Origin: Streptomyces sp. NRRL F-6676 | GTDB lineage: Bacteria > Actinomycetota > Actinomycetes > Streptomycetales > Streptomycetaceae | Length of the DNA: 64,000 nt | Reading direction: 5' to 3' | Assembly (NCBI RefSeq): GCF_000725625.1 | Contig: NZ_JOHS01000023.1 | Location: forward strand, 89,152 to 153,151 | Shown: in pieces, positions 1 through 64,000 of the stretch | Layout of the letters: every line of letters starts with the position of its first letter | How positions within the stretch are numbered: the first letter of the stretch is position 1 | The notes under the pieces: model-generated | Told to the model about the DNA's origin: nothing | The model's database searches: none | What the model saw: only the letters and a program-made list of their open reading frames with translations | Translations under genes and position numbers: made by a program

Positions 1-853
1 GTACGAGGGCGTGGCCATGGCCCGCTTCTTCTCCACGCTCATGCTGATCTCCGGGGTCGCCCCCGTCGTCGCCCCGGTGATCGGCGGCCAACTGCTGCGG
101 TTCACCGGCTGGCGCGGGGTGTTCGTCCTGCTCACGGTGGTCGGACTGGTGCTCGGGGCGCTGGTGTGGGCGCGGCTGCCCGAGACGCTGCCGCCCGCCC
201 GCCGGCACGAGGGCGGCATCGGCGACACCCTGCGGGCCATGCGCGGGCTGCTCGCCGACCGGGTCTTCGTCGGCCACACCCTCACCGGCGGCTTCGCCTT
301 CGCCGCGCTGTTCGCGTACATCTCCGCCTCCCCGTTCGTCGTGCAGGACATCTACGGCGCCTCCCCGGGGACCTTCAGCCTGCTGTTCGCGCTGAACTCC
401 GTCGGACTGATCACCGTCGGCCAGATCAACGGCAAGCTGCTGGTGGGCCGGGTCCGGCTGGAGAAGGTGCTGGCGGTCGGCCTCGCCCTCGTCACCGCCG
501 CCGCGCTCGCGCTCCTGCTGCTCACCACCGGCGTCTTCGGCGAGGTGGGGCTCGCCCCGGTCGCCGCCGGGCTGTTCGTCCTGATGTCCGCGCTCGGTCT
601 GACCATGCCCAACGCCCAGGCGCTCGCCCTGATGCGGACGAAGAGGGCCGCCGGGGCCGCCTCCGCGCTGCTCGGCACCTCCTCCTTCCTCATCGGCGCC
701 CTCGCCTCGCCGCTCGTCGGACTGGCCGGCGAGCACACCGCCGTCCCCATGGCCGTCGTACAGGTGGGCGCGGCGCTGGTGTCGGTGGTCTGCTTCATGG
801 CACTGTGCCGTCCCTGGAACGGACCGGCCGGCACGGAGGGAACAGAGCACTGA
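1..853 (+). CDS. MFS drug-efflux transporter, Bcr/CflA-like, 5' truncated by window edge
   Basis: The open frame enters from the left edge (in frame from base 2) and stops at TGA 851-853, so only the C-terminal ~280 residues are present. The sequence ARFFSTLMLISGVAPVVAPV followed by LLRFTGWRGVF resembles the loop and helix around transmembrane segment 5 of Bcr/CflA-type proton antiporters. About eight hydrophobic helices follow, in the order expected of the C-terminal half of a 12-helix MFS pump. Efflux of a small drug-like compound is expected for the family; the substrate cannot be read from sequence. The gene is coupled to the following serine hydrolase by a 4-bp overlap. Confidence 0.85.
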   Translation, partial: YEGVAMARFFSTLMLISGVAPVVAPVIGGQLLRFTGWRGVFVLLTVVGLVLGALVWARLPETLPPARRHEGGIGDTLRAMRGLLADRVFVGHTLTGGFAFAALFAYISASPFVVQDIYGASPGTFSLLFALNSVGLITVGQINGKLLVGRVRLEKVLAVGLALVTAAALALLLLTTGVFGEVGLAPVAAGLFVLMSALGLTMPNAQALALMRTKRAAGAASALLGTSSFLIGALASPLVGLAGEHTAVPMAVVQVGAALVSVVCFMALCRPWNGPAGTEGTEH

Positions 854-1974
854 GCGCGCCGAGACTGCGTGTCGACAGCCCCGAACGGGCCGGACTCGAC
901 CCCGGCGAACTGCGCCTGCTGGTGCGCGACGTGCGCGCGGCGGTGGAGCGGGGCTGGGCCGCCGGGGCGGTGGTCGTCGCGGGGCGCGGGCCCGTCGTCG
1001 CGGTCGAGGAGGCCGTGGGATGGGCGGTCCGTTATGCCCGCTACGACGAGAAGACGGACACCGGCGTCGAACTCCCGCCGGAGATACGGGTCCCGATGAC
1101 CGTCGACACGCCCTTCGACCTCGCCTCCCTCACCAAGCTGTTCACGGCCGTCGTCGCCGTGCAGCAGTTGGAGCGCGGCACGCTCGGCATCGACGCGCGC
1201 GTCGGGGCGTATCTGCCGGACTTCACCGGCGCCGCCGCGCACGGGCTGACCGTACGGCAGCTGCTCACCCACACCTCCGGCCTGCGCCCCGAACTCCCGC
1301 TGTACGACGCCTCCGACGGGGCCTCGCGGCTGGCGCTGCTGCGGGCGGAGGAGCCGGTCGGCGCGCCCGGCACGTACCGCTACTCCGACCTCAACATGCT
1401 GTTGTTGCAGCACGTGCTCCAACGCCTGACCGGGCGGCCGCTGGATGTCCTGATCCGGGACGGCGTCACCCGGCCGCTGGGCATGAACGCCACCGGCTTC
1501 GGACCGTGCCCGGGGGCGGCGGCGACGGAGGACCAGCGGCGGCCGTGGGCCAAGGCGGAGCGGGGGATGCTGCGGGGGACCGTCCACGACGAGAACGCGT
1601 GGGCGCTCGGGGGCGTGGCCGGGCACGCGGGGCTGTTCTCGACGGGGCGGGACCTCGCGGTGTTCTGCCGGGCGCTGCTGAGCGGGGGGTCGTACGGGCC
1701 GGCCCGCGTCCTCGGGCCGGACTTCGTGGAGCTGATGCTGACGGCACCGGGGCTGGGGTTCGCGGTGGACCAGCCGTGGTTCATGGGGGAGCTGGCCGGG
1801 CGGGGGGCGGCGGGGCACACGGGGTTCACGGGCACGTCGCTGGTACTGGACCCGGCGACGGGTTCGTTCCTGGTGCTGCTCTCCAACGCGGTGCATCCGC
1901 GGCGACGGCCCGCGGACAACACGGTGCGGGCGACGGCCGGTACCCGTCTGTACCGGGCGGTACGACCCCTTTGA
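850..1974 (+). CDS. Serine hydrolase, class C beta-lactamase / D-Ala-D-Ala carboxypeptidase fold
   Basis: Shows the three signatures of the penicillin-binding-protein/beta-lactamase fold: SxxK as SLTK, the YxN-type motif as YSDLN, and HTG near the C terminus (GHTGFTG). At ~374 residues it has the length of class C-like esterases and carboxypeptidases. No signal peptide is evident, so a cytoplasmic esterase or hydrolase role is as likely as antibiotic hydrolysis. Start choice: a GGAGGG site at 835-840 lies 9 nt before a CTG at 850-852, which overlaps the upstream TGA as CTGA. No ATG, GTG or TTG is well placed; an alternative GTG at 805 has no ribosome site. The CTG start is inferred, not proven. 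Confidence 0.85.
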   Translation: MSAPRLRVDSPERAGLDPGELRLLVRDVRAAVERGWAAGAVVVAGRGPVVAVEEAVGWAVRYARYDEKTDTGVELPPEIRVPMTVDTPFDLASLTKLFTAVVAVQQLERGTLGIDARVGAYLPDFTGAAAHGLTVRQLLTHTSGLRPELPLYDASDGASRLALLRAEEPVGAPGTYRYSDLNMLLLQHVLQRLTGRPLDVLIRDGVTRPLGMNATGFGPCPGAAATEDQRRPWAKAERGMLRGTVHDENAWALGGVAGHAGLFSTGRDLAVFCRALLSGGSYGPARVLGPDFVELMLTAPGLGFAVDQPWFMGELAGRGAAGHTGFTGTSLVLDPATGSFLVLLSNAVHPRRRPADNTVRATAGTRLYRAVRPL

Positions 1975-2000
1975 CCGGGGGGCGGGTTCACGCCCCCCGG
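1975..2000. terminator. Bidirectional hairpin between convergent genes
   Basis: Perfect 10-bp inverted repeat (CCGGGGGGCG and its complement) around a 6-nt loop, starting right after the hydrolase stop codon and lying between two convergent genes. There is no strong U-tract, as is usual for Streptomyces. Confidence 0.8.
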
Positions 2001-2024
2001 CAGACGGGAATTGAGAGACGGGCC

Positions 2025-3017
2025 CTAACCCCGTGCGACCTCGGCGGTGTGCGCGGGGGTGTAGCGCTCGCCCCTCACCTGGTCGCTCAGCGGGTCCAGC
2101 GCGGCCAGTGCCTCGGCGTCCAGGGTGAGTTCCAGCGCGGCCGCGTTCTGCTCCAGCCGGGCCGGGCTGCGGGTGCCCGGGATGGCCGCCACCGTCACCC
2201 CGAGCCGCTCGGCCTGGGCGTACACCCAGGCCAGCGCCACCTGGGCCGGAGTGGCGCCCAGCCGGCCGGCCACCTCGCGCACGGTTGCCGCGATCTTCTC
2301 GTTGGCCTCGCCCGCCTCGCCGGCGAAGCGGGGGTTGGTGCGCCGGAAGTCCTTCTCGCCCAGCGTGGAGCGGTCCAGGGCGCCGGTCAGGAACCCCCGC
2401 CCCAGCGGCGAGTACGGCACCAGCCCGACCCCCAGCTCGGCCATCACCGGGGTGAGCGCCTCGACGTCGCGGGTCCACAGCGAGTACTCGCTCTGCACCG
2501 CGGTGATCGGGTGCACCGCGTGCGCCCGGCGCAGCAGTTCGCCGTCGACCTCGGACAGGCCCAGATGGCGGACCTTGCCCGCCTCGACCAGCTCGGCCAT
2601 CGCCCCGACGGTCTCCTCGATCTCCACGTCCTGGGGCGGACGGTGGGCGTAGTACAGGTCGATCACCTCGACGCCCAGCCGCAGCAGCGAGGCGTCGCAG
2701 GAGCGCAGCACGAAGTCCCGGGCGCCGCGGATGCGGCGTGCCCGGTCGCCGGCGCTGCGGTCGATGCCGAACTTGGTGGCCAGCCGCACCTGGTCCCGGC
2801 GGCCGTGGACGGCCCGGCCGACCAGGACCTCGTTGTGCCCGGCGCCGTAGGCGTCGGCGGTGTCCAGGAACGTGACGCCCAGCTCCAGGGCCCGGCCGAT
2901 GGTGGCCAGGCCGCCGTCCCAGTCGGCGGCGCCGTAGCTCTCGCTCATTCCCATGCACCCCAGGCCCATCGCGCTGACGGTGAGACCGGACGAGCCGAGC
3001 GGGGTTCGGGTGATCAT
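2025..3017 (-). CDS. Aldo/keto reductase (AKR superfamily, YajO/Tas-like)
   Basis: NADPH-dependent reduction of an aldehyde or ketone is the family reaction. The 330-residue TIM-barrel protein has the catalytic tetrad: Asp and Tyr in FLDTADAYG, Lys in ATKFG, and His in YYAHRP. The NADP-binding end shows the pattern IPGTRSPARLEQN. The ATG at 3017 follows a clear GGAGGAG ribosome site, which decides the start. It is convergent with the hydrolase and transcribed away from the methyltransferase gene. The physiological substrate is unknown. Confidence 0.9.
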   Translation of the reverse strand: MITRTPLGSSGLTVSAMGLGCMGMSESYGAADWDGGLATIGRALELGVTFLDTADAYGAGHNEVLVGRAVHGRRDQVRLATKFGIDRSAGDRARRIRGARDFVLRSCDASLLRLGVEVIDLYYAHRPPQDVEIEETVGAMAELVEAGKVRHLGLSEVDGELLRRAHAVHPITAVQSEYSLWTRDVEALTPVMAELGVGLVPYSPLGRGFLTGALDRSTLGEKDFRRTNPRFAGEAGEANEKIAATVREVAGRLGATPAQVALAWVYAQAERLGVTVAAIPGTRSPARLEQNAAALELTLDAEALAALDPLSDQVRGERYTPAHTAEVARG

Positions 3018-3185
3018 GCGCGGACACTCCTCCTGCCCGGTGGACCGGGCGGTACGGTGAGCACTGACGAACGCCTTCGACGCTAGGACTTCGCGCGCGC
3101 TCGAAGTCAAGTGGAGCCGCCGCCCGTTCAGGGCAGGAGTCCCCGGGGGCGGGGAGGGCGGGGGCGGCTCCCTACAATTCCGCAG

Positions 3186-4187
3186 GTGAACCCCGCCGCC
3201 CCCGCCGCCGCCGAGGACACCCTCCGCGCCACCCTCGCCCGTCTCCTCGACGGTCTCCCGCCCCGCCAGGCCGCCACCGCCGTCGACCGGCTCATCGCCA
3301 GCTACCGGGGCCGTACCCCCACCCACACCCCCGTCCTGCGCGACCGCGCGGACGTCGTCGCGTACGCCGCCTATCGCATGCCCGCCACCTTCGAGGCCGT
3401 CCGCTCCGCCCTCGGCGCCCTCGCCGCGGCCGCGCCGGACTGGGCCCCCGACAGCCACACCGACATCGGCGGCGGCACCGGCGCCGCCACCTGGGCCACC
3501 GCCGTCACCTGGCCGCGGGAACGCCCGGTCACCGTCCTGGACTGGGCCGAGCCCGCCCTCGCGCTCGGCCGGGAGATCGCCGCCGCGCACCCCGCGCTCA
3601 AGGCCGCCGAGTGGCGGCGCACCCGCATCGGGCAGACGCTCGCCGTCGACCCCACCGACCTCGTCACCGTCTCGTACGTCCTCGGCGAGCTGACCGACGC
3701 CGACCGCGCCCACGTCGTCGACGCCGCGGCGGCCGCCGGGCGGACCGTGGTGATCGTCGAGCCCGGCACCCCGGACGGCTACGCCCGGATCATCGAGGCC
3801 CGCGACCGGCTGATCGCCGCCGGGCTGCGCGTCGCCGCGCCCTGCCCGCACAGCGCCCGCTGCCCGATCGTCCCCGGCGAGGACTGGTGCCACTTCGCCG
3901 CCCGGGTCAGCCGCTCCTCGCTGCACCGCCAGGTCAAGGGCGGCTCACTGCCGTACGAGGACGAGAAGTTCAGCTACGTCGCCGCCACGCGCGAGCCGGC
4001 GGCTCCGGCACCCCACCGCATCGTCCGCCGCCCGCAGATCCGCAAGGGCCAGGTGCTCCTCGACCTGTGCGCCCCGGACGAGGCGCTGCGCCGCGAGACG
4101 GTCACCAAGCGGCACGGCCCCCTGTACCGGGCGGCCCGCGACGCGGACTGGGGCGACGCCTGGCCGCCCCCGCACTCGGACGAGTGA
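3186..4187 (+). CDS. Rsm22-like small-ribosomal-subunit methyltransferase family protein
   Basis: A 333-residue Rossmann methyltransferase with the SAM-binding glycine loop DIGGGTGAA around residue 100. A cysteine set, CPHSARCPI followed by DWCHF, matches the Fe-S-type cysteines of the Rsm22/METTL17 family, which is tied to small-subunit ribosome assembly or rRNA modification. Bacterial members are poorly characterised, so the substrate is inferred from family only. GTG at 3186 is taken as the start because the upstream in-frame sequence is low-complexity G/C with no ribosome site. Confidence 0.75.
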   Translation: MNPAAPAAAEDTLRATLARLLDGLPPRQAATAVDRLIASYRGRTPTHTPVLRDRADVVAYAAYRMPATFEAVRSALGALAAAAPDWAPDSHTDIGGGTGAATWATAVTWPRERPVTVLDWAEPALALGREIAAAHPALKAAEWRRTRIGQTLAVDPTDLVTVSYVLGELTDADRAHVVDAAAAAGRTVVIVEPGTPDGYARIIEARDRLIAAGLRVAAPCPHSARCPIVPGEDWCHFAARVSRSSLHRQVKGGSLPYEDEKFSYVAATREPAAPAPHRIVRRPQIRKGQVLLDLCAPDEALRRETVTKRHGPLYRAARDADWGDAWPPPHSDE

Positions 4188-4313
4188 AGCGCGCCCGGCG
4201 GACCCCCGCAAAGCCCACCGGATACGGACTCCGGCCACCGAAGGCGGAGGATGGTGGGACCATGGAGCATGTCTGAGCATGCCGAGGCATTCCGCACCGA
4301 GGTGAGGAGATCG

Positions 4314-5075
4314 ATGAGCGCAGGGTTCGGCCGCCGCACGGGCGGGCAGGGCAGGTTCGCCCGGATCTCCCGGTGGCTGCGCGGGCGCCGCACCGAGGAA
4401 ACCGCCGTCGGCGACGGCGGCCGGGAGGACCTGCTGCTCGCCACGGCCGCCGCCGGACTCCCGCTGGCCCCCGCCGCACACCCCGTCGGCTACCGCTGTT
4501 CCTGCGACCGCGTCGGCTGTCCCACCCCCGCCCGGCACCCCGTCTCCTGGGCCTGGCAGACCCAGTCGACCACCGACCGGGCCCAGGTCGAGCGCTGGGC
4601 CCGGCACCAGCCGGACGCCAACTTCATCACCGCCACCGGCATGACGCACGACGTGCTCGACGTGCCGCGCGAGGCCGGCCAGGAGGCCCTGGACCGGCTG
4701 CTGGCGGGCGGCGTCGAGGTCGGCCCGGTCGCGGTCACCGGCGGCGGCGCCGGGACGGGGGAGGGGCGGATGATGTTCTTCACCCTCACCCGCGGCACCC
4801 CGGAGGACGAGGACGAGTGGTGGCCGTGCGCCCTGGACTGCCACCCCGAGACGATGGACGAGCACCCCGGACTGCGCTGGCACTGCCGGGGCTCCTACGT
4901 CCTCGTACCGCCGGCCGCGCTGCCGGGCGAGGAGCGCGTCGCGTGGGTACGCGGCCCCGAACACCCGCTGCCGGACCCGCTGAGCCTGCTGGAGGCGCTC
5001 ACCGACGCCTGCGCCCGCCACCACCTCGGAGCCGAGGACGCCGACGCGTTGCCGGCCCGGAACCACCACGGCTGA
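4314..5075 (+). CDS. Stand-alone bifunctional DNA primase/polymerase N-domain protein
   Basis: A ~253-residue protein resembling the N-terminal prim-pol domain found in plasmid and phage replication proteins. It includes the Cys cluster CSCDRVGCPTPARHP and a WA-Q-P-AN segment (WARHQPDANF), here without a helicase domain. Comparable solitary proteins occur on Streptomyces chromosomes with no known role. Start uncertain: ATG 4314 has a GAGGAG site 4-6 nt upstream; in-frame ATGs at 4251 and 4269 would add 21 or 15 residues. No integrase or att repeat is near, so I do not treat it as part of a mobile element. Confidence 0.65.
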   Translation: MSAGFGRRTGGQGRFARISRWLRGRRTEETAVGDGGREDLLLATAAAGLPLAPAAHPVGYRCSCDRVGCPTPARHPVSWAWQTQSTTDRAQVERWARHQPDANFITATGMTHDVLDVPREAGQEALDRLLAGGVEVGPVAVTGGGAGTGEGRMMFFTLTRGTPEDEDEWWPCALDCHPETMDEHPGLRWHCRGSYVLVPPAALPGEERVAWVRGPEHPLPDPLSLLEALTDACARHHLGAEDADALPARNHHG

Positions 5076-5091
5076 CCGCCGCCGGGACCGG

Positions 5092-6093
5092 TCAGCCGCC
5101 CTTCGCCGCCGTCAGCCCCGCCACCCGTCCCAGGAACCGGACCTTCCCCTTGTCGCCCGCGCCCTTCGCCGGGTCGAGGACCGCCTGGTTCGAGACGTAC
5201 CCCAGCGTCAGCGACTGCTTCGGCTCGCCCTTCATCAGTGCCTTGATGCTGGGGTCGGTCACCGTGAGGCTGACCCCTTTCGCGGCCGTCTGCTTCTCGT
5301 AGTGCCGGGTGGCGAAGAACACCAGCGCCCCCCCGTCCTTCGTCCGTAGCCCCAGCGGGGTGTACGCGCCGCCGGTCAGCGCCTCGTCCTGGTACTGGCG
5401 GGCGAGCCCGGGCCGGGCGGCGTTCTTCTTGCGGGCGTCCCGCAGCGCGCTCGTGAAGGGGCCGGGGGCGAACGTGTCGCCGCCGTCCCGCAGTTGGTCC
5501 GCGTACCGCGCCGGGAGCTTCCCCGGCGCCACCGCGAGCGCCGGGTCACCGGCCGGTACGGGCTCCGCGAAACCGTCGGCGTCCTTCTTGAAGACGGGTA
5601 CGTCGTCGGCGGCGGCGACCGTCAGATACGTCACCCGCCAGGCGTCGTCCGCGCCGGTGCGGGTGAAGACGAGCAGCCAGCGGCTGCTGCCGCGGTTGGA
5701 GGCCGAGTCGGCGACGAACCAGCGCGGCCAGCCCGCCTTCTTGGGGATCGTGTACGTCGTGTCGGTCAGCTCCAGCGCCTTGTACGAGGAGTTGCCGTCC
5801 GGGGCCGTCGTGTGCCCGGCCTTCAGCTTGGCGTCGTCGATGTCGGCGAGCGCGCCGGAGACATGACCGGCGTCCAGGGCACGGTCGTTGGCCCGCTGGG
5901 CCTTGTTGTAGGAGGTCAGGAAGGCCTTCAGCGCCTTCGCCGCCTCGCCCTTCGTGGCGGCCGGGAGCAACTCGCGCTCCCCGTGCACCACCACGCACCC
6001 GCTCGCCGTCAACGACAGCACGGTCACCGACGCCGCGAGCAGCGCGCTCCGGTCAAGCCTGCGAAGCCTTCGAGGTCCGCGATCCCTGGTCAT
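5092..6093 (-). CDS. Secreted lipoprotein, last gene of the efe iron-uptake cluster
   Basis: 333 residues with a twin-arginine-rich N terminus, a hydrophobic stretch and a lipobox-like LTASGC, so probably a lipid-anchored extracytoplasmic protein. The rest is soluble and has no domain I recognise. Its ATG (6091-6093) lies inside the 3' end of efeU, a 41-bp overlap, which implies co-transcription and perhaps translational coupling. A link to iron uptake is inferred from position only. Confidence 0.75.
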   Translation of the reverse strand: MTRDRGPRRLRRLDRSALLAASVTVLSLTASGCVVVHGERELLPAATKGEAAKALKAFLTSYNKAQRANDRALDAGHVSGALADIDDAKLKAGHTTAPDGNSSYKALELTDTTYTIPKKAGWPRWFVADSASNRGSSRWLLVFTRTGADDAWRVTYLTVAAADDVPVFKKDADGFAEPVPAGDPALAVAPGKLPARYADQLRDGGDTFAPGPFTSALRDARKKNAARPGLARQYQDEALTGGAYTPLGLRTKDGGALVFFATRHYEKQTAAKGVSLTVTDPSIKALMKGEPKQSLTLGYVSNQAVLDPAKGAGDKGKVRFLGRVAGLTAAKGG

Positions 6094-6925
6094 CAGGCGC
6101 CTTCACCTTCCCCTTCCCGGAGGCGAACCCTACCGGGGCCAGGAACAGCGCGAGCGCCGGGACCAGGTACAGCACCCACACCACCGACTGGAGCACCGTC
6201 GGGTCGGGCTGGAAGTTGAACACGCCCTTGAGCAGGGTGCCGTACCAGCTGTCCGGCGGGATCGTGCCGCTGATGTCGAAGGCGAGGCTGGTCAGCCCGG
6301 GGATGATGTCGGCCTCCTGGAGGTCGTGGACGCCGTACGCGAGCACGCCCGCGGCGACCACGACGAGCATGCCGCCGGTCCAGGTGAAGAACTTGGCGAG
6401 GTTGATCCGCACCGCGCCCCGGTAGAACAGCCAGCCCAGCAGCACCGCGCTGGCGAGGCCCAGGGCGACGCCGATCAGCGGGCGCGGGGTGCCGTCACCG
6501 GCCGCGTGCACCGACGCCCACACGAACAGCGCGGTCTCCAGGCCCTCCCGGCCCACCGCGAGGAACGCGGTGGCGACCAGCGCGCCGGTGCCCATCGCCA
6601 GGGCGGCGTCCAGCTTGCCGTGCAGTTCGGACTTGAGGTGACGGGCGGTACGCCGCATCCAGAAGACCATCCACGTCACCAGGCCCACCGCGACGATCGA
6701 CAGCGAACCGCCGAGCGCCTCCTGCGCCTGGAACGTCAGTTCCTGGGAGCCGAACTCCAGCACGCAGCCGAAGCCGAGCGCGAGGGCGATCGCGATGGCG
6801 ATGCCGGTCCAGATGGGCCGCAGGGCGTCCCGGCGGCCGGTCTTGACCAGGTAGGCGATCAGGATGCAGACGACGAGGCTGGCCTCCAGCCCTTCGCGCA
6901 GACCGATCAGATAGTTGGAGAACAC
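6053..6925 (-). CDS. efeU: Iron permease EfeU (FTR1/OfeT family)
   Basis: Integral membrane permease moving iron across the cytoplasmic membrane as part of EfeUOB. The 290 residues contain two REGLE motifs, REGLEASL near the N terminus and REGLETALF in the middle, the iron-handling motifs of FTR1-type permeases, plus about seven hydrophobic helices. The start is GTG, 4 nt after the efeB stop, so it sits in one operon with efeB and efeO. The C-terminal tail is charged and overlaps the next gene. Confidence 0.93.
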   Translation of the reverse strand: MFSNYLIGLREGLEASLVVCILIAYLVKTGRRDALRPIWTGIAIAIALALGFGCVLEFGSQELTFQAQEALGGSLSIVAVGLVTWMVFWMRRTARHLKSELHGKLDAALAMGTGALVATAFLAVGREGLETALFVWASVHAAGDGTPRPLIGVALGLASAVLLGWLFYRGAVRINLAKFFTWTGGMLVVVAAGVLAYGVHDLQEADIIPGLTSLAFDISGTIPPDSWYGTLLKGVFNFQPDPTVLQSVVWVLYLVPALALFLAPVGFASGKGKVKAPDDQGSRTSKASQA

Positions 6926-6929
6926 GGTG

Positions 6930-8237
6930 CTACGCCTCCTCGGAGAACAGCGCCCGGCCCCACCAGTCGTCCGCGTCGCGGACGCCGGGCGGGATCGCGA
7001 AGACCGCCGAACCCACGTGCTGGATGTACTCGTTGAGCGCGTCGGACGCGGACAGCTTGCGCTGGAGCGGGATGAAACCCTTGCGGGGGTCGCGCTGGTA
7101 GGCCAGGAAGAACAGCCCGGCGTCGAGCCGGCCGAGGCCGTCGGTGCCGTCGGTGAAGGAGTAGCCCCGGCGCAGGATGGTGATGCCGTCGTTGGCGTCG
7201 GGGTGCGCGAGCCGCACGTGCGCGTCGGGCTTCATCGCCTTCAGGAACGGCGGATCGTGCTCCTTGGCCTTGCCGACCGGGGCGCCCTCGCCCTTGTCGC
7301 GGCCGAAGACGTCCTCCTGCTCCTGGAGCGAGGTGCGGTCCCACACCTCGATGTTCATCCGGATGCGCCGGGCGACGAGGTACGAGCCGCCCTCCATCCA
7401 GGCGTCCTTCTCACCGCCGTCGCCGTCCCCGACCCATACGTACTTCTTCAGCCGGCCGGTCTCGTCCCCCGCGATGTTGCGGGTGCCGTCCTTGAAGCCG
7501 AAGAGGTTGCGGGGGGTCTGGGCGCCCGGGGTGGTGGAGGAGGTCTTGCCGAAGCCGAGCTGGGACCAGCGGATGGCGACCTTGCCGAAGCCGATGCGGG
7601 CGAGGTTGCGGATCGCGTGCACGGCGACCTGGGGGTCGTCCGCGCAGGCCTGGACGCACAGGTCGCCGCCGGTGCGGGACTTCTCCAGGTTGTCGCCGGG
7701 GAACTTCGGCAGGTCGACGAGGGCCTCCGGCCGCCGGCCGGCGAGGTCGAACTTCTCGAAGAGGGAGGGGCCGAAGCCGATGGTCAGCGTCAGCCGGGAG
7801 GGCTGGAGGCCGAGCGCCTCGCCGGTGTCGTCCGGCGGGGCCTCGGCGAGCCCGCCGTAGGCGCCGTCGCCGACGGTCCTGCCGGCGGTCATCCGCCGCG
7901 CGGCGGCCGTCCAGTCCTTCAGGAGCTGGACGAACGCGGCCCGGTCCTCGGTCTTCACGTCGAACGCGGCGAAGTGCAGCCGGTCCTGGACGGCGGTGGC
8001 GATGCCCGCCTGGTGCGTGCCGTGGAAGGCGACGGCGCCGCCGGTGTCGGCACCGGCCGGGTCCATGTCGTCCCCCGCCTCGGCCAACGCCACGGCACCC
8101 CCGGCCACGGCGGCCCCGAGCGCGAGCCCGGCCCCGCCCCAGCCGAGCAGGGCCCGCCGAGAGGGTGCGGAAGCGGCGGGGCCGGACCCCGCACCGCTGT
8201 CCGTGTCCGGTCCCGGCTCCCCGGAGATCTCCGCCAT
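6930..8237 (-). CDS. efeB: Tat-exported deferrochelatase/DyP-type haem peroxidase EfeB
   Basis: Member of the dye-decolourising peroxidase family that acts with EfeO and EfeU in iron acquisition and can handle haem. It has a twin-arginine signal (SRRALLG followed by a hydrophobic run), the DyP GxxDG signature as GFKDGTRN, and a probable proximal haem ligand in HVRLAHP. Length ~435 residues fits the family. I start at ATG 8237 because GGAG lies 8 nt upstream; a GTG at 8252 would overlap that site. Tat export carries the folded protein to the outside, consistent with a lipoprotein partner, EfeO. Confidence 0.93.
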   Translation of the reverse strand: MAEISGEPGPDTDSGAGSGPAASAPSRRALLGWGGAGLALGAAVAGGAVALAEAGDDMDPAGADTGGAVAFHGTHQAGIATAVQDRLHFAAFDVKTEDRAAFVQLLKDWTAAARRMTAGRTVGDGAYGGLAEAPPDDTGEALGLQPSRLTLTIGFGPSLFEKFDLAGRRPEALVDLPKFPGDNLEKSRTGGDLCVQACADDPQVAVHAIRNLARIGFGKVAIRWSQLGFGKTSSTTPGAQTPRNLFGFKDGTRNIAGDETGRLKKYVWVGDGDGGEKDAWMEGGSYLVARRIRMNIEVWDRTSLQEQEDVFGRDKGEGAPVGKAKEHDPPFLKAMKPDAHVRLAHPDANDGITILRRGYSFTDGTDGLGRLDAGLFFLAYQRDPRKGFIPLQRKLSASDALNEYIQHVGSAVFAIPPGVRDADDWWGRALFSEEA

Positions 8238-8277
8238 CCCGCTCTCTCCCACTTCTGTGTCGCTGCTTCTTCGTGCC

Positions 8278-9417
8278 CTACTTGACGACGGCGGCGGCGA
8301 GCTTGGAGAGCGGCTCCGCGAGCGCGTTGACCGCGTCCGACAGCTCCTTGCGGTCGCTCTTGCCGACCTTGTCGTAGGAGGTGAAGTCGTAGGAGTCCGT
8401 GTTCGGGCGGTACTTGTCGAGCAGCTTGTTCAGCGCGGCGAACTGCTTGTCCAGTTCGGCGGTGAGCGCGGAGTCGTTCTTCTCGGCGACCGGCTTGAGC
8501 AGCTCGTACGACTTCTGCGCGCCCTCGACGTTGGCCTTGAAGTCGACGAGGTCGGTGTGCGAGTACCGCTCCTCCTCACCGGTGACCTTGCCGGTGGCGA
8601 CCTCGTCGAGGAGTTCCTTGGCGCCGTTGGCCATCGAGGTGGGGGTGATCTCGGCCTTGCCGACCCGCTTCTGCCAGTCGGTGAGGTCGGTGACGAGCTG
8701 ATCGGCGAGGCTCTTCTCGGTCGCGCCGATCTTCTTGTCCTGCCAGAGGGCCTTCTCCAGCCGGTGCCAGCCGGTCCACTTCTGGCCCTCTTCGAGGCCG
8801 TCGGCGCGGACGTCGACCTTGGGGTCGATGTCGCCGAAGGACTCGGCCACGGGCTCGGTGCGCTCCCAGCCGATGCGGGAGGGCGCGTACGCCTTCCTGG
8901 CCGCCGCGAGGTCGCCGTCCTTGACCGCCTTCACGAAGGTCTCGACCTTGGGCAGGGTGGCGTCGGCCTGCTCCTGCGCGTACTCGCGGTAGGCGGCGAC
9001 GGCCTTGTCCAGCTTCGGGTCGCGGGTGGCGGTCCTGCCGCCGCCGGTGACGGTGAGCTTCTGCCGGACGCCGTGGCCCTTCATGCCGGGCCGGCAGGCG
9101 ATCTCGTACGAGCCCGCCTTGACCTCGGCGGTCAGCGTGTACTTCGTCCCGGGCCCGATGTTCTCCTTCTCGGACACGATCCGGTCGTCCGGGAAGAGGA
9201 TCTCGACCTCGGTCGCCTTGGACCCCTTGTTCTCGATCCGCAGCGTGACCTGCCCGGCGGGCACGGACGTGGCGGAGGTGTCGCAGGTGGAGTCGGCGGC
9301 CGTCACCTGGATCGCGTCACCGTCCTTGGCGTCGCTCTTCTCGGTGCAACCCGTGACGGCGGTCAGGGCCGCCGTGGTGGCGACGGCGGTGACGACGGAG
9401 AGACGGACGGCTCGCAT
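8278..9417 (-). CDS. efeO: Iron-binding lipoprotein EfeO (cupredoxin + M75 domain)
   Basis: Extracytoplasmic iron-binding component of EfeUOB. The ~379-residue protein has an N-terminal export signal with lipobox VTGC, then a cupredoxin-like domain (about residues 35-125), then the helical imelysin/M75 domain with the metal-site motif HxxE as WHRLEKALW. ATG 9417 is preferred over an upstream in-frame start because the lipoprotein signal then begins MRAVRLSVV. It is the first gene of the operon, directly downstream of the iron-box-like operator. Confidence 0.93.
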   Translation of the reverse strand: MRAVRLSVVTAVATTAALTAVTGCTEKSDAKDGDAIQVTAADSTCDTSATSVPAGQVTLRIENKGSKATEVEILFPDDRIVSEKENIGPGTKYTLTAEVKAGSYEIACRPGMKGHGVRQKLTVTGGGRTATRDPKLDKAVAAYREYAQEQADATLPKVETFVKAVKDGDLAAARKAYAPSRIGWERTEPVAESFGDIDPKVDVRADGLEEGQKWTGWHRLEKALWQDKKIGATEKSLADQLVTDLTDWQKRVGKAEITPTSMANGAKELLDEVATGKVTGEEERYSHTDLVDFKANVEGAQKSYELLKPVAEKNDSALTAELDKQFAALNKLLDKYRPNTDSYDFTSYDKVGKSDRKELSDAVNALAEPLSKLAAAVVK

Positions 9418-9460
9418 CAGGGCTCCAGGCTCCAGGACAACGGATCGGCGACACGACAAG

Positions 9461-9495
9461 TGAGGCTGACCTAACTTAACTGAGGATTACCTCAG
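9461..9495 (-). promoter_or_regulatory. Iron-box-like operator (DmdR/IdeR type) for the efe operon
   Basis: Bases 9461-9479, read on the minus strand, match about 13 of 19 positions of the DmdR/IdeR/DtxR iron-box consensus. Immediately beside it, 9480-9495 forms a perfect palindrome CTGAGG-ATTA-CCTCAG. The two lie 44-80 bp before the efeO start, where a repressor would block transcription when iron is plentiful. The 328-bp gap 9418-9745 shows no other clear feature beyond a G/C-rich block before the next gene. Confidence 0.7.
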
Positions 9496-9745
9496 TCATA
9501 CCCGCAGGAGTCGTGATTCACCTCTCACGGAAGGATCACAGCCACGGCTTGATCTCACTGGCGAAAAGTCGCCCCCAAGCCCAGGTCAAGCAGAGGTCAA
9601 GTCCCCTGGTGGCGCGTCATCTCGGGTGACACACATCACAGAGGGCGCGTGCACCCCCGTAAGGGGCGCGGAACTGTGTTGTCCGCGCGGCTCCGCCGCG
9701 GGGGCGAACCTCCCTCACCCGGACCCGCGATGGTTGAATCCCCCC

Positions 9746-10390
9746 GTGACCGACTACGACGTCCTCCGCGTCTTCTGCGGACCGACCGGCGGCTACGGCA
9801 ACGAACTCGCCGTCGTCCGCGACGGCTCGCTGCTCCCCGGCCGCGAGGACCGCCAGGCCCTCGCCGCGAAACTCGGCTTCAGCGAGACCGTGTTCGTCGA
9901 CGACCCCGAGCGCGGCGTCCTCGACATCTACACCCCCACCCTGCGCCTCCCCTTCGCCGGCCACCCCTGCGTCGGCACGGCCTGGCTCCTGGACGTCCCC
10001 GAACTGGTCACCCCCGCGGGAACGGTCGGCACCCGCCTGGACGGCGAGTTCACGTGGATCGAGGCCCGCCCGGAATGGGCCCCGCCCCGCACACTGCGCC
10101 AGTACGCGACGGCGGCGGAGATCGACGCCCTGCCCGTCCCGCCCTCCGGGGAGTGGATCTACGCCTGGGCCTGGCAGGACGAGCCGGCCGGCCGCGTCCG
10201 CGCCCGCGCGTTCCCCGGCCGCGACGACGGGATCGAGGAGGACGAGGCGACGGGCGCCGCCGCCCTCCTCCTCACCGCCCGACTGGGCCGAGCCCTCAAC
10301 ATCACCCAGGGCAAGGGCTCCCAACTCCTCACGGCCCCCCAGCCGGAGGGGTGGGTCGAGGTGGGCGGCCGGGTGGTCCTGGAACGCTGA
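9746..10390 (+). CDS. PhzF-family isomerase/epimerase-like protein
   Basis: Resembles the phenazine biosynthesis PhzF fold: a catalytic-region Glu in FSETVFV, the conserved FAGHPCVGTAWLL motif, and a C-terminal DEATGAAA motif matching the family's E/DPATGSA loop. At 214 residues it is shorter than typical PhzF proteins (about 260-300), because the domain linker and the second lobe are compressed. No other phenazine genes are nearby, so a general isomerase role is more likely. The start is GTG 9746. Confidence 0.8.
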   Translation: MTDYDVLRVFCGPTGGYGNELAVVRDGSLLPGREDRQALAAKLGFSETVFVDDPERGVLDIYTPTLRLPFAGHPCVGTAWLLDVPELVTPAGTVGTRLDGEFTWIEARPEWAPPRTLRQYATAAEIDALPVPPSGEWIYAWAWQDEPAGRVRARAFPGRDDGIEEDEATGAAALLLTARLGRALNITQGKGSQLLTAPQPEGWVEVGGRVVLER

Positions 10391-10480
10391 CCCGGCGTCA
10401 GCCGATGCCACCGCCGACGAAGGCGTTCCGGGCGTCCCGCCCGAACGGCAGCGCGTCACCGGCGCGCGGCGGCGCGGCCG

Positions 10481-11338
10481 TCACGGCAGCGTCAGGATGT
10501 CCGCGCCCGTCTCCGTGACCACCAGCGTGTGCTCGAACTGGGCCGTCCGCTTGCGGTCCGCCGTGACGACCGTCCAGCCGTCGTCCCACATCTCGTACTC
10601 GTGCGTGCCCAGCGTCAGCATCGGCTCGATCGTGAACGTCATCCCCGGCCGCATCACCGTCGTCGCCTGCGGGCTGTCGTAGTGCGGGACGATCAGGCCG
10701 GAGTGGAACGAGGTGTTGATGCCGTGGCCCGTGAAGTCCCGTACGACTCCGTAGCCGAAGCGCTTGGCGTACGACTCGATGACCCGCCCGATGATGTTGA
10801 GCTGCCGGCCCGGCCGGACCGCCTTGATCGCGCGGTTCAGGCACTCCCGGGTGCGCTCCACCAGCAGCCGCGACTGCTCGTCGACGTCCCCGACGAGATA
10901 CGTGGCGTTGTTGTCGCCGTGCACCCCGCCGATGTACGCCGTCACGTCCAGGTTGACGATGTCGCCGTCCCGCAGCACCGTCGAGTCGGGGATGCCGTGG
11001 CAGATGACCTCGTTGACGGACGTGCACAGCGACTTGGGGAAACCGCGGTAGCCGAGGGTGGACGGGTACGCCCCGTGGTCGCACATGTACGCGTGCGCCA
11101 CCTCGTCGAGCCGGTCCGTGGTCACCCCGGGGGCGATGTGCTTGGCCGCCTCCTCCATCGCGCGCGCCGCGATGCGGCCGGCGAGACGCATCGCCTCGAC
11201 GGTCTCCGGGGTCTGCACCTCCGGGCCCGTGTACGGCGTCGGCGCGGGCTTGCCGACGTACTCGGGGCGGCGGATGTTGCCGGGGACGGAGCGGGCGGGG
11301 GAGAGCTCTCCGGGGGCGAGCAGCGACTGACCAGACAT
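10481..11338 (-). CDS. map: Type I methionine aminopeptidase
   Basis: Removes the initiator methionine from nascent proteins. The ~285-residue protein contains the pita-bread metal ligands: Asp in NLDVTAY, Asp in VHGDNN, His in FTGHGI, Glu in TIEPML, and Glu in FEHTL, plus the substrate-pocket segment EVICHGIPD. Like other actinobacterial MetAP copies, it has an N-terminal extension of about 40 residues. ATG 11338 starts [10 protein letters not shown]. The gene is divergent from a small conserved gene. Confidence 0.95.
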
Positions 11339-11407
11339 GTCGGCGAGTGTATCCAGCGGGGTTGGGGGGACGATGGCGGTGGTGAAGTGGTGAAAGGAGC
11401 TGTGACC

Positions 11408-11650
11408 ATGGCCCTGTTCAAGAAGCGGACCGCCGGGAAGCCCGGAGAGTGGTTCTACTGCTTGCAGCACAAGAAGGTGGAGGAGGGGCCGGAGTGTCCG
11501 GCGAAGGACCGCTTCGGGCCGTACGCGTCGCCCGAGGAGGCGCGGCACGCGATGGAGACGGCGCGGGAGCGGGATCTGGAGTGGGAGACCGATCCTCGGT
11601 GGCATGACGGAGGCGAGGGAACCGACGGGGGTGCTTCGGGGCGGGGGTGA
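11408..11650 (+). CDS. Small conserved hypothetical protein
   Basis: An 80-residue hydrophilic protein starting [18 protein letters not shown]. The AAGGAG site lies 8 nt before ATG 11408; a GTG two codons upstream is too close to the site. It has a Cys-x-x-His then Cys pattern ([14 protein letters not shown]) that could bind a metal, then an acidic, Trp-containing tail. It is divergent from map with a short intergenic space. The function is unknown. Confidence 0.75.
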
Positions 11651-11681
11651 GTGAGGGTCGGCACGGCCCCGCACTCCTTAA

Positions 11682-13049
11682 TCAGGGCGAGCCTGCCGCC
11701 CGGCGGCTCAGCGCGTGTTCGTTTGTGCGGGCGTCGTAGTGCATCAGGGCCGGGAGGAACACGGCCAGCGCCCCCACCGCCGCCACGCATGCCGCGCCGC
11801 CCGTCCAGACCGAGGCGCGGACGCCCAGCAGTGCCGCCGCGCCGCCCGCCCGTACCTGGCCCAGCTGCGGGCCCGCCGAGTACGACAGGAGTTCGATGCC
11901 GGCGAGGCGGCCGCGCAGGGCGTCGGGAATCGTCTGGTTCCAGATGGCGCCGCGGAAGATGCCGCTGACCATGTCGCAGCCCCCGGCCACGGTGAGGAAC
12001 AGCAGCACCAGCCACACCTCGCGCACCGTGCCCGCCGCCACCACCGCGAGGCCCCAGCCGGCCGCCGCGACAACCACCATCCGGCCGTGCCGGTGCACCC
12101 GCGAGGTCCAGCCGCTGGTCAGCGACACCAGCAGCGAACCGGCCGGCAGGCTCGCGTACATCAGGCCCAGCGACCACGCGGCGTCCAGCTCGTCCGCGAG
12201 GAACGGCAGCACCGCCAGCGGCATCGCGAAGAACATGGCCGCGAGGTCGACGGCGTACGTGCCCAGCAGCTCCTTGCGGCCCCACGCGTACCGCGCGCCC
12301 TCCGCGATCGTCCGCAGCGACGGCCGGGCCGCCTCCCGCGCGGCGGGCGCGGCGGCCAGCCGCCACCCCAGCGCCACGGACACCGCGAACGTCAGCGCGT
12401 CGGCGGCGTACGCCCAGCCCAGCCCCGCGTACGCCACGACGATCCCGGCCACCGCCGGGCCGGCCACCCCGCCGACCGTCCACCGCAGACTGTTCAGCGA
12501 GACCGCCGCCGTGAGGTGCTCGTGCGCCACGACCCGAGGCAGCAGCGCGTCCAGCGCCGGCCGCTGCACCGCGGCGAGCGCGGAGGACAGCGCGGCGACG
12601 GCGTACAGCGGCCACACCAGCGGCCGGGGCAGCACCGCGTTCACCAGCAGGACGGCGCTCAGCAGGCCCAGGCCCGCCTCGGTGCCGAGGATCAGCCGCC
12701 GCTTGTCCAGCGCGTCCGCGAGCGCGCCGCCGTAGAGTCCGCACACGATCAGCGGAACGAGTTCGACGGCGCCGATCGCGCCGACGGCCGCCGCGGAGCC
12801 GGTGAGCTCCTTGAGCTGCACGGGGAGTGCGACAAGGGTCAGGAAGCTGCCGAAGTTGGTGACAAGCCCGGCCAGCCACATCCGGCGGAAGTCCGCGGAG
12901 GCGCGCCAGGGCGCCAGGTCCGGCAGCAGCGCCCGCCGGCGCGATCCGGGGCGCGTCGGCGGCGTGACGGGAGACGCCGGTGGGTCCTCGGCCCCGGCCG
13001 GGACCGGCGGCGCGGTGGCGGGCGCGGGGGTGGCGGTGTCGTCGGTCAC
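11682..13049 (-). CDS. MFS exporter (EntS/MFS_3-type)
   Basis: 455 residues with about 12 hydrophobic segments after a proline-rich cytoplasmic N terminus. MFS landmarks are GGALADALDKRRL in the loop after helix 2 and FRRMWLAG at the beginning, the layout of enterobactin-exporter-like (EntS) proteins. Substrate unknown. The start is GTG 13049; it is divergent from npdG. Confidence 0.85.
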   Translation of the reverse strand: MTDDTATPAPATAPPVPAGAEDPPASPVTPPTRPGSRRRALLPDLAPWRASADFRRMWLAGLVTNFGSFLTLVALPVQLKELTGSAAAVGAIGAVELVPLIVCGLYGGALADALDKRRLILGTEAGLGLLSAVLLVNAVLPRPLVWPLYAVAALSSALAAVQRPALDALLPRVVAHEHLTAAVSLNSLRWTVGGVAGPAVAGIVVAYAGLGWAYAADALTFAVSVALGWRLAAAPAAREAARPSLRTIAEGARYAWGRKELLGTYAVDLAAMFFAMPLAVLPFLADELDAAWSLGLMYASLPAGSLLVSLTSGWTSRVHRHGRMVVVAAAGWGLAVVAAGTVREVWLVLLFLTVAGGCDMVSGIFRGAIWNQTIPDALRGRLAGIELLSYSAGPQLGQVRAGGAAALLGVRASVWTGGAACVAAVGALAVFLPALMHYDARTNEHALSRRAAGSP

Positions 13050-13138
13050 GACGGGCCATGTTCGGGCCCCGGCGGGCGGGGGACAACCGAATTACCGCCT
13101 GCCCCGGACCCGTGGGGCCGAGCACGTAGAGTCGGCGC

Positions 13139-13888
13139 ATGACCTCCAGCGACAGCGCACCCCCCGCTTCCGACGCGTCCGGGAAGGCCCCCGAGCAGAC
13201 CCCCGCCAAAGCCCCCGCCAAGGACCCCTGGGACCTGCCCGACGTCTCCGGGCTGGTCGTCGGCGTCCTGGGCGGCACCGGGCCCCAGGGCCGCGGCCTG
13301 GCCTACCGGCTCGCCCGGGCCGGCCAGCAGGTGATCGTCGGCTCCCGCGCCGCCGACCGGGCCCGGGCCGCCGCCGCGGAACTCGGCCACGGCGTCGAGG
13401 GCGCCGACAACGCCGAGTGCGCGCGGCGCAGCGACATCGTCATCGTCGCCGTGCCGTGGGAGGGCCACGGCGACACCCTCGCCTCGCTGCGGGAGGAACT
13501 CACCGGCAAGCTCGTCGTCGACTGCGTCAACCCGCTCGGCTTCGACAAGAAGGGCGCCTACGCGCTGAAGCCGGAGGAGGGCAGCGCCGCCGAGCAGGCC
13601 GCCGCGCTGCTGCCGGACGCGCGCGTCACCGCCGCCTTCCACCATCTCTCGGCCGTCCTGCTCCAGGACCCGGACGTCGAGGAGATCGACACCGACGTGA
13701 TGGTGCTCGGCGAGGTGCGCGCGGACGTGGAGCTCGTCCAGGCGCTGGCCTGCCGCATCCCCGGCATGCGGGGCATCTTCGCCGGGCGGCTGCGCAACGC
13801 GCACCAGGTCGAGTCCCTGGTCGCCAACCTGATCTCGGTCAACCGCCGGTACAAGGCGCATGCGGGGGTCCGGCTGACGGACGTGTGA
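13139..13888 (+). CDS. npdG: NADPH-dependent F420 reductase
   Basis: Transfers hydride between NADP(H) and coenzyme F420, supplying reduced F420 in actinobacteria. The 249-residue Rossmann protein shows the NADP loop VGVLGGTGPQGRGLA after a ~35-residue Ala/Pro-rich N extension, and the pattern IVIVAVPWEGH. The C-terminal ~100 residues include FHHLSAVLLQDP, typical of the family. ATG at 13139. Confidence 0.92.
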   Translation: MTSSDSAPPASDASGKAPEQTPAKAPAKDPWDLPDVSGLVVGVLGGTGPQGRGLAYRLARAGQQVIVGSRAADRARAAAAELGHGVEGADNAECARRSDIVIVAVPWEGHGDTLASLREELTGKLVVDCVNPLGFDKKGAYALKPEEGSAAEQAAALLPDARVTAAFHHLSAVLLQDPDVEEIDTDVMVLGEVRADVELVQALACRIPGMRGIFAGRLRNAHQVESLVANLISVNRRYKAHAGVRLTDV

Positions 13889-14001
13889 GGGGGGCGGGGG
13901 ACACCCGGGGGCATGGGGGACACTGGAGACCGCAGCAGCAATACCCGCGGTCCCCGCCTTTTCGGTACCGCAGTGTCGTCACGTCCCCGACAGGAGACCC
14001 C

Positions 14002-14220
14002 GTGCCCCCCTTGCTCCCACCCGACCCGTCCCGGCGACTGGCCCTCTACGCCCTCGTCGTCTGCGTCCTCTCCGTGGCCGCCGCCGTCGTCTCGTTCGTC
14101 CGGGGCAGCTGGCTGGGGATCGTATGGGTGCTGCTCGCGGGCCTGTCGTCGAACATGACGTGGTACTACGTCCGCCGCGACCGGGCCGCCGCGCGCGAGC
14201 AGCGGTCCGTCACCGGCTGA
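14002..14220 (+). CDS. Small two-helix membrane protein
   Basis: 72 residues, GTG start with AGGAG about 7 nt upstream. Two hydrophobic helices (ALYALVVCVLSVAAAVVSFV and IVWVLLAGLSSNMTWYYV) are followed by a basic tail. Similar small membrane proteins are common in Streptomyces. Function unknown; it is convergent with the M50 protease gene. Confidence 0.65.
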   Translation: MPPLLPPDPSRRLALYALVVCVLSVAAAVVSFVRGSWLGIVWVLLAGLSSNMTWYYVRRDRAAAREQRSVTG

Positions 14221-14254
14221 GTCCGCCACCGGGCGGCCGCCAGCCACGGCCGCC

Positions 14255-15055
14255 TCACTGACCGACCGCGCAGTACGGGTCGCTGTCGCGCCAGAAGCGG
14301 AACAGGTCGTAGCCGCAGTACGTCGAGAAGTCGTCGATGCCGAGGCCGCGCAGCAACGCGTTGATCCCGTCGAAGAACGTGTCGTTCACGGACGGGATCC
14401 ACAGCACCACGAACACGAACAGCAGTCCGAACGGGGCGAACGGCTCCATCTGGCGCCGGGCGTTGTGCGACAGCCACGGCTCGATCACGCCGTAGCCGTC
14501 GAGCCCCGGCACCGGCAGCAGGTTCAGGATCGCCGCGGTGACCTGGAGCAGCGCGAGGAACGCCAGCGCGTAGCGGAAGGCGCGCGGCACGCCGTCCAGC
14601 GCGTCCAGCCAGAACGGGACCGTGCACAGGACGGCGAACAGGACGTTGGCCAGCGGGCCCGCCGCCGAGATCGCGCTGTGCTTCCAGCGGCCGCGTATGT
14701 GCCCGCGCTCGACGAAGACGGCACCGCCCGGCAGGCCGATGCCGCCCATGATCATGAAGAGCACCGGCAGCACGATGCTGAGCAGGGCGTGCGTGTACTT
14801 CAGCGGGTTGAGCGTGAGGTAGCCCTTGGCGCCGATGGTGAAGTCGCCGCTGTGCAGGGCGGTGCGGGCGTGCGCGTACTCGTGCAGACAGAGGGAGACG
14901 ATCCAGGCGGCCGTCACGAACAGGAAGACGGCCACGCCCGGCTGCTCGGCGAACCCGGTCCAGGTGGCCCACCCGGTGACCGCGGTGACGGCCAGGATGC
15001 CCAGGAAGACGGGGCTGATCCTCCGGTCGCTGCGGCGGGCGGCGGCGGTGCTCAT
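14255..15055 (-). CDS. Site-2-protease-family (M50) membrane metalloprotease
   Basis: Intramembrane zinc protease of 266 residues. The zinc motif HExxH appears as CLHEYAHA in an early helix and the third-ligand motif NPDG-like as PVPGLDGYG in a later helix, with about five to six membrane segments. Members cleave membrane-anchored regulators or have unknown roles; no anti-sigma substrate lies next to it. ATG 15055. Confidence 0.85.
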   Translation of the reverse strand: MSTAAARRSDRRISPVFLGILAVTAVTGWATWTGFAEQPGVAVFLFVTAAWIVSLCLHEYAHARTALHSGDFTIGAKGYLTLNPLKYTHALLSIVLPVLFMIMGGIGLPGGAVFVERGHIRGRWKHSAISAAGPLANVLFAVLCTVPFWLDALDGVPRAFRYALAFLALLQVTAAILNLLPVPGLDGYGVIEPWLSHNARRQMEPFAPFGLLFVFVVLWIPSVNDTFFDGINALLRGLGIDDFSTYCGYDLFRFWRDSDPYCAVGQ

Positions 15056-15252
15056 GGGGAAGGGGCTCCTGGGGTGCGTCGTCGGGACGTCCGTGGGTGC
15101 GGAACGTGCGTGGGCGGAACGACCGTACAGGTGATGCGGCGATGTGGGGAGAACGATCCGGGAGGCGGTGGGGGTTCCCCGCGGTGGCCGCGGCCCGGCG
15201 GGGCGGACCCTTGGTGAAACCCGGGGGCGGAGGGAACGCGTCCCCAGGGACA

Positions 15253-18200
15253 ATGGACCCCGTGCGCTACCGCATCCTCGGCACCACCCAGGCACTCCGC
15301 CCCGACGGCACGCCCGTCCCGGTCGGCGGGGCGCGGCTGCGTGCCCTGCTGACCGTGCTCGCCCTGCGGCCCGGGCGGGCCGTGCCGGCCGGGCTCCTCG
15401 TCGAGGAGGTGTGGACCGGCGCCCCGCCCGCCGACGCGCCGGGCGCGCTCCAGGCGCTGGTGGGGCGGCTGCGGCGGGCGCTGGGCGCGGGCGCGGTGGA
15501 GTCGGCGGACGGGGGCTACCGGCTCGCGGCGGTCGCCGACGACGTCGACCTGCACCGCTTCGAACGGCTCACCGGGGAGGGGCTGCGGGCGCTGGCCGAC
15601 GGCGACGCCACGAAGGCCGCCGCCGTCCTGGACGACGCGCTCGCCCTGTGGCAGGGGCCGCCGCTGGCCGACCTGCCGGACCGCACGGGGGAGTCGGCCC
15701 GCTGGGAGACCCGCCGGCTCGACGCCCGCCGCGCGCGGCTGACGGCCGCGGTGGCGCTGGGCGAGGCGGAGCAGCACCTGCCGGAACTGACCGCGCTGTG
15801 CGATCTGCACCCGCTGGACGAACCGTTGCAGGCCCTGCGCCTGCGCGCGCTGCGGGCGGTCGGCCGCCCGGCGCAGGCCCTGGCCGCGTACGAGGCCGTA
15901 CGCCGTCTGCTCGCCGACCGCCTGGGCTCGGACCCGGGCCCGGAACTCCGCACCCTGCACGCCGAACTGCTGGCCGTCGCCGACGACGGCGCTCCGGCCC
16001 GTGCCCCGGGCGCCGTCCACCCCGATGACGCCGGATCCGGGACAGCGGAAACCGCCGCGGGCACCGCTCCCGGGTCCGCGAGCGCTGCCCCCGCCGAGAG
16101 CCCCCGTACGCCCCCGCCGGGCAACCTCCGGGCCCGGCTCACCTCCTTCGTGGGGCGGGACGGGGACATCGCCGCGTTGCGGCGGGATCTCGGGGCGGCG
16201 CGGCTCGTGACGCTGCTCGGGCCCGGCGGGGCCGGGAAGACGCGGCTGTCGCAGGAGGCGGGGGAGGCCGTCGCCGGAGAGCTGCCCGGCGGGGTGTGGC
16301 TCGCCGAACTCGCCCCCGTGCGCGACCCCGACGCCGTGCCCGAGGCCGTGCTCACCGCGCTCGGCGCACGCGAGACCGTGCTGCGCGGGGCCGGCGCCGA
16401 GGAGATGCGCGCCGCCACCGACGCCCACCGCGACGACCCCGTCACCCGGCTCGTCGAGCACTGCGCCCGCCGCCGCATGCTGCTCATCCTCGACAACTGC
16501 GAGCACGTCGTGGACGCCGCCGCCCGCCTCGCCGAGGAACTCCTCGCCCGCTGCCCCGGCCTGACCGTCCTCGCCACCAGCCGCGAACCCCTCGGCATCG
16601 CGGGGGAGTCGCTGCGCCCCGTGGAGCCCCTGCCGCAGCCGTACGCCCTCGAACTGCTCGCCGACCGCGGCGCCGCCGCCCGCCCCGGCTTCCGGCCCGA
16701 GGACGACCCGGAGGCCGCCGCCGAGATCTGCCGGCGCCTCGACGGACTGCCGCTCGCCATCGAACTGGCCGCCGCCCGGCTGCGCATGCTGACGCTCCGT
16801 CAGATCGCCGACCGGCTCGACGACCGCTTCCGGCTGCTCACCTCCGGCAGCCGCACCGTACTGCCCCGCCAGCAGACCCTGCGTGCCGTCGTCGACTGGT
16901 CCTGGGAACTGCTCGACGACGAGGAGCGCGGCGTCCTGCGCCGGCTGTCGGTGTTCGCCGGCGGCTGCGACCTCGCCGCCGCCGAGGCCGTCTGCGGCCC
17001 CGCCGCCCTGGACGCGCTCGGCTCCCTCGTCGACAAGTCCCTCGTCGTCGCCGCCCCCGCCGAGACAGGCGACGGCGCCGAGATGCGCTACCGGCTCCTG
17101 GAGACCGTCGCCGAGTACGCGGGCGCACGGCTCGACGAGTCCGGGGAGCGCCCGGACACCGAGCGCGCCCACCTCGTCCACTACCGCGAACTCGCCCGCA
17201 CCACCGACCCGTTGCTGCGCGGCGCCGGCCAGCACACCGCGATGGGACGGCTCCAGCAGGAGTACGAGAACATCCGCACCGCACTGCGCCGCGCGGTCGC
17301 CGCCCGCGCCGAGCAGGACGCCCTCTGCCTGGTGCTGTCCCTGATCTGGTACTGGCAGATACGCGACCTGCGGATCGAGGGGCGGACCTGGACCTCCGCC
17401 GTGATGGAGCTCTTCCCCGACCCCTTCGCGGGGCCCGTGCGGCCCGTCCCCGACGTCCTGGAGAGCCCCGTCGGCGCCCGCCCGCCGTTCGCCCCCGGCC
17501 TCCTCGACGAGGCCCGGCGCGGCGTCCACCTGGCCCATCTCGCCTACATGGACATCGAGCTGGGCTCCTGGCAGACCGAAGAGGCCCAGCGCAAGCTGCG
17601 GACCATCGCCGGCACCTACCGGCCGGGCCAGCCGCAGGTCTGCCGCATGCCCGGCAGTCTGTGGTTCTTCGCCGTGCTGCTCACTGGCGAGCTGGACGAC
17701 ATCCGCGGGGTCGTCGACGCGACCGTGGACACCTGCCGCGCGCTGGGCGACGACTGGGACCTGGCCCAGGCGCTGGAGACCCGGGCCAACATCCTCGCCA
17801 ACCGCTCCGACTGGGCGGGCGACGCGACCCGTGACGCGGAGGAGGCGCTGGAGATCTTCACCCGCATCGGGGACGCCTGGGGCGCCGCCGAGGCGCTCTC
17901 CGCCCGCGGCGAGTCCCTGGAGCACACGGGCGCCTATCTGCGCGCCGCCGCCGACTACGAGACGGCGATCGAGCACGCCGACCGGCTCGGTGCCCACGCC
18001 CAGGTCGGCGTCCTGCGGTCCCGGCTCGGCGCCGCGCTGATCGAGGCCGGCCAGGGCGAGCGGGGCGAGCGGCTGCTGCGGCAGGTGATCGAGGAGAACG
18101 CGGGGTCGGTGTCCGAGGGCATGCCCACCGCCCGGCTGTTCCTGGCGCTGTGGCTCGGGCACACCGGCCGGACCGGCGAGGCCCGCGCACAACTGGCCCT

Positions 18201-18657
18201 GCTCCGCGTGGAGTTCAAGGCGGCGGGCTTCCCGGTGTTCGACGGGCTCGTGCTCACCCTCGAAGCCTGGCTGGACGCCCTGGACGAGCGGTACGACGAC
18301 GCACTGGAACGCGTGTGCGAGGCGCTCGACCGCGCCGGCGACCGGCTCACCCATCTGATGGCGCCCCAGCTGGGCTCGACGGGCCTGATCATCGCCGCCC
18401 TCGTCCTGACCGGCCTCGACGGCCGTGACCGCGCGGACGCCGTCCGCTGCCTGGGCGCCGCCGACGCCCTGCTCCCGCCCCGCCAGCTGCTCAACATCGC
18501 GGAACGCGCGAACCGGGAGACCGCCGAGCGGCAGCTCCGCGAGCTGCTCGACGCACCCGCGTACGAGACCGCGTACGCCGAGGGCGGCGGCCTCACCCTG
18601 GAGGAGGCCACCGCCCTCGTACGACGCGGACCGCGGGCCCCCGGCGAGGGGCCCTGA
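15253..18657 (+). CDS. Large AfsR/BTAD-family transcriptional regulator
   Basis: 1134 residues: an N-terminal OmpR-like winged helix (about residues 1-90), a bacterial transcriptional activation domain (about 95-240), a P-loop NTPase of the STAND/NB-ARC type with Walker A GPGGAGKT at about 323-330 and Walker B-like MLLILDNCEH, and a C-terminal TPR-like helical region. AfsR-type proteins activate secondary metabolism or morphology genes on an ATP-dependent signal. ATG 15253 is used; GTG 15262 (VRYRILG) is equally plausible. It is convergent with the ABC exporter, which may be a target; that link is only positional. Confidence 0.9.
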   Translation: MDPVRYRILGTTQALRPDGTPVPVGGARLRALLTVLALRPGRAVPAGLLVEEVWTGAPPADAPGALQALVGRLRRALGAGAVESADGGYRLAAVADDVDLHRFERLTGEGLRALADGDATKAAAVLDDALALWQGPPLADLPDRTGESARWETRRLDARRARLTAAVALGEAEQHLPELTALCDLHPLDEPLQALRLRALRAVGRPAQALAAYEAVRRLLADRLGSDPGPELRTLHAELLAVADDGAPARAPGAVHPDDAGSGTAETAAGTAPGSASAAPAESPRTPPPGNLRARLTSFVGRDGDIAALRRDLGAARLVTLLGPGGAGKTRLSQEAGEAVAGELPGGVWLAELAPVRDPDAVPEAVLTALGARETVLRGAGAEEMRAATDAHRDDPVTRLVEHCARRRMLLILDNCEHVVDAAARLAEELLARCPGLTVLATSREPLGIAGESLRPVEPLPQPYALELLADRGAAARPGFRPEDDPEAAAEICRRLDGLPLAIELAAARLRMLTLRQIADRLDDRFRLLTSGSRTVLPRQQTLRAVVDWSWELLDDEERGVLRRLSVFAGGCDLAAAEAVCGPAALDALGSLVDKSLVVAAPAETGDGAEMRYRLLETVAEYAGARLDESGERPDTERAHLVHYRELARTTDPLLRGAGQHTAMGRLQQEYENIRTALRRAVAARAEQDALCLVLSLIWYWQIRDLRIEGRTWTSAVMELFPDPFAGPVRPVPDVLESPVGARPPFAPGLLDEARRGVHLAHLAYMDIELGSWQTEEAQRKLRTIAGTYRPGQPQVCRMPGSLWFFAVLLTGELDDIRGVVDATVDTCRALGDDWDLAQALETRANILANRSDWAGDATRDAEEALEIFTRIGDAWGAAEALSARGESLEHTGAYLRAAADYETAIEHADRLGAHAQVGVLRSRLGAALIEAGQGERGERLLRQVIEENAGSVSEGMPTARLFLALWLGHTGRTGEARAQLALLRVEFKAAGFPVFDGLVLTLEAWLDALDERYDDALERVCEALDRAGDRLTHLMAPQLGSTGLIIAALVLTGLDGRDRADAVRCLGAADALLPPRQLLNIAERANRETAERQLRELLDAPAYETAYAEGGGLTLEEATALVRRGPRAPGEGP

Positions 18658-18677
18658 CGACGGGCGGACCCGCCGCC

Positions 18678-19508
18678 TCACGCCTTGGTGGAGAACTTGC
18701 GGACCGCGATCGGCATCATGACCGCCGTCAGCACCGCCGACCAGGCGACGGTGATCAGGATGTCGTGGGCCACGGGACCGCCGTTCATCAGCCCCCGCGC
18801 GGCGTCCGCCAGCGAGGACAGCGGGTTGTAGTCGGTGAACGCCTGGAGCCAGCCCGGCATGGTGCTGGTCGGGGCGAAGATGGACGAGCCGAACTGGAGC
18901 GGCATCAGCACGAGGAACCCCATCGCTTGGACGGCCTGGGCGCTCTTCATCACCACACCCAGGGTCAGGAAGATCCACATCACCCCGAAGCCGAACACCA
19001 TCGACAGACCGATGGCCGCGAACAGGCCGGGGACGTCGGACACGGACAGACCGAGCAGGAAGCCGACCACCAGCAGGATCGCGGTGGCCACGAGCATCCG
19101 GCCGATCTCCACCACGATCTTGGCGATCAGCACCGAGGCCCGGCCGATCGGCAACGACCTGAAGCGGTCCATCACCCCGGTCTGGAAGTCCTGGTTGAAA
19201 CCGGTGCCCACGCCCTGCGCGATGTTCATGCCCATCATCGCCATCAGGCCCGGCACCAGGTAGTTGACGTACTCCTGCCGGTTGTCGGCCCCGCTGATCG
19301 CGCCGCCGAAGACGAACACGAACAGCAGACAGAAGACGATCGGGAAGAGCACCGCGTCGAACATCGACTCGGGGTCCTGCCGGATCCACAGCAGATTGCG
19401 GCGGATCAGCGCGCCGGTGTGGCGCAGATGGCCGCGCAGCCCGATCCGGCCGTCGCCGGAGAGCGGGGCGGGCGCGGTGGGGCGCGGGGCGGCGGTGGCG
19501 GCGCTCAT
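18678..19508 (-). CDS. ABC-2 type exporter permease (DrrB-like)
   Basis: 276 residues with a Pro/Ala-rich N terminus and six hydrophobic segments. Family signatures include NLLWIRQDPESMFDAV and the segment GVMDRFRSLPIGRA found in DrrB permeases. It pairs with the ATPase immediately upstream: ATG at 19506-19508 overlaps the ATPase TGA (ATGA), so the two are translationally coupled. A drug or lipid-like substrate is expected, unspecified. Confidence 0.9.
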   Translation of the reverse strand: MSAATAAPRPTAPAPLSGDGRIGLRGHLRHTGALIRRNLLWIRQDPESMFDAVLFPIVFCLLFVFVFGGAISGADNRQEYVNYLVPGLMAMMGMNIAQGVGTGFNQDFQTGVMDRFRSLPIGRASVLIAKIVVEIGRMLVATAILLVVGFLLGLSVSDVPGLFAAIGLSMVFGFGVMWIFLTLGVVMKSAQAVQAMGFLVLMPLQFGSSIFAPTSTMPGWLQAFTDYNPLSSLADAARGLMNGGPVAHDILITVAWSAVLTAVMMPIAVRKFSTKA

Positions 19509-20530
19509 ACGGCGACCTCCTCACGGGTGGGGACGCCGTCCTGCGCGGCGGCACTGGCCTTGTGGCCGGTGAGCGACAGGAACACCTCGTCCAGGCTGGG
19601 CAGTTCGGTGGTGATGGAGGACAGCGTGATGCCGCGCGCGGTGAGCGCGCCGACGACCGCGGTCAGCTGCTCGTCGCTGAGGATCGGCACCAGGACGCTG
19701 CCGGTCTCGGCGTCGACGGTGGCGCTCCCGGCGCCGGTGAGCCCGAACTCGTCGAGCGCGGTGGCCGTCGGGCGCAGCTCCAGCGGGTCCGCCGGGCGGA
19801 TCCGCAGCGTACGGCCGCCGACGCGTGCCTTCAGCTCGTCGATCCGGCCGCCCGCCACGACCTTGCCGCGGTCCACGACCGTCAGCTCGGAGGCCAGGTA
19901 CTCGGCCTCCTCCATGTACTGGGTGGTGAGCAGCACGGTGGCGCCCTCGGTGACCATCCGGCGCACCTCGGTCCACACCTCGTTGCGGGTGCGCGGGTCC
20001 AGACCGGTGGTCGGCTCGTCGAGGAACAGCACCGCCGGGCGGCCGATCATGGAGGCGGCCAGGTCGAGCCGGCGCCGCATACCGCCGGAGTAGGTGCCCG
20101 CCGGGCGCCGGGCGGCCTCGGTGAGCGAGAACCGCTCCAGCAGACCGTCGGCGCGGGCCCGGGCCTCCTTGCGGGGCAGATCGAGCAGCCGGCCGATCAG
20201 ATAGAGGTTCTCGAAGCCGGACAGCTTCTCGTCCACGGAGGCGTACTGGCCGGTCAGCCCGATCACGCGGCGGGTCTGCCGGGGCTGGCGCAGCACGTCG
20301 TACCCGGCGACGGTGGCGCGGCCGGCGTCCGGCACGATCAGGGTGGACAGGCAGCGGACCAGGGTCGTCTTGCCGGCCCCGTTGGGGCCGAGCACACCGA
20401 GGACGGTGCCCTCGCGCACGTCGAGGTCGACGCCGTCGAGCGCCTTCGTCCGGCCGTAGTGCTTCACCAGCCCCCGCACGGTGACGGCCGCGTCCCGGGC
20501 GGCGTCGGGGTTCTTGTCGATTCGCGTCAT
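19505..20530 (-). CDS. ABC exporter ATPase (DrrA-like, daunorubicin-resistance family)
   Basis: 341 residues. Walker A GPNGAGKTT, Q-loop GLTGQYASV, signature YSGGMRRRLDLA, Walker B VLFLDEPTTGLDP, and a C-terminal DrrA extension of about 100 residues ending in SLDEVFLSLTG. ATG 20530; a second in-frame start upstream gives a non-conserved extension. The 170-bp upstream region holds a striking array of short repeats, a likely operator zone. Confidence 0.93.
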   Translation of the reverse strand: MTRIDKNPDAARDAAVTVRGLVKHYGRTKALDGVDLDVREGTVLGVLGPNGAGKTTLVRCLSTLIVPDAGRATVAGYDVLRQPRQTRRVIGLTGQYASVDEKLSGFENLYLIGRLLDLPRKEARARADGLLERFSLTEAARRPAGTYSGGMRRRLDLAASMIGRPAVLFLDEPTTGLDPRTRNEVWTEVRRMVTEGATVLLTTQYMEEAEYLASELTVVDRGKVVAGGRIDELKARVGGRTLRIRPADPLELRPTATALDEFGLTGAGSATVDAETGSVLVPILSDEQLTAVVGALTARGITLSSITTELPSLDEVFLSLTGHKASAAAQDGVPTREEVAV

Positions 20531-20552
20531 GCCGATGACGGTGCCAGCCCCC

Positions 20553-20692
20553 ACCGACAGACCGCCTACAGATCACCGACAGGAGAACCGACGGGAGAAC
20601 CGACAGGGCACCGACACGGCGCCGATCCGACGTCGGTCCGGCGCCGGTACGACGTCGGTACGACACCGATCCGACGCCGGTCCGGCGGAGCC
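20553..20692. repeat. Degenerate short-repeat array upstream of the DrrAB-like exporter
   Basis: The hexamer ACCGAC occurs at 20553, 20575, 20587, 20599 and 20610, spaced 22, 12, 12 and 11 bp, so the last four lie about one helical turn apart. The array continues into CCGATCCGACGTCGGTCCGG with a perfect 10-bp palindrome CCGACGTCGG at 20627-20636, then related CGGTACGACGTCGGTACG and CCGATCCGACGCCGGTCCGG blocks. It lies between the panB terminator and the exporter start, so binding of a multimeric regulator is plausible. Confidence 0.65.
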
Positions 20693-20702
20693 GCGCACGG
20701 GC

Positions 20703-20735
20703 ACGGCCCCGCGTCCCTTCCGGGCGCGGGGCCGT
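20703..20735 (-). terminator. Hairpin terminator downstream of panB
   Basis: Inverted repeat ACGGCCCCGCG / CGCGGGGCCGT with an inner CCC/GGG pairing, 11 bp of perfect outer stem, 11 bp past the panB stop on the minus strand. It separates panB from the exporter operon. Confidence 0.75.
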
Positions 20736-20745
20736 ACACCCGCAC

Positions 20746-21633
20746 TCAGTGAACCGAGTGCTCCTCCGTCGGGAACGTGCCGCCCACGACCTCCTCCGCG
20801 AAGGACTTCGCCGCCTCGCCCATGGTGCGGCGTAGTTCGGCGTACTGCTTGACGAACTTGGGGACCCGGCCGGAGGTCAGGCCCATCATGTCCGTCCAGA
20901 CCAGGACCTGGGCGTCGGTCTCGGGGCCGGCGCCGATACCGACGGTCGGGATGTGCAGCACCCGGGTCACCTCGGCCGCGAGCTGTGCCGGGACCAGTTC
21001 GAGGACGACCGCGAACGCGCCCGCGTCCTGCACCGCCTTCGCGTCCCGGAGCAGCTGCGCCGCGGCCTCCTCGCCGCGGCCCTGCACGCGGTAGCCCATC
21101 GCGTTGACGGACTGCGGGGTCAGGCCGATGTGCGCCATGACCGGGATGCCGGACTCCACCAGCAGTTCGATCTGGCGGTGCGAGCGTTCGCCGCCCTCCA
21201 GCTTCACCGCGCCGGCCCCGGCCTCCTTCACCAGCCGGGTCGCCGAGCGCAGCGCCTGCACCGGGCCCTCCTGGTACGAGCCGAACGGCAGGTCGGCCAC
21301 GATCAGCGCACGCCGGGTGCCGCGCACGACGGCGGCGGAGAGCATGGTCATCTCGTCGAGGGTGACGGGGACGGTGGTGTCGTACCCCAGGTGGCAGTTG
21401 CCCGCCGAGTCGCCGACGAGCATCACCGGGATGCCGGCCTCGTCGAACACGGACGCGGTCATCGCGTCGTACGCGGTGAGCATCGGCCACTTCTCGCCGC
21501 GCTCCTTGGCGGCGGTGATGTCGCGGACGGTGATCCGCCGGGTGCCTTTGCCCCCGTACAGCGCCCTGCTGTCGCCGGACGGCTTCAGCGCGCCCGGCGC
21601 GGACTGCTCCTGGGCAGCCGAGAACTGCGTCAT
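20746..21633 (-). CDS. panB: 3-methyl-2-oxobutanoate hydroxymethyltransferase (ketopantoate synthesis)
   Basis: First committed step of pantothenate and CoA synthesis: ketoisovalerate plus methylene-THF to ketopantoate. The 295-residue TIM barrel contains [26 protein letters not shown] with the catalytic Glu, and [22 protein letters not shown] 21633 has AAGGAG at optimal distance; an upstream in-frame ATG (21654) is less likely. Monocistronic, ended by a hairpin. Confidence 0.96.
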
Positions 21634-21827
21634 CGCAACGGCTCCTTCTGTCATCTCGAGGCGCCCTGACGGCGTCCCCGGACCGTTTTCCATGGTGGCA
21701 CCTCGGGGTGCGGCTCACCAGAGTGGGGCGGGCGATCCTCGTCTCACGCGACGCGGCCCGGGCCGCTCGGAGCACGCGCCCGTACGCGGGGCCGCCCCGT
21801 CCGGCTCCGTAACGCCTCCGTAAAGAG

Positions 21828-21856
21828 TTCCGATACGAGACGGTGCCGTATCGAAA
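21828..21856. promoter_or_regulatory. Palindromic operator in front of the MFS pump
   Basis: Arms TTCCGATAC (21828-21836) and GTATCGAAA (21848-21856) pair at 8 of 9 positions across 11 nt and end 19 bp before the MFS start codon. A TetR-family gene follows the pump, so this is a probable site for that repressor. Confidence 0.6.
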
Positions 21857-21875
21857 TTCGTCCTACGCTCGTTCC

Positions 21876-23468
21876 ATGACAACTCCCGCTGCCCCGGCCG
21901 AACGCCGGGTGCCGGAGGCGGTGCACCGGCGACGGTGGGCCATCCTCGGCGCCCTCATGCTGAGCCTGTTGATCGTGGTGCTCGACAACTCGATCCTCAA
22001 CGTGGCCATCAAGACCATCTCCACCCCGGCCCCCACCGGCCTCGGCGCCACCCAGAGCGAGCTGGAGTGGGCGATCAACGCCTACACCCTCGTCTTCGCC
22101 GGGCTGCTCTTCACCGCCGGACTGCTCGGCGACCGGCTGGGCCGCAAGAAGACGCTGCTGGCCGGTCTCGCCGTCTTCGGCATCGGCTCCGCGCTCGCCG
22201 CCGAGTCCGGCTCACCCGTCCAGCTCATCGTCTTCCGGGCGATCATGGGCCTGGGTGCCGCGTTCGTCATGCCGGCCACCCTCGCCATCCTCATGAACGT
22301 CTTCGAGCGCGACGAGCAGCCCAAGGCCATCGGCATCTGGGCCGGCGGCGTCGGCCTCGCCATCGCGATAGGCCCGATCACCGGCGGCCTCCTGCTTGAC
22401 CACTTCTGGTGGGGCTCGGTCTTCCTGGTCAACGTGCCCATCGTCGTCCTGGCGCTCGGCCTGATGATCTGGCTGGTCCCGGACTCCCGCGACCCGCGCC
22501 CCGGCCGCGTCGACCCGCTCGGCGTCGTCCTGTCCGTCATCGGCCTGGTCCTGCTCGTCTACGGCATCATCAAGGGCGGCCAGCTGGCCGACTTCACCGA
22601 CCCCAAGGTGCTGGCCAGCAGCCTCGGCGGGCTCGCCGTGCTGGTCCTCTTCGTCCTCCACGAGAAGCGCAGCGACCACCCGTCCATCGACATCACCTAC
22701 TTCAAGAACAAGGTCTTCTCCGCCGCCATCGTCGCGATCACCCTGGTCTTCTTCGCGCTGATGGGCGTGACCTTCTTCTCCGTCTTCTACACCCAGAGCG
22801 TGCGGGGCTTCTCGCCGCTGGAGACCGGTCTGCTGATGCTGCCGCTGGCCGCCGCACAGATGATCTTCGCCCCGCGGGCCCGGCTCCTCGTCGACCGGTT
22901 CGGCAACAGGGCGACGACCACCGTCGGACTGCTGCTGCTCGCCGCGATGCTCGCCGCGTTCGCCGCGCTCGACGCCGACACCCCCATCTGGATCCTCGAG
23001 GTGATCTTCTTCCTCATGGGCACCGGCATGGCGCACATCATGACCCCGACCAGCGTGGTCATCATGCAGGCCCTGCCGCGCGAGAAGGCCGGCTCCGCCT
23101 CCGCGCTCAGCAACACCTTCCGCCAGGTCGGCGGCGCGCTCGGCATCGCCGTCCTCGGCTCGGTGCTCTCCACGGCCTACCGCAACGGCATCGAGGGCAG
23201 CCTGACCCGCGTCCCGGCCGGCCTGCGGCACACCGCAGGCGAGTCCATCGAGGCCACCCTGGGCGTGGCGCACAAGCTCGGCCCGCGCGGCGACGCCCTG
23301 GTCGGCCCCGCCAACGACGCCTTCCTGCACGCCATGCACGTCACCGCCCTGTGGGGTGCGGGCGTCGCGGTGCTCGGCGCGGTCGTGGCGGGCGTCTTCC
23401 TGCCCGGGAAGGCACCCAAGGAACCCGAGGGCGAGACGGAACCGGAGCTCGTCACCAGCCGGGACTGA
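21876..23468 (+). CDS. MFS multidrug transporter, DHA2 (14-TM) family
   Basis: 530 residues with about 14 hydrophobic helices. MFS motif A is [13 protein letters not shown]; the antiporter region is [13 protein letters not shown]; motif D1-like [10 protein letters not shown] appears in helix 1. This is the layout of EmrB/QacA-type drug:proton antiporters. The gene sits behind a palindromic operator and is followed by a TetR regulator on the same strand 84 bp on, so drug-inducible expression is likely. Confidence 0.92.
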
Positions 23469-23552
23469 CCGGCCCCGAGCGCGGGGGGCGGCGCGGATAC
23501 ACACGGGGGCAGTGGGGGATCCTGGCAGCACAGGAGACGAACGGAGCACCAC

Positions 23553-24188
23553 GTGACCCTTGCCGACAGCACCGCCGGACAGCGGGGCACGCCCGCGCGC
23601 GGGCGGCCCCGCAGCGAGGCGCTGGAGCACGCCATCATCGAGGGGGTCCTCACCCTCCTGGAGGACGGCGTGCCGCTCGCCGAGCTCTCCATGGAGCGGA
23701 TCGCCCGCACGGCCGGCGTCGGCAAGGCCACGATCTACCGGCGCTGGAGCGGCAAGGAGGAACTCTTCGTCGACGTCGTGCGCGCCGCCGAGCCCGCCGA
23801 GCCCGTCCTGCCCGGCACCTCGCTCCGCGACGACCTGGTGGTCATGCTGGAGTGGATGCGCCGGCGCGGGCTGGCCGGCCGGTCCTCGGCGGTGCTGCGC
23901 AACGTCCACGCGCAGATGAAGTCCAGCCCCCGGATCTGGACGGCCTACGAGACGTCCGTCGTCAGACCCCGCCGCAACGCCCTCGTCGAGGTGCTGCGGC
24001 AGGCGCAACTGCGCGGCGAGATCCGCGCCGACGTCGACGTGCGGCTCGCCTACGACCTCCTCACCGGTCCCATGCTCCTGCGGTCCGTCCTGCGGCCGGA
24101 CGGCGACCTCCCCGAGGACCTCGCCGAGCGCATCGTCGACACGGTCATGGAAGGACTGTGCCCGCCCGCCGGAGAACCGCCCCGCTGA
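23553..24188 (+). CDS. TetR-family repressor, likely of the adjacent MFS pump
   Basis: 211 residues. The N-terminal helix-turn-helix SMERIARTAGVGKATIYRRW is typical of TetR proteins, after a basic GRPRSEALEHAI helix; the C-terminal domain (about 80-200) would bind the inducer. GTG start at 23553. Placement directly after the pump and the palindrome before the pump suggest autoregulated control of both. Confidence 0.9.
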   Translation: MTLADSTAGQRGTPARGRPRSEALEHAIIEGVLTLLEDGVPLAELSMERIARTAGVGKATIYRRWSGKEELFVDVVRAAEPAEPVLPGTSLRDDLVVMLEWMRRRGLAGRSSAVLRNVHAQMKSSPRIWTAYETSVVRPRRNALVEVLRQAQLRGEIRADVDVRLAYDLLTGPMLLRSVLRPDGDLPEDLAERIVDTVMEGLCPPAGEPPR

Positions 24189-24500
24189 CGGCCCGTCCGG
24201 GGCCGGCCGGCGGCCCGGCCGGTGCGTGGCGGGTGGCCCGGCCGACGGTCCCGTCCGGCCTTCCGGTTGTCCGGTGGCCGAGCCTCCCACATGCCGTCAG
24301 AAGGCAGTTCCCGACTGGGCCGTGTGCGCATTTCGTCACAAGAATCGCCCGTTCCGCTTCCGTTCGGAACGCGGGACGCCGACTTCGTCGTCCTTGTGCG
24401 GGTACGGCCGCCCCGGCGACTGCCGTACGGAAGCGATCATCCCCTAGGGTTTTCCTCCACGGGGACGACGACGTGCACGGGCAAGGTGTGAGGCGACGGT
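24189..24500. other. 312-bp intergenic region with one hairpin
   Basis: No gene is supported here. A 7-bp inverted repeat CGTTCCG / CGGAACG (24350-24356 and 24365-24371) with an 8-nt loop is the only clear structure; the last ~80 bp must hold the promoter of the membrane phosphatase-fold gene. I see no convincing -10/-35 pair. Confidence 0.5.
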
Positions 24501-25544
24501 ATGGCGCAGGCGCAAATGACGGAGACCGGCAACGACGACGGGAACGGGGACGGCCGTCGGGGAGCCCGGTTCCGGCGGCTGTGGCACCGCCTGCGCACCG
24601 ACCGCGGCATCTGGCGCCGGGGCATCGTCCTCGCCGTCCTCGCGGTGCTCCTCGGACTGCTGATGGCCCTGCACGAGAGCGTGCCCAACCGGATCGGCAA
24701 CTTCGGCAGCCTCCTGGAGACCTTCCTGCCCTGGCTGGGCGTCCTCGTGCCGGTGCTGCTGGTACTCGCGCTGGTGCGCCGTTCGGCGACCGCGCTGATC
24801 GCCCTGCTGGTGCCCGTCCTGGTCTGGACGGACCTCTTCGGCGGACTGCTCTCCGACAAGACCGCCGAGGGCGGCGGCGACCTGACCGTCGCCACGCACA
24901 ACGTCAACGCGAACAACGCCGACCCCTCCGGCACCGCCCGCTCGATCGCCGCCGCGGGCGCCGACGTGCTCGCGTTGCAGGAACTCAAGGCCTCCGCGGT
25001 GCCCACGTACGAGAACCTGCTGGCGCCGACGTACAAGTACCACGCGGTGGTCGGCACGGTCGGGCTGTGGAGCAAGTACCCGATGAGCGGCGTCAAGGCG
25101 GTCGACATCAAGCTCGGCTGGAAGCGCGCGATGCGGGCGACGATCGCCACGCCCGAGGGGCGGCTCGCCGTCTACGTCGCCCACCTGCCCTCCGTACGGG
25201 TGAAGCTGCGGGCCGGGTTCACCGCCCGCGAGCGCGACCGCAGCGCGGACGCGCTGGGCGACGCCATCGCGCACGAGAAGCAGTCCCGGATCGTCCTGCT
25301 CGCCGACGCCAACGGCACGATGAACGACCGCGCGCTCACCGCGGTCACCTCGCAGCTGCGCTCCACGCAGGGTGCGGTGGGCAGCGGCTTCGGCTTCAGC
25401 TGGCCGGCGTCGTTCCCGATGGCCCGGATCGACCAGATCATGGTCAAGGGCGTGAAGCCGGTGTCGTCGTGGTCGCTGCCGGCAACCGGCAGCGACCACC
25501 TCCCCATCGCGGCGAGCCTTGAGCTCGCCGGGGACGGGGAGTAG
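24501..25544 (+). CDS. Membrane-anchored endonuclease/exonuclease/phosphatase-family protein
   Basis: 347 residues: a cytoplasmic basic N terminus, three hydrophobic helices (about residues 40-115), then an extracytoplasmic EEP domain. EEP landmarks are THNVNANN, LALQELK with the metal-binding Glu, LLADANGTMND, and the terminal SDHLPI with the catalytic Asp-His. Family members hydrolyse phosphodiester or phosphomonoester bonds in nucleic acids, lipids or sugars; the target is unknown. It is convergent with nadE. Confidence 0.88.
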   Translation: MAQAQMTETGNDDGNGDGRRGARFRRLWHRLRTDRGIWRRGIVLAVLAVLLGLLMALHESVPNRIGNFGSLLETFLPWLGVLVPVLLVLALVRRSATALIALLVPVLVWTDLFGGLLSDKTAEGGGDLTVATHNVNANNADPSGTARSIAAAGADVLALQELKASAVPTYENLLAPTYKYHAVVGTVGLWSKYPMSGVKAVDIKLGWKRAMRATIATPEGRLAVYVAHLPSVRVKLRAGFTARERDRSADALGDAIAHEKQSRIVLLADANGTMNDRALTAVTSQLRSTQGAVGSGFGFSWPASFPMARIDQIMVKGVKPVSSWSLPATGSDHLPIAASLELAGDGE

Positions 25545-25552
25545 GGCGCGAC

Positions 25553-27313
25553 CTAACCTCGTTCGCGCCACGCGTTGGTGATGGGCAGGCGCCGGTCCTT
25601 GCCGAAGCCCTTCGCGGAGATCTTCGTGCCCGGCGGGTACTGGCGTCGCTTGTACTCCGCCGTGTCCACCATCCGCAGCGTTTTGACGACCAGTTCCCGC
25701 TCGAACCCGGCCGCGACGATCTCGTCGGCCCCCTGGTCGCGATCCACGTACCGGTCGAGGATCGCGTCCAGGACGGGGTAGTCCGGCAGCGAGTCCGTGT
25801 CGACCTGCCCCGGCCGCAGCTCCGCGCTCGGCGGCTTGGAGAGGGAGTTCTCCGGGATCGGCGGCGTCTCGCCCCGCTCCTGTGCCGCCCGGTTCCGCCA
25901 CCGGGCCAGCGTGAAGACCGACGTCTTGTACACGTCCTTGATCGGCCCGTACGCGCCCACCGAGTCCCCGTACAGCGTCGAGTACCCCACCGCCAGCTCG
26001 GACTTGTTGCCCGGGGCCAGCACGATGTGGCCCTCCTGGTTGGAGATCGCCATGAGCAGTGTGCCGCGCAGCCGTGACTGGAGGTTCTCCTCGGCGAGCC
26101 CGGTCAGCTCCGTGGCCGACATATACGCGTCGAACATCGGCGCGATCGACACCGTACGGAAGTTGAGCCCCGTACGCCGGGCCAGCTCCGCCGCGTCGTC
26201 GCGGGAGTGCTCGGACGAGTACTTCGACGGCATGGAGACGCCGTACACGTTCTCCGGGCCCACCGCGTCGCACGCGAGCGCGGCCACCAGCGCGGAGTCG
26301 ATGCCGCCGGACAGACCGATCAGCACCGAGCGGAAACCGTTCTTCCTCACATACGCGCGCAGGCCGACGACGAGCGCGGAGTAGACCTCCTCGTCGTCCT
26401 CCAGCCGGTCCGCGTAGCCGCCGGTCAGCTCGGGCTCGTAGGCCGGGAGGGGCTCCTCGGAGACGACCAGGCGTTCGATGCGCAGCCCGTCGTCGACGAC
26501 GTCCCCGTCGGCCGGCGCGTCCGCGGAGACGCCGGGCAGGTCGAGGTCGAGCATCACCGCGCACTCCTGGAACTGCGGCGCCCGCGAGACGACCTCCCCC
26601 TCGCGGTCGACGACGATGGTGTCGCCGTCGAAGACCAGCTCGTCCTGCCCGCCCATCATGGCCAGGTAGGCGGTGGTGCAGCCGGCCTCCTGGGCGCGCT
26701 TGCGCACCAGCTCCAGGCGGGTGTCGTCCTTGTCGCGCTCGTACGGGGAGGCGTTGACGGAGAGCAGCAGCCCGGCCCCGGCCGAGCGGGCGGCGGGCAC
26801 CCGGCCGCCGTCCTGCCACAGGTCCTCGCAGATGGCGAGGGCGATGTCGACGCCGTGCAGCCGCAGGACGGGCATGGTGTCGCCGGGCACGAAGTAGCGG
26901 AACTCGTCGAAGACGCCGTAGTTCGGCAGATGGTGCTTGGCGAAGCGGAGCGCGATCCTGCCGCGGTACAGCACGGCGGCGGCGTTGCGGGGGGTACCGG
27001 CCGGCTGGCCGTACTTCGGCTGCGCGGACTCCGAGCGGTCGAGGTAGCCGACGAGGACGGGCAGCTCGCCCAGGCCCTCGTCGGCCAGCCGCGCCGCGAG
27101 CTCGCGCACGGCGGCCCGGCTGGCCTCGACGAAGGAGGACCGCAGGGCGAGGTCCTCCACGGGATACCCGGTGAGCACCATCTCCGGGAACGCCACGAGA
27201 TGCGCTCCCTGCCGGGCACACTCCCGGGCCCGCCGAAGCACGGCCTCCACGTTCCCGGAGAGGTCACCGACGGTCGAGTCGATCTGATTCAGGGCGAGAC
27301 GTAGTTGAGGCAC
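25553..27313 (-). CDS. nadE: Glutamine-dependent NAD+ synthetase
   Basis: Last step of NAD synthesis: deamido-NAD plus glutamine plus ATP to NAD. About 586 residues: an N-terminal nitrilase-type glutaminase with Glu in AFPEMVLTG, Lys in FAKHHLPNY and Cys in AICEDLW, then an ATP-pyrophosphatase domain with SGGIDSALVAA and APGNKSELAVGY. GTG 27313 gives the expected N terminus VPQLRLALNQIDS; a GTG at 27334 would add seven residues. It is convergent with the upstream membrane phosphatase gene. Confidence 0.95.
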   Translation of the reverse strand: MPQLRLALNQIDSTVGDLSGNVEAVLRRARECARQGAHLVAFPEMVLTGYPVEDLALRSSFVEASRAAVRELAARLADEGLGELPVLVGYLDRSESAQPKYGQPAGTPRNAAAVLYRGRIALRFAKHHLPNYGVFDEFRYFVPGDTMPVLRLHGVDIALAICEDLWQDGGRVPAARSAGAGLLLSVNASPYERDKDDTRLELVRKRAQEAGCTTAYLAMMGGQDELVFDGDTIVVDREGEVVSRAPQFQECAVMLDLDLPGVSADAPADGDVVDDGLRIERLVVSEEPLPAYEPELTGGYADRLEDDEEVYSALVVGLRAYVRKNGFRSVLIGLSGGIDSALVAALACDAVGPENVYGVSMPSKYSSEHSRDDAAELARRTGLNFRTVSIAPMFDAYMSATELTGLAEENLQSRLRGTLLMAISNQEGHIVLAPGNKSELAVGYSTLYGDSVGAYGPIKDVYKTSVFTLARWRNRAAQERGETPPIPENSLSKPPSAELRPGQVDTDSLPDYPVLDAILDRYVDRDQGADEIVAAGFERELVVKTLRMVDTAEYKRRQYPPGTKISAKGFGKDRRLPITNAWRERG

Positions 27314-27455
27314 GCCCACCAGTGTAATCGTCACACCGACACGATGGGCTCCGCCGGTCCGCGGGGCGCCTGGTGGCTCGTGGCTCCCGTGGTTCGGCGG
27401 CTGCGGAGGCGTCGTGGCCGATCGCGCAGTTCCCCGCGCCCTGTCAGGGGCGCGG

Positions 27456-27491
27456 CCCCCGGGGACGGGAAGGGCAGGGGCGGCGGGGGCG
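27456..27491. repeat. Copy 1 of a dispersed G-rich intergenic repeat
   Basis: A 36-bp block beginning CCCCCGGGGACGGGAAGGGC is identical to bases 32090-32125. Both copies follow a CCCCGCGCCC / GGGGCGCGG stem-loop and precede the end of a minus-strand gene, so the unit is probably a terminator-like intergenic repeat. Confidence 0.75.
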
Positions 27492-27515
27492 AAGACACCC
27501 CCGCAGGCACCCCCC

Positions 27516-29141
27516 TCAGTACCGCAGCAACGTCATCATCCCCGCCTCCTGGTGGTACGCGTTGTGGCAGTGCAGCATCCACACCCCGGGGTTCGCCGCG
27601 TCGAAGTCCACCGCCACCGTCCTCCCCGGCAGCACGGCGACCGTGTCCTTCCGCGCCCCCGGCCCGTCCTGCGTCCCGGTGAGCGCGAACGCGTGCCCGT
27701 GCAGATGCACCGGATGCCACATCTTCGTCGCGTTCGTCAGCAGCACCCGCACCCGTTCCCCCGCCCGCACCTCGTGCGCCTTCTCCGGGTCGTAGCGCTC
27801 CCCGCCGAACGCCCAGTCGTACTTCTTCATGGTCCCGGTCAGCCGCAACCGCAGCGTCCGGTCCGGCCGCCGGTCGTCCATCGCCACCGCGTCGTCCGCC
27901 AGCAATTCGTCCGCCGACACCAGCCGCCCGTCCAGTTCCTTCGGCCGCACCGACGCCTTCGGCGCCGCCCCGCTCGCCGTGCGCAGCAGCGCCCGCGCCG
28001 CGCCGCCCTTGCCCTCGGCGAGCGCGGTCAGCGGGAAGACGCCGTCTCCTGCGGTGACCAGGACGTCGTACCGCTCGCCCATGCCGAGCAGCAGCGCGTC
28101 CGTGTCGGTGGGCCGCACCGGGTGGCCGTCGGTGTGCGTCACGGTCATCCGGTGGCCGCCGAGCGCGACCCGGAACGCGGTGTCGCCGCTCGCGTTGACC
28201 AGCCGGATCCGGACCCGCTGCCCGGGCCGCGCCGCGAAGACCCGGGGGGCGTTCGCCGTACGCCCATTGACCAGGTAGTACGGGTACTTGACGTCGCCGC
28301 CGACCCCGCCGAGCAGCGCACTCCTCCCACGCTGCGGCCGCCGGCCGGCCCGGTCGGAACCGTGCGGGGCGGAACCGTGCGCGTCGCCCTCCGCGCCGTC
28401 CCCGTCCTTGCCGCTGTCCCCGTCCCCGTCCTTGCCGTCGTCGTCGGCCATGCTCATGCCGCCGCCCCGGCCGCCGAGGAGCTTCTTCAGCTCCGCGTCG
28501 GGGGTGCGGCCGCCCACCCCGTCCAGCCAGTCGTCGAGCACGACGACCCACTCCGTGTCGTAGCCGAGCGGCTCGTGCGGGTCCTCGACGATCAGCGGCC
28601 CGTACAGGCCGCGGTCCGCCTGGACGCCGGCGTGCGAGTGGTACCAGTACGTGCCGGGGGAGTCGAGCGGGAACCGGTAGACGAAGTCGGCGCCCGGCCG
28701 GACCGCGCGCTGGGTGATGCCGGGGACGCCGTCCATCGCGTTGGGCACCCCGAGGCCGTGCCAGTGCAGGGTGGTCGACTGCGGCAGATGGTTGGCGAGC
28801 GTGACGGCGAGGGTCTCGCCCGCGGTGACCCGGATCTGCCGCCCGGGCAGCTCGTCGCCGTAGCTCCACGTTCTGACGGTGCGTCCGCCGAGGTCGGCCG
28901 TGCCGGAGACGGCGGTGAGCCGGACGGTGCGCACGGCACGGGCGCCGGACGCGGCCCCGCCGGACCTCGTGTCGTCGGCCGGCGCGGGAAGCGTGGAGGC
29001 CGCGGCGCCGCCGGGGGCGCCGGCCGGGGCGGAGCAGGACGGGTCGGGCAGCGGGCGGGCGGCGGCGAGGGCACCGGCCCCGGCGACCGCGAGGGCGCTG
29101 GTGCGGAGCAGAGCGCGGCGGGTCTGGACAGAAGTACGCAT
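27516..29141 (-). CDS. Tat-exported multicopper oxidase
   Basis: 541 residues. A twin-arginine signal (TRRALLRTSALAV) precedes three cupredoxin domains. All copper-ligand motifs are present: HWHG, YWYHSHAG, HPVHLHGHAF and HCHNAYH, so type 1 and trinuclear copper sites should be complete. The family oxidises phenols, metals such as Cu(I) or Fe(II), or catechol siderophores while reducing O2 to water. An Asp/Gly/Lys-rich insert (about residues 215-265, with repeated GDGDS/GKDGDG) separates domains 1 and 2 and is unusual. Confidence 0.93.
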   Translation of the reverse strand: MRTSVQTRRALLRTSALAVAGAGALAAARPLPDPSCSAPAGAPGGAAASTLPAPADDTRSGGAASGARAVRTVRLTAVSGTADLGGRTVRTWSYGDELPGRQIRVTAGETLAVTLANHLPQSTTLHWHGLGVPNAMDGVPGITQRAVRPGADFVYRFPLDSPGTYWYHSHAGVQADRGLYGPLIVEDPHEPLGYDTEWVVVLDDWLDGVGGRTPDAELKKLLGGRGGGMSMADDDGKDGDGDSGKDGDGAEGDAHGSAPHGSDRAGRRPQRGRSALLGGVGGDVKYPYYLVNGRTANAPRVFAARPGQRVRIRLVNASGDTAFRVALGGHRMTVTHTDGHPVRPTDTDALLLGMGERYDVLVTAGDGVFPLTALAEGKGGAARALLRTASGAAPKASVRPKELDGRLVSADELLADDAVAMDDRRPDRTLRLRLTGTMKKYDWAFGGERYDPEKAHEVRAGERVRVLLTNATKMWHPVHLHGHAFALTGTQDGPGARKDTVAVLPGRTVAVDFDAANPGVWMLHCHNAYHQEAGMMTLLRY

Positions 29142-29250
29142 GCCCGAATTGCACTACTTGGGATGGTGTGCATGCGTGCACGAAACGCGTGTTGCTCCGG
29201 CCGGGTGAGCGGGCGGCCTCCCGCCCGCCCCCGCCGGCCGGACAGCGCGA

Positions 29251-29296
29251 ACGGCCCCCGTGCACCCCGCCGGTGGGCAGGGGGCACGGGGGCCGT
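29251..29296 (-). terminator. Long perfect hairpin after the sedolisin gene
   Basis: 13-bp perfect stem (ACGGCCCCCGTGC and complement) with a 20-nt loop, 11 bp beyond the protease stop on the minus strand and upstream of the multicopper oxidase gene. A classic Streptomyces terminator. Confidence 0.85.
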
Positions 29297-29307
29297 GCGG
29301 GTGGGAC

Positions 29308-31251
29308 TCAGCGCCGCCGGTACGACGACACGTAGCCGTCCGCAGGCGAGCCGACGCCCGTCACCGGGTCGTAGCCGCGCACGGCCGTCAGCGAGCTGTC
29401 CTTGCCGAGGCTGCGCACCGAGGTGATCAGACCCTCGGAGGCGTCGTAGGAGTTGGCGAAGTCCACGCGGGCCACCGCGAGGTCCTTGCCGGTCGGCTTG
29501 TCCACCACGTCGTGGTAGACCTTCGAGCCGTAGCGGTCGTAGATCGCCGGGTTGGCGAAGCCGATCGCCCGGCCGCCGCGCTCCTGCTGCGCGAGCGCCT
29601 GGACGCCCGCGATCACCGGCGCGGCCAGCGAGGTGCCGCCGATCCGGTACTCGGAGTAGCGGTAGGAGCCGTCCGGGAAGGTCTGCGTCTGGCCGACCTT
29701 GAAGCCGGTGTTGGGGTCGGCGATCGCCGAGATGTCCGGAACCGTGCGCATCGGCGCGGCCGTTCCGTTCGCCTCGGCGAGCGAGGACGGGACCACCCCG
29801 CGCTGGTAGTACGGCTGCGCCACGGTACGGCTGGTGCCGCCGCCCGCGCCCGAGGTGAACTCACCGGGGAAGTCGGCCCAGCCGCGGCCGTCGTCCGACA
29901 GGGCGGCCCGCTCGGTGCCCCAGCCGGTCTCCCAGAGGTACTTGTCGTGCTTGCCGACGGCGAGCGAGGTGCCGCCGACCGCCGTCACCCAGGCGGAGTT
30001 GGCCGGGGTGTCGACCTGCTTCGTCCCGGTGTTGGCGACTTCGTCGCCGTTGTCGCCGGAGGAGAAGTAGAAGCCGATGCCCTCGATCGCGCCGAGCTGG
30101 AAGACCTGGTCGTAGGCGGCGGCCAGGTCCGGCGTCTGGTTGGCCTCGATGTCGCCCCAGGAGTTGGAGACGATGTCGGCCAGGTGCCCGTCGACTATCT
30201 TGCTCAGCGAGTCGAGCAGGTCGTTGTCGTAGCAGGAGGCGGCGCCGACGTAGACGATGTCCGCCTTCGGCGCGACCGCGTGCACGGCCTCGACGTCGAG
30301 GGTCTCCTCGCCGTACCAGCCGGCCGCCCCGCACTCCTCGGTCCGCGTGTAGTCGCTCGGCAGCACCTGGCTCAACTGGCCGCGCCGGTAGGAGGCGTCG
30401 CCGTGCTTGCCGGCGTAGGTGGCGGCGTCCGAGGCGATGGTCGGGGAGGCGTAGGCGTCGGTGATGGCGACGGTCACGCCCTGGCCGGTCGCGCCGCCGG
30501 CGCCGTAGGCCGCGCGCAGCTGCTTGCCGGTGTAGCCCTTGACCGCGTACGGGATCTTCTGGCCGTACGCCTTCGGCAGCGAGGAGGCCGTGTTGGAGCC
30601 GTAGTAGGAGGAGAACGGCCCGGAGTTGCGGAACACCGCGTCCGGCGGGGGCAGGGTGTCGCTGTGGCTCGCCTTGTGCGGGGCGTTGTCCAGGCCGGTG
30701 ACGGTGAGGACGGCGCCGTCCAGCGCGGCGGGCACGGAGGCGTTCTTCGCCGGGGCGCGGTAGGTCTTCTTGCCCTTGGCGTAGTTGTGGAGCTGGGTGC
30801 CGAAGGCCTTCTCGGCGGCGGCCACGTCACCGGTGACGGAGACGTAGTGCCGGGTGGTGCCGGTGACCTCGAGACCGGCCGACTTCAGCCAGTCGGTGAC
30901 GGCGTCGACCTGGGCCTTCGTGGCGCCGTAGCGGGCGTCGGCCTGTTTGGCCGACAGGTACTCGCCGTACGAGGCGGAGTCCGGGTCGGAGACGGCCTTC
31001 GCGTACGCCGCCAGGCCCGCGGCGTCGCGGCCGGCGAGGTAGACGCGGACGGAGACCTTGGTGCTGTCGCTGGTGGCGCCCTTGTCGGTCGAGCTCTTGG
31101 CCCAGACCGGTTTGGTGCCGGCGAGCGAGTCCCGGCCGTGGCCGTCCGCTGCGTGGGCCGCGGGCGTGCCGAGTGCCAGGGCCCCGGCGAGCAGCGGCAG
31201 TGTCGCTGCCAGGCTCAACCCGGCGCGCGCGGTGGCGCGAGTGGATCTCAT
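29308..31251 (-). CDS. Secreted S53 serine-carboxyl peptidase (sedolisin/kumamolisin)
   Basis: 647 residues: a Sec signal peptide ending near AHAADG, a ~180-residue activation pro-domain, then the S53 catalytic domain. The catalytic Glu and Asp are in GEETLDVEAVH, the oxyanion Asp in FSSGDNGD, the nucleophile in GGTSLAAP, and a C-terminal calcium site in GYDPVTGVGSP. The enzyme is expected to self-process and cleave proteins outside the cell at acid pH. ATG 31251. Confidence 0.93.
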   Translation of the reverse strand: MRSTRATARAGLSLAATLPLLAGALALGTPAAHAADGHGRDSLAGTKPVWAKSSTDKGATSDSTKVSVRVYLAGRDAAGLAAYAKAVSDPDSASYGEYLSAKQADARYGATKAQVDAVTDWLKSAGLEVTGTTRHYVSVTGDVAAAEKAFGTQLHNYAKGKKTYRAPAKNASVPAALDGAVLTVTGLDNAPHKASHSDTLPPPDAVFRNSGPFSSYYGSNTASSLPKAYGQKIPYAVKGYTGKQLRAAYGAGGATGQGVTVAITDAYASPTIASDAATYAGKHGDASYRRGQLSQVLPSDYTRTEECGAAGWYGEETLDVEAVHAVAPKADIVYVGAASCYDNDLLDSLSKIVDGHLADIVSNSWGDIEANQTPDLAAAYDQVFQLGAIEGIGFYFSSGDNGDEVANTGTKQVDTPANSAWVTAVGGTSLAVGKHDKYLWETGWGTERAALSDDGRGWADFPGEFTSGAGGGTSRTVAQPYYQRGVVPSSLAEANGTAAPMRTVPDISAIADPNTGFKVGQTQTFPDGSYRYSEYRIGGTSLAAPVIAGVQALAQQERGGRAIGFANPAIYDRYGSKVYHDVVDKPTGKDLAVARVDFANSYDASEGLITSVRSLGKDSSLTAVRGYDPVTGVGSPADGYVSSYRRR

Positions 31252-31420
31252 AAAACCCCCTGCGATGCGGTTCTTCGCATGTTTCGTCGCATGTCGATCG
31301 CACGATCCCGGCCACTCTGTCGATGATCGGTTCATGTCAGGGTGATGGAATGGCCAAGAAGAGCCCAAGTGCCGGGGATTGGTGGGGGTTTGGGAGAGAT
31401 GAGGAGGAGGACCGGCCAAA

Positions 31421-31443
31421 AAGTTGAATGCCCGATGCGCATT
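31421..31443. promoter_or_regulatory. NsrR-like operator before the Rrf2 regulator gene
   Basis: This 23-bp stretch matches the site in front of hmp (33521-33543) at 15 of 23 positions, sharing the half-site bases TTG, AT, GATGC and ATT. It ends 15 bp before the regulator's start codon, so autorepression is likely. Confidence 0.65.
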
Positions 31444-31458
31444 ATCTACGCTGGTGGT

Positions 31459-31932
31459 ATGCGGCTTCTGCGCTCCACCGACCTGGCGCTGCGCGTCCTG
31501 ATGAGGCTCGCCGTCGCGGGCGAGTCCAGCCCCACGACCCGGGAGGTCGCGGCGGACATGGACGTGCCGTACACGCATGCCGCGAAGGTCGTCGCCGAAC
31601 TCCAGCACCGGGGGCTGCTCGCGGCACGGCGGGGGAGGGGCGGGGGGCTGTCGGTCACGGAGGCGGGGCGGACGGCGTCGGTCGGGGCGATCGTGCGGGC
31701 CTTCGAGGGCGGAGGAGAGGGCGATGGCGCGGCCGACGTGGTCGACTGCGACGGCGCCGGGCCCGGGACCCCGCCGTGTCCGCTCCGCTCGGACTGCCGC
31801 CTGCGGGGCGCGCTGCGCCGTGCCCAGGAGGCGTTCTACGCGACGCTGGACCCTCTGACGGTGGAAGACATGATCGCCTCCCCCACGGGCCCCCTCCTCC
31901 TGGGCCTCCCGGGCGTCGGCGCACCGGCGTAG
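31459..31932 (+). CDS. nsrR: Rrf2-family nitric-oxide-sensing repressor (NsrR-like)
   Basis: 157 residues. The N-terminal Rrf2 winged helix begins MRLLRSTDLALRVLMRLAV; the central part has three Cys (VDCDG, PPCPLRSDC) that would hold an NO-sensitive Fe-S cluster. In Streptomyces, NsrR is known to repress its own gene and flavohaemoglobin genes until nitric oxide damages the cluster. The nearby hmp gene (convergent, next on the map) and two matching operators fit this. The spacing between the first two Cys is longer than in S. coelicolor NsrR as I recall it. Confidence 0.82.
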   Translation: MRLLRSTDLALRVLMRLAVAGESSPTTREVAADMDVPYTHAAKVVAELQHRGLLAARRGRGGGLSVTEAGRTASVGAIVRAFEGGGEGDGAADVVDCDGAGPGTPPCPLRSDCRLRGALRRAQEAFYATLDPLTVEDMIASPTGPLLLGLPGVGAPA

Positions 31933-32089
31933 GGGGCGCCCCCGGGGTTTTCGCCCCCGCCGCCCCTACCCTCCCCCAAGCTCTCAACTTCGTTCGAGCA
32001 GGGGGGACCCCCATCGTCCCTTCAAGGGGCTCCGCCCCTTGGAGCATGGTGACACAGCCCCGCGCCCCTGTCGGGGGCGCGGGGGCTCG

Positions 32090-32125
32090 CCCCCGGGGAC
32101 GGGAAGGGCAGGGGCGGCGGGGGCG
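32090..32125. repeat. Copy 2 of the dispersed G-rich intergenic repeat
   Basis: Identical over 36 bp to 27456-27491. It is preceded by GCGCCCCTGTCGGGGGCGC, a self-complementary block, and by AAGGGGC/GCCCCTT-type pairing near 32023-32041, so the nsrR-hmp convergent gap is full of terminator-like structure. Confidence 0.7.
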
Positions 32126-32135
32126 GGGAGAACCG

Positions 32136-33335
32136 TCAGGCCGCGGCCGCCGCGTCCTTCGCCAGCCACAGGTCCGGCCCGAACACCTCGTAGTGGATGT
32201 CCGCCGCCGCGACCCCCGCCCGGAGCAACTGCTCCCGCACCACCCGCATGAACGGAAGCGGCCCGCACAGATAGGCGACCGTCCCCGGCGCCACATCGAC
32301 CTCGCCGAGGTCGACGAGGCCCGGCCGCCCCGCCCCCTCCGCGTCCTCCTCGTAGAAGAACACCGCCTCCCCGTCCGCCAGCTTCGCCGCGTACGCCGCG
32401 TGGTCACCCCGCAGCGCGTGCGCCGCGGGCGACCGGTCCGCGTGCACCACGGTCACCCGCCCCGCGTGCTCCCCCTGCGAGAGCTGCTCCAGCATCGCGA
32501 TCATCGGGGTCACCCCGATCCCCGCGGACGCGAGCAGCAACGGCGCGTCGGTGTCCTCGAGCACGAGGTCGCCGTACGGCGCCGACAGCTCCAGCACGTC
32601 ACCCTCGCGCACCTGCGCGTGCAGGTGGTTGGAGACCTCGCCCTCCGGTGTCACGGCGTCCCCCGGCACCCGCTTGACCGCGAACTGCCGCACCGGCGAA
32701 CCCGGCGCCGCCGTCAGGCTGTACTGCCGGATCTGCCGCGCCCCGTCCGCGAGCCGCACGCCGACCGAGACGTACTGCCCGGCCCGGTACGCCGGCACGG
32801 GTCCGTCGTCGGCGGGGCGCAGCCGGAAGGTGGCGACGTCGGCGGTCTCGTCGATCCGCTCGACGACCTTCCACTGCCGCAGCCCGCTCTCCTCGCTTGC
32901 GGCGTAGAGCGTCTTCTCGATGGCGATGAGGGCGTTGGCCATCAGCCAGTAGACCTCGGTCCAGGCCGCGGCGACCTCCTCGGTGACCGCGTCGCCGAGC
33001 ACCTCGGCGATGGCGGCGAACAGGTGCTCGTGGACGACCGGGTACTGCTCCGGCCGGATGCCGAGCGAGGCGTGCTTGTGGGCGATCCGACGCAGCATCA
33101 GGTCGGGCCGCCGGTCGGGGTTGTTCACCAGGTGGGCGGCGAAGGCGGCGATCGACCCGGCCAGCGCCTGCTTCTGGGTGCCGGCCGCCTGGTTGCCGCG
33201 GTTGAACAGGTCGCGCAGCAGCTCCGGGTGGGCGGCGAAGAGCCGGCTGTAGAAGCGCTCGGTGATGTCGCCGATCGCCGCGCCGACGGCGGGAAGCGTG
33301 GCGCGGACGGTGGCTGCGGACTGCTCGGAGAGCAT
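32136..33335 (-). CDS. hmp: Flavohaemoglobin, nitric oxide dioxygenase
   Basis: Converts nitric oxide and O2 to nitrate using NAD(P)H. 399 residues: a globin domain (about 1-135, proximal His in RIAHKH), an FAD domain with RQYSLT, and an NAD-binding domain with AGIGVTPM and YLCGPLPFM. ATG 33335. Expression is probably repressed by the neighbouring NsrR through the operator at 33521-33543. Confidence 0.94.
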   Translation of the reverse strand: MLSEQSAATVRATLPAVGAAIGDITERFYSRLFAAHPELLRDLFNRGNQAAGTQKQALAGSIAAFAAHLVNNPDRRPDLMLRRIAHKHASLGIRPEQYPVVHEHLFAAIAEVLGDAVTEEVAAAWTEVYWLMANALIAIEKTLYAASEESGLRQWKVVERIDETADVATFRLRPADDGPVPAYRAGQYVSVGVRLADGARQIRQYSLTAAPGSPVRQFAVKRVPGDAVTPEGEVSNHLHAQVREGDVLELSAPYGDLVLEDTDAPLLLASAGIGVTPMIAMLEQLSQGEHAGRVTVVHADRSPAAHALRGDHAAYAAKLADGEAVFFYEEDAEGAGRPGLVDLGEVDVAPGTVAYLCGPLPFMRVVREQLLRAGVAAADIHYEVFGPDLWLAKDAAAAA

Positions 33336-33362
33336 CGGGACTCCTCTGAGGAACGGAGTGAC

Positions 33363-33458
33363 GGTCCTTCGGCCCCGGTGAGGACCGGCGGACCCGTGGG
33401 AGGGGCCGTACGGCCCGGGGGAGAGCCGTACGGCCCGGCCAGGGCCTTTCGGCCCTGG
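33363..33458 (-). other. Hairpin-rich 5' leader of hmp
   Basis: Three consecutive stem-loops lie between the operator and the hmp start: CGGTCC/GGACCG near 33362-33387, paired GCCGTACGGC units near 33405-33434, and CCAGGGCC-TTTC-GGCCCTGG at 33439-33458. They may stabilise or attenuate the transcript; nothing resembles a known riboswitch. Confidence 0.45.
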
Positions 33459-33520
33459 TGGGCGCCGGCGGAGGGAGTGGATCGTGGTGGCTCCGCCGGA
33501 TTCCGTGGGCACCGTAATAA

Positions 33521-33543
33521 AACTTGCATCAGAGATGCAAATT
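33521..33543. promoter_or_regulatory. NsrR-like operator for hmp
   Basis: Inverted repeat AACTTGCATC - AGA - GATGCAAATT, 9 of 10 pairs, the AAxxTGCATxxxxxATGCAxxTT type of NsrR site. It lies about 190 bp before the hmp start. The 453-bp gap 33336-33788 otherwise holds the hmp leader and the glnA2 promoter, with no further gene. Confidence 0.72.
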
Positions 33544-33788
33544 AAGAACGGGGCGGAGGGCGAGGATCGGCCATTCACGAAAGCGCAGTTCAGCGGGCAA
33601 GATGGCCTCGGAGTGGGGCACCCGGGTGGACACCTGCCGTACGTGTGACGTTCGGAACAGGACCGCCGGGCCGCCGGGGGTCCGCAACGCGGATGAAATG
33701 CTGGTGTGGTGGGATGCTCAGGTGCCCGACCGCCCGCTCCACCATCACCGGGAACGGCGGCCTGACCAGCGAGGATGGGGAACGGAAG

Positions 33789-35150
33789 ATGGACAAGCAG
33801 CAGGAGTTCGTGCTCCGGACCTTGGAGGAGCGCGACATCCGGTTCGTACGCCTGTGGTTCACGGACGTACTGGGCTTCCTCAAGTCCGTCGCCGTGGCCC
33901 CGGCCGAGCTCGAACAGGCATTCGATGAGGGGATCGGCTTCGACGGTTCCGCGATCGAGGGCTTCGCGCGGGTCTACGAGTCCGACATGATCGCCAAGCC
34001 GGACCCGTCCACGTTCCAGATCCTCCCCTGGCGCGCGGAGGCCCCCGGCACGGCCCGGATGTTCTGCGACATCCTGATGCCCGACGGCTCGCCGTCCTTC
34101 GCCGACCCCCGCTTCGTCCTCAAGCGCGCCCTGAACCGCGCCTCCGACCTGGGCTTCACCTTCTACACCCACCCGGAGATCGAGTTCTACCTGCTCAAGC
34201 ACAAGCCGGTGGACGGCACCCGGCCCACCCCCGCCGACAACTCCGGCTACTTCGACCACACCCCGCAGGCCATCGGCATGGACTTCCGCCGCCAGGCGAT
34301 CACCATGCTGGAGTCGATGGGCATCTCGGTGGAGTTCTCCCACCACGAGGGCGCCCCCGGCCAGCAGGAGATCGACCTGCGCTACGCCGACGCGCTCTCC
34401 ACGGCCGACAACATCATGACGTTCCGCCTGGTCATGAAGCAGGTCGCGCTGGAGCAGGGGCTCCAGGCCACGTTCATGCCGAAGCCGTTCTCGGAGTACC
34501 CCGGCTCCGGGATGCACTCCCACCTCTCCCTCTTCGAGGGCGACCGGAACGCGTTCTACGAGTCCGGCGCGGAGTACCAGCTCTCCAAGGTGGGCCGCTC
34601 CTTCATCGCGGGCCTGCTGCGGCACGCGGCGGAGATCTCGGCCGTCTCCAACCAGTGGGTCAACAGCTACAAGCGCATCTGGGGCGGCGCCGCCCGCACG
34701 GCCGGCGCGGGCGGCGAGGCGCCCTCGTACATCTGCTGGGGCCACAACAACCGCTCGGCCCTGGTCCGCGTCCCCATGTACAAGCCCGGCAAGACCGGCT
34801 CGGCCCGCGTCGAGATCCGCTCGCTGGACTCCGGCGCGAACCCGTACCTCTCCTACGCCGTCCTCCTCGCCGCCGGCCTCAAGGGCATCGAGGAGGGCTA
34901 CGAACTCCCGGCCGGCGCCGAGGACGACGTCTGGGCCCTCACCGACGGCGAACGCCGCGCCCTGGGCATCGAACCGCTCCCGCAGAACCTCGGCGAGGCG
35001 CTGGACCTGATGGAACGCAGCGACCTGGTCGCCGAGACCCTCGGCGAACACGTCTTCGACTTCTTCCTGCGCAACAAGAAGCAGGAGTGGGAGGAGTACC
35101 GCAGCGAGGTCACGGCGTTCGAGCTGAGGAAGAGTCTGCCGGTGCTGTAA
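33789..35150 (+). CDS. glnA2: Glutamine synthetase-like enzyme GlnA2 (gamma-glutamylpolyamine synthetase type)
   Basis: 453 residues with glutamine-synthetase signatures: GFDGSAIEGF (beta-grasp region), YTHPEIEFYLL, FMPKPFSEYPGSGMHSHLSL and the arginine-rich active-site segment. The length and the neighbours (nadE, panB, glnE) match S. coelicolor GlnA2, reported to glutamylate polyamines rather than ammonia. The segment corresponding to the adenylylated Tyr loop of GlnA reads EGYELPAGAED, without the usual target Tyr context, so GlnE is unlikely to modify it. The last 88 bp come from the integrated element, which restores the frame; rare codons AGG and AGT appear only in this tail. Confidence 0.88.
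   Translation: MDKQQEFVLRTLEERDIRFVRLWFTDVLGFLKSVAVAPAELEQAFDEGIGFDGSAIEGFARVYESDMIAKPDPSTFQILPWRAEAPGTARMFCDILMPDGSPSFADPRFVLKRALNRASDLGFTFYTHPEIEFYLLKHKPVDGTRPTPADNSGYFDHTPQAIGMDFRRQAITMLESMGISVEFSHHEGAPGQQEIDLRYADALSTADNIMTFRLVMKQVALEQGLQATFMPKPFSEYPGSGMHSHLSLFEGDRNAFYESGAEYQLSKVGRSFIAGLLRHAAEISAVSNQWVNSYKRIWGGAARTAGAGGEAPSYICWGHNNRSALVRVPMYKPGKTGSARVEIRSLDSGANPYLSYAVLLAAGLKGIEEGYELPAGAEDDVWALTDGERRALGIEPLPQNLGEALDLMERSDLVAETLGEHVFDFFLRNKKQEWEEYRSEVTAFELRKSLPVL
35063..35150 (+). repeat. attL: left direct repeat in the 3' end of glnA2
   Basis: Identical over 54 bp (35063-35116) to 43266-43319; the next 34 bp differ at only three bases, all synonymous, up to and including the TAA stop. This places strand exchange within the 54-bp core and shows that a protein gene, not a tRNA, is the target. 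Confidence 0.92.
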
Positions 35151-35186
35151 GCGCTGGTCAGAGCAGGTTTCCCGCTGATCAGGTGT

Positions 35187-35219
35187 GTGGGGCCGACGGA
35201 TGCGAGCCGTCGGCCCCAC
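35187..35219. terminator. Hairpin between glnA2 and int
   Basis: 13-bp perfect stem GTGGGGCCGACGG / CCGTCGGCCCCAC with a 7-nt loop, 36 bp past the glnA2 stop and just before the convergent int stop. It lies inside the element, so integration supplies glnA2 with a new terminator. Confidence 0.85.
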
Positions 35220-35225
35220 CTCGTG

Positions 35226-36494
35226 TCAGTGCCCGTGGGCCGTCTGTGGGCCGTCCGGCGCCGGATCGGTGGCCGTGTACAGGCCGTCTACGGCGCTCCG
35301 GGCCCGTGCGTCGCTACTCGGCATGAGGTGCGTGTACACCCGCAGCGTGAACCCCGGATCGTTGTGCCCAAGGTAGTGGCTCAGCGCTTTGATGTTCTCC
35401 CCGGCGTTCAACAGGACCGACGCGTAAAAGTGCCTCAGGGCGTGCATGCCGTGCTCACGAGCTGCCTGGTGACGCTCACCCGGCTCCGGCTCGGGGAGCA
35501 CCCCCGCCTTGACGAGAGCGGGCTTCCAAGTGCGGTCGTTGAAGTCGGTCCGCCGGACCGCGCCCGCGCCATCGAGGCGGGTGAACAGCAGGTTGCGCGT
35601 CACCATGCGGCCGTCCTTCCGCAGCCACGGCAAGGTGATCGGGACCGGCGGGAACTCCTTCATGTGGCGCTTGAGGACGTCCGCGATGCGATCGGGCAGA
35701 GGAACGTCACGGAGCTTGTCCCGCTTCGGGGGGCCGAAGACGAGACCTCCGGTTGTCACCTTCACCTGGTTCACGATGTGCAGCCAGCCGGACTCGAAGT
35801 CGATTTCGTCGACGGGGAGTCCGAAGATCTCCCCTTGCCGTAGACCGCATCCCGCTCCGAGGTCGACCGCCGCGCGGAAGCGCTCCGGCAGCGCCTCCCG
35901 GACGCCGAAGACGCGCTCAGCCGTCCACGGCACTACGCGGCCGGTCCCTGGCGCGGGAGGGCGTACGGATTGCGCGCGGCACGGGTTCTTCGGCAGGTGG
36001 CCGTCGTCAACGGCCGCGTTGAGGATGGTCGACACGTTGTTGTAGATCACGCGTCGGTACGACGTCGCGGGTACGGCCCGCTCCAACTCGCTCAGCCAGT
36101 CGCGGATGTGCTCCGGCTTGAAGGAACCGAGGGGGCGCGACCCAAGGTAGGGGATCGCGTGACCGCGAACGGTAGAGGTAACCGTCTCTCGGGTCGTCAG
36201 GTCGGTGGTCTGAGTCTTCAGCCACTTTTCGGCGTACTGCCGGAACGTCGTTCGGCCGGCGGCCGGGTCGACGTAGTTGCCGCTGTCCATGTCGGCCTCA
36301 ATCTTCGAGAGCCATTTCTCAGCGAGGCGCTTCTGTCCGTCGGGGTAGCTCTTGGACTTCTCGGTGCCGTCGGGGCCGATGTAGCGGGCCCGGTAGCGGA
36401 GGCCAGTGCCGTAGCGGTCGGAGCGGACGCGCACGGTCTTGCCGTTGGCGTCGGTCTCGGTCTTGTACCAGCGGTCTTGGATGTGGCCAGCCAT
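35226..36494 (-). CDS. Tyrosine-family site-specific integrase
   Basis: Catalyses insertion into and excision from glnA2. 422 residues: an arm-binding N-terminal part (about 1-75), a SAM-like core-binding domain (about 80-165) and the catalytic domain. Active-site residues visible: R219 in GLRQGE, K257 region in FGPPKRDK, H351 and R354 in HALRHF, H377 in LGHNDP, and nucleophile Y387 in RVYTHL. The set is complete, so the enzyme should be active. The last codons overlap a 21-bp repeat also found beside attR. Confidence 0.95.
   Translation of the reverse strand: MAGHIQDRWYKTETDANGKTVRVRSDRYGTGLRYRARYIGPDGTEKSKSYPDGQKRLAEKWLSKIEADMDSGNYVDPAAGRTTFRQYAEKWLKTQTTDLTTRETVTSTVRGHAIPYLGSRPLGSFKPEHIRDWLSELERAVPATSYRRVIYNNVSTILNAAVDDGHLPKNPCRAQSVRPPAPGTGRVVPWTAERVFGVREALPERFRAAVDLGAGCGLRQGEIFGLPVDEIDFESGWLHIVNQVKVTTGGLVFGPPKRDKLRDVPLPDRIADVLKRHMKEFPPVPITLPWLRKDGRMVTRNLLFTRLDGAGAVRRTDFNDRTWKPALVKAGVLPEPEPGERHQAAREHGMHALRHFYASVLLNAGENIKALSHYLGHNDPGFTLRVYTHLMPSSDARARSAVDGLYTATDPAPDGPQTAHGH
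35237..35257. repeat. 21-bp repeat, left copy (possible integrase arm site)
   Basis: GGGCCGTCTGTGGGCCGTCC plus one further G, identical and in the same orientation at 43144-43164. The copies lie 120 bp and 101 bp from the two core repeats, so in the excised circle they flank attP like P and P' arm sites. Each copy contains GGGCCGTC twice-like half repeats. This copy is inside the 3' end of int. Confidence 0.6.
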
Positions 36495-36632
36495 GAGGGG
36501 CTGACTCCCTTCCGGTAGCAGGCGCCGGTGGGGCCCGGGTGGGTCCTGTCCGGCCGGTTTCGGGCAGTGCTGAACCGAGCCCGCTACTCGCTACGGGCCT
36601 GGTCATCGGGGGTTTGGGGTGCTAGTGGGGGT

Positions 36633-36794
36633 GCTACCGGTAGCGGGTGAGGGTGCTACCGGTAGCACCCGGTTGGAGCCCGTTTCATGGGCCGCCGGGG
36701 CGGTGCCTCTATCGGCTAACGGCCTGGTCAGTGCGGGTTGGGGCCGCTAGCGGGAGCTCTAGCGCTAGAGGGTTGAGCCTCTAGCGCTAGAGGC
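36633..36794. repeat. Cluster of four perfect palindromes
   Basis: Two share the core GCTACCGGTAGC: 36633-36644 (12 bp) and 36651-36670, extended to GGGTGCTACCGGTAGCACCC (20 bp). Two share CTCTAGCGCTAGAG: 36757-36770 (14 bp) and 36777-36794, extended to GCCTCTAGCGCTAGAGGC (18 bp). In each pair one copy is short and one long, 18 to 20 bp apart. Confidence 0.85.
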
Positions 36795-36874
36795 GCCGTG
36801 GCCGGTCTCAGGGAGGCTGCGACAGGGGGTGCCGGTGGCTTCGAGAGGGGGTTTTCGGGGGTGCCGGGGGTGTG

Positions 36875-36987
36875 CCTCCCTGCCTCCCTGTGAGGCCGTT
36901 TGCGCTGATCAGGTGGAGGGAGGTGGGCCAGGGAGGCGGTGAGGGAGTTCTCCCTGTCTCCCTGGGCCGGCGGGCGGTTTCTCCCTG
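36875..36987. repeat. 8-bp iterated repeat YCTCCCTG
   Basis: Tandem copies CCTCCCTG at 36875 and 36883, an inverted copy CAGGGAGG at 36929, tandem TCTCCCTG at 36949 and 36957, and another at 36980. Tandem iterons of this kind often bind replication initiators or Xis/Int-type proteins. Confidence 0.65.
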
Positions 36988-37097
36988 CCGTTCGTGGGTG
37001 GGTGGGGGCGAGCCGTCCGGGCGCCATTCGCGCTCGGGTGGCGGGCCGGGGTGAGGGGCCGCTAGGTGCTAGGTGGCAGGTCGGTGGTGGTTTTGGT

Positions 37098-37146
37098 CGC
37101 TAGCGGGGTCGCTAGACCTAGCGGGGGAGGCCGCTAGGTCTAGCGG
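37098..37146. promoter_or_regulatory. Three CTAG palindromes abutting the xis stop
   Basis: CGCTAGCG at 37098-37105, CGCTAG-AC-CTAGCG at 37110-37123, and CCGCTAG-GT-CTAGCGG at 37131-37146. The last ends 4 bp before the xis stop codon. Same CTAG theme as the upstream palindromes and the GntR operator region. Confidence 0.75.
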
Positions 37147-37150
37147 TCGT

Positions 37151-37390
37151 TCAGGCCGCGTCGTTGAGGGCGGTCCGCTCGGCCTCCCACGCTCGTACGG
37201 CGGCGGGGTTGAAGCGGAGGTAGCGGCCGACGCGGAAGCCGGGCGGTCCGATGCGCTTGCGGCGCCACTGGTAGACGGTTTCGACGCTGGGGAGGCTGAA
37301 CATGGTGACCAGGTCTTCGGGGGTCAGGTAGCGGTCCGGGAGGCCGCCGCGCAGGGTGGCGCGCGGGTCGGCCGGCTCTTCGGTGGCCAT
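37151..37390 (-). CDS. Xis-like helix-turn-helix protein (excisionase/MerR-type)
   Basis: 79 residues with a winged-helix of the excisionase type: YLTPEDLVTMFSLPSVETVYQWRRKRIGPPGFRVGRYLRF. This is the usual directionality factor of actinomycete integrative elements, bending DNA so that Int excises. ATG 37390. Here it is separated from int by 656 bp rather than overlapping it, which is unusual. Confidence 0.88.
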   Translation of the reverse strand: MATEEPADPRATLRGGLPDRYLTPEDLVTMFSLPSVETVYQWRRKRIGPPGFRVGRYLRFNPAAVRAWEAERTALNDAA

Positions 37391-37469
37391 GGCGGTGATG
37401 ACTCCTCGTGTCCGTCGGGCGGTGCGTGGGAGTGGTGCCGGTAGCCGTCTTGGAGAGTTGCTGTATTCC

Positions 37470-37723
37470 AGCGTCCGCAGCGTCCCAGCGTCCGCGCGGC
37501 TGCATTGCCGCAGGCCGGTTGGGGTGAGGGGCGCGGACGCTGGGGCGGACGCTGCGGACGCCGGACGGCTGTAGCGTCCGCAGCCTTGGACGTGTCCGGG
37601 CCGCTGGTGTGCGGCCCGGCCCGGTGGGTGTTCCGGCTACGTCAGGGCTGGTCGGGCGGGGTCCGTCCCTGCCCGATGGGTGCCGTCTCCGGCCAGAGAG
37701 AGGCTTGGTCGGGTGCGGACGCT
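37470..37723. repeat. Left array of nonamer GCGGACGCT
   Basis: GCGGACGCT or its complement AGCGTCCGC at 37470, 37487, 37533, 37545, 37573 and 37715, plus near copies at 37479 and 37554. It fills the xis upstream region and enters the 3' end of the ATPase gene. The same motif recurs on the other side of the element. Confidence 0.75.
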
Positions 37724-39270
37724 GCGTCCTCGTTGGCGGGGGCGCGGGAGAGGATCAGGAGCTTGTGCCGGTGCCGGTCGGGGCTACGCTGCGTGTCGTC
37801 CACCGTGATCCCGATGGACCGCAGGAGCGGGGCGAGCCGTTTGACCCTGCCACCGGCGCGGGTGGCGTCCTTGGGCCAGCCCTGCGGCCGGATGCCGCCC
37901 GGCACGGGCAGGACTTCGAGCAGTTGGGCGGCCGTGCCCTGCCAGGTGCCGCTCTGGTCTACCAGGGCCGCGAGGGCGGCGCCGAACGGGTCGCCCTCCA
38001 AGGCGTCCGTGGCGACGTTCGTCGAGGTGGCCAGGTAGTCATCCAGGGTGTGCCAGTCCATGACCTGGTCGACGGCCGCGAGCACGCGGGCGAAGTCGGC
38101 CATGCGCGGCATGGTGTCCAGGCGTACCGACGGCAGTACGGCGAGCACGCACGCCAGCAGGTCGAAGAGAGCTCCCAGGATGGCGGGGCGGACCGCTTCG
38201 AACGCGGCGTTGAGTTCTTCCTCGGTGCGGCGCCGGTCTGCCTCGATCAACTGGAGATCGAGCATGAGGAGCCGTTCGGCAAGGTCCCCGGCGAGAGCTC
38301 CGGCATCGATCGTGGTCATGGCCAGCACCCGGCGGAAGCTCAGCACGACCACGTCGTCATCGGTGTACAGGGCCCGGTCAACGATCCCGTCCCCGGTCAC
38401 GGCCTTGCACAGTGTGTCGGAGAGCCACGGCGGGATGGTGGAGATGTTGTCCAGGCACAGGGCCCAGGAGTTGAACGCCTGCGCGGCCCACGCCTTGACG
38501 TCCCGCGGCTGGCTCCGCTTCGTGGCCGGAGACGGATCGATCAGGTTCACCACCATCTCGGCCGTCTTCGACTTGCCCGTGCCCTGCTCGCCCTTGAAGG
38601 TGAGCACCGGGTGCGGGATGTGCGGAATCCACGCCGCGACCAACCACGCTGCGAGCTGACGGAAGGTGGGTTCGTCCATGTTCAGCAGCGCGTGCAGCTT
38701 GGCCAGGCCGTCGCCGTCCAGGACCGGCGTGGGCATCGGTCCCATGGCGCCGGAGCGGCGGAAGAGCACCGGGGAGCGTTCCACCACGTTCCAGCCGGTC
38801 GGCGAGACGGTGACCGCGCGGCCGTCGGCGGTGCCGAGGTCGACCACGATCACGCCGGCCGCCTCGCTGCCCACCCGCAGGCTCACCGGGGCGGGGTCCC
38901 CGCCGTCCGCGATGCCTTCCAGCACGGTCATGGCGTCGGCGAGCGCGGACTGTGAGGCCACCTCCCCCTCGTAGGTGTCGGCGTACAGCCGGGCGAGCCG
39001 CTGACGTAGACCGGCCTTGCCGCGCAAGGGCAGCGCCAGGTTCGGGCCGTCCACAGCGACCGCGTAGGGGCGGCCGTCGGTGGACATCACGAACCGGTAC
39101 CCCTGGCGGGCGAGCGCCACGAGTCGGGAGGCGGCCGACGGCTTCTTACCGCTTCCGTCGTCGCCGTGGTCGGGTCGGCGGCCGGTCGACCGGGTCGGGT
39201 CGACTGCCGCCCGACTCTTGCCGGGGCGGGTGTGGCCGTTGACGGGCCGGTCGGATCGGGTCGCGGTCAC
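37642..39270 (-). CDS. Element-encoded P-loop ATPase, helicase/primase-associated type
   Basis: 542 residues. The N-terminal ~200 residues are of unclear fold; then Walker A GEQGTGKS (227-234), Walker B-like WALCLDNIS, sensor-like VLSFRRVLAMTTID, and a C-terminal region resembling the winged-helix tail of phage/plasmid replicative helicases. It may unwind the excised circle for replication; no primase or initiator domain is obvious. GTG 39270 overlaps the HNH stop (GTGA), so translation is coupled. Confidence 0.75.
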   Translation of the reverse strand: MTATRSDRPVNGHTRPGKSRAAVDPTRSTGRRPDHGDDGSGKKPSAASRLVALARQGYRFVMSTDGRPYAVAVDGPNLALPLRGKAGLRQRLARLYADTYEGEVASQSALADAMTVLEGIADGGDPAPVSLRVGSEAAGVIVVDLGTADGRAVTVSPTGWNVVERSPVLFRRSGAMGPMPTPVLDGDGLAKLHALLNMDEPTFRQLAAWLVAAWIPHIPHPVLTFKGEQGTGKSKTAEMVVNLIDPSPATKRSQPRDVKAWAAQAFNSWALCLDNISTIPPWLSDTLCKAVTGDGIVDRALYTDDDVVVLSFRRVLAMTTIDAGALAGDLAERLLMLDLQLIEADRRRTEEELNAAFEAVRPAILGALFDLLACVLAVLPSVRLDTMPRMADFARVLAAVDQVMDWHTLDDYLATSTNVATDALEGDPFGAALAALVDQSGTWQGTAAQLLEVLPVPGGIRPQGWPKDATRAGGRVKRLAPLLRSIGITVDDTQRSPDRHRHKLLILSRAPANEDAASAPDQASLWPETAPIGQGRTPPDQP

Positions 39271-39815
39271 GCGGACACCGCCTCTCCAGTCGAGCCCGCG
39301 CACGGCCGCACCGGTCGGGGCGCGCGGAGACAGTCGGGCCGCACGGCCGTCTGCCGGTCGGGCCCGTGCGGGGGCGATTCGGGCAGGCTGCGGGTAGACC
39401 GTGAGCCGATCGAATCGGCCGACCCGGCGGCCGTCGGCCGGGGCGTGACGCCGGGCGTGACGCGGGCCGTCACGCTGGTCAGCGCCGCGCGGTGGGCGTG
39501 CGCGAGTCGGGCCAACAGCGGCCAGTCGACCGGCCGGACGATCGGCCGACCCGGGTCGGCCCACCCCAGCAACACCAGGGCGAGCGAGAGCGGGAAGCGG
39601 TCGGCCTTGGCCTGGTTGCAGTCCCAACACGCCAGCACGAGCGAGGTGACCGACCACGACCGCCACAGCGACTGAGGGGCGACGTGGTCCAAGGTGGCCT
39701 CCCGCAGACCGGCGAACGGCTGGCGGCAGTAGGCGCAGCGCTTCCCGTCGCGGCGGGCAAGCTGCTGTTTCCGCAGCCGACGCCGCCGCGAGTTCAGCGG
39801 GTGTCCCTGCCTCAT
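39267..39815 (-). CDS. HNH endonuclease
   Basis: 182 residues. The N-terminal ~75 hold the HNH zinc fold: CAYCRQPF, the catalytic ATLDHVAPQSL, and CWDCNQAKAD, so two CxxC pairs and the central His are intact. The C-terminal ~100 residues are Ala/Pro/Arg-rich and probably disordered. It lies between the sigma fusion and the ATPase with ATGA and GTGA overlaps. Possible roles are nicking for replication or transfer, terminase-like cutting, or attack on competing DNA. Confidence 0.85.
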   Translation of the reverse strand: MRQGHPLNSRRRRLRKQQLARRDGKRCAYCRQPFAGLREATLDHVAPQSLWRSWSVTSLVLACWDCNQAKADRFPLSLALVLLGWADPGRPIVRPVDWPLLARLAHAHRAALTSVTARVTPGVTPRPTAAGSADSIGSRSTRSLPESPPHGPDRQTAVRPDCLRAPRPVRPCAGSTGEAVSA

Positions 39816-40657
39816 GCCGCCTGCTCCAGCGCGCCCACGGTGGCCGGAAGGTCCATGACCACCACCGCGTTGGCCCGCATGCTCGCCAACGCCTTGGTCA
39901 TGACGCGGCGGGCCGTGGTCTTGCTCAGCCCCATACGCTTCTCGACCTCGACCATGGGCAGGCCGTCCAGGAACCGCAGCACGATCAGCTCACGCTCGCG
40001 CTCGCTCAATCCGTTCACCAGGTCCAGAGCGCTCAGGTAGCCGGTCACGGTCTCCTCAGGGCGCGACAGCTCATCACTGGCTGCCCAATCCGGCAGACGC
40101 CCCTTGTCGTCCTCCTTCATGAGCAATTCGCTCTTGGAGTAGTTCACACGCTTGATCCGGTAGTAGTCGGACAGCACCCAACGGGCCTGCCGTCCGAGCC
40201 ATCGGTACGCGTTGTCGATCTCGATGCTTTCGTCCACCGCCTCAGCGGCCTTGATGAACGTCTCGCTCGTCAGGTCTTCCGAAAGGTGCCAGTCCCCCGT
40301 ACGCCTGTAGTGCCAGTTCCACACGAAGCTCCGATAGCGGGCGAAGAGCTCGGCCAGCACCTTGGAGTTCATGGAGAGCTGCGGCTTCAGCTCCGGCAGA
40401 CCCAGCGCCGTCGGGGACGTGCCGTAGACCGCCGTCAGCAGCCGCACGTACACCTCACGCGGGGCGCGCCGCCCCAGCTCCCACGCGATGATCAGTGCCC
40501 GGACCGACGACGGATGCGTACCGATCCGCACTTCCTGACGGTTCGCTTCGGCCCAGAGCCGCTCAACCAGGTCCTTCAGGCTCCAACCCCGCTCCAAGCG
40601 CGCCGCACGCAGCGCCGTCACCTGCTTGTCCGTCCGTTCCGCGACAGTTCCAGGCAT
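39812..40657 (-). CDS. XRE-ECF sigma factor fusion, element master regulator candidate
   Basis: 281 residues. Residues ~1-90 form an XRE-like helix-turn-helix (LRAARLERGWSLKDL, WELGRRAPREVYVRLL). Residues ~100-175 look like sigma region 2 (SEDLTSETFIKAA, YRWLGRQARWVLSDYYRI) and ~215-270 like sigma region 4 (GLSERERELIVLRFLDGLPM, LSKTTARRV). It heads the minus-strand operon and is divergent from the GntR repressor across a palindrome-rich promoter region. It may switch on the excision/replication genes. A non-sigma DNA-binding regulator is the alternative. Confidence 0.75.
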   Translation of the reverse strand: MPGTVAERTDKQVTALRAARLERGWSLKDLVERLWAEANRQEVRIGTHPSSVRALIIAWELGRRAPREVYVRLLTAVYGTSPTALGLPELKPQLSMNSKVLAELFARYRSFVWNWHYRRTGDWHLSEDLTSETFIKAAEAVDESIEIDNAYRWLGRQARWVLSDYYRIKRVNYSKSELLMKEDDKGRLPDWAASDELSRPEETVTGYLSALDLVNGLSERERELIVLRFLDGLPMVEVEKRMGLSKTTARRVMTKALASMRANAVVVMDLPATVGALEQAA

Positions 40658-40816
40658 GATGGATGTGCCCCTTCGAGGGTCAGGGAGCGGCTATCTGCTT
40701 GGCGGTAGGGAGCCGCTCCTTGCTGTTGCCTGGCGTTCACCAGGACTTTCACGGTTCTGCGCACGCCGGACTGGTGGTCTCCGAGCGGCCGTCCGACCGG
40801 CGGGCACATCCCTAAG

Positions 40817-40860
40817 GTTCCCTAGGGCACCCTAGGGTGTCAAGCGGTACGCTAGGGAAC
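40817..40860. promoter_or_regulatory. CCCTAGGG operator array in the divergent promoter
   Basis: Two perfect CCCTAGGG palindromes (40820-40827 and 40830-40837, the latter extended to CACCCTAGGGTG) and a distant inverted pair GTTCCCTAG (40817) / CTAGGGAAC (40852). It lies 30-70 bp before the GntR start and in the path of the divergent sigma-fusion promoter, the expected place for GntR-mediated control. Confidence 0.72.
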
Positions 40861-40889
40861 GCAACCGCTGAGACGAGGGAGCTAACGAG

Positions 40890-41648
40890 ATGTCGGATCA
40901 GGCCGACAATCGAGCGCCGTACGCGCAGATTGCCGCCCACTACACGGAGCGGATCACGTCCGGCGAACTACAGCCGGGCTCACTCCTGCCGAGTATCAAG
41001 AGCATTTCGCAGGAGTGGCAGGTCAGTACCGCGACTGCTGAGAAGGCGTTGCGGAAGCTCCGCAGCGAGGGACTGGTGAGGGGGATCCACGGGATTGGCA
41101 CGGAGGTTCTGGACCGCCCCTCTCCCATGTCCTCGGGGTCCCAGCGTCAAGACCGAGGGCGTCGGAGCGGGTCAAGTTGGGGATCCGGCGAACGGTCCGA
41201 CTCCCATGAGGCGGCAGTGGTGCCGGCGCCTACGGACGTGGCTCAGGCACTGGACATTGCGCCCGGCGCAGACGTGATCAGGCGCTGTCGCGTGTACCGC
41301 GACCGACACGGGATCGTCGCGCACTCCACATCATGGATCCCCGCCCGGTACGGGAAGCTGATCCCCCAGTTGGCGAAGAGCGAGCGTCTGACCGGCGGCA
41401 CGTCGCTACAGCTCATCGCTCAGGCCACCGGTCGGCCGATCACGCATCGGATCGATACCGCGTCGGCCCGCTTGCTGACGCCGGCGCAAGCAGAGCTCTT
41501 GGAGCTGGACTCCGCCCAGCCGCCGACGGAACCGGTGGTCGTGATGACAGCCCAGTTCGTCGACAGCGAGAGCAACGTCGTGGAGTACGGCGTAGATCTC
41601 GGGAGCCCGGGCCGTACGTGGCGAACAGAGTCGGAAGTCACCGCATGA
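40890..41648 (+). CDS. GntR-family (HutC/UTRA) repressor, KorSA-like
   Basis: 252 residues: an N-terminal GntR winged helix (YAQIAAHYTERITSGELQPG, VSTATAEKALRKL) and a C-terminal UTRA ligand-binding domain from about residue 110. KorSA-type GntR proteins keep actinomycete integrative elements quiescent by repressing replication and transfer genes. Lower GC than host genes. Its stop overlaps the kinase start (ATGA). Confidence 0.9.
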   Translation: MSDQADNRAPYAQIAAHYTERITSGELQPGSLLPSIKSISQEWQVSTATAEKALRKLRSEGLVRGIHGIGTEVLDRPSPMSSGSQRQDRGRRSGSSWGSGERSDSHEAAVVPAPTDVAQALDIAPGADVIRRCRVYRDRHGIVAHSTSWIPARYGKLIPQLAKSERLTGGTSLQLIAQATGRPITHRIDTASARLLTPAQAELLELDSAQPPTEPVVVMTAQFVDSESNVVEYGVDLGSPGRTWRTESEVTA

Positions 41649-42208
41649 CGGCCACTGGCGACGCCTCCCGGCCGTTCTGCGTCCTGATGGCCGGGCTCCC
41701 CGGTTCAGGCAAAACGACGCTATCCCGCGCGCTTACGGCCCGGGGGTTCGTCAGGCTGTGCCCGGACGAAGAGATGTACCGCAGACACGGCGTGTACGGC
41801 GTCGACTTCCCCCGGGGGGTCTTCCCCACCCTCGAACGCCCCGTTCTTGATGAGATCTCCGCAGAGCTCCGTGACCAACTTCGAGCCGGGCATGACGTGG
41901 TGGTGGACCACGGCTTTTGGACGCCGGAGGACCGTGCACGGTGGCGCTCGATCGCGACCGGCGCCGGCGCAACCACGGCACTCATCTACCTCGAAGCGAG
42001 CCACGAAAAACTCTGGGCCCGCGTGAGCAAGCGGAACGCGCGTCATGAGGCCGATCCGAACTCGATCTACTTCGCAGAAAGCGACCTGCTTCGCTATCGC
42101 ACCCGGTTCGTACCCCCAGGGCCGGACGAACCTCACATCGTGTACAACAGCGATCCCGACTCGGTACTGAAGGCACTGGACGAAGCCAGCCATCAGAGCA
42201 GGGACTAG
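41645..42208 (+). CDS. Small P-loop kinase (zeta-toxin/AAA-kinase-like)
   Basis: 187 residues. Walker A MAGLPGSGKTT at the N terminus, a catalytic Asp in CPDEEMYRR, VVDHGFW at the Walker B position, and an Arg-rich lid (RVSKRNARHE). It resembles small nucleotide/antibiotic-type kinases and zeta toxins, commonly found after the GntR gene in actinomycete mobile elements; the substrate is unknown. No antitoxin-like partner is next to it, so a toxin role is uncertain. Confidence 0.82.
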   Translation: MTATGDASRPFCVLMAGLPGSGKTTLSRALTARGFVRLCPDEEMYRRHGVYGVDFPRGVFPTLERPVLDEISAELRDQLRAGHDVVVDHGFWTPEDRARWRSIATGAGATTALIYLEASHEKLWARVSKRNARHEADPNSIYFAESDLLRYRTRFVPPGPDEPHIVYNSDPDSVLKALDEASHQSRD

Positions 42209-42370
42209 AAGGGGCGTCCTTCGGCCGCACGACCCTTGGCAGCTCGCTGCGCTCGCGCGCGACGGCCGCCGTACGTCGCTCGGAACCGTCGCGCACTTCC
42301 GGCCGGTCTGCCGGACAGACGCTGTAACACCCTGGGTGTTGCAGCCCCTCGTGCCCCGTCGGCGGCGTTG

Positions 42371-42404
42371 AAGAGACCACCCCGTCCGCGCGGGGTGGTC
42401 TCTT
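42371..42404. terminator. 14-bp perfect hairpin after the kinase gene
   Basis: Arms AAGAGACCACCCCG and its complement around loop TCCGCG; the right arm ends in TCTT. It is the most terminator-like of the right-end hairpins. Confidence 0.85.
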
Positions 42405-42415
42405 CGTCTTCCCCG

Positions 42416-42603
42416 GCGTCCGCCAGCGTCCGCACTTCGCTCCCTGCTAAGAGCTGCTCTGAGCTGCGGGAAGAGCGCTCTTAGCGGCGGAGTAGGTGTG
42501 GACGCTGCGGACACTAGCGGACGCTAATCACTGCGTTCAGCGTCCGGCAGAAAGAGTGCAGGTCGGATTGGGCGAGCGAAGCTCAGCGGACGCTGCGGAC
42601 GCT
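42416..42603. repeat. Right array of nonamer GCGGACGCT
   Basis: Exact copies (either strand) at 42425, 42517, 42586 and 42595, plus one-mismatch copies at 42416, 42498, 42507 and 42539. Tandem head-to-tail pairs occur at 42498/42507 and 42586/42595. Confidence 0.75.
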
Positions 42604-42634
42604 GTTTTCCCTCAACTCTCTAGGGCGGCGGGGG

Positions 42635-42686
42635 ACGGCTCTTCAGAGGGGGGCAGCGGGCACGAACGCCCCCTCTGAAGAGCCGT
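42635..42686. other. 18-bp perfect hairpin
   Basis: Arms ACGGCTCTTCAGAGGGGG (42635-42652) and complement (42669-42686) around a 16-nt loop. Perfect pairing of this length is unusual for an ordinary terminator. Confidence 0.85.
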
Positions 42687-42767
42687 GGTGATCCGCCTAG
42701 ACCGGGAGAGGCCGGGTGGCGCGCGCCGCGTCCTGCCGTCCGCCCCCTGGAAGGCTGCTGAGGTGGC

Positions 42768-42813
42768 CTTCCAAGAGGAGCACCCGGGCGGACGCGGGTG
42801 CTCCTCTTGGAAG
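42768..42813. other. 19-bp perfect hairpin
   Basis: Arms CTTCCAAGAGGAGCACCCG (42768-42786) and complement (42795-42813) around loop GGCGGACG, which itself carries the GGCGGACG core of the nonamer repeat. Confidence 0.87.
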
Positions 42814-43084
42814 CTGTCAGGGACCACTGGCAGAGGGTGTCAGGCAGCCGTCAGACCAGCGGCGGCCGACGCGAGCGCAGCGAGCCCAAAGACGCGCGGC
42901 CGTAGGCCGCCCCTTCTTGCTCTTCCCGCCGACGGGCCCCAACAGCCGGACGCGTTCCGGTCGGGCCGTATAGCAGCCCGCCGGCGCCCCTCCCGAGAGC
43001 GCGGAACTGGACGAATCCGGGGACCGCCGACACGGGCCGCTATCCACTAACGTGCTGGTCACCTACGGTTCGAGCCGCTAGCAC

Positions 43085-43126
43085 AGCCGCTATCGTTAGC
43101 GACCTCTGCCGCTAGCGATAGCGGCT
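43085..43126. other. 17-bp hairpin with CTAG/GATAGC arms near attR
   Basis: Arms AGCCGCTATCGTTAGCG and CGCTAGCGATAGCGGCT pair at 16 of 17 positions around an 8-nt loop, 140 bp from the attR core. Confidence 0.8.
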
Positions 43127-43143
43127 CAGCCGGGCCCAGGCCC

Positions 43144-43164
43144 GGGCCGTCTGTGGGCCGTCCG
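43144..43164. repeat. 21-bp repeat, right copy (possible integrase arm site)
   Basis: Same sequence and orientation as 35237-35257, 101 bp before the attR core. Confidence 0.6.
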
Positions 43165-43265
43165 AGGGTGACCAACGACGACAGACGACGACAGTCAACG
43201 ACTGCTCCCATGCTGGTCAGCGCGAGGTTCGCGTTAGCGGCCCTGGTGGATCTGTCGGTGCGTCA

Positions 43266-43353
43266 CTTCCTGCGCAACAAGAAGCAGGAGTGGGAGGAGT
43301 ACCGCAGCGAGGTCACGGCCTTCGAGCTGCGGAAGAGCCTGCCGGTGCTGTAA
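43266..43353 (+). pseudogene. attR with the displaced original 3' end of glnA2
   Basis: Encodes the last 28 residues of GlnA2 (FLRNKKQEWEEYR and on to SLPVL) and the TAA. It differs from the left copy at three bases, GCC/CGG/AGC here versus GCG/AGG/AGT on the left, all synonymous. The codons here are the host-preferred ones, indicating that this is the ancestral chromosomal end and the left copy came in with the element. Confidence 0.9.
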
Positions 43354-43457
43354 CCGGACGGTGAGGGCCCGGGAACCGGACGGCGAGAGGCCGGGAAGGT
43401 GAGGGCCCGGGAACCGGACGGTGAGGGCCCGGGAACCGGACGGGTGAGGGCCGGGGG
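43353..43457. repeat. 22-bp tandem repeat beside attR
   Basis: Units ACCGGACGGTGAGGGCCCGG plus GA at 43353 and 43413 are identical; 43375 and 43435 are variants and 43397-43412 is a partial unit. It begins at the glnA2-remnant stop codon, so before integration it followed glnA2. Confidence 0.8.
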
Positions 43458-43506
43458 CGGTGGCGCACGGCCGCCGTCCCGGGCCCTCCGCTGTGTCTAC
43501 TCCGCT

Positions 43507-44655
43507 TCAGCGTCGGCCCTCGGCGAAGCGGGCGAGGTCTTCCGCCGTCGGCCTCTCCAGCAGGGACTCCGCCGCGCCGTCGAGCATGCGGGCGATCTCC
43601 GTGGAACGGGGGAGCATCGTCTTCTCGTAGGCGTGTACGGCGTCGTCGACCGTGGCGGAGCGGGTGAGCGCGAGGGCGAGTTCGCAGGCGTCGAGCATGG
43701 CGAGGTTGACGCCGACGCCGAGCGGCGGCATGAGGTGGGCGGCGTCCCCGAGGAGCGCCACGGTGGGGGAGTGCTCCCAGGTGTGCGGGACGGGGAGGGC
43801 GAAGAGCGGGCGGTCGACGTAGGGGCCGTCGTTGTCGGTGAGCATCCGCAGCAGCTCCGGTGACCAGCCGGCGTACTCCCGCAGCAGGTGGGCGCGGACG
43901 GACTCGGTGTCTTCCGGGCGCAGCCCTTCCCGGGTGAGCCAGTCCACGGGGGTCTTCCGTATGACGTAGACGCGCATGTGGCCGCCGCTGTTGCGCTGCG
44001 CGAAGAGGCCGCGCTCGCCGTCGGCGATGTGCGCGTTGCCCTTGCCGACCAGGGCGGACAGTTCGGGGTGCGCGGTCTCCATGTCGTCGAACCACGCTTC
44101 GAGGAAGCCGACGCCGGTGTAGCCCGGTTTCGCGGACGAGACGGCCTCGCGGACGCGGGAGAACGCGCCGTCCGCGCCGATCACGAGGTCCGTCTCGACG
44201 GTCGTGCCGTCGGTGAACGTCAGCGTGCGCGGGCCGTCGGCCGGTCCGCCGACCGAGGCGAGCGCGCGGCCCCACTGGACGGTGCCGGGCGCGAGGGAGC
44301 GGAGCAGCAGGCCGCGGAGCTGGCCGCGGTCGATCTCGGGGGCGGCGGTCTCGCCCTCGGCGGGCAGGTGGTGGCCGATCAGTCGGCCCGCCGGGTCGAG
44401 GTGGCGCATCTCCTGGCTCTCGGGCCTGGCGAGCGCGAAGAACTCCTCCAGCAGGCCCGCCTCGCGCAGGGCGAGCTGGCCGTCGTCCTCGTGCAGGTCG
44501 AGGGAGCCGCCCTGGTTGCGGGAGCCGGCGTCCGGGTCGCGGTCGTACACGGTCACCGCGAGGCCGTGCCGTTGCAGGACGCGGGCGCAGGTCAGACCGC
44601 CGGGGCCGGCGCCGATGACGCTGATGCGGGCGTGGGCAGGGGTGGGTGAGGGCAT
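43507..44655 (-). CDS. FAD-dependent monooxygenase, TetX/aromatic-hydroxylase type
   Basis: 382 residues. Rossmann FAD loop VIGAGPGGLTCARVL, NADPH/FAD motif DLVIGADGAFS, and the second FAD motif LLGDAAHLMPPLGVGVN. Such enzymes hydroxylate aromatic substrates or inactivate tetracyclines. ATG 44655 has AAGGAG upstream. It is divergent from a TetR gene with a palindrome between, so substrate-inducible expression is likely. Confidence 0.9.
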   Translation of the reverse strand: MPSPTPAHARISVIGAGPGGLTCARVLQRHGLAVTVYDRDPDAGSRNQGGSLDLHEDDGQLALREAGLLEEFFALARPESQEMRHLDPAGRLIGHHLPAEGETAAPEIDRGQLRGLLLRSLAPGTVQWGRALASVGGPADGPRTLTFTDGTTVETDLVIGADGAFSRVREAVSSAKPGYTGVGFLEAWFDDMETAHPELSALVGKGNAHIADGERGLFAQRNSGGHMRVYVIRKTPVDWLTREGLRPEDTESVRAHLLREYAGWSPELLRMLTDNDGPYVDRPLFALPVPHTWEHSPTVALLGDAAHLMPPLGVGVNLAMLDACELALALTRSATVDDAVHAYEKTMLPRSTEIARMLDGAAESLLERPTAEDLARFAEGRR

Positions 44656-44750
44656 GGCGGGCTCCTTGGGATCGGGATCCGGATGGGGATCGAGGTCGAC
44701 GCGGTCGGGCGTCGAGCTGTGCCGTGCCACCACCAAAGCAGAAGTGAGTA

Positions 44751-44775
44751 AGAAAGTGCAACCAGTACAGTTTCT
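44751..44775. promoter_or_regulatory. Inverted repeat in the monooxygenase/TetR divergent promoter
   Basis: AGAAAGTG (44751) and CAGTTTCT (44768) form an imperfect palindrome with perfect outer AGAAA/TTTCT arms, placed 33 bp before the TetR start and about 95 bp before the monooxygenase start. Probable TetR site. Confidence 0.5.
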
Positions 44776-44807
44776 ATGTCGGTCCAGCTATGGGGTACGG
44801 TGAGGCC

Positions 44808-45419
44808 ATGCCCGACGCCACGTCCCCGGATCGCATCTCCGCCCGCCCCGCCGTCGGCCGTCGCGAACGCAAGAAGGCGGCGACGAGGCAGGCCATCGCC
44901 GACGCCGCGCTCGAACTGTTCCTGGAGCACGGCTTCGACCGCGTCAGCGTCCGCGACGTCGCCGAGAAGGCCGACGTCTCGACGACGACCCTCTTCGCGC
45001 ACTTCCCGAGCAAGGAGTCCCTGGTCTTCGACCGCGAGGAGGACGTGGACGCGCGGCTGCGCGCCTGCGTGCGCGAGCGGCCCGAGGGCCAGGGCGTGGT
45101 GGAGGCGCTGCGCGCGCACGCGCTGACGGCGTGGATCCCGATCGCGACGGACCCGCGCCGGGAGAGGTTCGCCGCCCTGGTCGACGGCACGCCGGCGCTC
45201 CGCGAGTACGGCGAACGCATGTGGATGCGTCACGCGGACACCCTCGGCACGGCGATCGCCGAGGCGCTGCACCGCACCCCCGACGACCTCGCCTGCGCGG
45301 CCCTGGCGAGGTTCGTCCTGGAGATCCCCACCCTCACGAGGGACCGCGAGGACCCGGAGGCGAGCGTGGAGCAGATCTTCGACCTGCTCCTCAACGGCTG
45401 GCGGTCGGAGGCGGGGTGA
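44808..45419 (+). CDS. TetR-family regulator, partner of the divergent monooxygenase
   Basis: 203 residues. DNA-binding part KKAATRQAIADAALELF and VSVRDVAEKADVSTTTLFAHF; the C-terminal domain is of the multi-drug-binding type. ATG 44808 used; an ATG at 44790 would add six residues. Confidence 0.88.
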   Translation: MPDATSPDRISARPAVGRRERKKAATRQAIADAALELFLEHGFDRVSVRDVAEKADVSTTTLFAHFPSKESLVFDREEDVDARLRACVRERPEGQGVVEALRAHALTAWIPIATDPRRERFAALVDGTPALREYGERMWMRHADTLGTAIAEALHRTPDDLACAALARFVLEIPTLTRDREDPEASVEQIFDLLLNGWRSEAG

Positions 45420-45550
45420 GGGCGGCGACGGTGCCGGAGCCGCCACCGCCCGGCGATCCGGGGCCGGCGTCCGGATGCCCGTTGCCGCAACCCGCCCCCG
45501 CATCGCGACGTCCTACACGGCGGACGGCTGCCGAGCACCCGGGAGAGCAC

Positions 45551-45871
45551 ATGGCGAAGAAGGACCGGCCGACGGACGCGGTGAAGGACAAGGACGCCGA
45601 GAAGTGGCTGGCGCGGTTCCAGCTGAAGCTGGTCACGCAGCCGGGTGTGGACCGCGAGGTCATCCTGCGGGCCCTCAAGGAGGTCACGTTCCACTGCGAC
45701 GAGACGGGGGAGGACCCCCGGACCGCCTTCGGTGACCCGGACGACTACGCCGTGAAGGCCGCCGCGCGGCTCGTGTCGCCGGAGCGGGCGGAGCGGGACC
45801 GGCGGCAGAACCGTCTGCTCAAGGCGATCAGGTCCGTGGGCCACAAGGCCGAGAACATCCCCGACTTCTGA
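45551..45871 (+). CDS. Small helical protein, HAAS-like
   Basis: 106 residues, highly charged, starting MAKKDRPTDAVKDKD. The pattern EKWLARFQLKLV followed by DPRTAFGDPDDYAVKAAARL resembles the HAAS/DUF1700 module that often accompanies PadR-type regulators, but no PadR gene is next to it. Function unknown. The stop lies within the first unit of a 12-bp tandem repeat. Confidence 0.65.
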   Translation: MAKKDRPTDAVKDKDAEKWLARFQLKLVTQPGVDREVILRALKEVTFHCDETGEDPRTAFGDPDDYAVKAAARLVSPERAERDRRQNRLLKAIRSVGHKAENIPDF

Positions 45872-45936
45872 CCCGGCTTCTGAGCCGACTTCTGAGCCGA
45901 CTTCTGAGTCGGCTTCTGACCCGGCTTCTGCGTCGA
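45865..45936. repeat. 12-bp tandem repeat, six units
   Basis: Consensus CTTCTGASYCGR; units start every 12 bp from 45865 to 45925 with one to three differences. It spans the stop codon of the small upstream gene. Confidence 0.85.
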
Positions 45937-45983
45937 GGGCATCGCTGACACGTCCGACCCGCCTCGCCCCGGCCGGCCGGGGT

Positions 45984-46033
45984 GAAGGGCGTCATGGGCG
46001 TCACGGTCCGCCACGCGGATCGTGACGCCCTTC
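45984..46033. terminator. Hairpin between convergent genes
   Basis: 11-bp perfect stem GAAGGGCGTCA / TGACGCCCTTC with a 28-nt loop, immediately before the stop of the minus-strand TetR gene. Confidence 0.7.
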
Positions 46034-46043
46034 GCCGTTCGGC

Positions 46044-46610
46044 TCAACGCGGCTCCTCACCCCGCCCCGCCCCGTGCGCCAGGCCCTCCACGATCAGGGT
46101 CAGACCCGCCTCGAACGCCGCCTCGTGGTCGATCGGCGGGACGCCGGGCGGCCCCGCGGAGCCGTCCTCCGCCTGTTCCTCCAGGACGCTGCCCACCGTG
46201 AAGCGGCCGGCGGCCAGCATCGCCATCCCGGCCTCCCGTTCGGGCAGGCCGGACGCGACCAGGAACGCCATCTTGTGCGCGATCCGGTCCAGATCCCCCG
46301 CGCCGGGACTGCTCCCCGCGTGCAGCCGCGCACCGTCCCGGCGCAGCAGCAGCGTGCGCCGGAAGTTCCGCGTGTTCTCGCGGAACCACTCCCGCCAGTC
46401 CTCCTCCGGCGCCGGCAGCGCGGCCGTCGCGTGCGGGGCCATGGCGGCCTGGGCCATCGCGCCGAGCAACTCCTTCTTGTTCTTGAAGTGCCAGTAGAGC
46501 GAGGGCTGTTCGACGCCCAGCCGCTGGGCCAGCCGGCGCGTGCTGACGGCGTCGAGGCCCACCTCGTCGAGCAGGTCGAGCGCCTCGGCGACCACGGTTT
46601 CGCGGTTCAT
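46044..46610 (-). CDS. TetR-class repressor closely resembling tetracycline repressors
   Basis: 188 residues. The DNA-reading region VSTRRLAQRLGVEQPSLYWH is very close to that of Tn10/RP1 TetR proteins (LAQKLGVEQPTLYWH). ATG 46610 has AAGGTGG upstream; a GTG three codons earlier is possible. The C-terminal domain is shorter and different from TetR(B), so the inducer need not be tetracycline. It is divergent from the FAD monooxygenase across two tetO-like sites. Confidence 0.9.
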   Translation of the reverse strand: MNRETVVAEALDLLDEVGLDAVSTRRLAQRLGVEQPSLYWHFKNKKELLGAMAQAAMAPHATAALPAPEEDWREWFRENTRNFRRTLLLRRDGARLHAGSSPGAGDLDRIAHKMAFLVASGLPEREAGMAMLAAGRFTVGSVLEEQAEDGSAGPPGVPPIDHEAAFEAGLTLIVEGLAHGAGRGEEPR

Positions 46611-46628
46611 CTTTGCCACCTTGACAAT

Positions 46629-46673
46629 CTATCGCCGATAGGTGGACTTTGGAAAGGCACCTATCACCGATAG
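46629..46673. promoter_or_regulatory. Two tetO-like operators
   Basis: CTATCG-C-CGATAG at 46629-46641 and CTATC-ACC-GATAG at 46661-46673. The second, flanked as ACCTATCACCGATAGAGA, has the classical tetO core CTATC-N3-GATAG and outer bases. The centres are 32 bp apart, close to the Tn10 arrangement, and cover both divergent promoters. Confidence 0.82.
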
Positions 46674-46690
46674 AGATTTGGGGTTCCGGG

Positions 46691-47932
46691 ATGAAGTCCT
46701 CCCTGCGCGTCCTCGTCTGCGGCGGCGGCATCGCCGGGCCGGCGCTCGCCCACTGGCTCGCCCGGGGCGGACACCGGGTGACCGTCGTCGAACGGTTCCC
46801 GGCGCTGCGCGCCACCGGCGCCCAGGTCGACCTGCGCGGCCAGGGCATCGAGGCGATCGCGCGCATGGGGCTGCTCGACGCCGTCCGGAGCCGCCTCGTC
46901 GACGAGCGCGGCGTCGCCTTCGTGGACGCGCGCGGCCGGACGCGGGCCACGATCATGGCCAACACCTCCGGCCGGGGCCGGCAGACGCTGACCTCCGAGT
47001 ACGAGATCATGCGCGGCGACCTGGTGCGCATCCTGCACGAGGCGACGAAGGACGACGTGGAGTACGTCTTCGGCGTGAGCGTGGAGCGCTTCGAGCAGGG
47101 GGACACGGAGGTCGTCGCCCACCTCTCCGACGGCACCTCCCGCACCGTCGACCTCCTCGTCGGCGCCGACGGCCAGGGTTCCCGCGTCCGCCGCGCCCTC
47201 CTCCCGCCCGGCGCCCCCGACCCGTACCGGCGGGTGGGGATGCACATGGCCTACTGGTTCGTGCCGCGCATCGCCTCGGACGGCGCCGTCCGCGACACCT
47301 ATCTCGCCCCCGGCGGCCGCATGATCATGCGCAGGAGCCACCACCCGGACGAGACGCAGGTCTACTTCGTGCTGCGGGAGGAGTCCGCGGCGGCCTCCGC
47401 CGTGCACCGGGAGCCCGTCGAGGAGCAGAAGCGGTTCTGGACGGACAGGTTCCGCGACGCCGGCTGGCAGACGGAGCGCTTCCTCGACGGCATGGCGACG
47501 ACCGCGAGCTTCTACTCCCAGGAAGTCCTGCAAGTACGCACCGACACCTGGTCCCGCGGCCGCGTCGCCCTGGTCGGGGACGCCGCCCACTGCGCCTCCC
47601 CGTACAGCGGCATGGGCGTCTCCGGCGGCCTCGTCGGCGCCTACGTCCTGGCCGGCGAGATCAACCGGCACCCCGGCGACCTGCCCCGGGCGCTGGCGAA
47701 CTACGACACCGTGCTGCGGCCCTTCGCCGAGGAGATCCAGGCCGCCGTCAAGCCGCGCCTGCTGCGCCTCGGGCTGCCGGCGAGCCGGCCGGCCATCGGC
47801 GCCTTCCACTCCGTCACCGCGCTGGCCTCCTTCCTGCGCGTCCCCGACCTCGTCGCCCGGTACGCCAAGGAGGACCGGGGCGGGGCCTGGCGGCTCCCGG
47901 AGAGCCCGGTTCCGGTGCCGGCCGCCGGATGA
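46691..47932 (+). CDS. FAD-dependent monooxygenase, TetX-like, under TetR/tetO-like control
   Basis: 413 residues. FAD loop VCGGGIAGPALAHWLAR, DLLVGADGQGSRVRR, and ALVGDAAHCASPYSGMGVSGG. This is the group that includes TetX-like tetracycline destructases and polyketide-tailoring oxygenases. The operator and repressor suggest induction by a tetracycline-like or other aromatic polyketide, probably for detoxification. The activity is inferred. Confidence 0.88.
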   Translation: MKSSLRVLVCGGGIAGPALAHWLARGGHRVTVVERFPALRATGAQVDLRGQGIEAIARMGLLDAVRSRLVDERGVAFVDARGRTRATIMANTSGRGRQTLTSEYEIMRGDLVRILHEATKDDVEYVFGVSVERFEQGDTEVVAHLSDGTSRTVDLLVGADGQGSRVRRALLPPGAPDPYRRVGMHMAYWFVPRIASDGAVRDTYLAPGGRMIMRRSHHPDETQVYFVLREESAAASAVHREPVEEQKRFWTDRFRDAGWQTERFLDGMATTASFYSQEVLQVRTDTWSRGRVALVGDAAHCASPYSGMGVSGGLVGAYVLAGEINRHPGDLPRALANYDTVLRPFAEEIQAAVKPRLLRLGLPASRPAIGAFHSVTALASFLRVPDLVARYAKEDRGGAWRLPESPVPVPAAG

Positions 47933-48095
47933 CCCCGCCGGACGGGGCCCACGGGGGATCACCCGGGGCCGCCCCGGGCCGGTGCGGATAGGCTCGCCTC
48001 CGGACGGGCCTGATCAGGCCGCCGTACGGTCTGGGACAGGCCCTCGGCGGTGCCGTACGGCCCGTGCGGCGGCCGGGTGAGCGAGGGAGGCTGGG

Positions 48096-51000
48096 ATGAC
48101 GGTGCCGGGGCGCAGGAGCAGTACCTTCACACGGCTGCTGCGGCACGGGTTCACCGATCCGTCCGCCTCCGAACGGCTGCTCGACGCCCCCGAACTCGCC
48201 GCCGTGCGCGCCGACCCCGTCCTCCTGGAGGCCCTCGGCGCCACCGCCGATCCCGACCTCGCGCTGCTCGGCCTCGTCCGGCTCCTTGAGGCCCAGCCGG
48301 ACGACACCGCACGGCACGAACTGCTGGACACCCTGATAGCGGCCAAGCCGCTGCGCGACCGGCTGCTCGGGGTGCTCGGCGCCTCCACCGCGCTCGCCGA
48401 CCACCTCGCCCGCCACCCCGCCGACTGGCGGGCCCTGGTCACCTACGAGGCACGGGACCTGCACCCCGGCGTCCCCGAGTTCGAGCGGCGGCTCGCGGAC
48501 GCCGGGGACCCGGTCGCGCTGCGCGTCGCCTACCGCCGCTGTCTGCTGTCGCTCGCCGCGCGCGACGTGTGCGGAACCACCGACCTCGCCCAGACCGCCG
48601 CCGAACTCGCCGACCTCGCCACCGCCACCCTGCGCGCCGCCCTCGCCCTCGCCGAGGCCGCCGCGCCCGAGGACGCCGCGCTCTGCCGGCTCGCCGTCAT
48701 CGCGATGGGCAAGTGCGGCGGCCACGAGCTGAACTACGTCTCCGACGTGGACGTCATCTTCGTCGCGGAACCCGCCGAGTCCCCGGGCGGCGACGGCGAC
48801 GGCGAGACCCGGGCGTTGCAGGCCGCCACCCGGCTCGCCTCGCACCTGATGCGGATCTGCTCCGAGACCACGATCGAGGGCAGCATCTGGCCCGTCGACG
48901 CCAATCTGCGCCCCGAGGGCCGCAACGGGCCCCTCGTCCGCACCCTCAGCAGCCACCTCGCCTACTACCAGCGGTGGGCCAAGACCTGGGAGTTCCAGGC
49001 GCTGCTCAAGGCCCGCCCGGTCGCCGGGGACGCCGAGCTCGGCGCGGCCTACGCCGACGCCCTCCAGCCGCTGGTCTGGGAGGCCGCCGAGCGCGAGAAC
49101 TTCGTCGCCGACGTGCAGAAGATGCGCCGCCGGGTGATCGAGAACATCCCCGCCGCCGAGATCGACCGCGAACTCAAACTGGCCCCCGGCGGACTGCGGG
49201 ACGTCGAGTTCGCCGTCCAGCTCCTCCAGCTCGTGCACGGCCGCTCCGACACCTCCCTGCGCAGCCGCACCACCCTCGACGCGCTGGCCGCCCTCGCCGC
49301 GGGCGGCTACGTCGGCCGCACCGACGCCGAACAGCTCGACGCGGCCTACCGCTTCCTGCGCACCATGGAGCACCGCATCCAGCTCCACCGGCTGCGCCGC
49401 ACCCACCTCGTCCCCGAGGACGAGGCCGATCTGCGGCGCCTCGGCCGCTCGCTCGGGCTGCGCACCGACCCCGTCGCCGCGCTCACCCGCGAGTGGAAAC
49501 GGCACGCCGGCGTCGTACGGCGGCTGCACGAGAAGCTGTTCTACCGGCCGCTGCTCGACGCCGTCGCCCAGCTCGCCCCCGGCGAGGCCCGGCTCAGCCC
49601 CGGCGCCGCCCGCGAACGCCTCGTCGCCCTCGGGTACGCCGACCCCGGCGCCGCCCTGCGCCATCTGGAGGCGCTCGCCTCCGGGGTCACCCGCAAGGCC
49701 GCCATCCAGCGCACCCTGCTGCCGGTGCTCCTCGGCTGGTTCGCCGACTCCGCCGACCCCGACGCCGGGCTGCTCAACTTCCGCAAGGTCTCCGACGCGC
49801 TCGGCAAGACCCCCTGGTACCTGCGGCTGCTGCGCGACGAGGGCGCCGCCGCCGAGAACCTCGCGCGTGTCCTGTCCGCCGGGCGGCTCGCGCCCGACCT
49901 GCTGATGCGCGCGCCCGAGGCGGTGGCGCTGCTCGGCGACGGGGACGGGCGGCGCGCGGGCGGCGGGCTCGCCCCGCGCTCCCGCGCCCAGCTCGAACAG
50001 GAGATCGTCGCCGCCGTGGGGCGGGCCGACGGCGCCGAGCAGGCGGTCACCGCCGCGCGCGGGGTACGCCGGCGGGAGCTGTTCCGCACCGCCGCCGCCG
50101 ACATCGTCGGCTCCTACGGCACCGAGGAGACGCCCGTCGAGGCGGACCAGGGGGCCCTGGTCGACCTCGTCGGCGGCGCGATCTCCGACCTCACCGCCGC
50201 CACGCTCGCCGGAACGCTGCGGGCCGTGGTGCGCGAACGGTGGGGCGACACGCTGCCCACCCGGTTCGCCGTCATCGGCATGGGCCGCTTCGGCGGCCAC
50301 GAACTCGGCTACGGCTCCGACGCCGACGTCCTCTTCGTGCACGAGCCGCGCGAGGGCGTCGACGAGACGGAGGCGGGGCGGGCCGCCAACGCCGTCGTCA
50401 CCGAGATGCGGCGGCTGCTGCAACTGCCGAGCGCGGACCCGCCGCTGCTCGTCGACGCGGATCTGCGGCCCGAGGGGAAGTCCGGGCCGCTGGTACGGAC
50501 GCTGACCTCCTACGCCGCGTACTACCGCCGGTGGTCGCTGGGGTGGGAGGCGCAGGCACTGCTGCGGGCGGAGCCGGTGGCGGGGGACGCGGAGCTGGGG
50601 GCGCGGTTCCTGGAGCTGGTCGACCCGCTGCGGTATCCGCGGGGCGGGCTGGGGGAGGACGCGGTACGCGAGATCCGGCGGCTGAAGGCGCGGATGGAGG
50701 CGGAGCGGATGCCGCGGGGCGCCGATCCGACGCTGCACACGAAGCTCGGGCGGGGCGGGCTGTCCGACGTGGAGTGGACGGTGCAGTTGATGCAGTTGCG
50801 GCACGGGTACGAGGTGCGGGAGCTGCGGACCACCCGGACGCGGGCCGCGCTGTCGGCGGCGCGGGACGCGGGGCTGCTGTCGGGGGAGGACGCGGCGACG
50901 TTGGACGAGGCGTGGGTGCTGGCCACGCGGGTGCGGAACGCGGTGATGCTGGTGCGGGGGAGGGCGGGGGACACGTTTCCCTCCGACGCGCGGGAGTTGG

Positions 51001-51119
51001 CGGCGGTGGGGCGGTACCTGGGGTACGGACCGGGGCATGTCGGGGACATGCTCGACGACTACCGCCGCACGACGCGGTTGGCGCGCGCGGTGGCGGAGAC
51101 GCTGTTCTACGACGCGTGA
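48096..51119 (+). CDS. glnE: Bifunctional glutamine synthetase adenylyltransferase/deadenylylase
   Basis: Adds AMP to or removes it from GlnA-type glutamine synthetase according to nitrogen status. 1007 residues with two nucleotidyltransferase domains: GKCGGHELNYVSDVDVIFV in the N half and GRFGGHELGYGSDADVLFVH in the C half, each followed by a helical domain. GGAGG lies 8 nt before ATG 48096. It is convergent with malR. Confidence 0.96.
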   Translation: MTVPGRRSSTFTRLLRHGFTDPSASERLLDAPELAAVRADPVLLEALGATADPDLALLGLVRLLEAQPDDTARHELLDTLIAAKPLRDRLLGVLGASTALADHLARHPADWRALVTYEARDLHPGVPEFERRLADAGDPVALRVAYRRCLLSLAARDVCGTTDLAQTAAELADLATATLRAALALAEAAAPEDAALCRLAVIAMGKCGGHELNYVSDVDVIFVAEPAESPGGDGDGETRALQAATRLASHLMRICSETTIEGSIWPVDANLRPEGRNGPLVRTLSSHLAYYQRWAKTWEFQALLKARPVAGDAELGAAYADALQPLVWEAAERENFVADVQKMRRRVIENIPAAEIDRELKLAPGGLRDVEFAVQLLQLVHGRSDTSLRSRTTLDALAALAAGGYVGRTDAEQLDAAYRFLRTMEHRIQLHRLRRTHLVPEDEADLRRLGRSLGLRTDPVAALTREWKRHAGVVRRLHEKLFYRPLLDAVAQLAPGEARLSPGAARERLVALGYADPGAALRHLEALASGVTRKAAIQRTLLPVLLGWFADSADPDAGLLNFRKVSDALGKTPWYLRLLRDEGAAAENLARVLSAGRLAPDLLMRAPEAVALLGDGDGRRAGGGLAPRSRAQLEQEIVAAVGRADGAEQAVTAARGVRRRELFRTAAADIVGSYGTEETPVEADQGALVDLVGGAISDLTAATLAGTLRAVVRERWGDTLPTRFAVIGMGRFGGHELGYGSDADVLFVHEPREGVDETEAGRAANAVVTEMRRLLQLPSADPPLLVDADLRPEGKSGPLVRTLTSYAAYYRRWSLGWEAQALLRAEPVAGDAELGARFLELVDPLRYPRGGLGEDAVREIRRLKARMEAERMPRGADPTLHTKLGRGGLSDVEWTVQLMQLRHGYEVRELRTTRTRAALSAARDAGLLSGEDAATLDEAWVLATRVRNAVMLVRGRAGDTFPSDARELAAVGRYLGYGPGHVGDMLDDYRRTTRLARAVAETLFYDA

Positions 51120-51159
51120 GGGTGCGCCTCGGGATTCCCCCGCCCCCGCCGCCCCTTTC

Positions 51160-52287
51160 TCAGGGGCGCGGGGAAGCCTTCACCGCCGCCGCCGTCGAAC
51201 CCCGTACCACCAGTTCCGGCATGAAGACGAACTCGCTGTGGGGGGCCGGGGTGCCGCCGATCTCCTCCAGGAGGGTGCGGACCGCGGCCTGGCCCATCGC
51301 CGGGACCGGTTTGCGGACCGTCGTGAGGGGCGGGTCGGTGAACGCGATCAGCGGGGAGTCGTCGAAGCCCACCACCGAGACGTCCGTCGGCACCCGCAGC
51401 CCCCGCTGCCGAGCCGCCCGTATCGCGCCGAGCGCCATCATGTCGCTCGCGCACACCACCGCCGTGCAGTTCCGGTCGATCAGCGCGGTGGTCGCCGCCT
51501 GGCCGCCCTCCAGCGTGTAGAGGGAGTGCTGGACCAGCTCCGCCTCGATCACGTCCGGGGCCAGTCCGAGCAGGTCCTGCACCGTCCGCACGAACCCCTC
51601 GATCTTGCGCTGCACCGGCACGAACCGCTTGGGCCCGAGCGCCAGCCCGATCCGGGTGTGGCCGAGGGAGACCAGGTGGGTCACGGCCAGGGCCATGGCC
51701 GCCCGGTCGTCGGGGGAGATGAACGGCGCCTGCACCTTCGGCGAGAACCCGTCCACCAGGACGAACGGCACGCCCTGCGCCCGCAGCCGCTCGTAGCGCT
51801 GCATGTCGGCGGTGGTGTCGGCGTGCAGCCCGGAGACGTAGATGATGCCGGAGACCCCGCGGTCCACCAGCATCTCGGTGAGCTCGTCCTCCGTGGAGCC
51901 GCCGGGGGTCTGCGTGGCGAGCACCGGCGTGTAGCCCTGCCGGGTCAGCGCCTGGCCGATGACCTGGGCGAGCGCCGGGAAGATGGGGTTCTCCAGCTCC
52001 GGGGTGATCAGCCCCACCAGGCCCTCGCTGCGCTGCCGCAGCCGGACCGGACGCTCGTAGCCGAGCACGTCGAGGGCGGCGAGGACGGACTGACGGGTCG
52101 TCGCGGCGACGCCCGGCTTGCCGTTCAGGACCCGGCTGACGGTCGCCTCGCTGACCCCCGCCTGCGCTGCGATGTCGGAAAGCCGTGTGGTCACGGGATG
52201 CGACTGTACCGGCCCCCTCGCCCCTCGCGCACCGGGCGCACGCCGGGTGCGGGCGGGCGACCGGCCCGCGGCGGGCTGCTGCGTCAT
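51160..52287 (-). CDS. malR: LacI-family maltose regulator MalR
   Basis: Represses the malEFG operon until a maltose-type inducer binds. The LacI helix-turn-helix RLSDIAAQAGVSEATVSRVL is followed by hinge and periplasmic-binding-fold domains. The central sequence and neighbours match S. coelicolor MalR as I recall it. Two starts are possible: ATG 52287 has a strong GAGGGAG site but adds a 31-residue Arg/Ala-rich extension; GTG 52194 begins at the conserved VTTRLSD. The longer form is listed. Confidence 0.93.
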   Translation of the reverse strand: MTQQPAAGRSPARTRRAPGARGARGPVQSHPVTTRLSDIAAQAGVSEATVSRVLNGKPGVAATTRQSVLAALDVLGYERPVRLRQRSEGLVGLITPELENPIFPALAQVIGQALTRQGYTPVLATQTPGGSTEDELTEMLVDRGVSGIIYVSGLHADTTADMQRYERLRAQGVPFVLVDGFSPKVQAPFISPDDRAAMALAVTHLVSLGHTRIGLALGPKRFVPVQRKIEGFVRTVQDLLGLAPDVIEAELVQHSLYTLEGGQAATTALIDRNCTAVVCASDMMALGAIRAARQRGLRVPTDVSVVGFDDSPLIAFTDPPLTTVRKPVPAMGQAAVRTLLEEIGGTPAPHSEFVFMPELVVRGSTAAAVKASPRP

Positions 52288-52403
52288 CGCGCTCCCTCGT
52301 GAGTGTGCGTAGGTGTCCGCACGGGTGAGTGGGGTCGGGGTGGTGACCCTCTTTCAGCGGCCTTCACCCACCGCCTGCAACGGATGATCCCCCGCCCGAC
52401 CCC

Positions 52404-52540
52404 CTTGCGGCAAGAGCTTGCAGAGACTTGCACAACCCGCCACGGCTCGTTCCACCCCCGGAAACCCCCTACCGCAAGGCGACCGCGCGCACATCACGGA
52501 CCCGTAACTGTCACCGGTTCTTGCACTTTTTTGCTGCAAG
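52404..52540. promoter_or_regulatory. MalR operator sites CTTGCA in the malR-malE divergent region
   Basis: CTTGC-G-GCAAG at 52404-52414, CTTGCA at 52417 and 52427, and an inverted pair CTTGCA (52520) / TGCAAG (52535). CTTGCA-type repeats are the known MalR recognition elements of Streptomyces. The 400-bp gap 52288-52686 holds no gene. Confidence 0.75.
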
Positions 52541-52686
52541 GTCTTTCGCGCCGCTTACATCGCTGTTACGTTCACGTCGCCCGGCGGCCTTGCCGAGGTG
52601 CCGGCCCCGCGGGGCCGGCGGCAGGGACGGCGGGCGGGACCGTCCTCCCTGGCCCGCACGGGCACTTAAACCCTCAAGGAGAACTC

Positions 52687-53961
52687 ATGCGGCGTGGCAT
52701 AGCGGCCACCGCGCTGGTGGCGTCCCTCGCCCTCGCGGCGACGGCCTGCGGCGGAAGCGACAGCGACAGCGGCAAGGCCGACGGCCCGGTCACGATCACC
52801 TGGTGGGACACCTCCAACGCCACCAACGAGGCGCCGACGTACAAGGCCCTCGTCAAGGAGTTCGAGGCCGCCCACAAGGACATCAAGGTCAAGTACGTCA
52901 ACGTCCCCTTCGACCAGGCGCAGAACAAGTTCGACACCGCCGCCGGCTCCAAGGGCGCCCCCGACGTGCTGCGCTCCGAGGTCGGCTGGACCCCCGCCTT
53001 CGCCAAGAAGAGCTACTTCCTGCCGCTGGACGGCACCGAGGCCCTCGCCGACCGGTCCAAGTTCCAGGCCAGCCTGATCAAGCAGGCCCAGTACCAGGGC
53101 AAGACCTACGGCGTCCCGCTGGTCACCGACACCCTCGCGCTCGTCTACAACAAGGCCCTGTTCAAGAAGGCCGGCATCACCGAGGCCCCCACCACCTGGG
53201 ACGAGCTGAAGGCCGACGCCGCGAAGATCAAGGACAAGGCCGGCGTCGACGGCTACTGGGGCTCCACCGCCGGCTACTACGGCCAGCCGTTCCTCTACGG
53301 TGAGGGCACCGACACCGTCGACGCCGCCGCCAAGAAGATCACCGTCGACTCGCCCGCCGCCAAGAAGGCGTACGGCACCTGGCTGAGCCTCTTCTCCGGC
53401 AAGGGCCTGCACAAGGCCGACACCACCGCCGACGCCTATGCCCACATCCAGGACGCGTTCGTCAGCGGCAAGGTCGCCGCCATCATCCAGGGTCCCTGGG
53501 AGATCACCAACTTCTACAAGGGCAGCGCCTTCAAGGACAGGAGCAACCTGGGCATCGCCACCGTCCCGGCCGGCTCCACCGGCACGGCGGGCGCCCCGAC
53601 CGGCGGCCACAACCTCTCCGTCTACGCCGGCTCCGACAAGGCGCACCAGGCGGCCGCGCTGAAGTTCGTCAACTTCATGACCTCGGCGAAGTCCCAGGAG
53701 ACCATCGCCCTGAAGAACTCCACGCTGCCGACCCGTGCCGACGCCTACACCGACAAGGTCAAGGCCGACCCCGGCATCGCCGGCTACCAGCAGGTGCTGC
53801 CCGCCGCCCAGCCGCGCCCCGCGCTGCCCGAGTACAGCTCCCTGTGGACCCCGCTCGACACCGAACTGCCCAAGATCGCCGGCGGCAAGGAGTCCCTGGA
53901 CAAGGGGCTGAGCAACGCCGAACTCGCCTTCACCAAGCTGGTCCCCGACTTCAGCAAGTGA
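52687..53961 (+). CDS. malE: Maltose/maltodextrin-binding lipoprotein
   Basis: 424 residues. Lipoprotein signal ending LAATAC, then a type-1 solute-binding fold with ITWWDTSN, VPLVTDTLALVYNKALFKKA and GPWEITNFY. It captures maltose and maltodextrins outside the cell for MalFG. AAGGAG before ATG 52687. First gene of the operon. Confidence 0.95.
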   Translation: MRRGIAATALVASLALAATACGGSDSDSGKADGPVTITWWDTSNATNEAPTYKALVKEFEAAHKDIKVKYVNVPFDQAQNKFDTAAGSKGAPDVLRSEVGWTPAFAKKSYFLPLDGTEALADRSKFQASLIKQAQYQGKTYGVPLVTDTLALVYNKALFKKAGITEAPTTWDELKADAAKIKDKAGVDGYWGSTAGYYGQPFLYGEGTDTVDAAAKKITVDSPAAKKAYGTWLSLFSGKGLHKADTTADAYAHIQDAFVSGKVAAIIQGPWEITNFYKGSAFKDRSNLGIATVPAGSTGTAGAPTGGHNLSVYAGSDKAHQAAALKFVNFMTSAKSQETIALKNSTLPTRADAYTDKVKADPGIAGYQQVLPAAQPRPALPEYSSLWTPLDTELPKIAGGKESLDKGLSNAELAFTKLVPDFSK

Positions 53962-53967
53962 GCCGCG

Positions 53968-54011
53968 CCGGCCGCCGGGCCCCCGCAGCGGGGGAGGGGC
54001 CCGGCGGCCGG
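53968..54011 (+). other. 16-bp perfect intercistronic hairpin malE-malF
   Basis: Arms CCGGCCGCCGGGCCCC and complement around a 12-nt loop, 7 nt after the malE stop. Such hairpins lower permease expression relative to the binding protein by partial termination or 3'-end protection of the malE mRNA. Confidence 0.8.
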
Positions 54012-54073
54012 GGCCCCTCCGCTCCGGCCGCACATTCCGTCGTACCGCAGAACTTTCCAGAAGGTGTCGAACC

Positions 54074-55078
54074 ATGACAGTCGCCATCGACCGCGCGACC
54101 GGCAAGCGCCACGGTGACCGCGCGCCGCGGCCCGGCCGCACCGGGCGCCTGCGGCGGGCGTACCAGAAGCACTGGTACGCCTACGCGATGATCGCCCCCG
54201 TGGCGGTCGTCCTCGGCGTGCTCGTGCTGTACCCGCTGGTGTACGGCCTCTATCTCACCCTCACCGACGCCAACAGCCTCAACACCGCGCGCACGATCGG
54301 CGTCAACCACATCGACGCCACCTACACGTTCATCGGCCTCGACAACTACCAGGACATCCTGTTCGGCCCGACCGCCTACGACCGCTTCTGGTCGCACTTC
54401 CTGTGGACTGTCGTCTGGACGGCCGTCTGCGTCGTGCTGCACTACGGCATCGGTCTCGGCCTCGCGCTGCTGCTCAACCAGAAGCTGCGCGGCCGCACCT
54501 TCTACCGGCTCGTCCTGGTGCTGCCCTGGGCCGTGCCCACCTTCGTCACCGTCTTCGGCTGGCGGTTCATGCTCGCCGACGGCGGCATCGTCAACGCCGC
54601 CCTGGACGCCCTGCACCTGCCGAGCCCGCTGTGGCTGGAGGACACCTTCTGGCAGCGGTTCGCCGCCATCATGGTCAACACCTGGTGCGGCGTGCCGTTC
54701 ATGATGCTCTCGCTGCTCGGCGGACTGCAATCCATCGACACCACCCTGTACGAGGCCGCCGAGATGGACGGCGCGAGCGCCTGGCAGCGGTTCCGGTACG
54801 TCACCCTGCCGGGGCTCAGGTCGGTCAGCTCCACCGTCGTCCTGCTCGGCATCATCTGGACGTTCAACCAGTTCGCGATCATCTTCCTGCTGTTCGGCAA
54901 CACCGCGCCGGACGCGCAGATCCTCGTCACCTGGGCCTACCAATTGGGCTTCGGACAGCAGCCGCGTGACTTCGCGCAGTCCGCCTCCTACGGCATCCTG
55001 CTGCTGGCCATCCTCGTCGTCTTCACCTCCTTCTACCGCCGCTGGCTGAACCGCAACGACCAGCAGCTCGCGATCTGA
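54074..55078 (+). CDS. malF: Maltose ABC transporter permease MalF
   Basis: 334 residues, six membrane helices after a basic N terminus. The EAA loop that contacts the shared ATPase reads EAAEMDGASAWQRFRYVTLP. It works with MalG; no ATPase gene is in the operon, consistent with the multi-use ATPase MsiK of Streptomyces. Confidence 0.94.
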   Translation: MTVAIDRATGKRHGDRAPRPGRTGRLRRAYQKHWYAYAMIAPVAVVLGVLVLYPLVYGLYLTLTDANSLNTARTIGVNHIDATYTFIGLDNYQDILFGPTAYDRFWSHFLWTVVWTAVCVVLHYGIGLGLALLLNQKLRGRTFYRLVLVLPWAVPTFVTVFGWRFMLADGGIVNAALDALHLPSPLWLEDTFWQRFAAIMVNTWCGVPFMMLSLLGGLQSIDTTLYEAAEMDGASAWQRFRYVTLPGLRSVSSTVVLLGIIWTFNQFAIIFLLFGNTAPDAQILVTWAYQLGFGQQPRDFAQSASYGILLLAILVVFTSFYRRWLNRNDQQLAI

Positions 55079-55091
55079 GGCAGGAGCTCCC

Positions 55092-56003
55092 ATGAGTACG
55101 ACCACCGCAGAGACCTCCGCCCCGGTCACCGGCCGGCCCGCCGCCGACACCCCCCGACGACGGGTGCGCCGGCGCGGCGAACGCGGACCGCTCGCCTCCC
55201 TCGCCTCCCACGGCGTGCTGATCGTCGCCAGCCTGATCGCGTTCTTCCCGGTCGCCTGGCTGCTCTTCCTCTCGCTCGGCCCCGGAAAGGACGACTATCT
55301 GCACCCGGGCCGCATCTGGCACACGATGACGCTGGACAACTACACGTTCGTCCTGCAGCACACGAGCTTCTTCGACTGGCTCAAGAGCACGCTCGTCGTG
55401 GTGCTCGGCACCACCGTCATCGGAGTGGTGATCGCCGCCACCACCGGCTACGCGGTCTCCCGCATGCGCTTCCCCGGCTACAAGAAGTTCATGTGGCTGC
55501 TGCTGCTCACCCAGATGTTCCCGATCGCCGTCCTCATCGTGCCGATGTACCAGATCATGTCGGACCTGGGACTCATCGACACCTACCTCGGGCTCATCCT
55601 GATCAACAGCACGACGACCGTGCCGTACTGCGCCTGGCTGCTCAAGGGGTACTTCGACACGATCCCCTTCGAGATCGACGAGGCCGGCCGCGTCGACGGA
55701 CTCACCCCGTTCGGCACGTTCCTGCGGCTGATCCTGCCGCTGGCCCGGCCCGGGCTCGCCGTCGCCGCGTTCTACTCCTTCCTCACCGCGTTCGGCGAGG
55801 TCGCCTTCGCCTCCACGTTCATGCTGAGCGACGACAAGTACACCTTCGCCGTCGGCCTGCAAAGCTTCGTCAGCGAACACGACGCCCAGCGCAACCTGAT
55901 GGCCGCCACCGCGGTGCTGATCGCGATACCCGTCTCGGTCTTCTTCTACCTGGTCCAGAAGAACCTGGTCACCGGGCTCACGGCGGGCGGCACGAAGGGC
56001 TGA
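55092..56003 (+). CDS. malG: Maltose ABC transporter permease MalG
   Basis: 303 residues, six helices, EAA loop EIDEAGRVDGLTPFGTFLRL followed by ILPLARPG. CAGGAG before ATG 55092, 13 nt after malF. Confidence 0.94.
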   Translation: MSTTTAETSAPVTGRPAADTPRRRVRRRGERGPLASLASHGVLIVASLIAFFPVAWLLFLSLGPGKDDYLHPGRIWHTMTLDNYTFVLQHTSFFDWLKSTLVVVLGTTVIGVVIAATTGYAVSRMRFPGYKKFMWLLLLTQMFPIAVLIVPMYQIMSDLGLIDTYLGLILINSTTTVPYCAWLLKGYFDTIPFEIDEAGRVDGLTPFGTFLRLILPLARPGLAVAAFYSFLTAFGEVAFASTFMLSDDKYTFAVGLQSFVSEHDAQRNLMAATAVLIAIPVSVFFYLVQKNLVTGLTAGGTKG

Positions 56004-56023
56004 CGCCCGCCTCGCGCCGGCGC

Positions 56024-56056
56024 GGGGTGCCCGGCCCATCCGCCGCCGGGCACCCC
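56024..56056 (+). other. 12-bp hairpin between malG and the glucosidase gene
   Basis: GGGGTGCCCGGC / GCCGGGCACCCC, loop 9 nt. Likely attenuator or mRNA-processing structure. Confidence 0.7.
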
Positions 56057-56110
56057 TCCCCGCGCCTCGCCCGCCCCGCACTTCGAACTCCACGACGCCC
56101 CAAGGACGCC

Positions 56111-57826
56111 ATGACCCAGCACTCCGCCGAAACCGCCCCGGCCGCGCAGCCGGCCCCCCTCGCCCCGGCCACCGTCCCCGAAGCCGTCACCACCGTCCCC
56201 GCCGACCGCCCCGACTGGTGGCGGGACGCGGTGATCTACCAGGTGTACCCGCGCAGCTTCGCCGACAGCAACGGCGACGGCATGGGCGACCTGGAGGGCA
56301 TCCGCACCCGGCTGCCGTATCTGCGGGACCTCGGTGTGGACGCCGTGTGGCTCAGCCCGTTCTACGCCTCCCCGCAGGCCGACGCCGGCTACGACGTGGC
56401 CGACTACCGTGCCGTCGACCCCATGTTCGGCAACCTCCTCGACGCCGACGCGCTGATCCGCGACGCCCACGGACTGGGGCTGCGGATCATCGTCGACATC
56501 GTCCCCAACCACTCCTCCGACCAGCACGAGTGGTTCAAGCGGGCGCTCGCCGAGGGCCCCGGCTCCGCGCTGCGCGACCGCTATCACTTCCGCCCCGGCA
56601 AGGGGGAGCACGGCGAACTCCCGCCCAACGACTGGGAGTCCATCTTCGGCGGCCCCGCCTGGACCCGGGTCACCGAACCCGACGGCCGCCCCGGCGAGTG
56701 GTACCTGCACCTGTTCGCGCCCGAGCAGCCCGACTTCAACTGGGAGCACCCGGCGGTCGCCGACGAGTTCCGCTCCGTCCTCCGCTTCTGGCTCGACATG
56801 GGCGTCGACGGCTTCCGCATCGACGTCGCCCACGGCCTGGTTAAGGCCGCCGGACTGCCCGACCTCGGCTCCCACGACCAGGTGAAGCTGCTGGGCAACG
56901 ATGTCATGCCGTTCTTCGACCAGGACGGCGTGCACGCCATCTACCGGCAGTGGCGCACCATCCTCGACGAGTACGCGGGCCACCGCATCTTCGTCGCCGA
57001 GGCGTGGACGCCCACCATTGAGCGCACGGCGAACTACGTGCGCCCCGACGAGCTGCACCAGGCGTTCAACTTCCAGTATCTGAGCACTCATTGGGACGCC
57101 GCCGAGCTGCGCGAGGTCATCGACCGCACGCTCGACTCGATGCGCCCCGTCGGCGCCCCCGCCACCTGGGTGCTCTCCAACCACGACGTCACGCGGCACA
57201 CCACCCGCTTCGGCAACCCGCCCGGCCTCGGCACGCAGATCCGCCTGCCCGGCGACCGCGCACTGGGCCTGCGTCGTGCCCGCGCCGCCACCCTGCTGAT
57301 GCTGGCGCTGCCCGGCTCGGCCTACGTCTACCAGGGAGAGGAGCTGGGCCTGCCGGACGTCACCGACCTGCCCGACGAGGTGCGCCAGGACCCGGCGTAC
57401 TTCCGCGGCGCCGGCCAGGACGGCTTCCGCGACGGCTGCCGGGTGCCGATCCCGTGGACCCGTACGGGCTCCTCGTACGGCTTCGGCGACGGCGGCAGCT
57501 GGCTGCCGCAGCCGGCGGACTGGGCCGAGCTGAGCGTCGAGGCCCAGACGGGCGCCCCCGACTCCACCCTCACCCTCTACCGCACGGCCCTGGCCGCCCG
57601 CCGCGCCCACCCGGACCTGGGCGCGGGCGATGCGGTGGAGTGGCTGACGTCCCCCGAGGGCGTCCTGTCCTTCCGCCGCGGCGACTTCGTGTGCGTGGCC
57701 AACACGACGGGGGAGCCGGTGAGGGTCCCGGCGTACGGCCGCGTCCTGCTCGCGAACGGCGAGGTACGGGCCACGGGCGAGACGGCCGAGGTACCCGCCG
57801 ACACGACGGTGTGGTGGGCGGACTGA
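56111..57826 (+). CDS. aglA: Cytoplasmic alpha-glucosidase, GH13
   Basis: 571 residues, no signal peptide. GH13 catalytic residues: nucleophile Asp238 in GFRIDVAHG, acid/base Glu297 in VAEAW, stabiliser Asp359 in SNHDV. The loop GYDVADYRAVDPMFG and the EWYLHLF/FNWEHP region are typical of oligo-1,6-/alpha-1,4-glucosidases. It hydrolyses the maltodextrins imported by MalEFG to glucose. The symbol follows the Streptomyces locus name and is less certain than the function. Confidence 0.92.
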   Translation: MTQHSAETAPAAQPAPLAPATVPEAVTTVPADRPDWWRDAVIYQVYPRSFADSNGDGMGDLEGIRTRLPYLRDLGVDAVWLSPFYASPQADAGYDVADYRAVDPMFGNLLDADALIRDAHGLGLRIIVDIVPNHSSDQHEWFKRALAEGPGSALRDRYHFRPGKGEHGELPPNDWESIFGGPAWTRVTEPDGRPGEWYLHLFAPEQPDFNWEHPAVADEFRSVLRFWLDMGVDGFRIDVAHGLVKAAGLPDLGSHDQVKLLGNDVMPFFDQDGVHAIYRQWRTILDEYAGHRIFVAEAWTPTIERTANYVRPDELHQAFNFQYLSTHWDAAELREVIDRTLDSMRPVGAPATWVLSNHDVTRHTTRFGNPPGLGTQIRLPGDRALGLRRARAATLLMLALPGSAYVYQGEELGLPDVTDLPDEVRQDPAYFRGAGQDGFRDGCRVPIPWTRTGSSYGFGDGGSWLPQPADWAELSVEAQTGAPDSTLTLYRTALAARRAHPDLGAGDAVEWLTSPEGVLSFRRGDFVCVANTTGEPVRVPAYGRVLLANGEVRATGETAEVPADTTVWWAD

Positions 57827-57844
57827 CCGTCCGGTGACCAGCGG

Positions 57845-57886
57845 ACCGGGGCCCGGTCACCGCTTCGGCGGTGGCCGGGCCCCGGT
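57845..57886 (+). terminator. Terminator of the mal operon
   Basis: 19-bp stem (18 of 19 pairs) with a TTCG tetraloop, 18 nt after the stop. Confidence 0.9.
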
Positions 57887-57926
57887 GCGTGAGGGCCGGG
57901 ACGGCCGGGCCGTTCGACCCCATCAG

Positions 57927-57984
57927 CGAAACGTTTGCGTTTCGATGTCGAGGCGTCTAGCCTATCGGTACGAAACCGTTTCGT
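57927..57984. promoter_or_regulatory. Two GAAAC-type palindromic operators before an MFS pump
   Basis: CGAAACG-TTTG-CGTTTCG at 57927-57944 and ACGAAAC-C-GTTTCGT at 57970-57984, both perfect, sharing the CGAAAC half-site. They lie 50-110 bp before the pump start. No TetR gene adjoins, so the regulator is elsewhere. Confidence 0.7.
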
Positions 57985-58036
57985 TCTTTGTGTCGTGCGA
58001 AGCGGTCCCGAGCAGCCTCGAACCGGAGTGAGTCCC

Positions 58037-59551
58037 ATGCCCCAGACAGCCGCGTCGCCAGACTCGGTGTCGCTCAGCAAGAAGACCGGCACCCGGCCCG
58101 AACGGGCCGGGGCAAACCACCGGTGGTGGGTCCTCGCCCTGATCGGGCTCGCCCAGCTGATGGTCACGCTGGACGCGACGATCGTGAACATCGCCCTGCC
58201 GTCCGCTCAGGCCGACCTCGGCTTCTCCGACGGCGACCGGACCTGGATAGTCACCGCCTACTCACTGGCCTTCGGCAGCCTGCTGCTGCTCGGCGGCCGG
58301 ATCGCCGACCTCTTCGGCCGCAAGCTCGCCTTCCTGACGGGCGTGGGGGGATTCGCGGCCGCCTCGGCCGTGGCCGGCGCGGCCACCAACTTCGAGGTCC
58401 TGGTCACGGGCCGCGCCCTCCAGGGCGTCTTCGGCGCGCTGCTCGCGCCCGCCGCGCTCTCCCTGCTGACCACCACGTTCACCGACGCCAAGGAGCGCGC
58501 CAAGGCGTTCGGCATCTTCGGCGCGATCGCCGGTTCCGGCGCGGCCGTCGGCCTGCTGCTGGGCGGTGTCCTCACCGAGTACGCCGACTGGCGCTGGACC
58601 CTCTACGTCAACGTCGCCCTGGCGGCCGTCCCGCTCGTCGGCGGCTGGCTGCTGCTCAGGCGCACCGGCCGTGAGCCCGGTGCCAAGCTCGACATCCCCG
58701 GCACGGTCCTGGTCACCACCGGCCTCTTCGCCCTCGTCTACGGCTTCTCCATGGCCGAGTCGCACGACTGGAGCTCCCCGCGCTCCTGGGGCTTCCTCGC
58801 CGCCGGTGCCGTACTGCTGACCGCCTTCACCTGGTGGCAGACGAGGGCCACGCACCCGCTGCTGCCGCTGCGCGTGCTGCTGGACCGCAACCGTGGCGCG
58901 AGCTTCGCGGCGATGCTCGTCTCCGCCGCCGGAATGTTCGGCGTGTTCCTCTTCCTCACCTATTACCTGCAGCTCTCCCTCGGTTTCTCCCCTGTCAAGA
59001 CCGGACTGGCCTTCCTCCCGATGGTCGGCGCGCTGATGGTGGCCGCCACCCTTTCCACGAGCGTCCTGATCCCGCGCATCGGGCCGAAGGTCGTCGTCCC
59101 GCTCGGCATGGCCCTGGGAGCCGTCGGCCTGATCTGGCTGACCCGTCTCGGCCTGGACAGCACGTACGCCGCCGATGTCCTGCCCGCCGTACTGGTCACC
59201 GGTCTCGGTATCGGCCTGGTCATGGCGCCGGGCATGAGCCTGGCCACCAGCGGTGTGGCCGCCGAGGACGCCGGGGTCGCCTCCGCCTCCGTCAACACGA
59301 TGCAGCAGGTCGGCGGCTCGATCGGCACGGCGCTGCTCAACACCCTCGCGGCGGGCGCCGCCACGTCCTACCTGAGCGGCAGGGACGCCACCAGCAAAAT
59401 CGTCCAGGCCCACGCCGCGCTGGAGTCGTACTCCACGGCCTACTGGTGGTCGGCCGCCTTCTTCGCGGCCGGCGCGCTGATCACGGTCCTGCTCTACCGC
59501 CGCGGCACCCCGACGCCGGACGCCGAAGACGCCCCTGCGGTCCACATGTGA
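58037..59551 (+). CDS. MFS multidrug transporter, DHA2 (14-TM) family
   Basis: 504 residues, about 14 helices. Motif LDATIVNIALP in helix 1 and GGRIADLFGRKLAFL (motif A) identify the DHA2 drug:proton antiporters. GGAGTGAG before ATG 58037. Confidence 0.92.
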   Translation: MPQTAASPDSVSLSKKTGTRPERAGANHRWWVLALIGLAQLMVTLDATIVNIALPSAQADLGFSDGDRTWIVTAYSLAFGSLLLLGGRIADLFGRKLAFLTGVGGFAAASAVAGAATNFEVLVTGRALQGVFGALLAPAALSLLTTTFTDAKERAKAFGIFGAIAGSGAAVGLLLGGVLTEYADWRWTLYVNVALAAVPLVGGWLLLRRTGREPGAKLDIPGTVLVTTGLFALVYGFSMAESHDWSSPRSWGFLAAGAVLLTAFTWWQTRATHPLLPLRVLLDRNRGASFAAMLVSAAGMFGVFLFLTYYLQLSLGFSPVKTGLAFLPMVGALMVAATLSTSVLIPRIGPKVVVPLGMALGAVGLIWLTRLGLDSTYAADVLPAVLVTGLGIGLVMAPGMSLATSGVAAEDAGVASASVNTMQQVGGSIGTALLNTLAAGAATSYLSGRDATSKIVQAHAALESYSTAYWWSAAFFAAGALITVLLYRRGTPTPDAEDAPAVHM

Positions 59552-59573
59552 CCAGCGTGGGACGACCACGCCT

Positions 59574-59612
59574 GCGACGGGGCCCGGTACGCCAAGTACC
59601 GGGCCCCGTCGC
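59574..59612. terminator. 17-bp perfect hairpin after the MFS pump
   Basis: GCGACGGGGCCCGGTAC and complement around loop GCCAA. Confidence 0.9.
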
Positions 59613-59685
59613 CGACTTCGTAACCTGGCTGTCCGACAAGCCTGCCGAGGAACGACAAGTGAGCGGACGCCGGGAGACCGTGACG

Positions 59686-60429
59686 ATGAGAAGGCACTGG
59701 CGGGGCACGGCCTGCGCCCTCACCCTGTTGGCGACCCTGAGCGCCTGTGGCGGAACGAAGACCGAGGTGGTGCCCCTGCCCGACGCCCGGAAACCGCCCT
59801 GCGTGGCGGACGACGGGGTACTGGTGGGCTGGCTGGACGGCGACGCGTACCCGGACCGGGTGACGGACCGCGACCAGGGCAGGGCCACGACGGTGGAGTG
59901 GGGAACGTCGGAGGGCGGCTTCGAAAAGCCCGTCGGCATCCGCTCCCTCATCGGCGCACGGAACAAGGAAGACGCGGCCGGAGTCGCCGCCGACATCAAC
60001 GGCGACGACGAACTCGACCTGGTTGTCGTCGCGTTGACCACTCCGCTCTATGACGACCCGGAACCCGCACGGATCAAGGAACTGCGGATCGGCCCGCTCC
60101 ACCGCGACGGCAGGAGCGGCCACACCCTCGGCCTCGACCTCCGCGGCAACGGAGGACTCTCCCTCACCGACTTCAAACACGACCGCCGCCCCGACGTGGC
60201 CGCGTGGGACTACCAGGGCGACGGGGTGTACGGCGTCCTCCGCCTACTGAACACGGGCAAGGGCCTGTCCCGTGACGAGACGTACCACGAGAACGACGAG
60301 TGGGGCCAACACGACCCCGCGAACCTGCCCCGGACCCCGCTGGACGAGTTCTACGCGCACTGCGGTTCCGACGGCTCGACAACCCCGGCCCCGCCCACCT
60401 CGCGAACGCCTGCACGGACGCGGTCGTAG
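59686..60429 (+). CDS. Lipoprotein with FG-GAP-like Asp-rich segments
   Basis: 247 residues, lipobox LSAC after MRRHWRGTACALTLLATL. Calcium-type loops LDGDAYPDR and DINGDDELD resemble beta-propeller FG-GAP repeats, but only a few are present. Function unknown, cell-surface location likely. ATG 59686 has GGGAG 8 nt upstream. Confidence 0.75.
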   Translation: MRRHWRGTACALTLLATLSACGGTKTEVVPLPDARKPPCVADDGVLVGWLDGDAYPDRVTDRDQGRATTVEWGTSEGGFEKPVGIRSLIGARNKEDAAGVAADINGDDELDLVVVALTTPLYDDPEPARIKELRIGPLHRDGRSGHTLGLDLRGNGGLSLTDFKHDRRPDVAAWDYQGDGVYGVLRLLNTGKGLSRDETYHENDEWGQHDPANLPRTPLDEFYAHCGSDGSTTPAPPTSRTPARTRS

Positions 60430-60486
60430 GGCCTGGAGCGGGAGTACCGGCTCCCGTGCTGCGTGGGTTGTCCCTATCCTGGCGTC

Positions 60487-60708
60487 ATGAGCACCTTGCG
60501 CGAAGAGCTGCACGAGCTGATCGACAGATTGCCGGAGTCCCAGGTCGCGCCGATACTGGCTCTCGTGCGGGAGAGCACACCGGCCGAGGACGGTGGGGAG
60601 GACTGGCCGCTGCCCGACTTCGTCGGCGCGCTGTCGAGCGGCAAGGGTGACCTGGGCGCCCGTTCCGGCGAGATCCTTCGTGCCGAGATGGGGCGGGAGA
60701 CCGAGTGA
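60487..60708 (+). CDS. Antitoxin-like protein of a VapBC pair
   Basis: 73 residues, acidic and helical: MSTLREELHELIDRLPESQV. The C-terminal part would wrap the toxin. It overlaps the PIN gene start by 4 bp (GTGA), typical for toxin-antitoxin operons. Confidence 0.75.
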   Translation: MSTLREELHELIDRLPESQVAPILALVRESTPAEDGGEDWPLPDFVGALSSGKGDLGARSGEILRAEMGRETE

Positions 60709-61115
60709 TCATCTGGGACACCGGTGCGCTGGTCGCAGCCGCCGATGCCAACGACCAGGACCACGCCCGCTGCGTCGAGCTGATGCGTCGCACACCCCGC
60801 CCGCTGCTGGTGCCGTACCCGGTGCTCACTGAGGTCTGCTACCTCTTGGAGCGCGAACACGGCACCCGCGCGGAAGCCGCATTCCTGCGCTCCGTCCGCA
60901 CAGGCTAGATCAGCCTTGTCCCCCTGGCTGCCCAGGACGTCGACCGTATGGTCGAATTGGTGGAAAAATATGCGGACTTCCCCCTCGGCGCGGTGGACGC
61001 CTCCGTCCTCGCCATCGCCGAACGGCTCGGCGCGGATGCCATCGCCACCCTCGATCGCCGTCACTTCAGCGTCGTCCGCCCCAAGGCACCTTTTTCCTTC
61101 ACCTTGCTGCCGTAG
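60705..61115 (+). pseudogene. PIN-domain toxin (VapC) interrupted by an in-frame amber codon
   Basis: GTG start, first 67 residues with IIWDTGALVAAAD (first acidic residue) and PVLTEVCYLLE (second), then TAG at 60906-60908. The same frame continues without a break as ISLVPLAAQDVDRMVELV, AVDASVLAIAERL and IATLDRRHFSVV to TAG 61113-61115, supplying the missing two acidic residues. The full length of 136 codons fits VapC. One base change (for example GAG to TAG) explains it. The truncated product should be inactive. Confidence 0.88.
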
Positions 61116-61187
61116 CCGCGGCTGCGGTCGTGATCGGCAGGGCCCGTAGGGGACCGCACGGGCCGGAATCCCGGAGGGGACCGCTGC

Positions 61188-61466
61188 GTGGTCGTTCGAC
61201 GCGGGGCATACCGGATCACCGTGCAGGCGGTCGGGCGGGTGAGCCAGCTGGACACGGTCCTGGAGGCCGACGGCGACCTCGTCGCCCTCTGGGGCCACAT
61301 CAAACGGACCCCGATCCCGGACTGGGCGCGGAAGTTGATGCGGCGGTGCGAGGCGCACGCGACCAAGATGCTCCAGGCCAAGGCGCTGCCGCCCGACGAG
61401 TCCCTGGCCGTGATCCGTTCCGCGATGGAGGGATACAGCACATGCGCGCCACGCAACCGGACCTGA
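61188..61466 (+). pseudogene. Internally deleted remnant of an XRE (Scr1/WhiJ-like) regulator
   Basis: Bases 61246-61336 match 63029-63119 of the intact regulator with two mismatches in 91 bp. The helix-turn-helix part is missing, and the frame then jumps to the C-terminal region (AKALPPDES, like HAQALPPEPS), so about 500 bp is deleted. It is followed by its own DUF397 gene with a 25-bp overlap. Confidence 0.82.
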
Positions 61467-61663
61467 GACACGCCCACTGGCACAAGAGCACGCACAGCAA
61501 CGGACAGGGCGGCGACTGCCTGGAAATAGCCACCAACATCCCCCACACCGTCCCCGTCCGCGACAGCAAACACCCCACCGGCCCGACGCTGCTCCTGGGC
61601 CCCTCGGCCTGGAGCGCGTTCGTCGCGGACATACAGCAGACCGCACACCACGGCTTGGGGTGA
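61442..61663 (+). CDS. DUF397 small protein, copy 1
   Basis: 73 residues with the DUF397 core WHKSTHSNGQGGDCLEIA, VPVRDSK and WSAFV. DUF397 proteins act beside XRE regulators of the WhiJ/AbaA/Scr1 type in Streptomyces development and possibly as toxin-antitoxin-like pairs. Here its XRE partner is broken. Confidence 0.85.
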   Translation: MRATQPDLRHAHWHKSTHSNGQGGDCLEIATNIPHTVPVRDSKHPTGPTLLLGPSAWSAFVADIQQTAHHGLG

Positions 61664-61830
61664 TCCACCTGGCGATACTGGACATGGGCTCCGTTGCCCT
61701 CATCATTCCCGGCCGGCCCGACGTGATGGGGCGCGCCGACGCCGTCCAGTCCGGCTGCACCACGCGCATCGGCATGAGCGGGTTCTGGTGGGATCCGCCG
61801 GCGTCCGTCGTTGGCAGGTCCGGTGGCCGG

Positions 61831-62055
61831 CTACTTCAGGTGCGCTTCGAGATCGTCGACGGTCCAGTTGGCCTGGCGGAGGATGGAGCGGAGGGTGCCG
61901 GGTGCGAGGCTGCGGTGGAGGGGGACGATGACGGTCCGTTCTCCCCTGCGGTACTTGGCGTGACTGCCACGTGCGGAGACGTACTCGAACCCGCCCCGTT
62001 CCAGGGCCTTGGCCACTGCGGCTCCGGAGAGACCCGTGGGGACGGCGGGACTCAC
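61831..62055 (-). CDS. hicA: HicA-family mRNA interferase toxin
   Basis: 74 residues, double-stranded-RNA-binding-like fold: LSGAAVAKALERGGFEYV, catalytic His in RGSHAKYRRG, TVIVPLH, TLRSILRQA. GTG start overlaps the hicB stop (GTGA). It cleaves mRNA when free of HicB. Confidence 0.88.
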   Translation of the reverse strand: MSPAVPTGLSGAAVAKALERGGFEYVSARGSHAKYRRGERTVIVPLHRSLAPGTLRSILRQANWTVDDLEAHLK

Positions 62056-62270
62056 GCGACGCGCCGCACTTCGACGGGGGCCGTGATCACTTCGGTGACC
62101 TCGGGAGCGGGGGCGTCCTCGAAGTAGAGCTCCAGCGCTTCGCGGAGGTTCTCCAGGGACTCTTCGATGGTCTCACCCTGGGAGGTGACCTCGACCTGAA
62201 GACAGCGCGCCACGTACCACTCGCCCTCGTGGGTGATCGCGGCGGTCAGGTGCAGTGCGTCAGTGGTCAT
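62052..62270 (-). CDS. hicB: HicB-family antitoxin
   Basis: 72 residues: LTAAITHEGEWYVARCLQVE and GETIEESLENLREALELYFE, the partly degraded RNase H fold of HicB. It lies upstream of hicA, the reverse of the common hicAB order, and lacks an added DNA-binding domain. Confidence 0.88.
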   Translation of the reverse strand: MTTDALHLTAAITHEGEWYVARCLQVEVTSQGETIEESLENLREALELYFEDAPAPEVTEVITAPVEVRRVA

Positions 62271-62424
62271 GCTGCTCAGTCTGGCATGCACCGCCCCCGT
62301 CGGGCGGTGTTTGCCCTCGCTGTCACTCGCGTCTGTACCCATGTTGACCGGACGGAGCCGGCCGCACGGACACGCCCACGTCGGTGTCACCGCCGCCGTC
62401 TCCGCCCCCGTCCGCTCCAGGTCT

Positions 62425-62718
62425 TCAACCGGCCCGGTTGACGGTGCTCTGCCGGTTGGCCTCGTTCACCTTGGCGAGGAGCTCGGCCCGGCGGCCCCGT
62501 AGGACGGCTGCCAGTTTGCGTGCCGTCGCTGGGTTGCAGCGGCCGAGCTCCACGAGGGGTGGCAGGTAGTCGCTGGCGAGGCAGACCGCGTCCAGCCCGA
62601 GTGAGGGCAGCACGACCCCCGCCCCCGAGAGCGCCTTCTCCAACTCGTTCTTCGCCGCCTCCGTGTCGCGGATTCGGGCGATCCGGGTTTCCAGGGCGTC
62701 CTTCGGGCTGCCATCCAT
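62425..62718 (-). CDS. Hypothetical protein divergent from the XRE regulator
   Basis: 97 residues, mostly helical, starting MDGSPKDALETRIARIRD, with LVELGRCNPATARKLAAVLRG. No family recognised. It shares a promoter region with the XRE gene and may be co-regulated. Confidence 0.65.
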   Translation of the reverse strand: MDGSPKDALETRIARIRDTEAAKNELEKALSGAGVVLPSLGLDAVCLASDYLPPLVELGRCNPATARKLAAVLRGRRAELLAKVNEANRQSTVNRAG

Positions 62719-62805
62719 GTGCGCCGCACCTTCCTTCGTTGTGACCGATGTTCTGCTTGCTCCCACGAGCATCGGTGCGTGCCGCTACGATTACAAGGAG
62801 TAACT

Positions 62806-62830
62806 GTTTTCGCGGTACTTGAACGAAAAC
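62806..62830. promoter_or_regulatory. Inverted repeat before the XRE regulator
   Basis: GTTTTCG (62806) and CGAAAAC (62824), perfect over 7 bp with an 11-nt spacer, ending 11 bp before the start codon; likely autoregulatory site. Confidence 0.5.
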
Positions 62831-62841
62831 CGGGGTCAACG

Positions 62842-63690
62842 ATGCCCGCGCCGAAGGAACTCGACCCTTCCACGTCCCTCACCGCGCTCTACGGCGCGAA
62901 GCTGCGCAAGCTCCGTGTGCGGTCCGGGCTCACCCAGCGCCGGCTGGGCGACCTGATCCCGATTGCCCACAGCCGGATCGCCCAGTACGAGTTGGGCAAG
63001 GAGATCCCACCCGAGGACGTCAACGCCAAGCTGGACACGGTCCTGGAGGCCGACGGCGACCTCGTCGCCCTGTGGGGCCACATCAAACGGACACCGATCC
63101 CGGACTGGGCGCGGAAGTTCATGGAGTACGAGGCCAAGGCGATCGCCATGCACAAGTACATGGCGCACAGCGTGCCCGGCCTGCTCCAGACCGCCGCGTA
63201 CGCGCGCGAGCTGCTGCGCCTGGGGCAACCCTGGTGCACGGCAGAGGAGATCGACGCGAAGGTAGCGGCCCGGCTCGGTCGGCAGGGCCTGCTGCGCAGG
63301 CCGCAGCCGCCGCTGCTGTGGGTGGTACTGGACGAATCGGTGATCCGTCGGCCCGTGGGAGGGCCGACAGCCATGCGCGACCAGTTGAATCATGTGCTGG
63401 AGATGGCGAGGACGCCGCACGTCGAGGTGCAGGTGATCCCCTTCGCGACCGGCGGCCACTCGGCGATGGGCGGCTCACTCACTCTCCTGTCCTTCGAGAA
63501 GGCGTCGGACGTGGCGTACCTGGAAGCCGGGCACTCGGGCGAACTGGTGGAGGACAGGGCCATGGTGGCCCGTCACTCCTATCGTTACGATCTCGTGCAC
63601 GCCCAAGCCCTGCCGCCCGAGCCGTCAGCGGCCCTGATCCAGCGGGCCATGGAGGAATACGAGACATGCGCAGCACACGAGCCGACCTGA
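62842..63690 (+). CDS. XRE-family regulator with Scr1/WhiJ-like C domain
   Basis: 282 residues. N-terminal helix-turn-helix LRKLRVRSGLTQRRLGDLI, then the DUF5753 domain with MHKYMAHSVPGLLQT, YARELL and VQVIPFATGGHSAMGGSL. Usually paired with DUF397 proteins, as here (25-bp overlap). Confidence 0.92.
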   Translation: MPAPKELDPSTSLTALYGAKLRKLRVRSGLTQRRLGDLIPIAHSRIAQYELGKEIPPEDVNAKLDTVLEADGDLVALWGHIKRTPIPDWARKFMEYEAKAIAMHKYMAHSVPGLLQTAAYARELLRLGQPWCTAEEIDAKVAARLGRQGLLRRPQPPLLWVVLDESVIRRPVGGPTAMRDQLNHVLEMARTPHVEVQVIPFATGGHSAMGGSLTLLSFEKASDVAYLEAGHSGELVEDRAMVARHSYRYDLVHAQALPPEPSAALIQRAMEEYETCAAHEPT

Positions 63691-63899
63691 CGTCCGCCAC
63701 CTGGCGCAAGAGCACGTACAGCGACGGCGGCGGCGGCGACTGCCTGGAAATCGCCACCAACATTCCCCACACCGTCCCCGTCCGCGACAGCAAACACCCC
63801 GCCGGGCCGGTGCTGCTCCTGGGGCCCGCTGCCTGGGGCGCGTTCGTCGCGCAGATACGACTAGGACTTGTCCGGCCGATCAAGTTCGCAGCCAGATGA
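63666..63899 (+). CDS. DUF397 small protein, copy 2
   Basis: 77 residues: WRKSTYSDGGGGDCLEIA, VPVRDSK, WGAFVAQIR. Paralogue of copy 1. The last ~12 residues (LGLVRPIKFAAR) do not match the other copy and may read into foreign DNA. Confidence 0.88.
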   Translation: MRSTRADLTSATWRKSTYSDGGGGDCLEIATNIPHTVPVRDSKHPAGPVLLLGPAAWGAFVAQIRLGLVRPIKFAAR

Positions 63900-63947
63900 T
63901 TAGAGCTCGTAACACGATCATGGTGAGACGCGGTCTACCTTGTTGGG

Positions 63948-64000
63948 GTGTCGTCCCTCGCTGTTACTGCTTCTTCGCACTCATCGGCGTCTGCCGCCAT
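63948..64000 (+). CDS. Possible start of an unidentified gene cut by the window edge
   Basis: GTG at 63948 opens a frame VSSLAVTASSHSSASAA without a stop to the edge. The region 63870-64000 has lower GC and could be the end of an insertion sequence, but too little is visible to say. Confidence 0.25.
   Translation, partial: MSSLAVTASSHSSASAA

Follow-up and report, generated by a model that had tools for sequence, protein, structure and literature searches.

The glnA2 locus and the genes beside it

The window, a stretch of 64,000 nucleotides from Streptomyces sp. NRRL F-6676, contains glnA2, a gene of the glutamine synthetase family that runs as an uninterrupted frame on the forward strand (33789–35150; Gln-synt_C, 1e-120), with glnE nearby at 48096–51119. 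For the function of the S. coelicolor orthologue we rely on excerpts of an earlier account (PMC8998196). The end of glnA2 is present twice in direct orientation, at 35063–35153 and 43266–43356 on the forward strand, as copies of 91 nt that are 96% identical and start 8203 bp apart. A preliminary description of this DNA had reported a perfect 54-bp repeat within an 88-bp near-identical glnA2 3′ end, and both are found, the first without a mismatch (35063–35116 and 43266–43319) and the second at the slightly greater length just given. Three of the four mismatches change a codon synonymously, and the fourth is a base past the stop codon. The 54-nt repeat can hardly be put down to chance: the same 12.5 kb hold nine families of direct repeats of at least 20 nt, in which a single 21-mer (D6) is the sole further exact pair. 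The left copy (attL) forms the 3′ end of glnA2 and the right copy (attR) is an orphan tail of 28 codons and a stop; homology between them begins at 35063/35064 and fades past the stop codon.

Between the copies lie 8.2 kb that encode seven proteins. The tyrosine integrase gene int (35226–36494, reverse strand; 422 aa) stands tail to tail with glnA2, with 75 nt between the stops. It is complete, as had been proposed, and has the catalytic residues R219, H351, R354, H377 and Y387, which are invariant in an alignment of 85 integrases that contains this one. The interval between int and xis (36757–37145) holds two perfect inverted repeats (36757–36771/36778–36792 and 37110–37124/37131–37145), which are candidate sites for Int/Xis or a regulator. 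The xis gene (37151–37390, reverse strand) encodes an HTH_17 excisionase-like protein of 79 aa. Clusters of GCGTCCGC/GCGGACGC repeats are located at 37467–37581 and 42416–42603, and the first of these is a candidate replication origin. An ATPase-like protein of 542 aa follows (37642–39270, reverse strand), in which a P-loop, GEQGTGKS, was read by eye; it has no sequence match in Pfam, NCBIfam, PHROG or PDB and is 30–36% identical to the protein that neighbours Prim-Pol in larger elements. Further genes encode an HNH endonuclease-like protein (39267–39815, reverse strand; 182 aa), a sigma-70/ECF-like regulator (39812–40657, reverse strand; 281 aa), a GntR/UTRA regulator matching PHROG 10724 at 1.7e-37 (40890–41648, forward strand; 252 aa) and an AAA_33 kinase-like protein (41645–42208, forward strand; 187 aa). 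Prim-Pol was absent from the seven proteins in searches of profile libraries, the same libraries being the sole route by which RepSA and RepAM were sought. Among PADLOC models the HNH protein alone was matched, across its HNH domain, and no defence function is claimed. A tie to nitrogen or polyamine metabolism, suggested earlier from the identity of the target gene, is not borne out, as the families of the seven proteins give no lead in that direction and the GlnA2 C-terminus is restored by the element.

Occupied and empty glnA2 sites

A survey of 392 genomes of the genus found a glnA2 tail in 388. Two tails were found in every genome with an integrase at least 70% identical to this one (24/24) and in 35 of the 368 genomes without such an integrase. 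When the latter were re-examined, 8 proved to be short chance matches and 27 had a real second tail; two of the 27 look like whole-gene or assembly duplication, and fragments of the integrase type were left at 8 of 13 examined second-tail sites that lack the integrase, many glnA2 sites in other genomes being scars. Among 39 genomes with a related integrase, 38 had at least two matches to the glnA2 tail (some fragmentary), and in 25 an attL/attR pair lay on one contig, 7–33 kb apart. The compared genomes share kinship, and significance values derived from them serve as a guide only. Some cases speak against the association: one clade integrase has no glnA2 tail behind it (L019), two are 4.5 and 1.2 kb from the glnA2 stop (L018 and L037, respectively), and a further integrase (L040, 66.7%) sits away from glnA2.

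An empty site was found in a relative (G286), which has a single glnA2 tail followed by the same downstream genes. When the flanks of the window are joined, they match its junction at 95.6% over 453 nt, and its attB agrees with attR at two of three variable tail sites and with attL at one. The preliminary description had counted a related genome that shares the right flank but is without the element as evidence against integration at glnA2; such a genome is an empty site and therefore supports it. From these comparisons, the proposal that the glnA2 3′ end is the attachment site of the element is strongly supported. An RNA gene as attachment site was rejected, as ARAGORN found no tRNA gene in the window and Rfam gave no match within 35000–43500.

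In all 31 att pairs the copies mismatch at 35062 and match at 35064, and homology fades at the glnA2 stop. The crossover would lie near the left end of the stretch common to both copies, and its likeliest place is AACAAG (35073–35078, forward strand), the sole 6-nt segment in which attL equals attR in 30 of 30 pairs when the remnant G070 is excluded, and in 30 of 31 when it is counted. This segment is the centre of a proposed core site where the homology begins on the left, an imperfect 9-6-9 dyad TTCCTGCGC-AACAAG-AAGCAGGAG (35064–35087, forward strand) whose arms match at six of nine positions, a shifted dyad scoring seven. Across 30 pairs, third-position mismatches number 12/360 on the left versus 62/480 on the right. 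Codon differences between attL and attR are synonymous in 82 cases and not in 21, compared with 23% synonymous for random single changes.

We consider it very probable (roughly 92%) that this is an 8.2-kb integrative element placed in the glnA2 3′ end by its own tyrosine integrase. The reading draws on features that appear in the sequences themselves, namely the attL/attR pair, the empty site of the relative, the many occupied sites, the glnA2 integrase clade described below and the restored protein end. The integrase would recombine the element into the gene end and, given a crossover in AACAAG, the element would therefore supply about the last 23 codons (431–453) and the stop of glnA2, followed by a hairpin of its own, while the original gene end would be stranded as the orphan at attR, to the right of the crossover. 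The 13-bp hairpin (35187–35219), located between the glnA2 and int stops, covaries at 12 of 15 pairs across 35 elements and is probably a terminator supplied by the element. A motif conserved in the family, C(A/T)GGTCAG, comes directly after glnA2; here it reads CTGGTCAG (35154–35161, forward strand), a candidate arm site for the integrase. Similar candidates on the same strand are CTGGTCAC at 43055 and CTGGTCAG at 43213 (overall 43055–43220), 211 and 53 bp inside attR. In 10 of 30 elements a copy of the motif lies no more than 300 bp from attR, versus 0.6 in shuffles, an enrichment that nonetheless concerns a minority of right ends, and we keep its role as a hypothesis.

Such an arrangement, in which the element brings the gene end, the stop and the hairpin, would make an expressed metabolic gene usable as an undamaged landing site and lets selection on gene ends borne by a mobile element be tested in a natural setting. 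Furthermore, because the glnA2 tail is so widespread in the genus, the integrase could serve as a single-site integration tool.

Integrase clades, sister targets and known systems

Integrases adjacent to glnA2 in other genomes, which the preliminary description had recommended seeking, group together, as a 38-row clade (support 100/99) contains all 33 glnA2-labelled rows of the tree. Labels were taken from the gene tail beside each integrase, and 20 of 85 rows are without one. Sister integrases are located at gpmA, nusG, a mannosyltransferase gene (protein-O-mannosyltransferase) and a Smoa_sbd gene; for four target genes one example apiece was checked with Pfam or NCBIfam. A direct-repeat search for att sites at sister loci found 2 of 43. 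The first 1.3 kb downstream of the integrase are free of tRNA genes in all 80 relatives (some contigs end sooner), and in four of them a tRNA-Trp gene is 1.35–1.47 kb away. Similar backbones of 8–10 kb occur with differing integrases at four genes. We lean, if only somewhat, towards a broader proposal: a Streptomycetaceae integrase family would be specialised on conserved protein-gene 3′ ends (glnA2, gpmA, nusG, protein-O-mannosyltransferase, Smoa_sbd and probably more), with clades largely faithful to one gene. The attP of the glnA2 clade would bring the gene end, stop and a private covarying terminator, and distinct tra-less elements of 8–10 kb would swap integrases as target modules and ride larger conjugative kin at the same sites. 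Because clades with different target genes share one tree, the family is a route to studying target-gene change in tyrosine integrases.

IMEs in general carry an integrase and an excisionase and are without a transfer gene of their own. The same combination is described for remnant or mobilizable tra-less elements of Frankia in the relevant part of PMC3218068; compared with these and with IMEs, mobilization of the present element is a proposal made from its genes, and no recognition site for transfer was found in it. With AICEs, as PMC3218068 and PMC9513070 portray them, it shares a tyrosine integrase beside att, xis, a GntR regulator and insertion into a gene 3′ end, but it sits at glnA2 instead of a tRNA gene and is without TraB and Prim-Pol. 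That the site is not a tRNA gene agrees with the preliminary description, whereas the emphasis on an unusual target has to be softened, since sites other than tRNA genes are reported in both accounts. Of the insertion sites recorded in a Streptomyces population, 36 lay in tRNA genes, 14 in protein-coding genes and one in intergenic space (Choufa et al., 2022; PMC9513070), and all AICEs with pSLS-type integrases are named as exceptions to the tRNA rule by Ghinet et al. (2011; PMC3218068), a trait that the present integrase shares. AICE03 of strain RLB3-6 (at rlmN) resembles the present case, as a change of integrase shifts the target of a backbone; in the part of PMC9513070 used here, however, that shift is from a tRNA to a protein gene and the repeat is 11 nt, whereas the swaps seen here are from protein gene to protein gene and the glnA2 repeats are 86–91 nt and end at the stop codon. 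Protein-gene sites are already known for AICEs.

Alternative origins and the mode of transfer

That the repeat is a relic of gene duplication or homologous recombination, with the integrase a bystander, is hardly credible: the genomes with a second tail and no close integrase, among them the two likely duplications, are what it could explain, and the left edge common to all 31 pairs, the two tails of every close integrase carrier, the integrase fragments at second-tail sites and the empty site all speak against it. An integrative element that has become an old, inactive relic is a better contender, albeit an unlikely one. No excised circle or attP form of the glnA2 clade was seen among 50,697 phage records, viral contigs and the plasmid matches listed (the nearest plasmid integrase among these being 60% identical and of a different clade), which weighs against the main reading and would fit a relic, as would the many sites elsewhere reduced to scars. 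Against a relic, the int and xis frames are intact, and the orphan tail at attR has kept the amino-acid sequence encoded at attL, unlike that of G070.

The small size, the lack of a transfer gene, the ATPase-HNH-sigma-GntR content and the PHROG match of the GntR protein would suit a phage satellite, or an island derived from a phage, that relies on a helper phage for packaging instead of hitch-hiking on conjugation. We regard this origin as doubtful, since capsid, terminase and packaging families are absent from the seven proteins, all integrases in the phage records are less than 60% identical with none confirmed in viral contigs, and kin of the integrase and xis are found in TraB-bearing elements. 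A complete AICE able to conjugate unaided is considerably less probable still. Among 25 paired glnA2-site elements, 14 have a TraB-type match by either of two methods (sizes 11–22 kb) and 16 a Prim-Pol match, and an FtsK gene is present on L083, a circular plasmid of 18.4 kb that encodes a related integrase. In the element, however, no FtsK/TraB match was found in the seven proteins or two further frames, nor any FtsK match on the contig of the window; TraB and Prim-Pol homologues are absent also from the nearest small relative (L006), and none of 10 same-backbone relatives with an adjacent integrase has a TraB match. A divergent TraB can be missed by such searches, because 8 of the 25 paired elements, of 15–33 kb, are likewise unmatched.

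The integrative element as we read it would be excised by Int and Xis and might replicate from the repeat clusters together with the ATPase. Because it is without TraB, transfer would presumably occur in trans via a conjugative element. A possible helper exists in the same genome, where a 505-aa frame at C5:169096 encodes an FtsK protein and a distantly similar tyrosine integrase (24%) is found close by.

The attachment site and its empty counterpart

The integrative element that the preliminary description placed at the 3' end of glnA2 is real, and the direct repeat reported with it was recovered, perfect over its first 54 nt, in copies 8203 bp apart (35063-35153 and 43266-43356; 91 nt, 96% identity). 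An intact gene of the glutamine-synthetase family (33789-35150) ends in the left copy, and the name glnA2 is supported for it because glnE lies nearby (48096-51119), a neighbourhood that we take to mark glnA2, and because its protein matches 'Glutamine synthetase 1' chains (1e-57) much more weakly than other glutamine synthetases (1e-121). In S. coelicolor, one report describes GlnA2 (SCO2241) as a gamma-glutamylpolyamine synthetase (PMC8998196); the proposal that the element is thereby tied to metabolism was not supported.

An empty site was found in a relative, G286, located via its downstream FAD gene (87%), where glnA2 has the only tail match and is followed by the same downstream genes as in the window. 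When joined, the window flanks align with G286 over the junction (453 nt, 95.6%); a second aligned block begins at the downstream gene, with about 0.8 kb extra in G286 between the blocks. A 61% integrase lies at another place in that genome. Immediately right of attR, outside the element, the window has 22-bp near-identical repeats (AACCGGACGGTGAGGGCCCGGG; 43352-43455). An FAD monooxygenase gene (43507-44655) has Tet(X) as top NCBIfam match; at 171 of 750 bits this is far under the cut-off, and no resistance role is proposed.

Relatives, target genes and prevalence

Scanning one genome per species confirmed 233 integrase relatives, and the 80 best of these were analysed; the nearest named loci are from Streptomyces. 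For 34 of the 40 closest relatives (L003-L042), integrase and glnA2 are arranged tail to tail, with 78-88 nt from the glnA2 stop to the last integrase codon. The exceptions are an assembly gap at the site (L016), a contig end (L042), additional DNA between glnA2 and integrase (L018 and L037), a locus not at glnA2 (L040) and L019. In L019 the DNA after the glnA2-clade integrase (11242 onwards) has a hairpin, no glnA2 tail occurs within the following 1.9 kb, and two glnA2 tails lie at other places in the genome. With the 94-nt glnA2 tail as query, 38 of the 39 genomes behind these loci gave at least two matches, some fragmentary, and 25 of the 38 hold an attL/attR pair on a single contig, 7-33 kb apart; the genome of L040 (G037) gave one match only.

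Across the genus, the tail is present in 388 of 392 genomes and matched twice in 59 (two candidates scored per genome). An integrase at least 70% identical occurs in 24 of the 392 (next best 65%; matches to E 1e-160), all of them among the 59. When the remaining 35 were searched again, 8 second matches proved to be short chance matches, 2 resembled whole-gene or assembly duplication, and 25 were second tails with no integrase of at least 70% identity. Since fragments of this integrase type are left in 8 of 13 second-tail sites examined (11 sites plus L167 and L168), many second tails are decayed elements. In G005 (L007/L146, contig C82, 21366-40133), three successive tails spaced 15 and 4 kb apart are likely to reflect tandem accretion, the outer tail being older and partly decayed.

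A tree of 85 integrases, with 96 loci examined, places all 33 glnA2-labelled integrases in one 38-row clade (support 100/99), whose only unlabelled rows are L016, L018, L019, L037 and L042. Other labels are the protein-O-mannosyltransferase gene (17), gpmA (9), nusG (4) and the Smoa_sbd gene (2), and 20 rows carry none. Multiple changes along the tree are needed to explain the gpmA and nusG labels, so the integrases do not everywhere keep strictly to a single gene. The family is biased towards protein-gene ends; the downstream DNA examined for 80 integrases showed no tRNA gene in its first 1.3 kb. One integrase of the mannosyltransferase clade belongs to an 18.4-kb circular plasmid of Streptomyces sp. 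NBC_00562 (L083, NZ_CP107792.1) with FtsK, Prim-Pol and an xis-like gene, which is probably a sister AICE in its free form.

Protein-gene insertion sites are already reported for Streptomyces elements (PMC9513070). A literature search did not find glnA2 named as an attachment site; supplementary tables or island databases may list such sites, and the available text of PMC11755657 contains both words without so naming it.

A probable crossover and the restored gene end

Among 31 att pairs (the window and 29 genomes, G005 counted twice), position 35062 differs between attL and attR in every pair, 35064 agrees in every pair, and agreement declines past the glnA2 stop codon. Leaving out the remnant pair of G070, third-codon-position differences occupy 12/360 cells in the left part vs 62/480 in the right, and AACAAG (35073-35078) is the sole 6-nt window identical in 30/30 pairs. 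It occupies the centre of an imperfect dyad (6 of 9; shifted dyad, 7 of 9) at the homology's left edge, an arrangement that would match expectation for a tyrosine-recombinase core site. A crossover within AACAAG would make attL to its right, codons 431-453 and the stop, element-derived. At the three variable tail sites in the window, G286 equals attR at two and attL at one, which may lean slightly towards this origin.

Restoration of the entered gene is described for many genomic islands (PMC12884075), and here the GlnA2 C-terminus and stop codon can be read without interruption in each of the 31 attL copies. Over 868 codons, 82 attL/attR differences are synonymous and 21 non-synonymous, the expected synonymous share under random single changes being 23%. 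Remnant G070 accounts for nine of the 21, the outer copy in G005 for three (W to R, Y to C, L to P) and G007 for three more; G009 and G016 contribute two each, G025 and G034 one each, and the window none. A hairpin lies 3' of the glnA2 stop in 35/35 elements examined, with z < -1.5 vs simple shuffles in 34 and both-sided changes at 12/15 consensus pairs. Because insertion cuts glnA2 off from the region that originally followed it, the hairpin most likely functions as a terminator for the facing genes.

Gene content, predicted transfer and a modular backbone

From attL rightwards, the element comprises the minus-strand integrase gene, whose stop faces that of glnA2 across 75 nt, genes for an HTH_17 excisionase-like protein, an ATPase-like protein (542 aa), an HNH protein and a sigma-like regulator, plus-strand genes for a GntR/UTRA regulator and an AAA_33 kinase and, beyond some 1 kb of repeat-rich DNA, attR. 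Two additional frames in the repeat-rich DNA gave no Pfam match. The words GCGTCCGC/GCGGACGC cluster at 37467-37581 and 42416-42603, and the element's G+C is 69.2% vs 72.4% in the remaining window. The HNH gene shares four bases with the ATPase gene (within 37642-39815), an adjacency kept in 10 of 11 related elements examined. Among the seven element proteins, family searches found none of the FtsK/TraB, Prim-Pol, capsid or packaging kind. The element is probably mobilizable rather than self-transmissible.

Among 25 paired glnA2-site elements, 16 have a Prim-Pol match and 14 a TraB-type match (12 via homology to the L083 protein, 9 via the FtsK family). The 11 others include the small L006 (9.9 kb), L024 (8.7 kb) and L026 (7.3 kb); the remaining 8 measure 15-33 kb, and therefore divergent TraB can escape detection.

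Of 295 genomes, 12, the window's own included, carry its ATPase at 74% identity or above, and 8 others carry it at 61-64%, a group in which the context differed in 3 of 3 loci examined. At the 11 other loci of the closer group, xis always adjoins the ATPase, an integrase of this family (57-63%) and an HNH match are each found in 10, GntR and kinase in 6, and TraB in none. Gene-tail repeats delimit 6 of the 10 integrase-bearing loci (8.2-9.3 kb), at gpmA (L195, L198), the mannosyltransferase gene (L199, L202) and the Smoa_sbd gene (L200, L204); together with the glnA2 site (window, L006), this backbone thus occurs with differing integrases at four genes. Elsewhere in the window's own genome (L220, C5:160000-179900), a 505-aa frame with an FtsK protein near a distant tyrosine integrase (24%) could possibly represent a second, conjugative element and helper.
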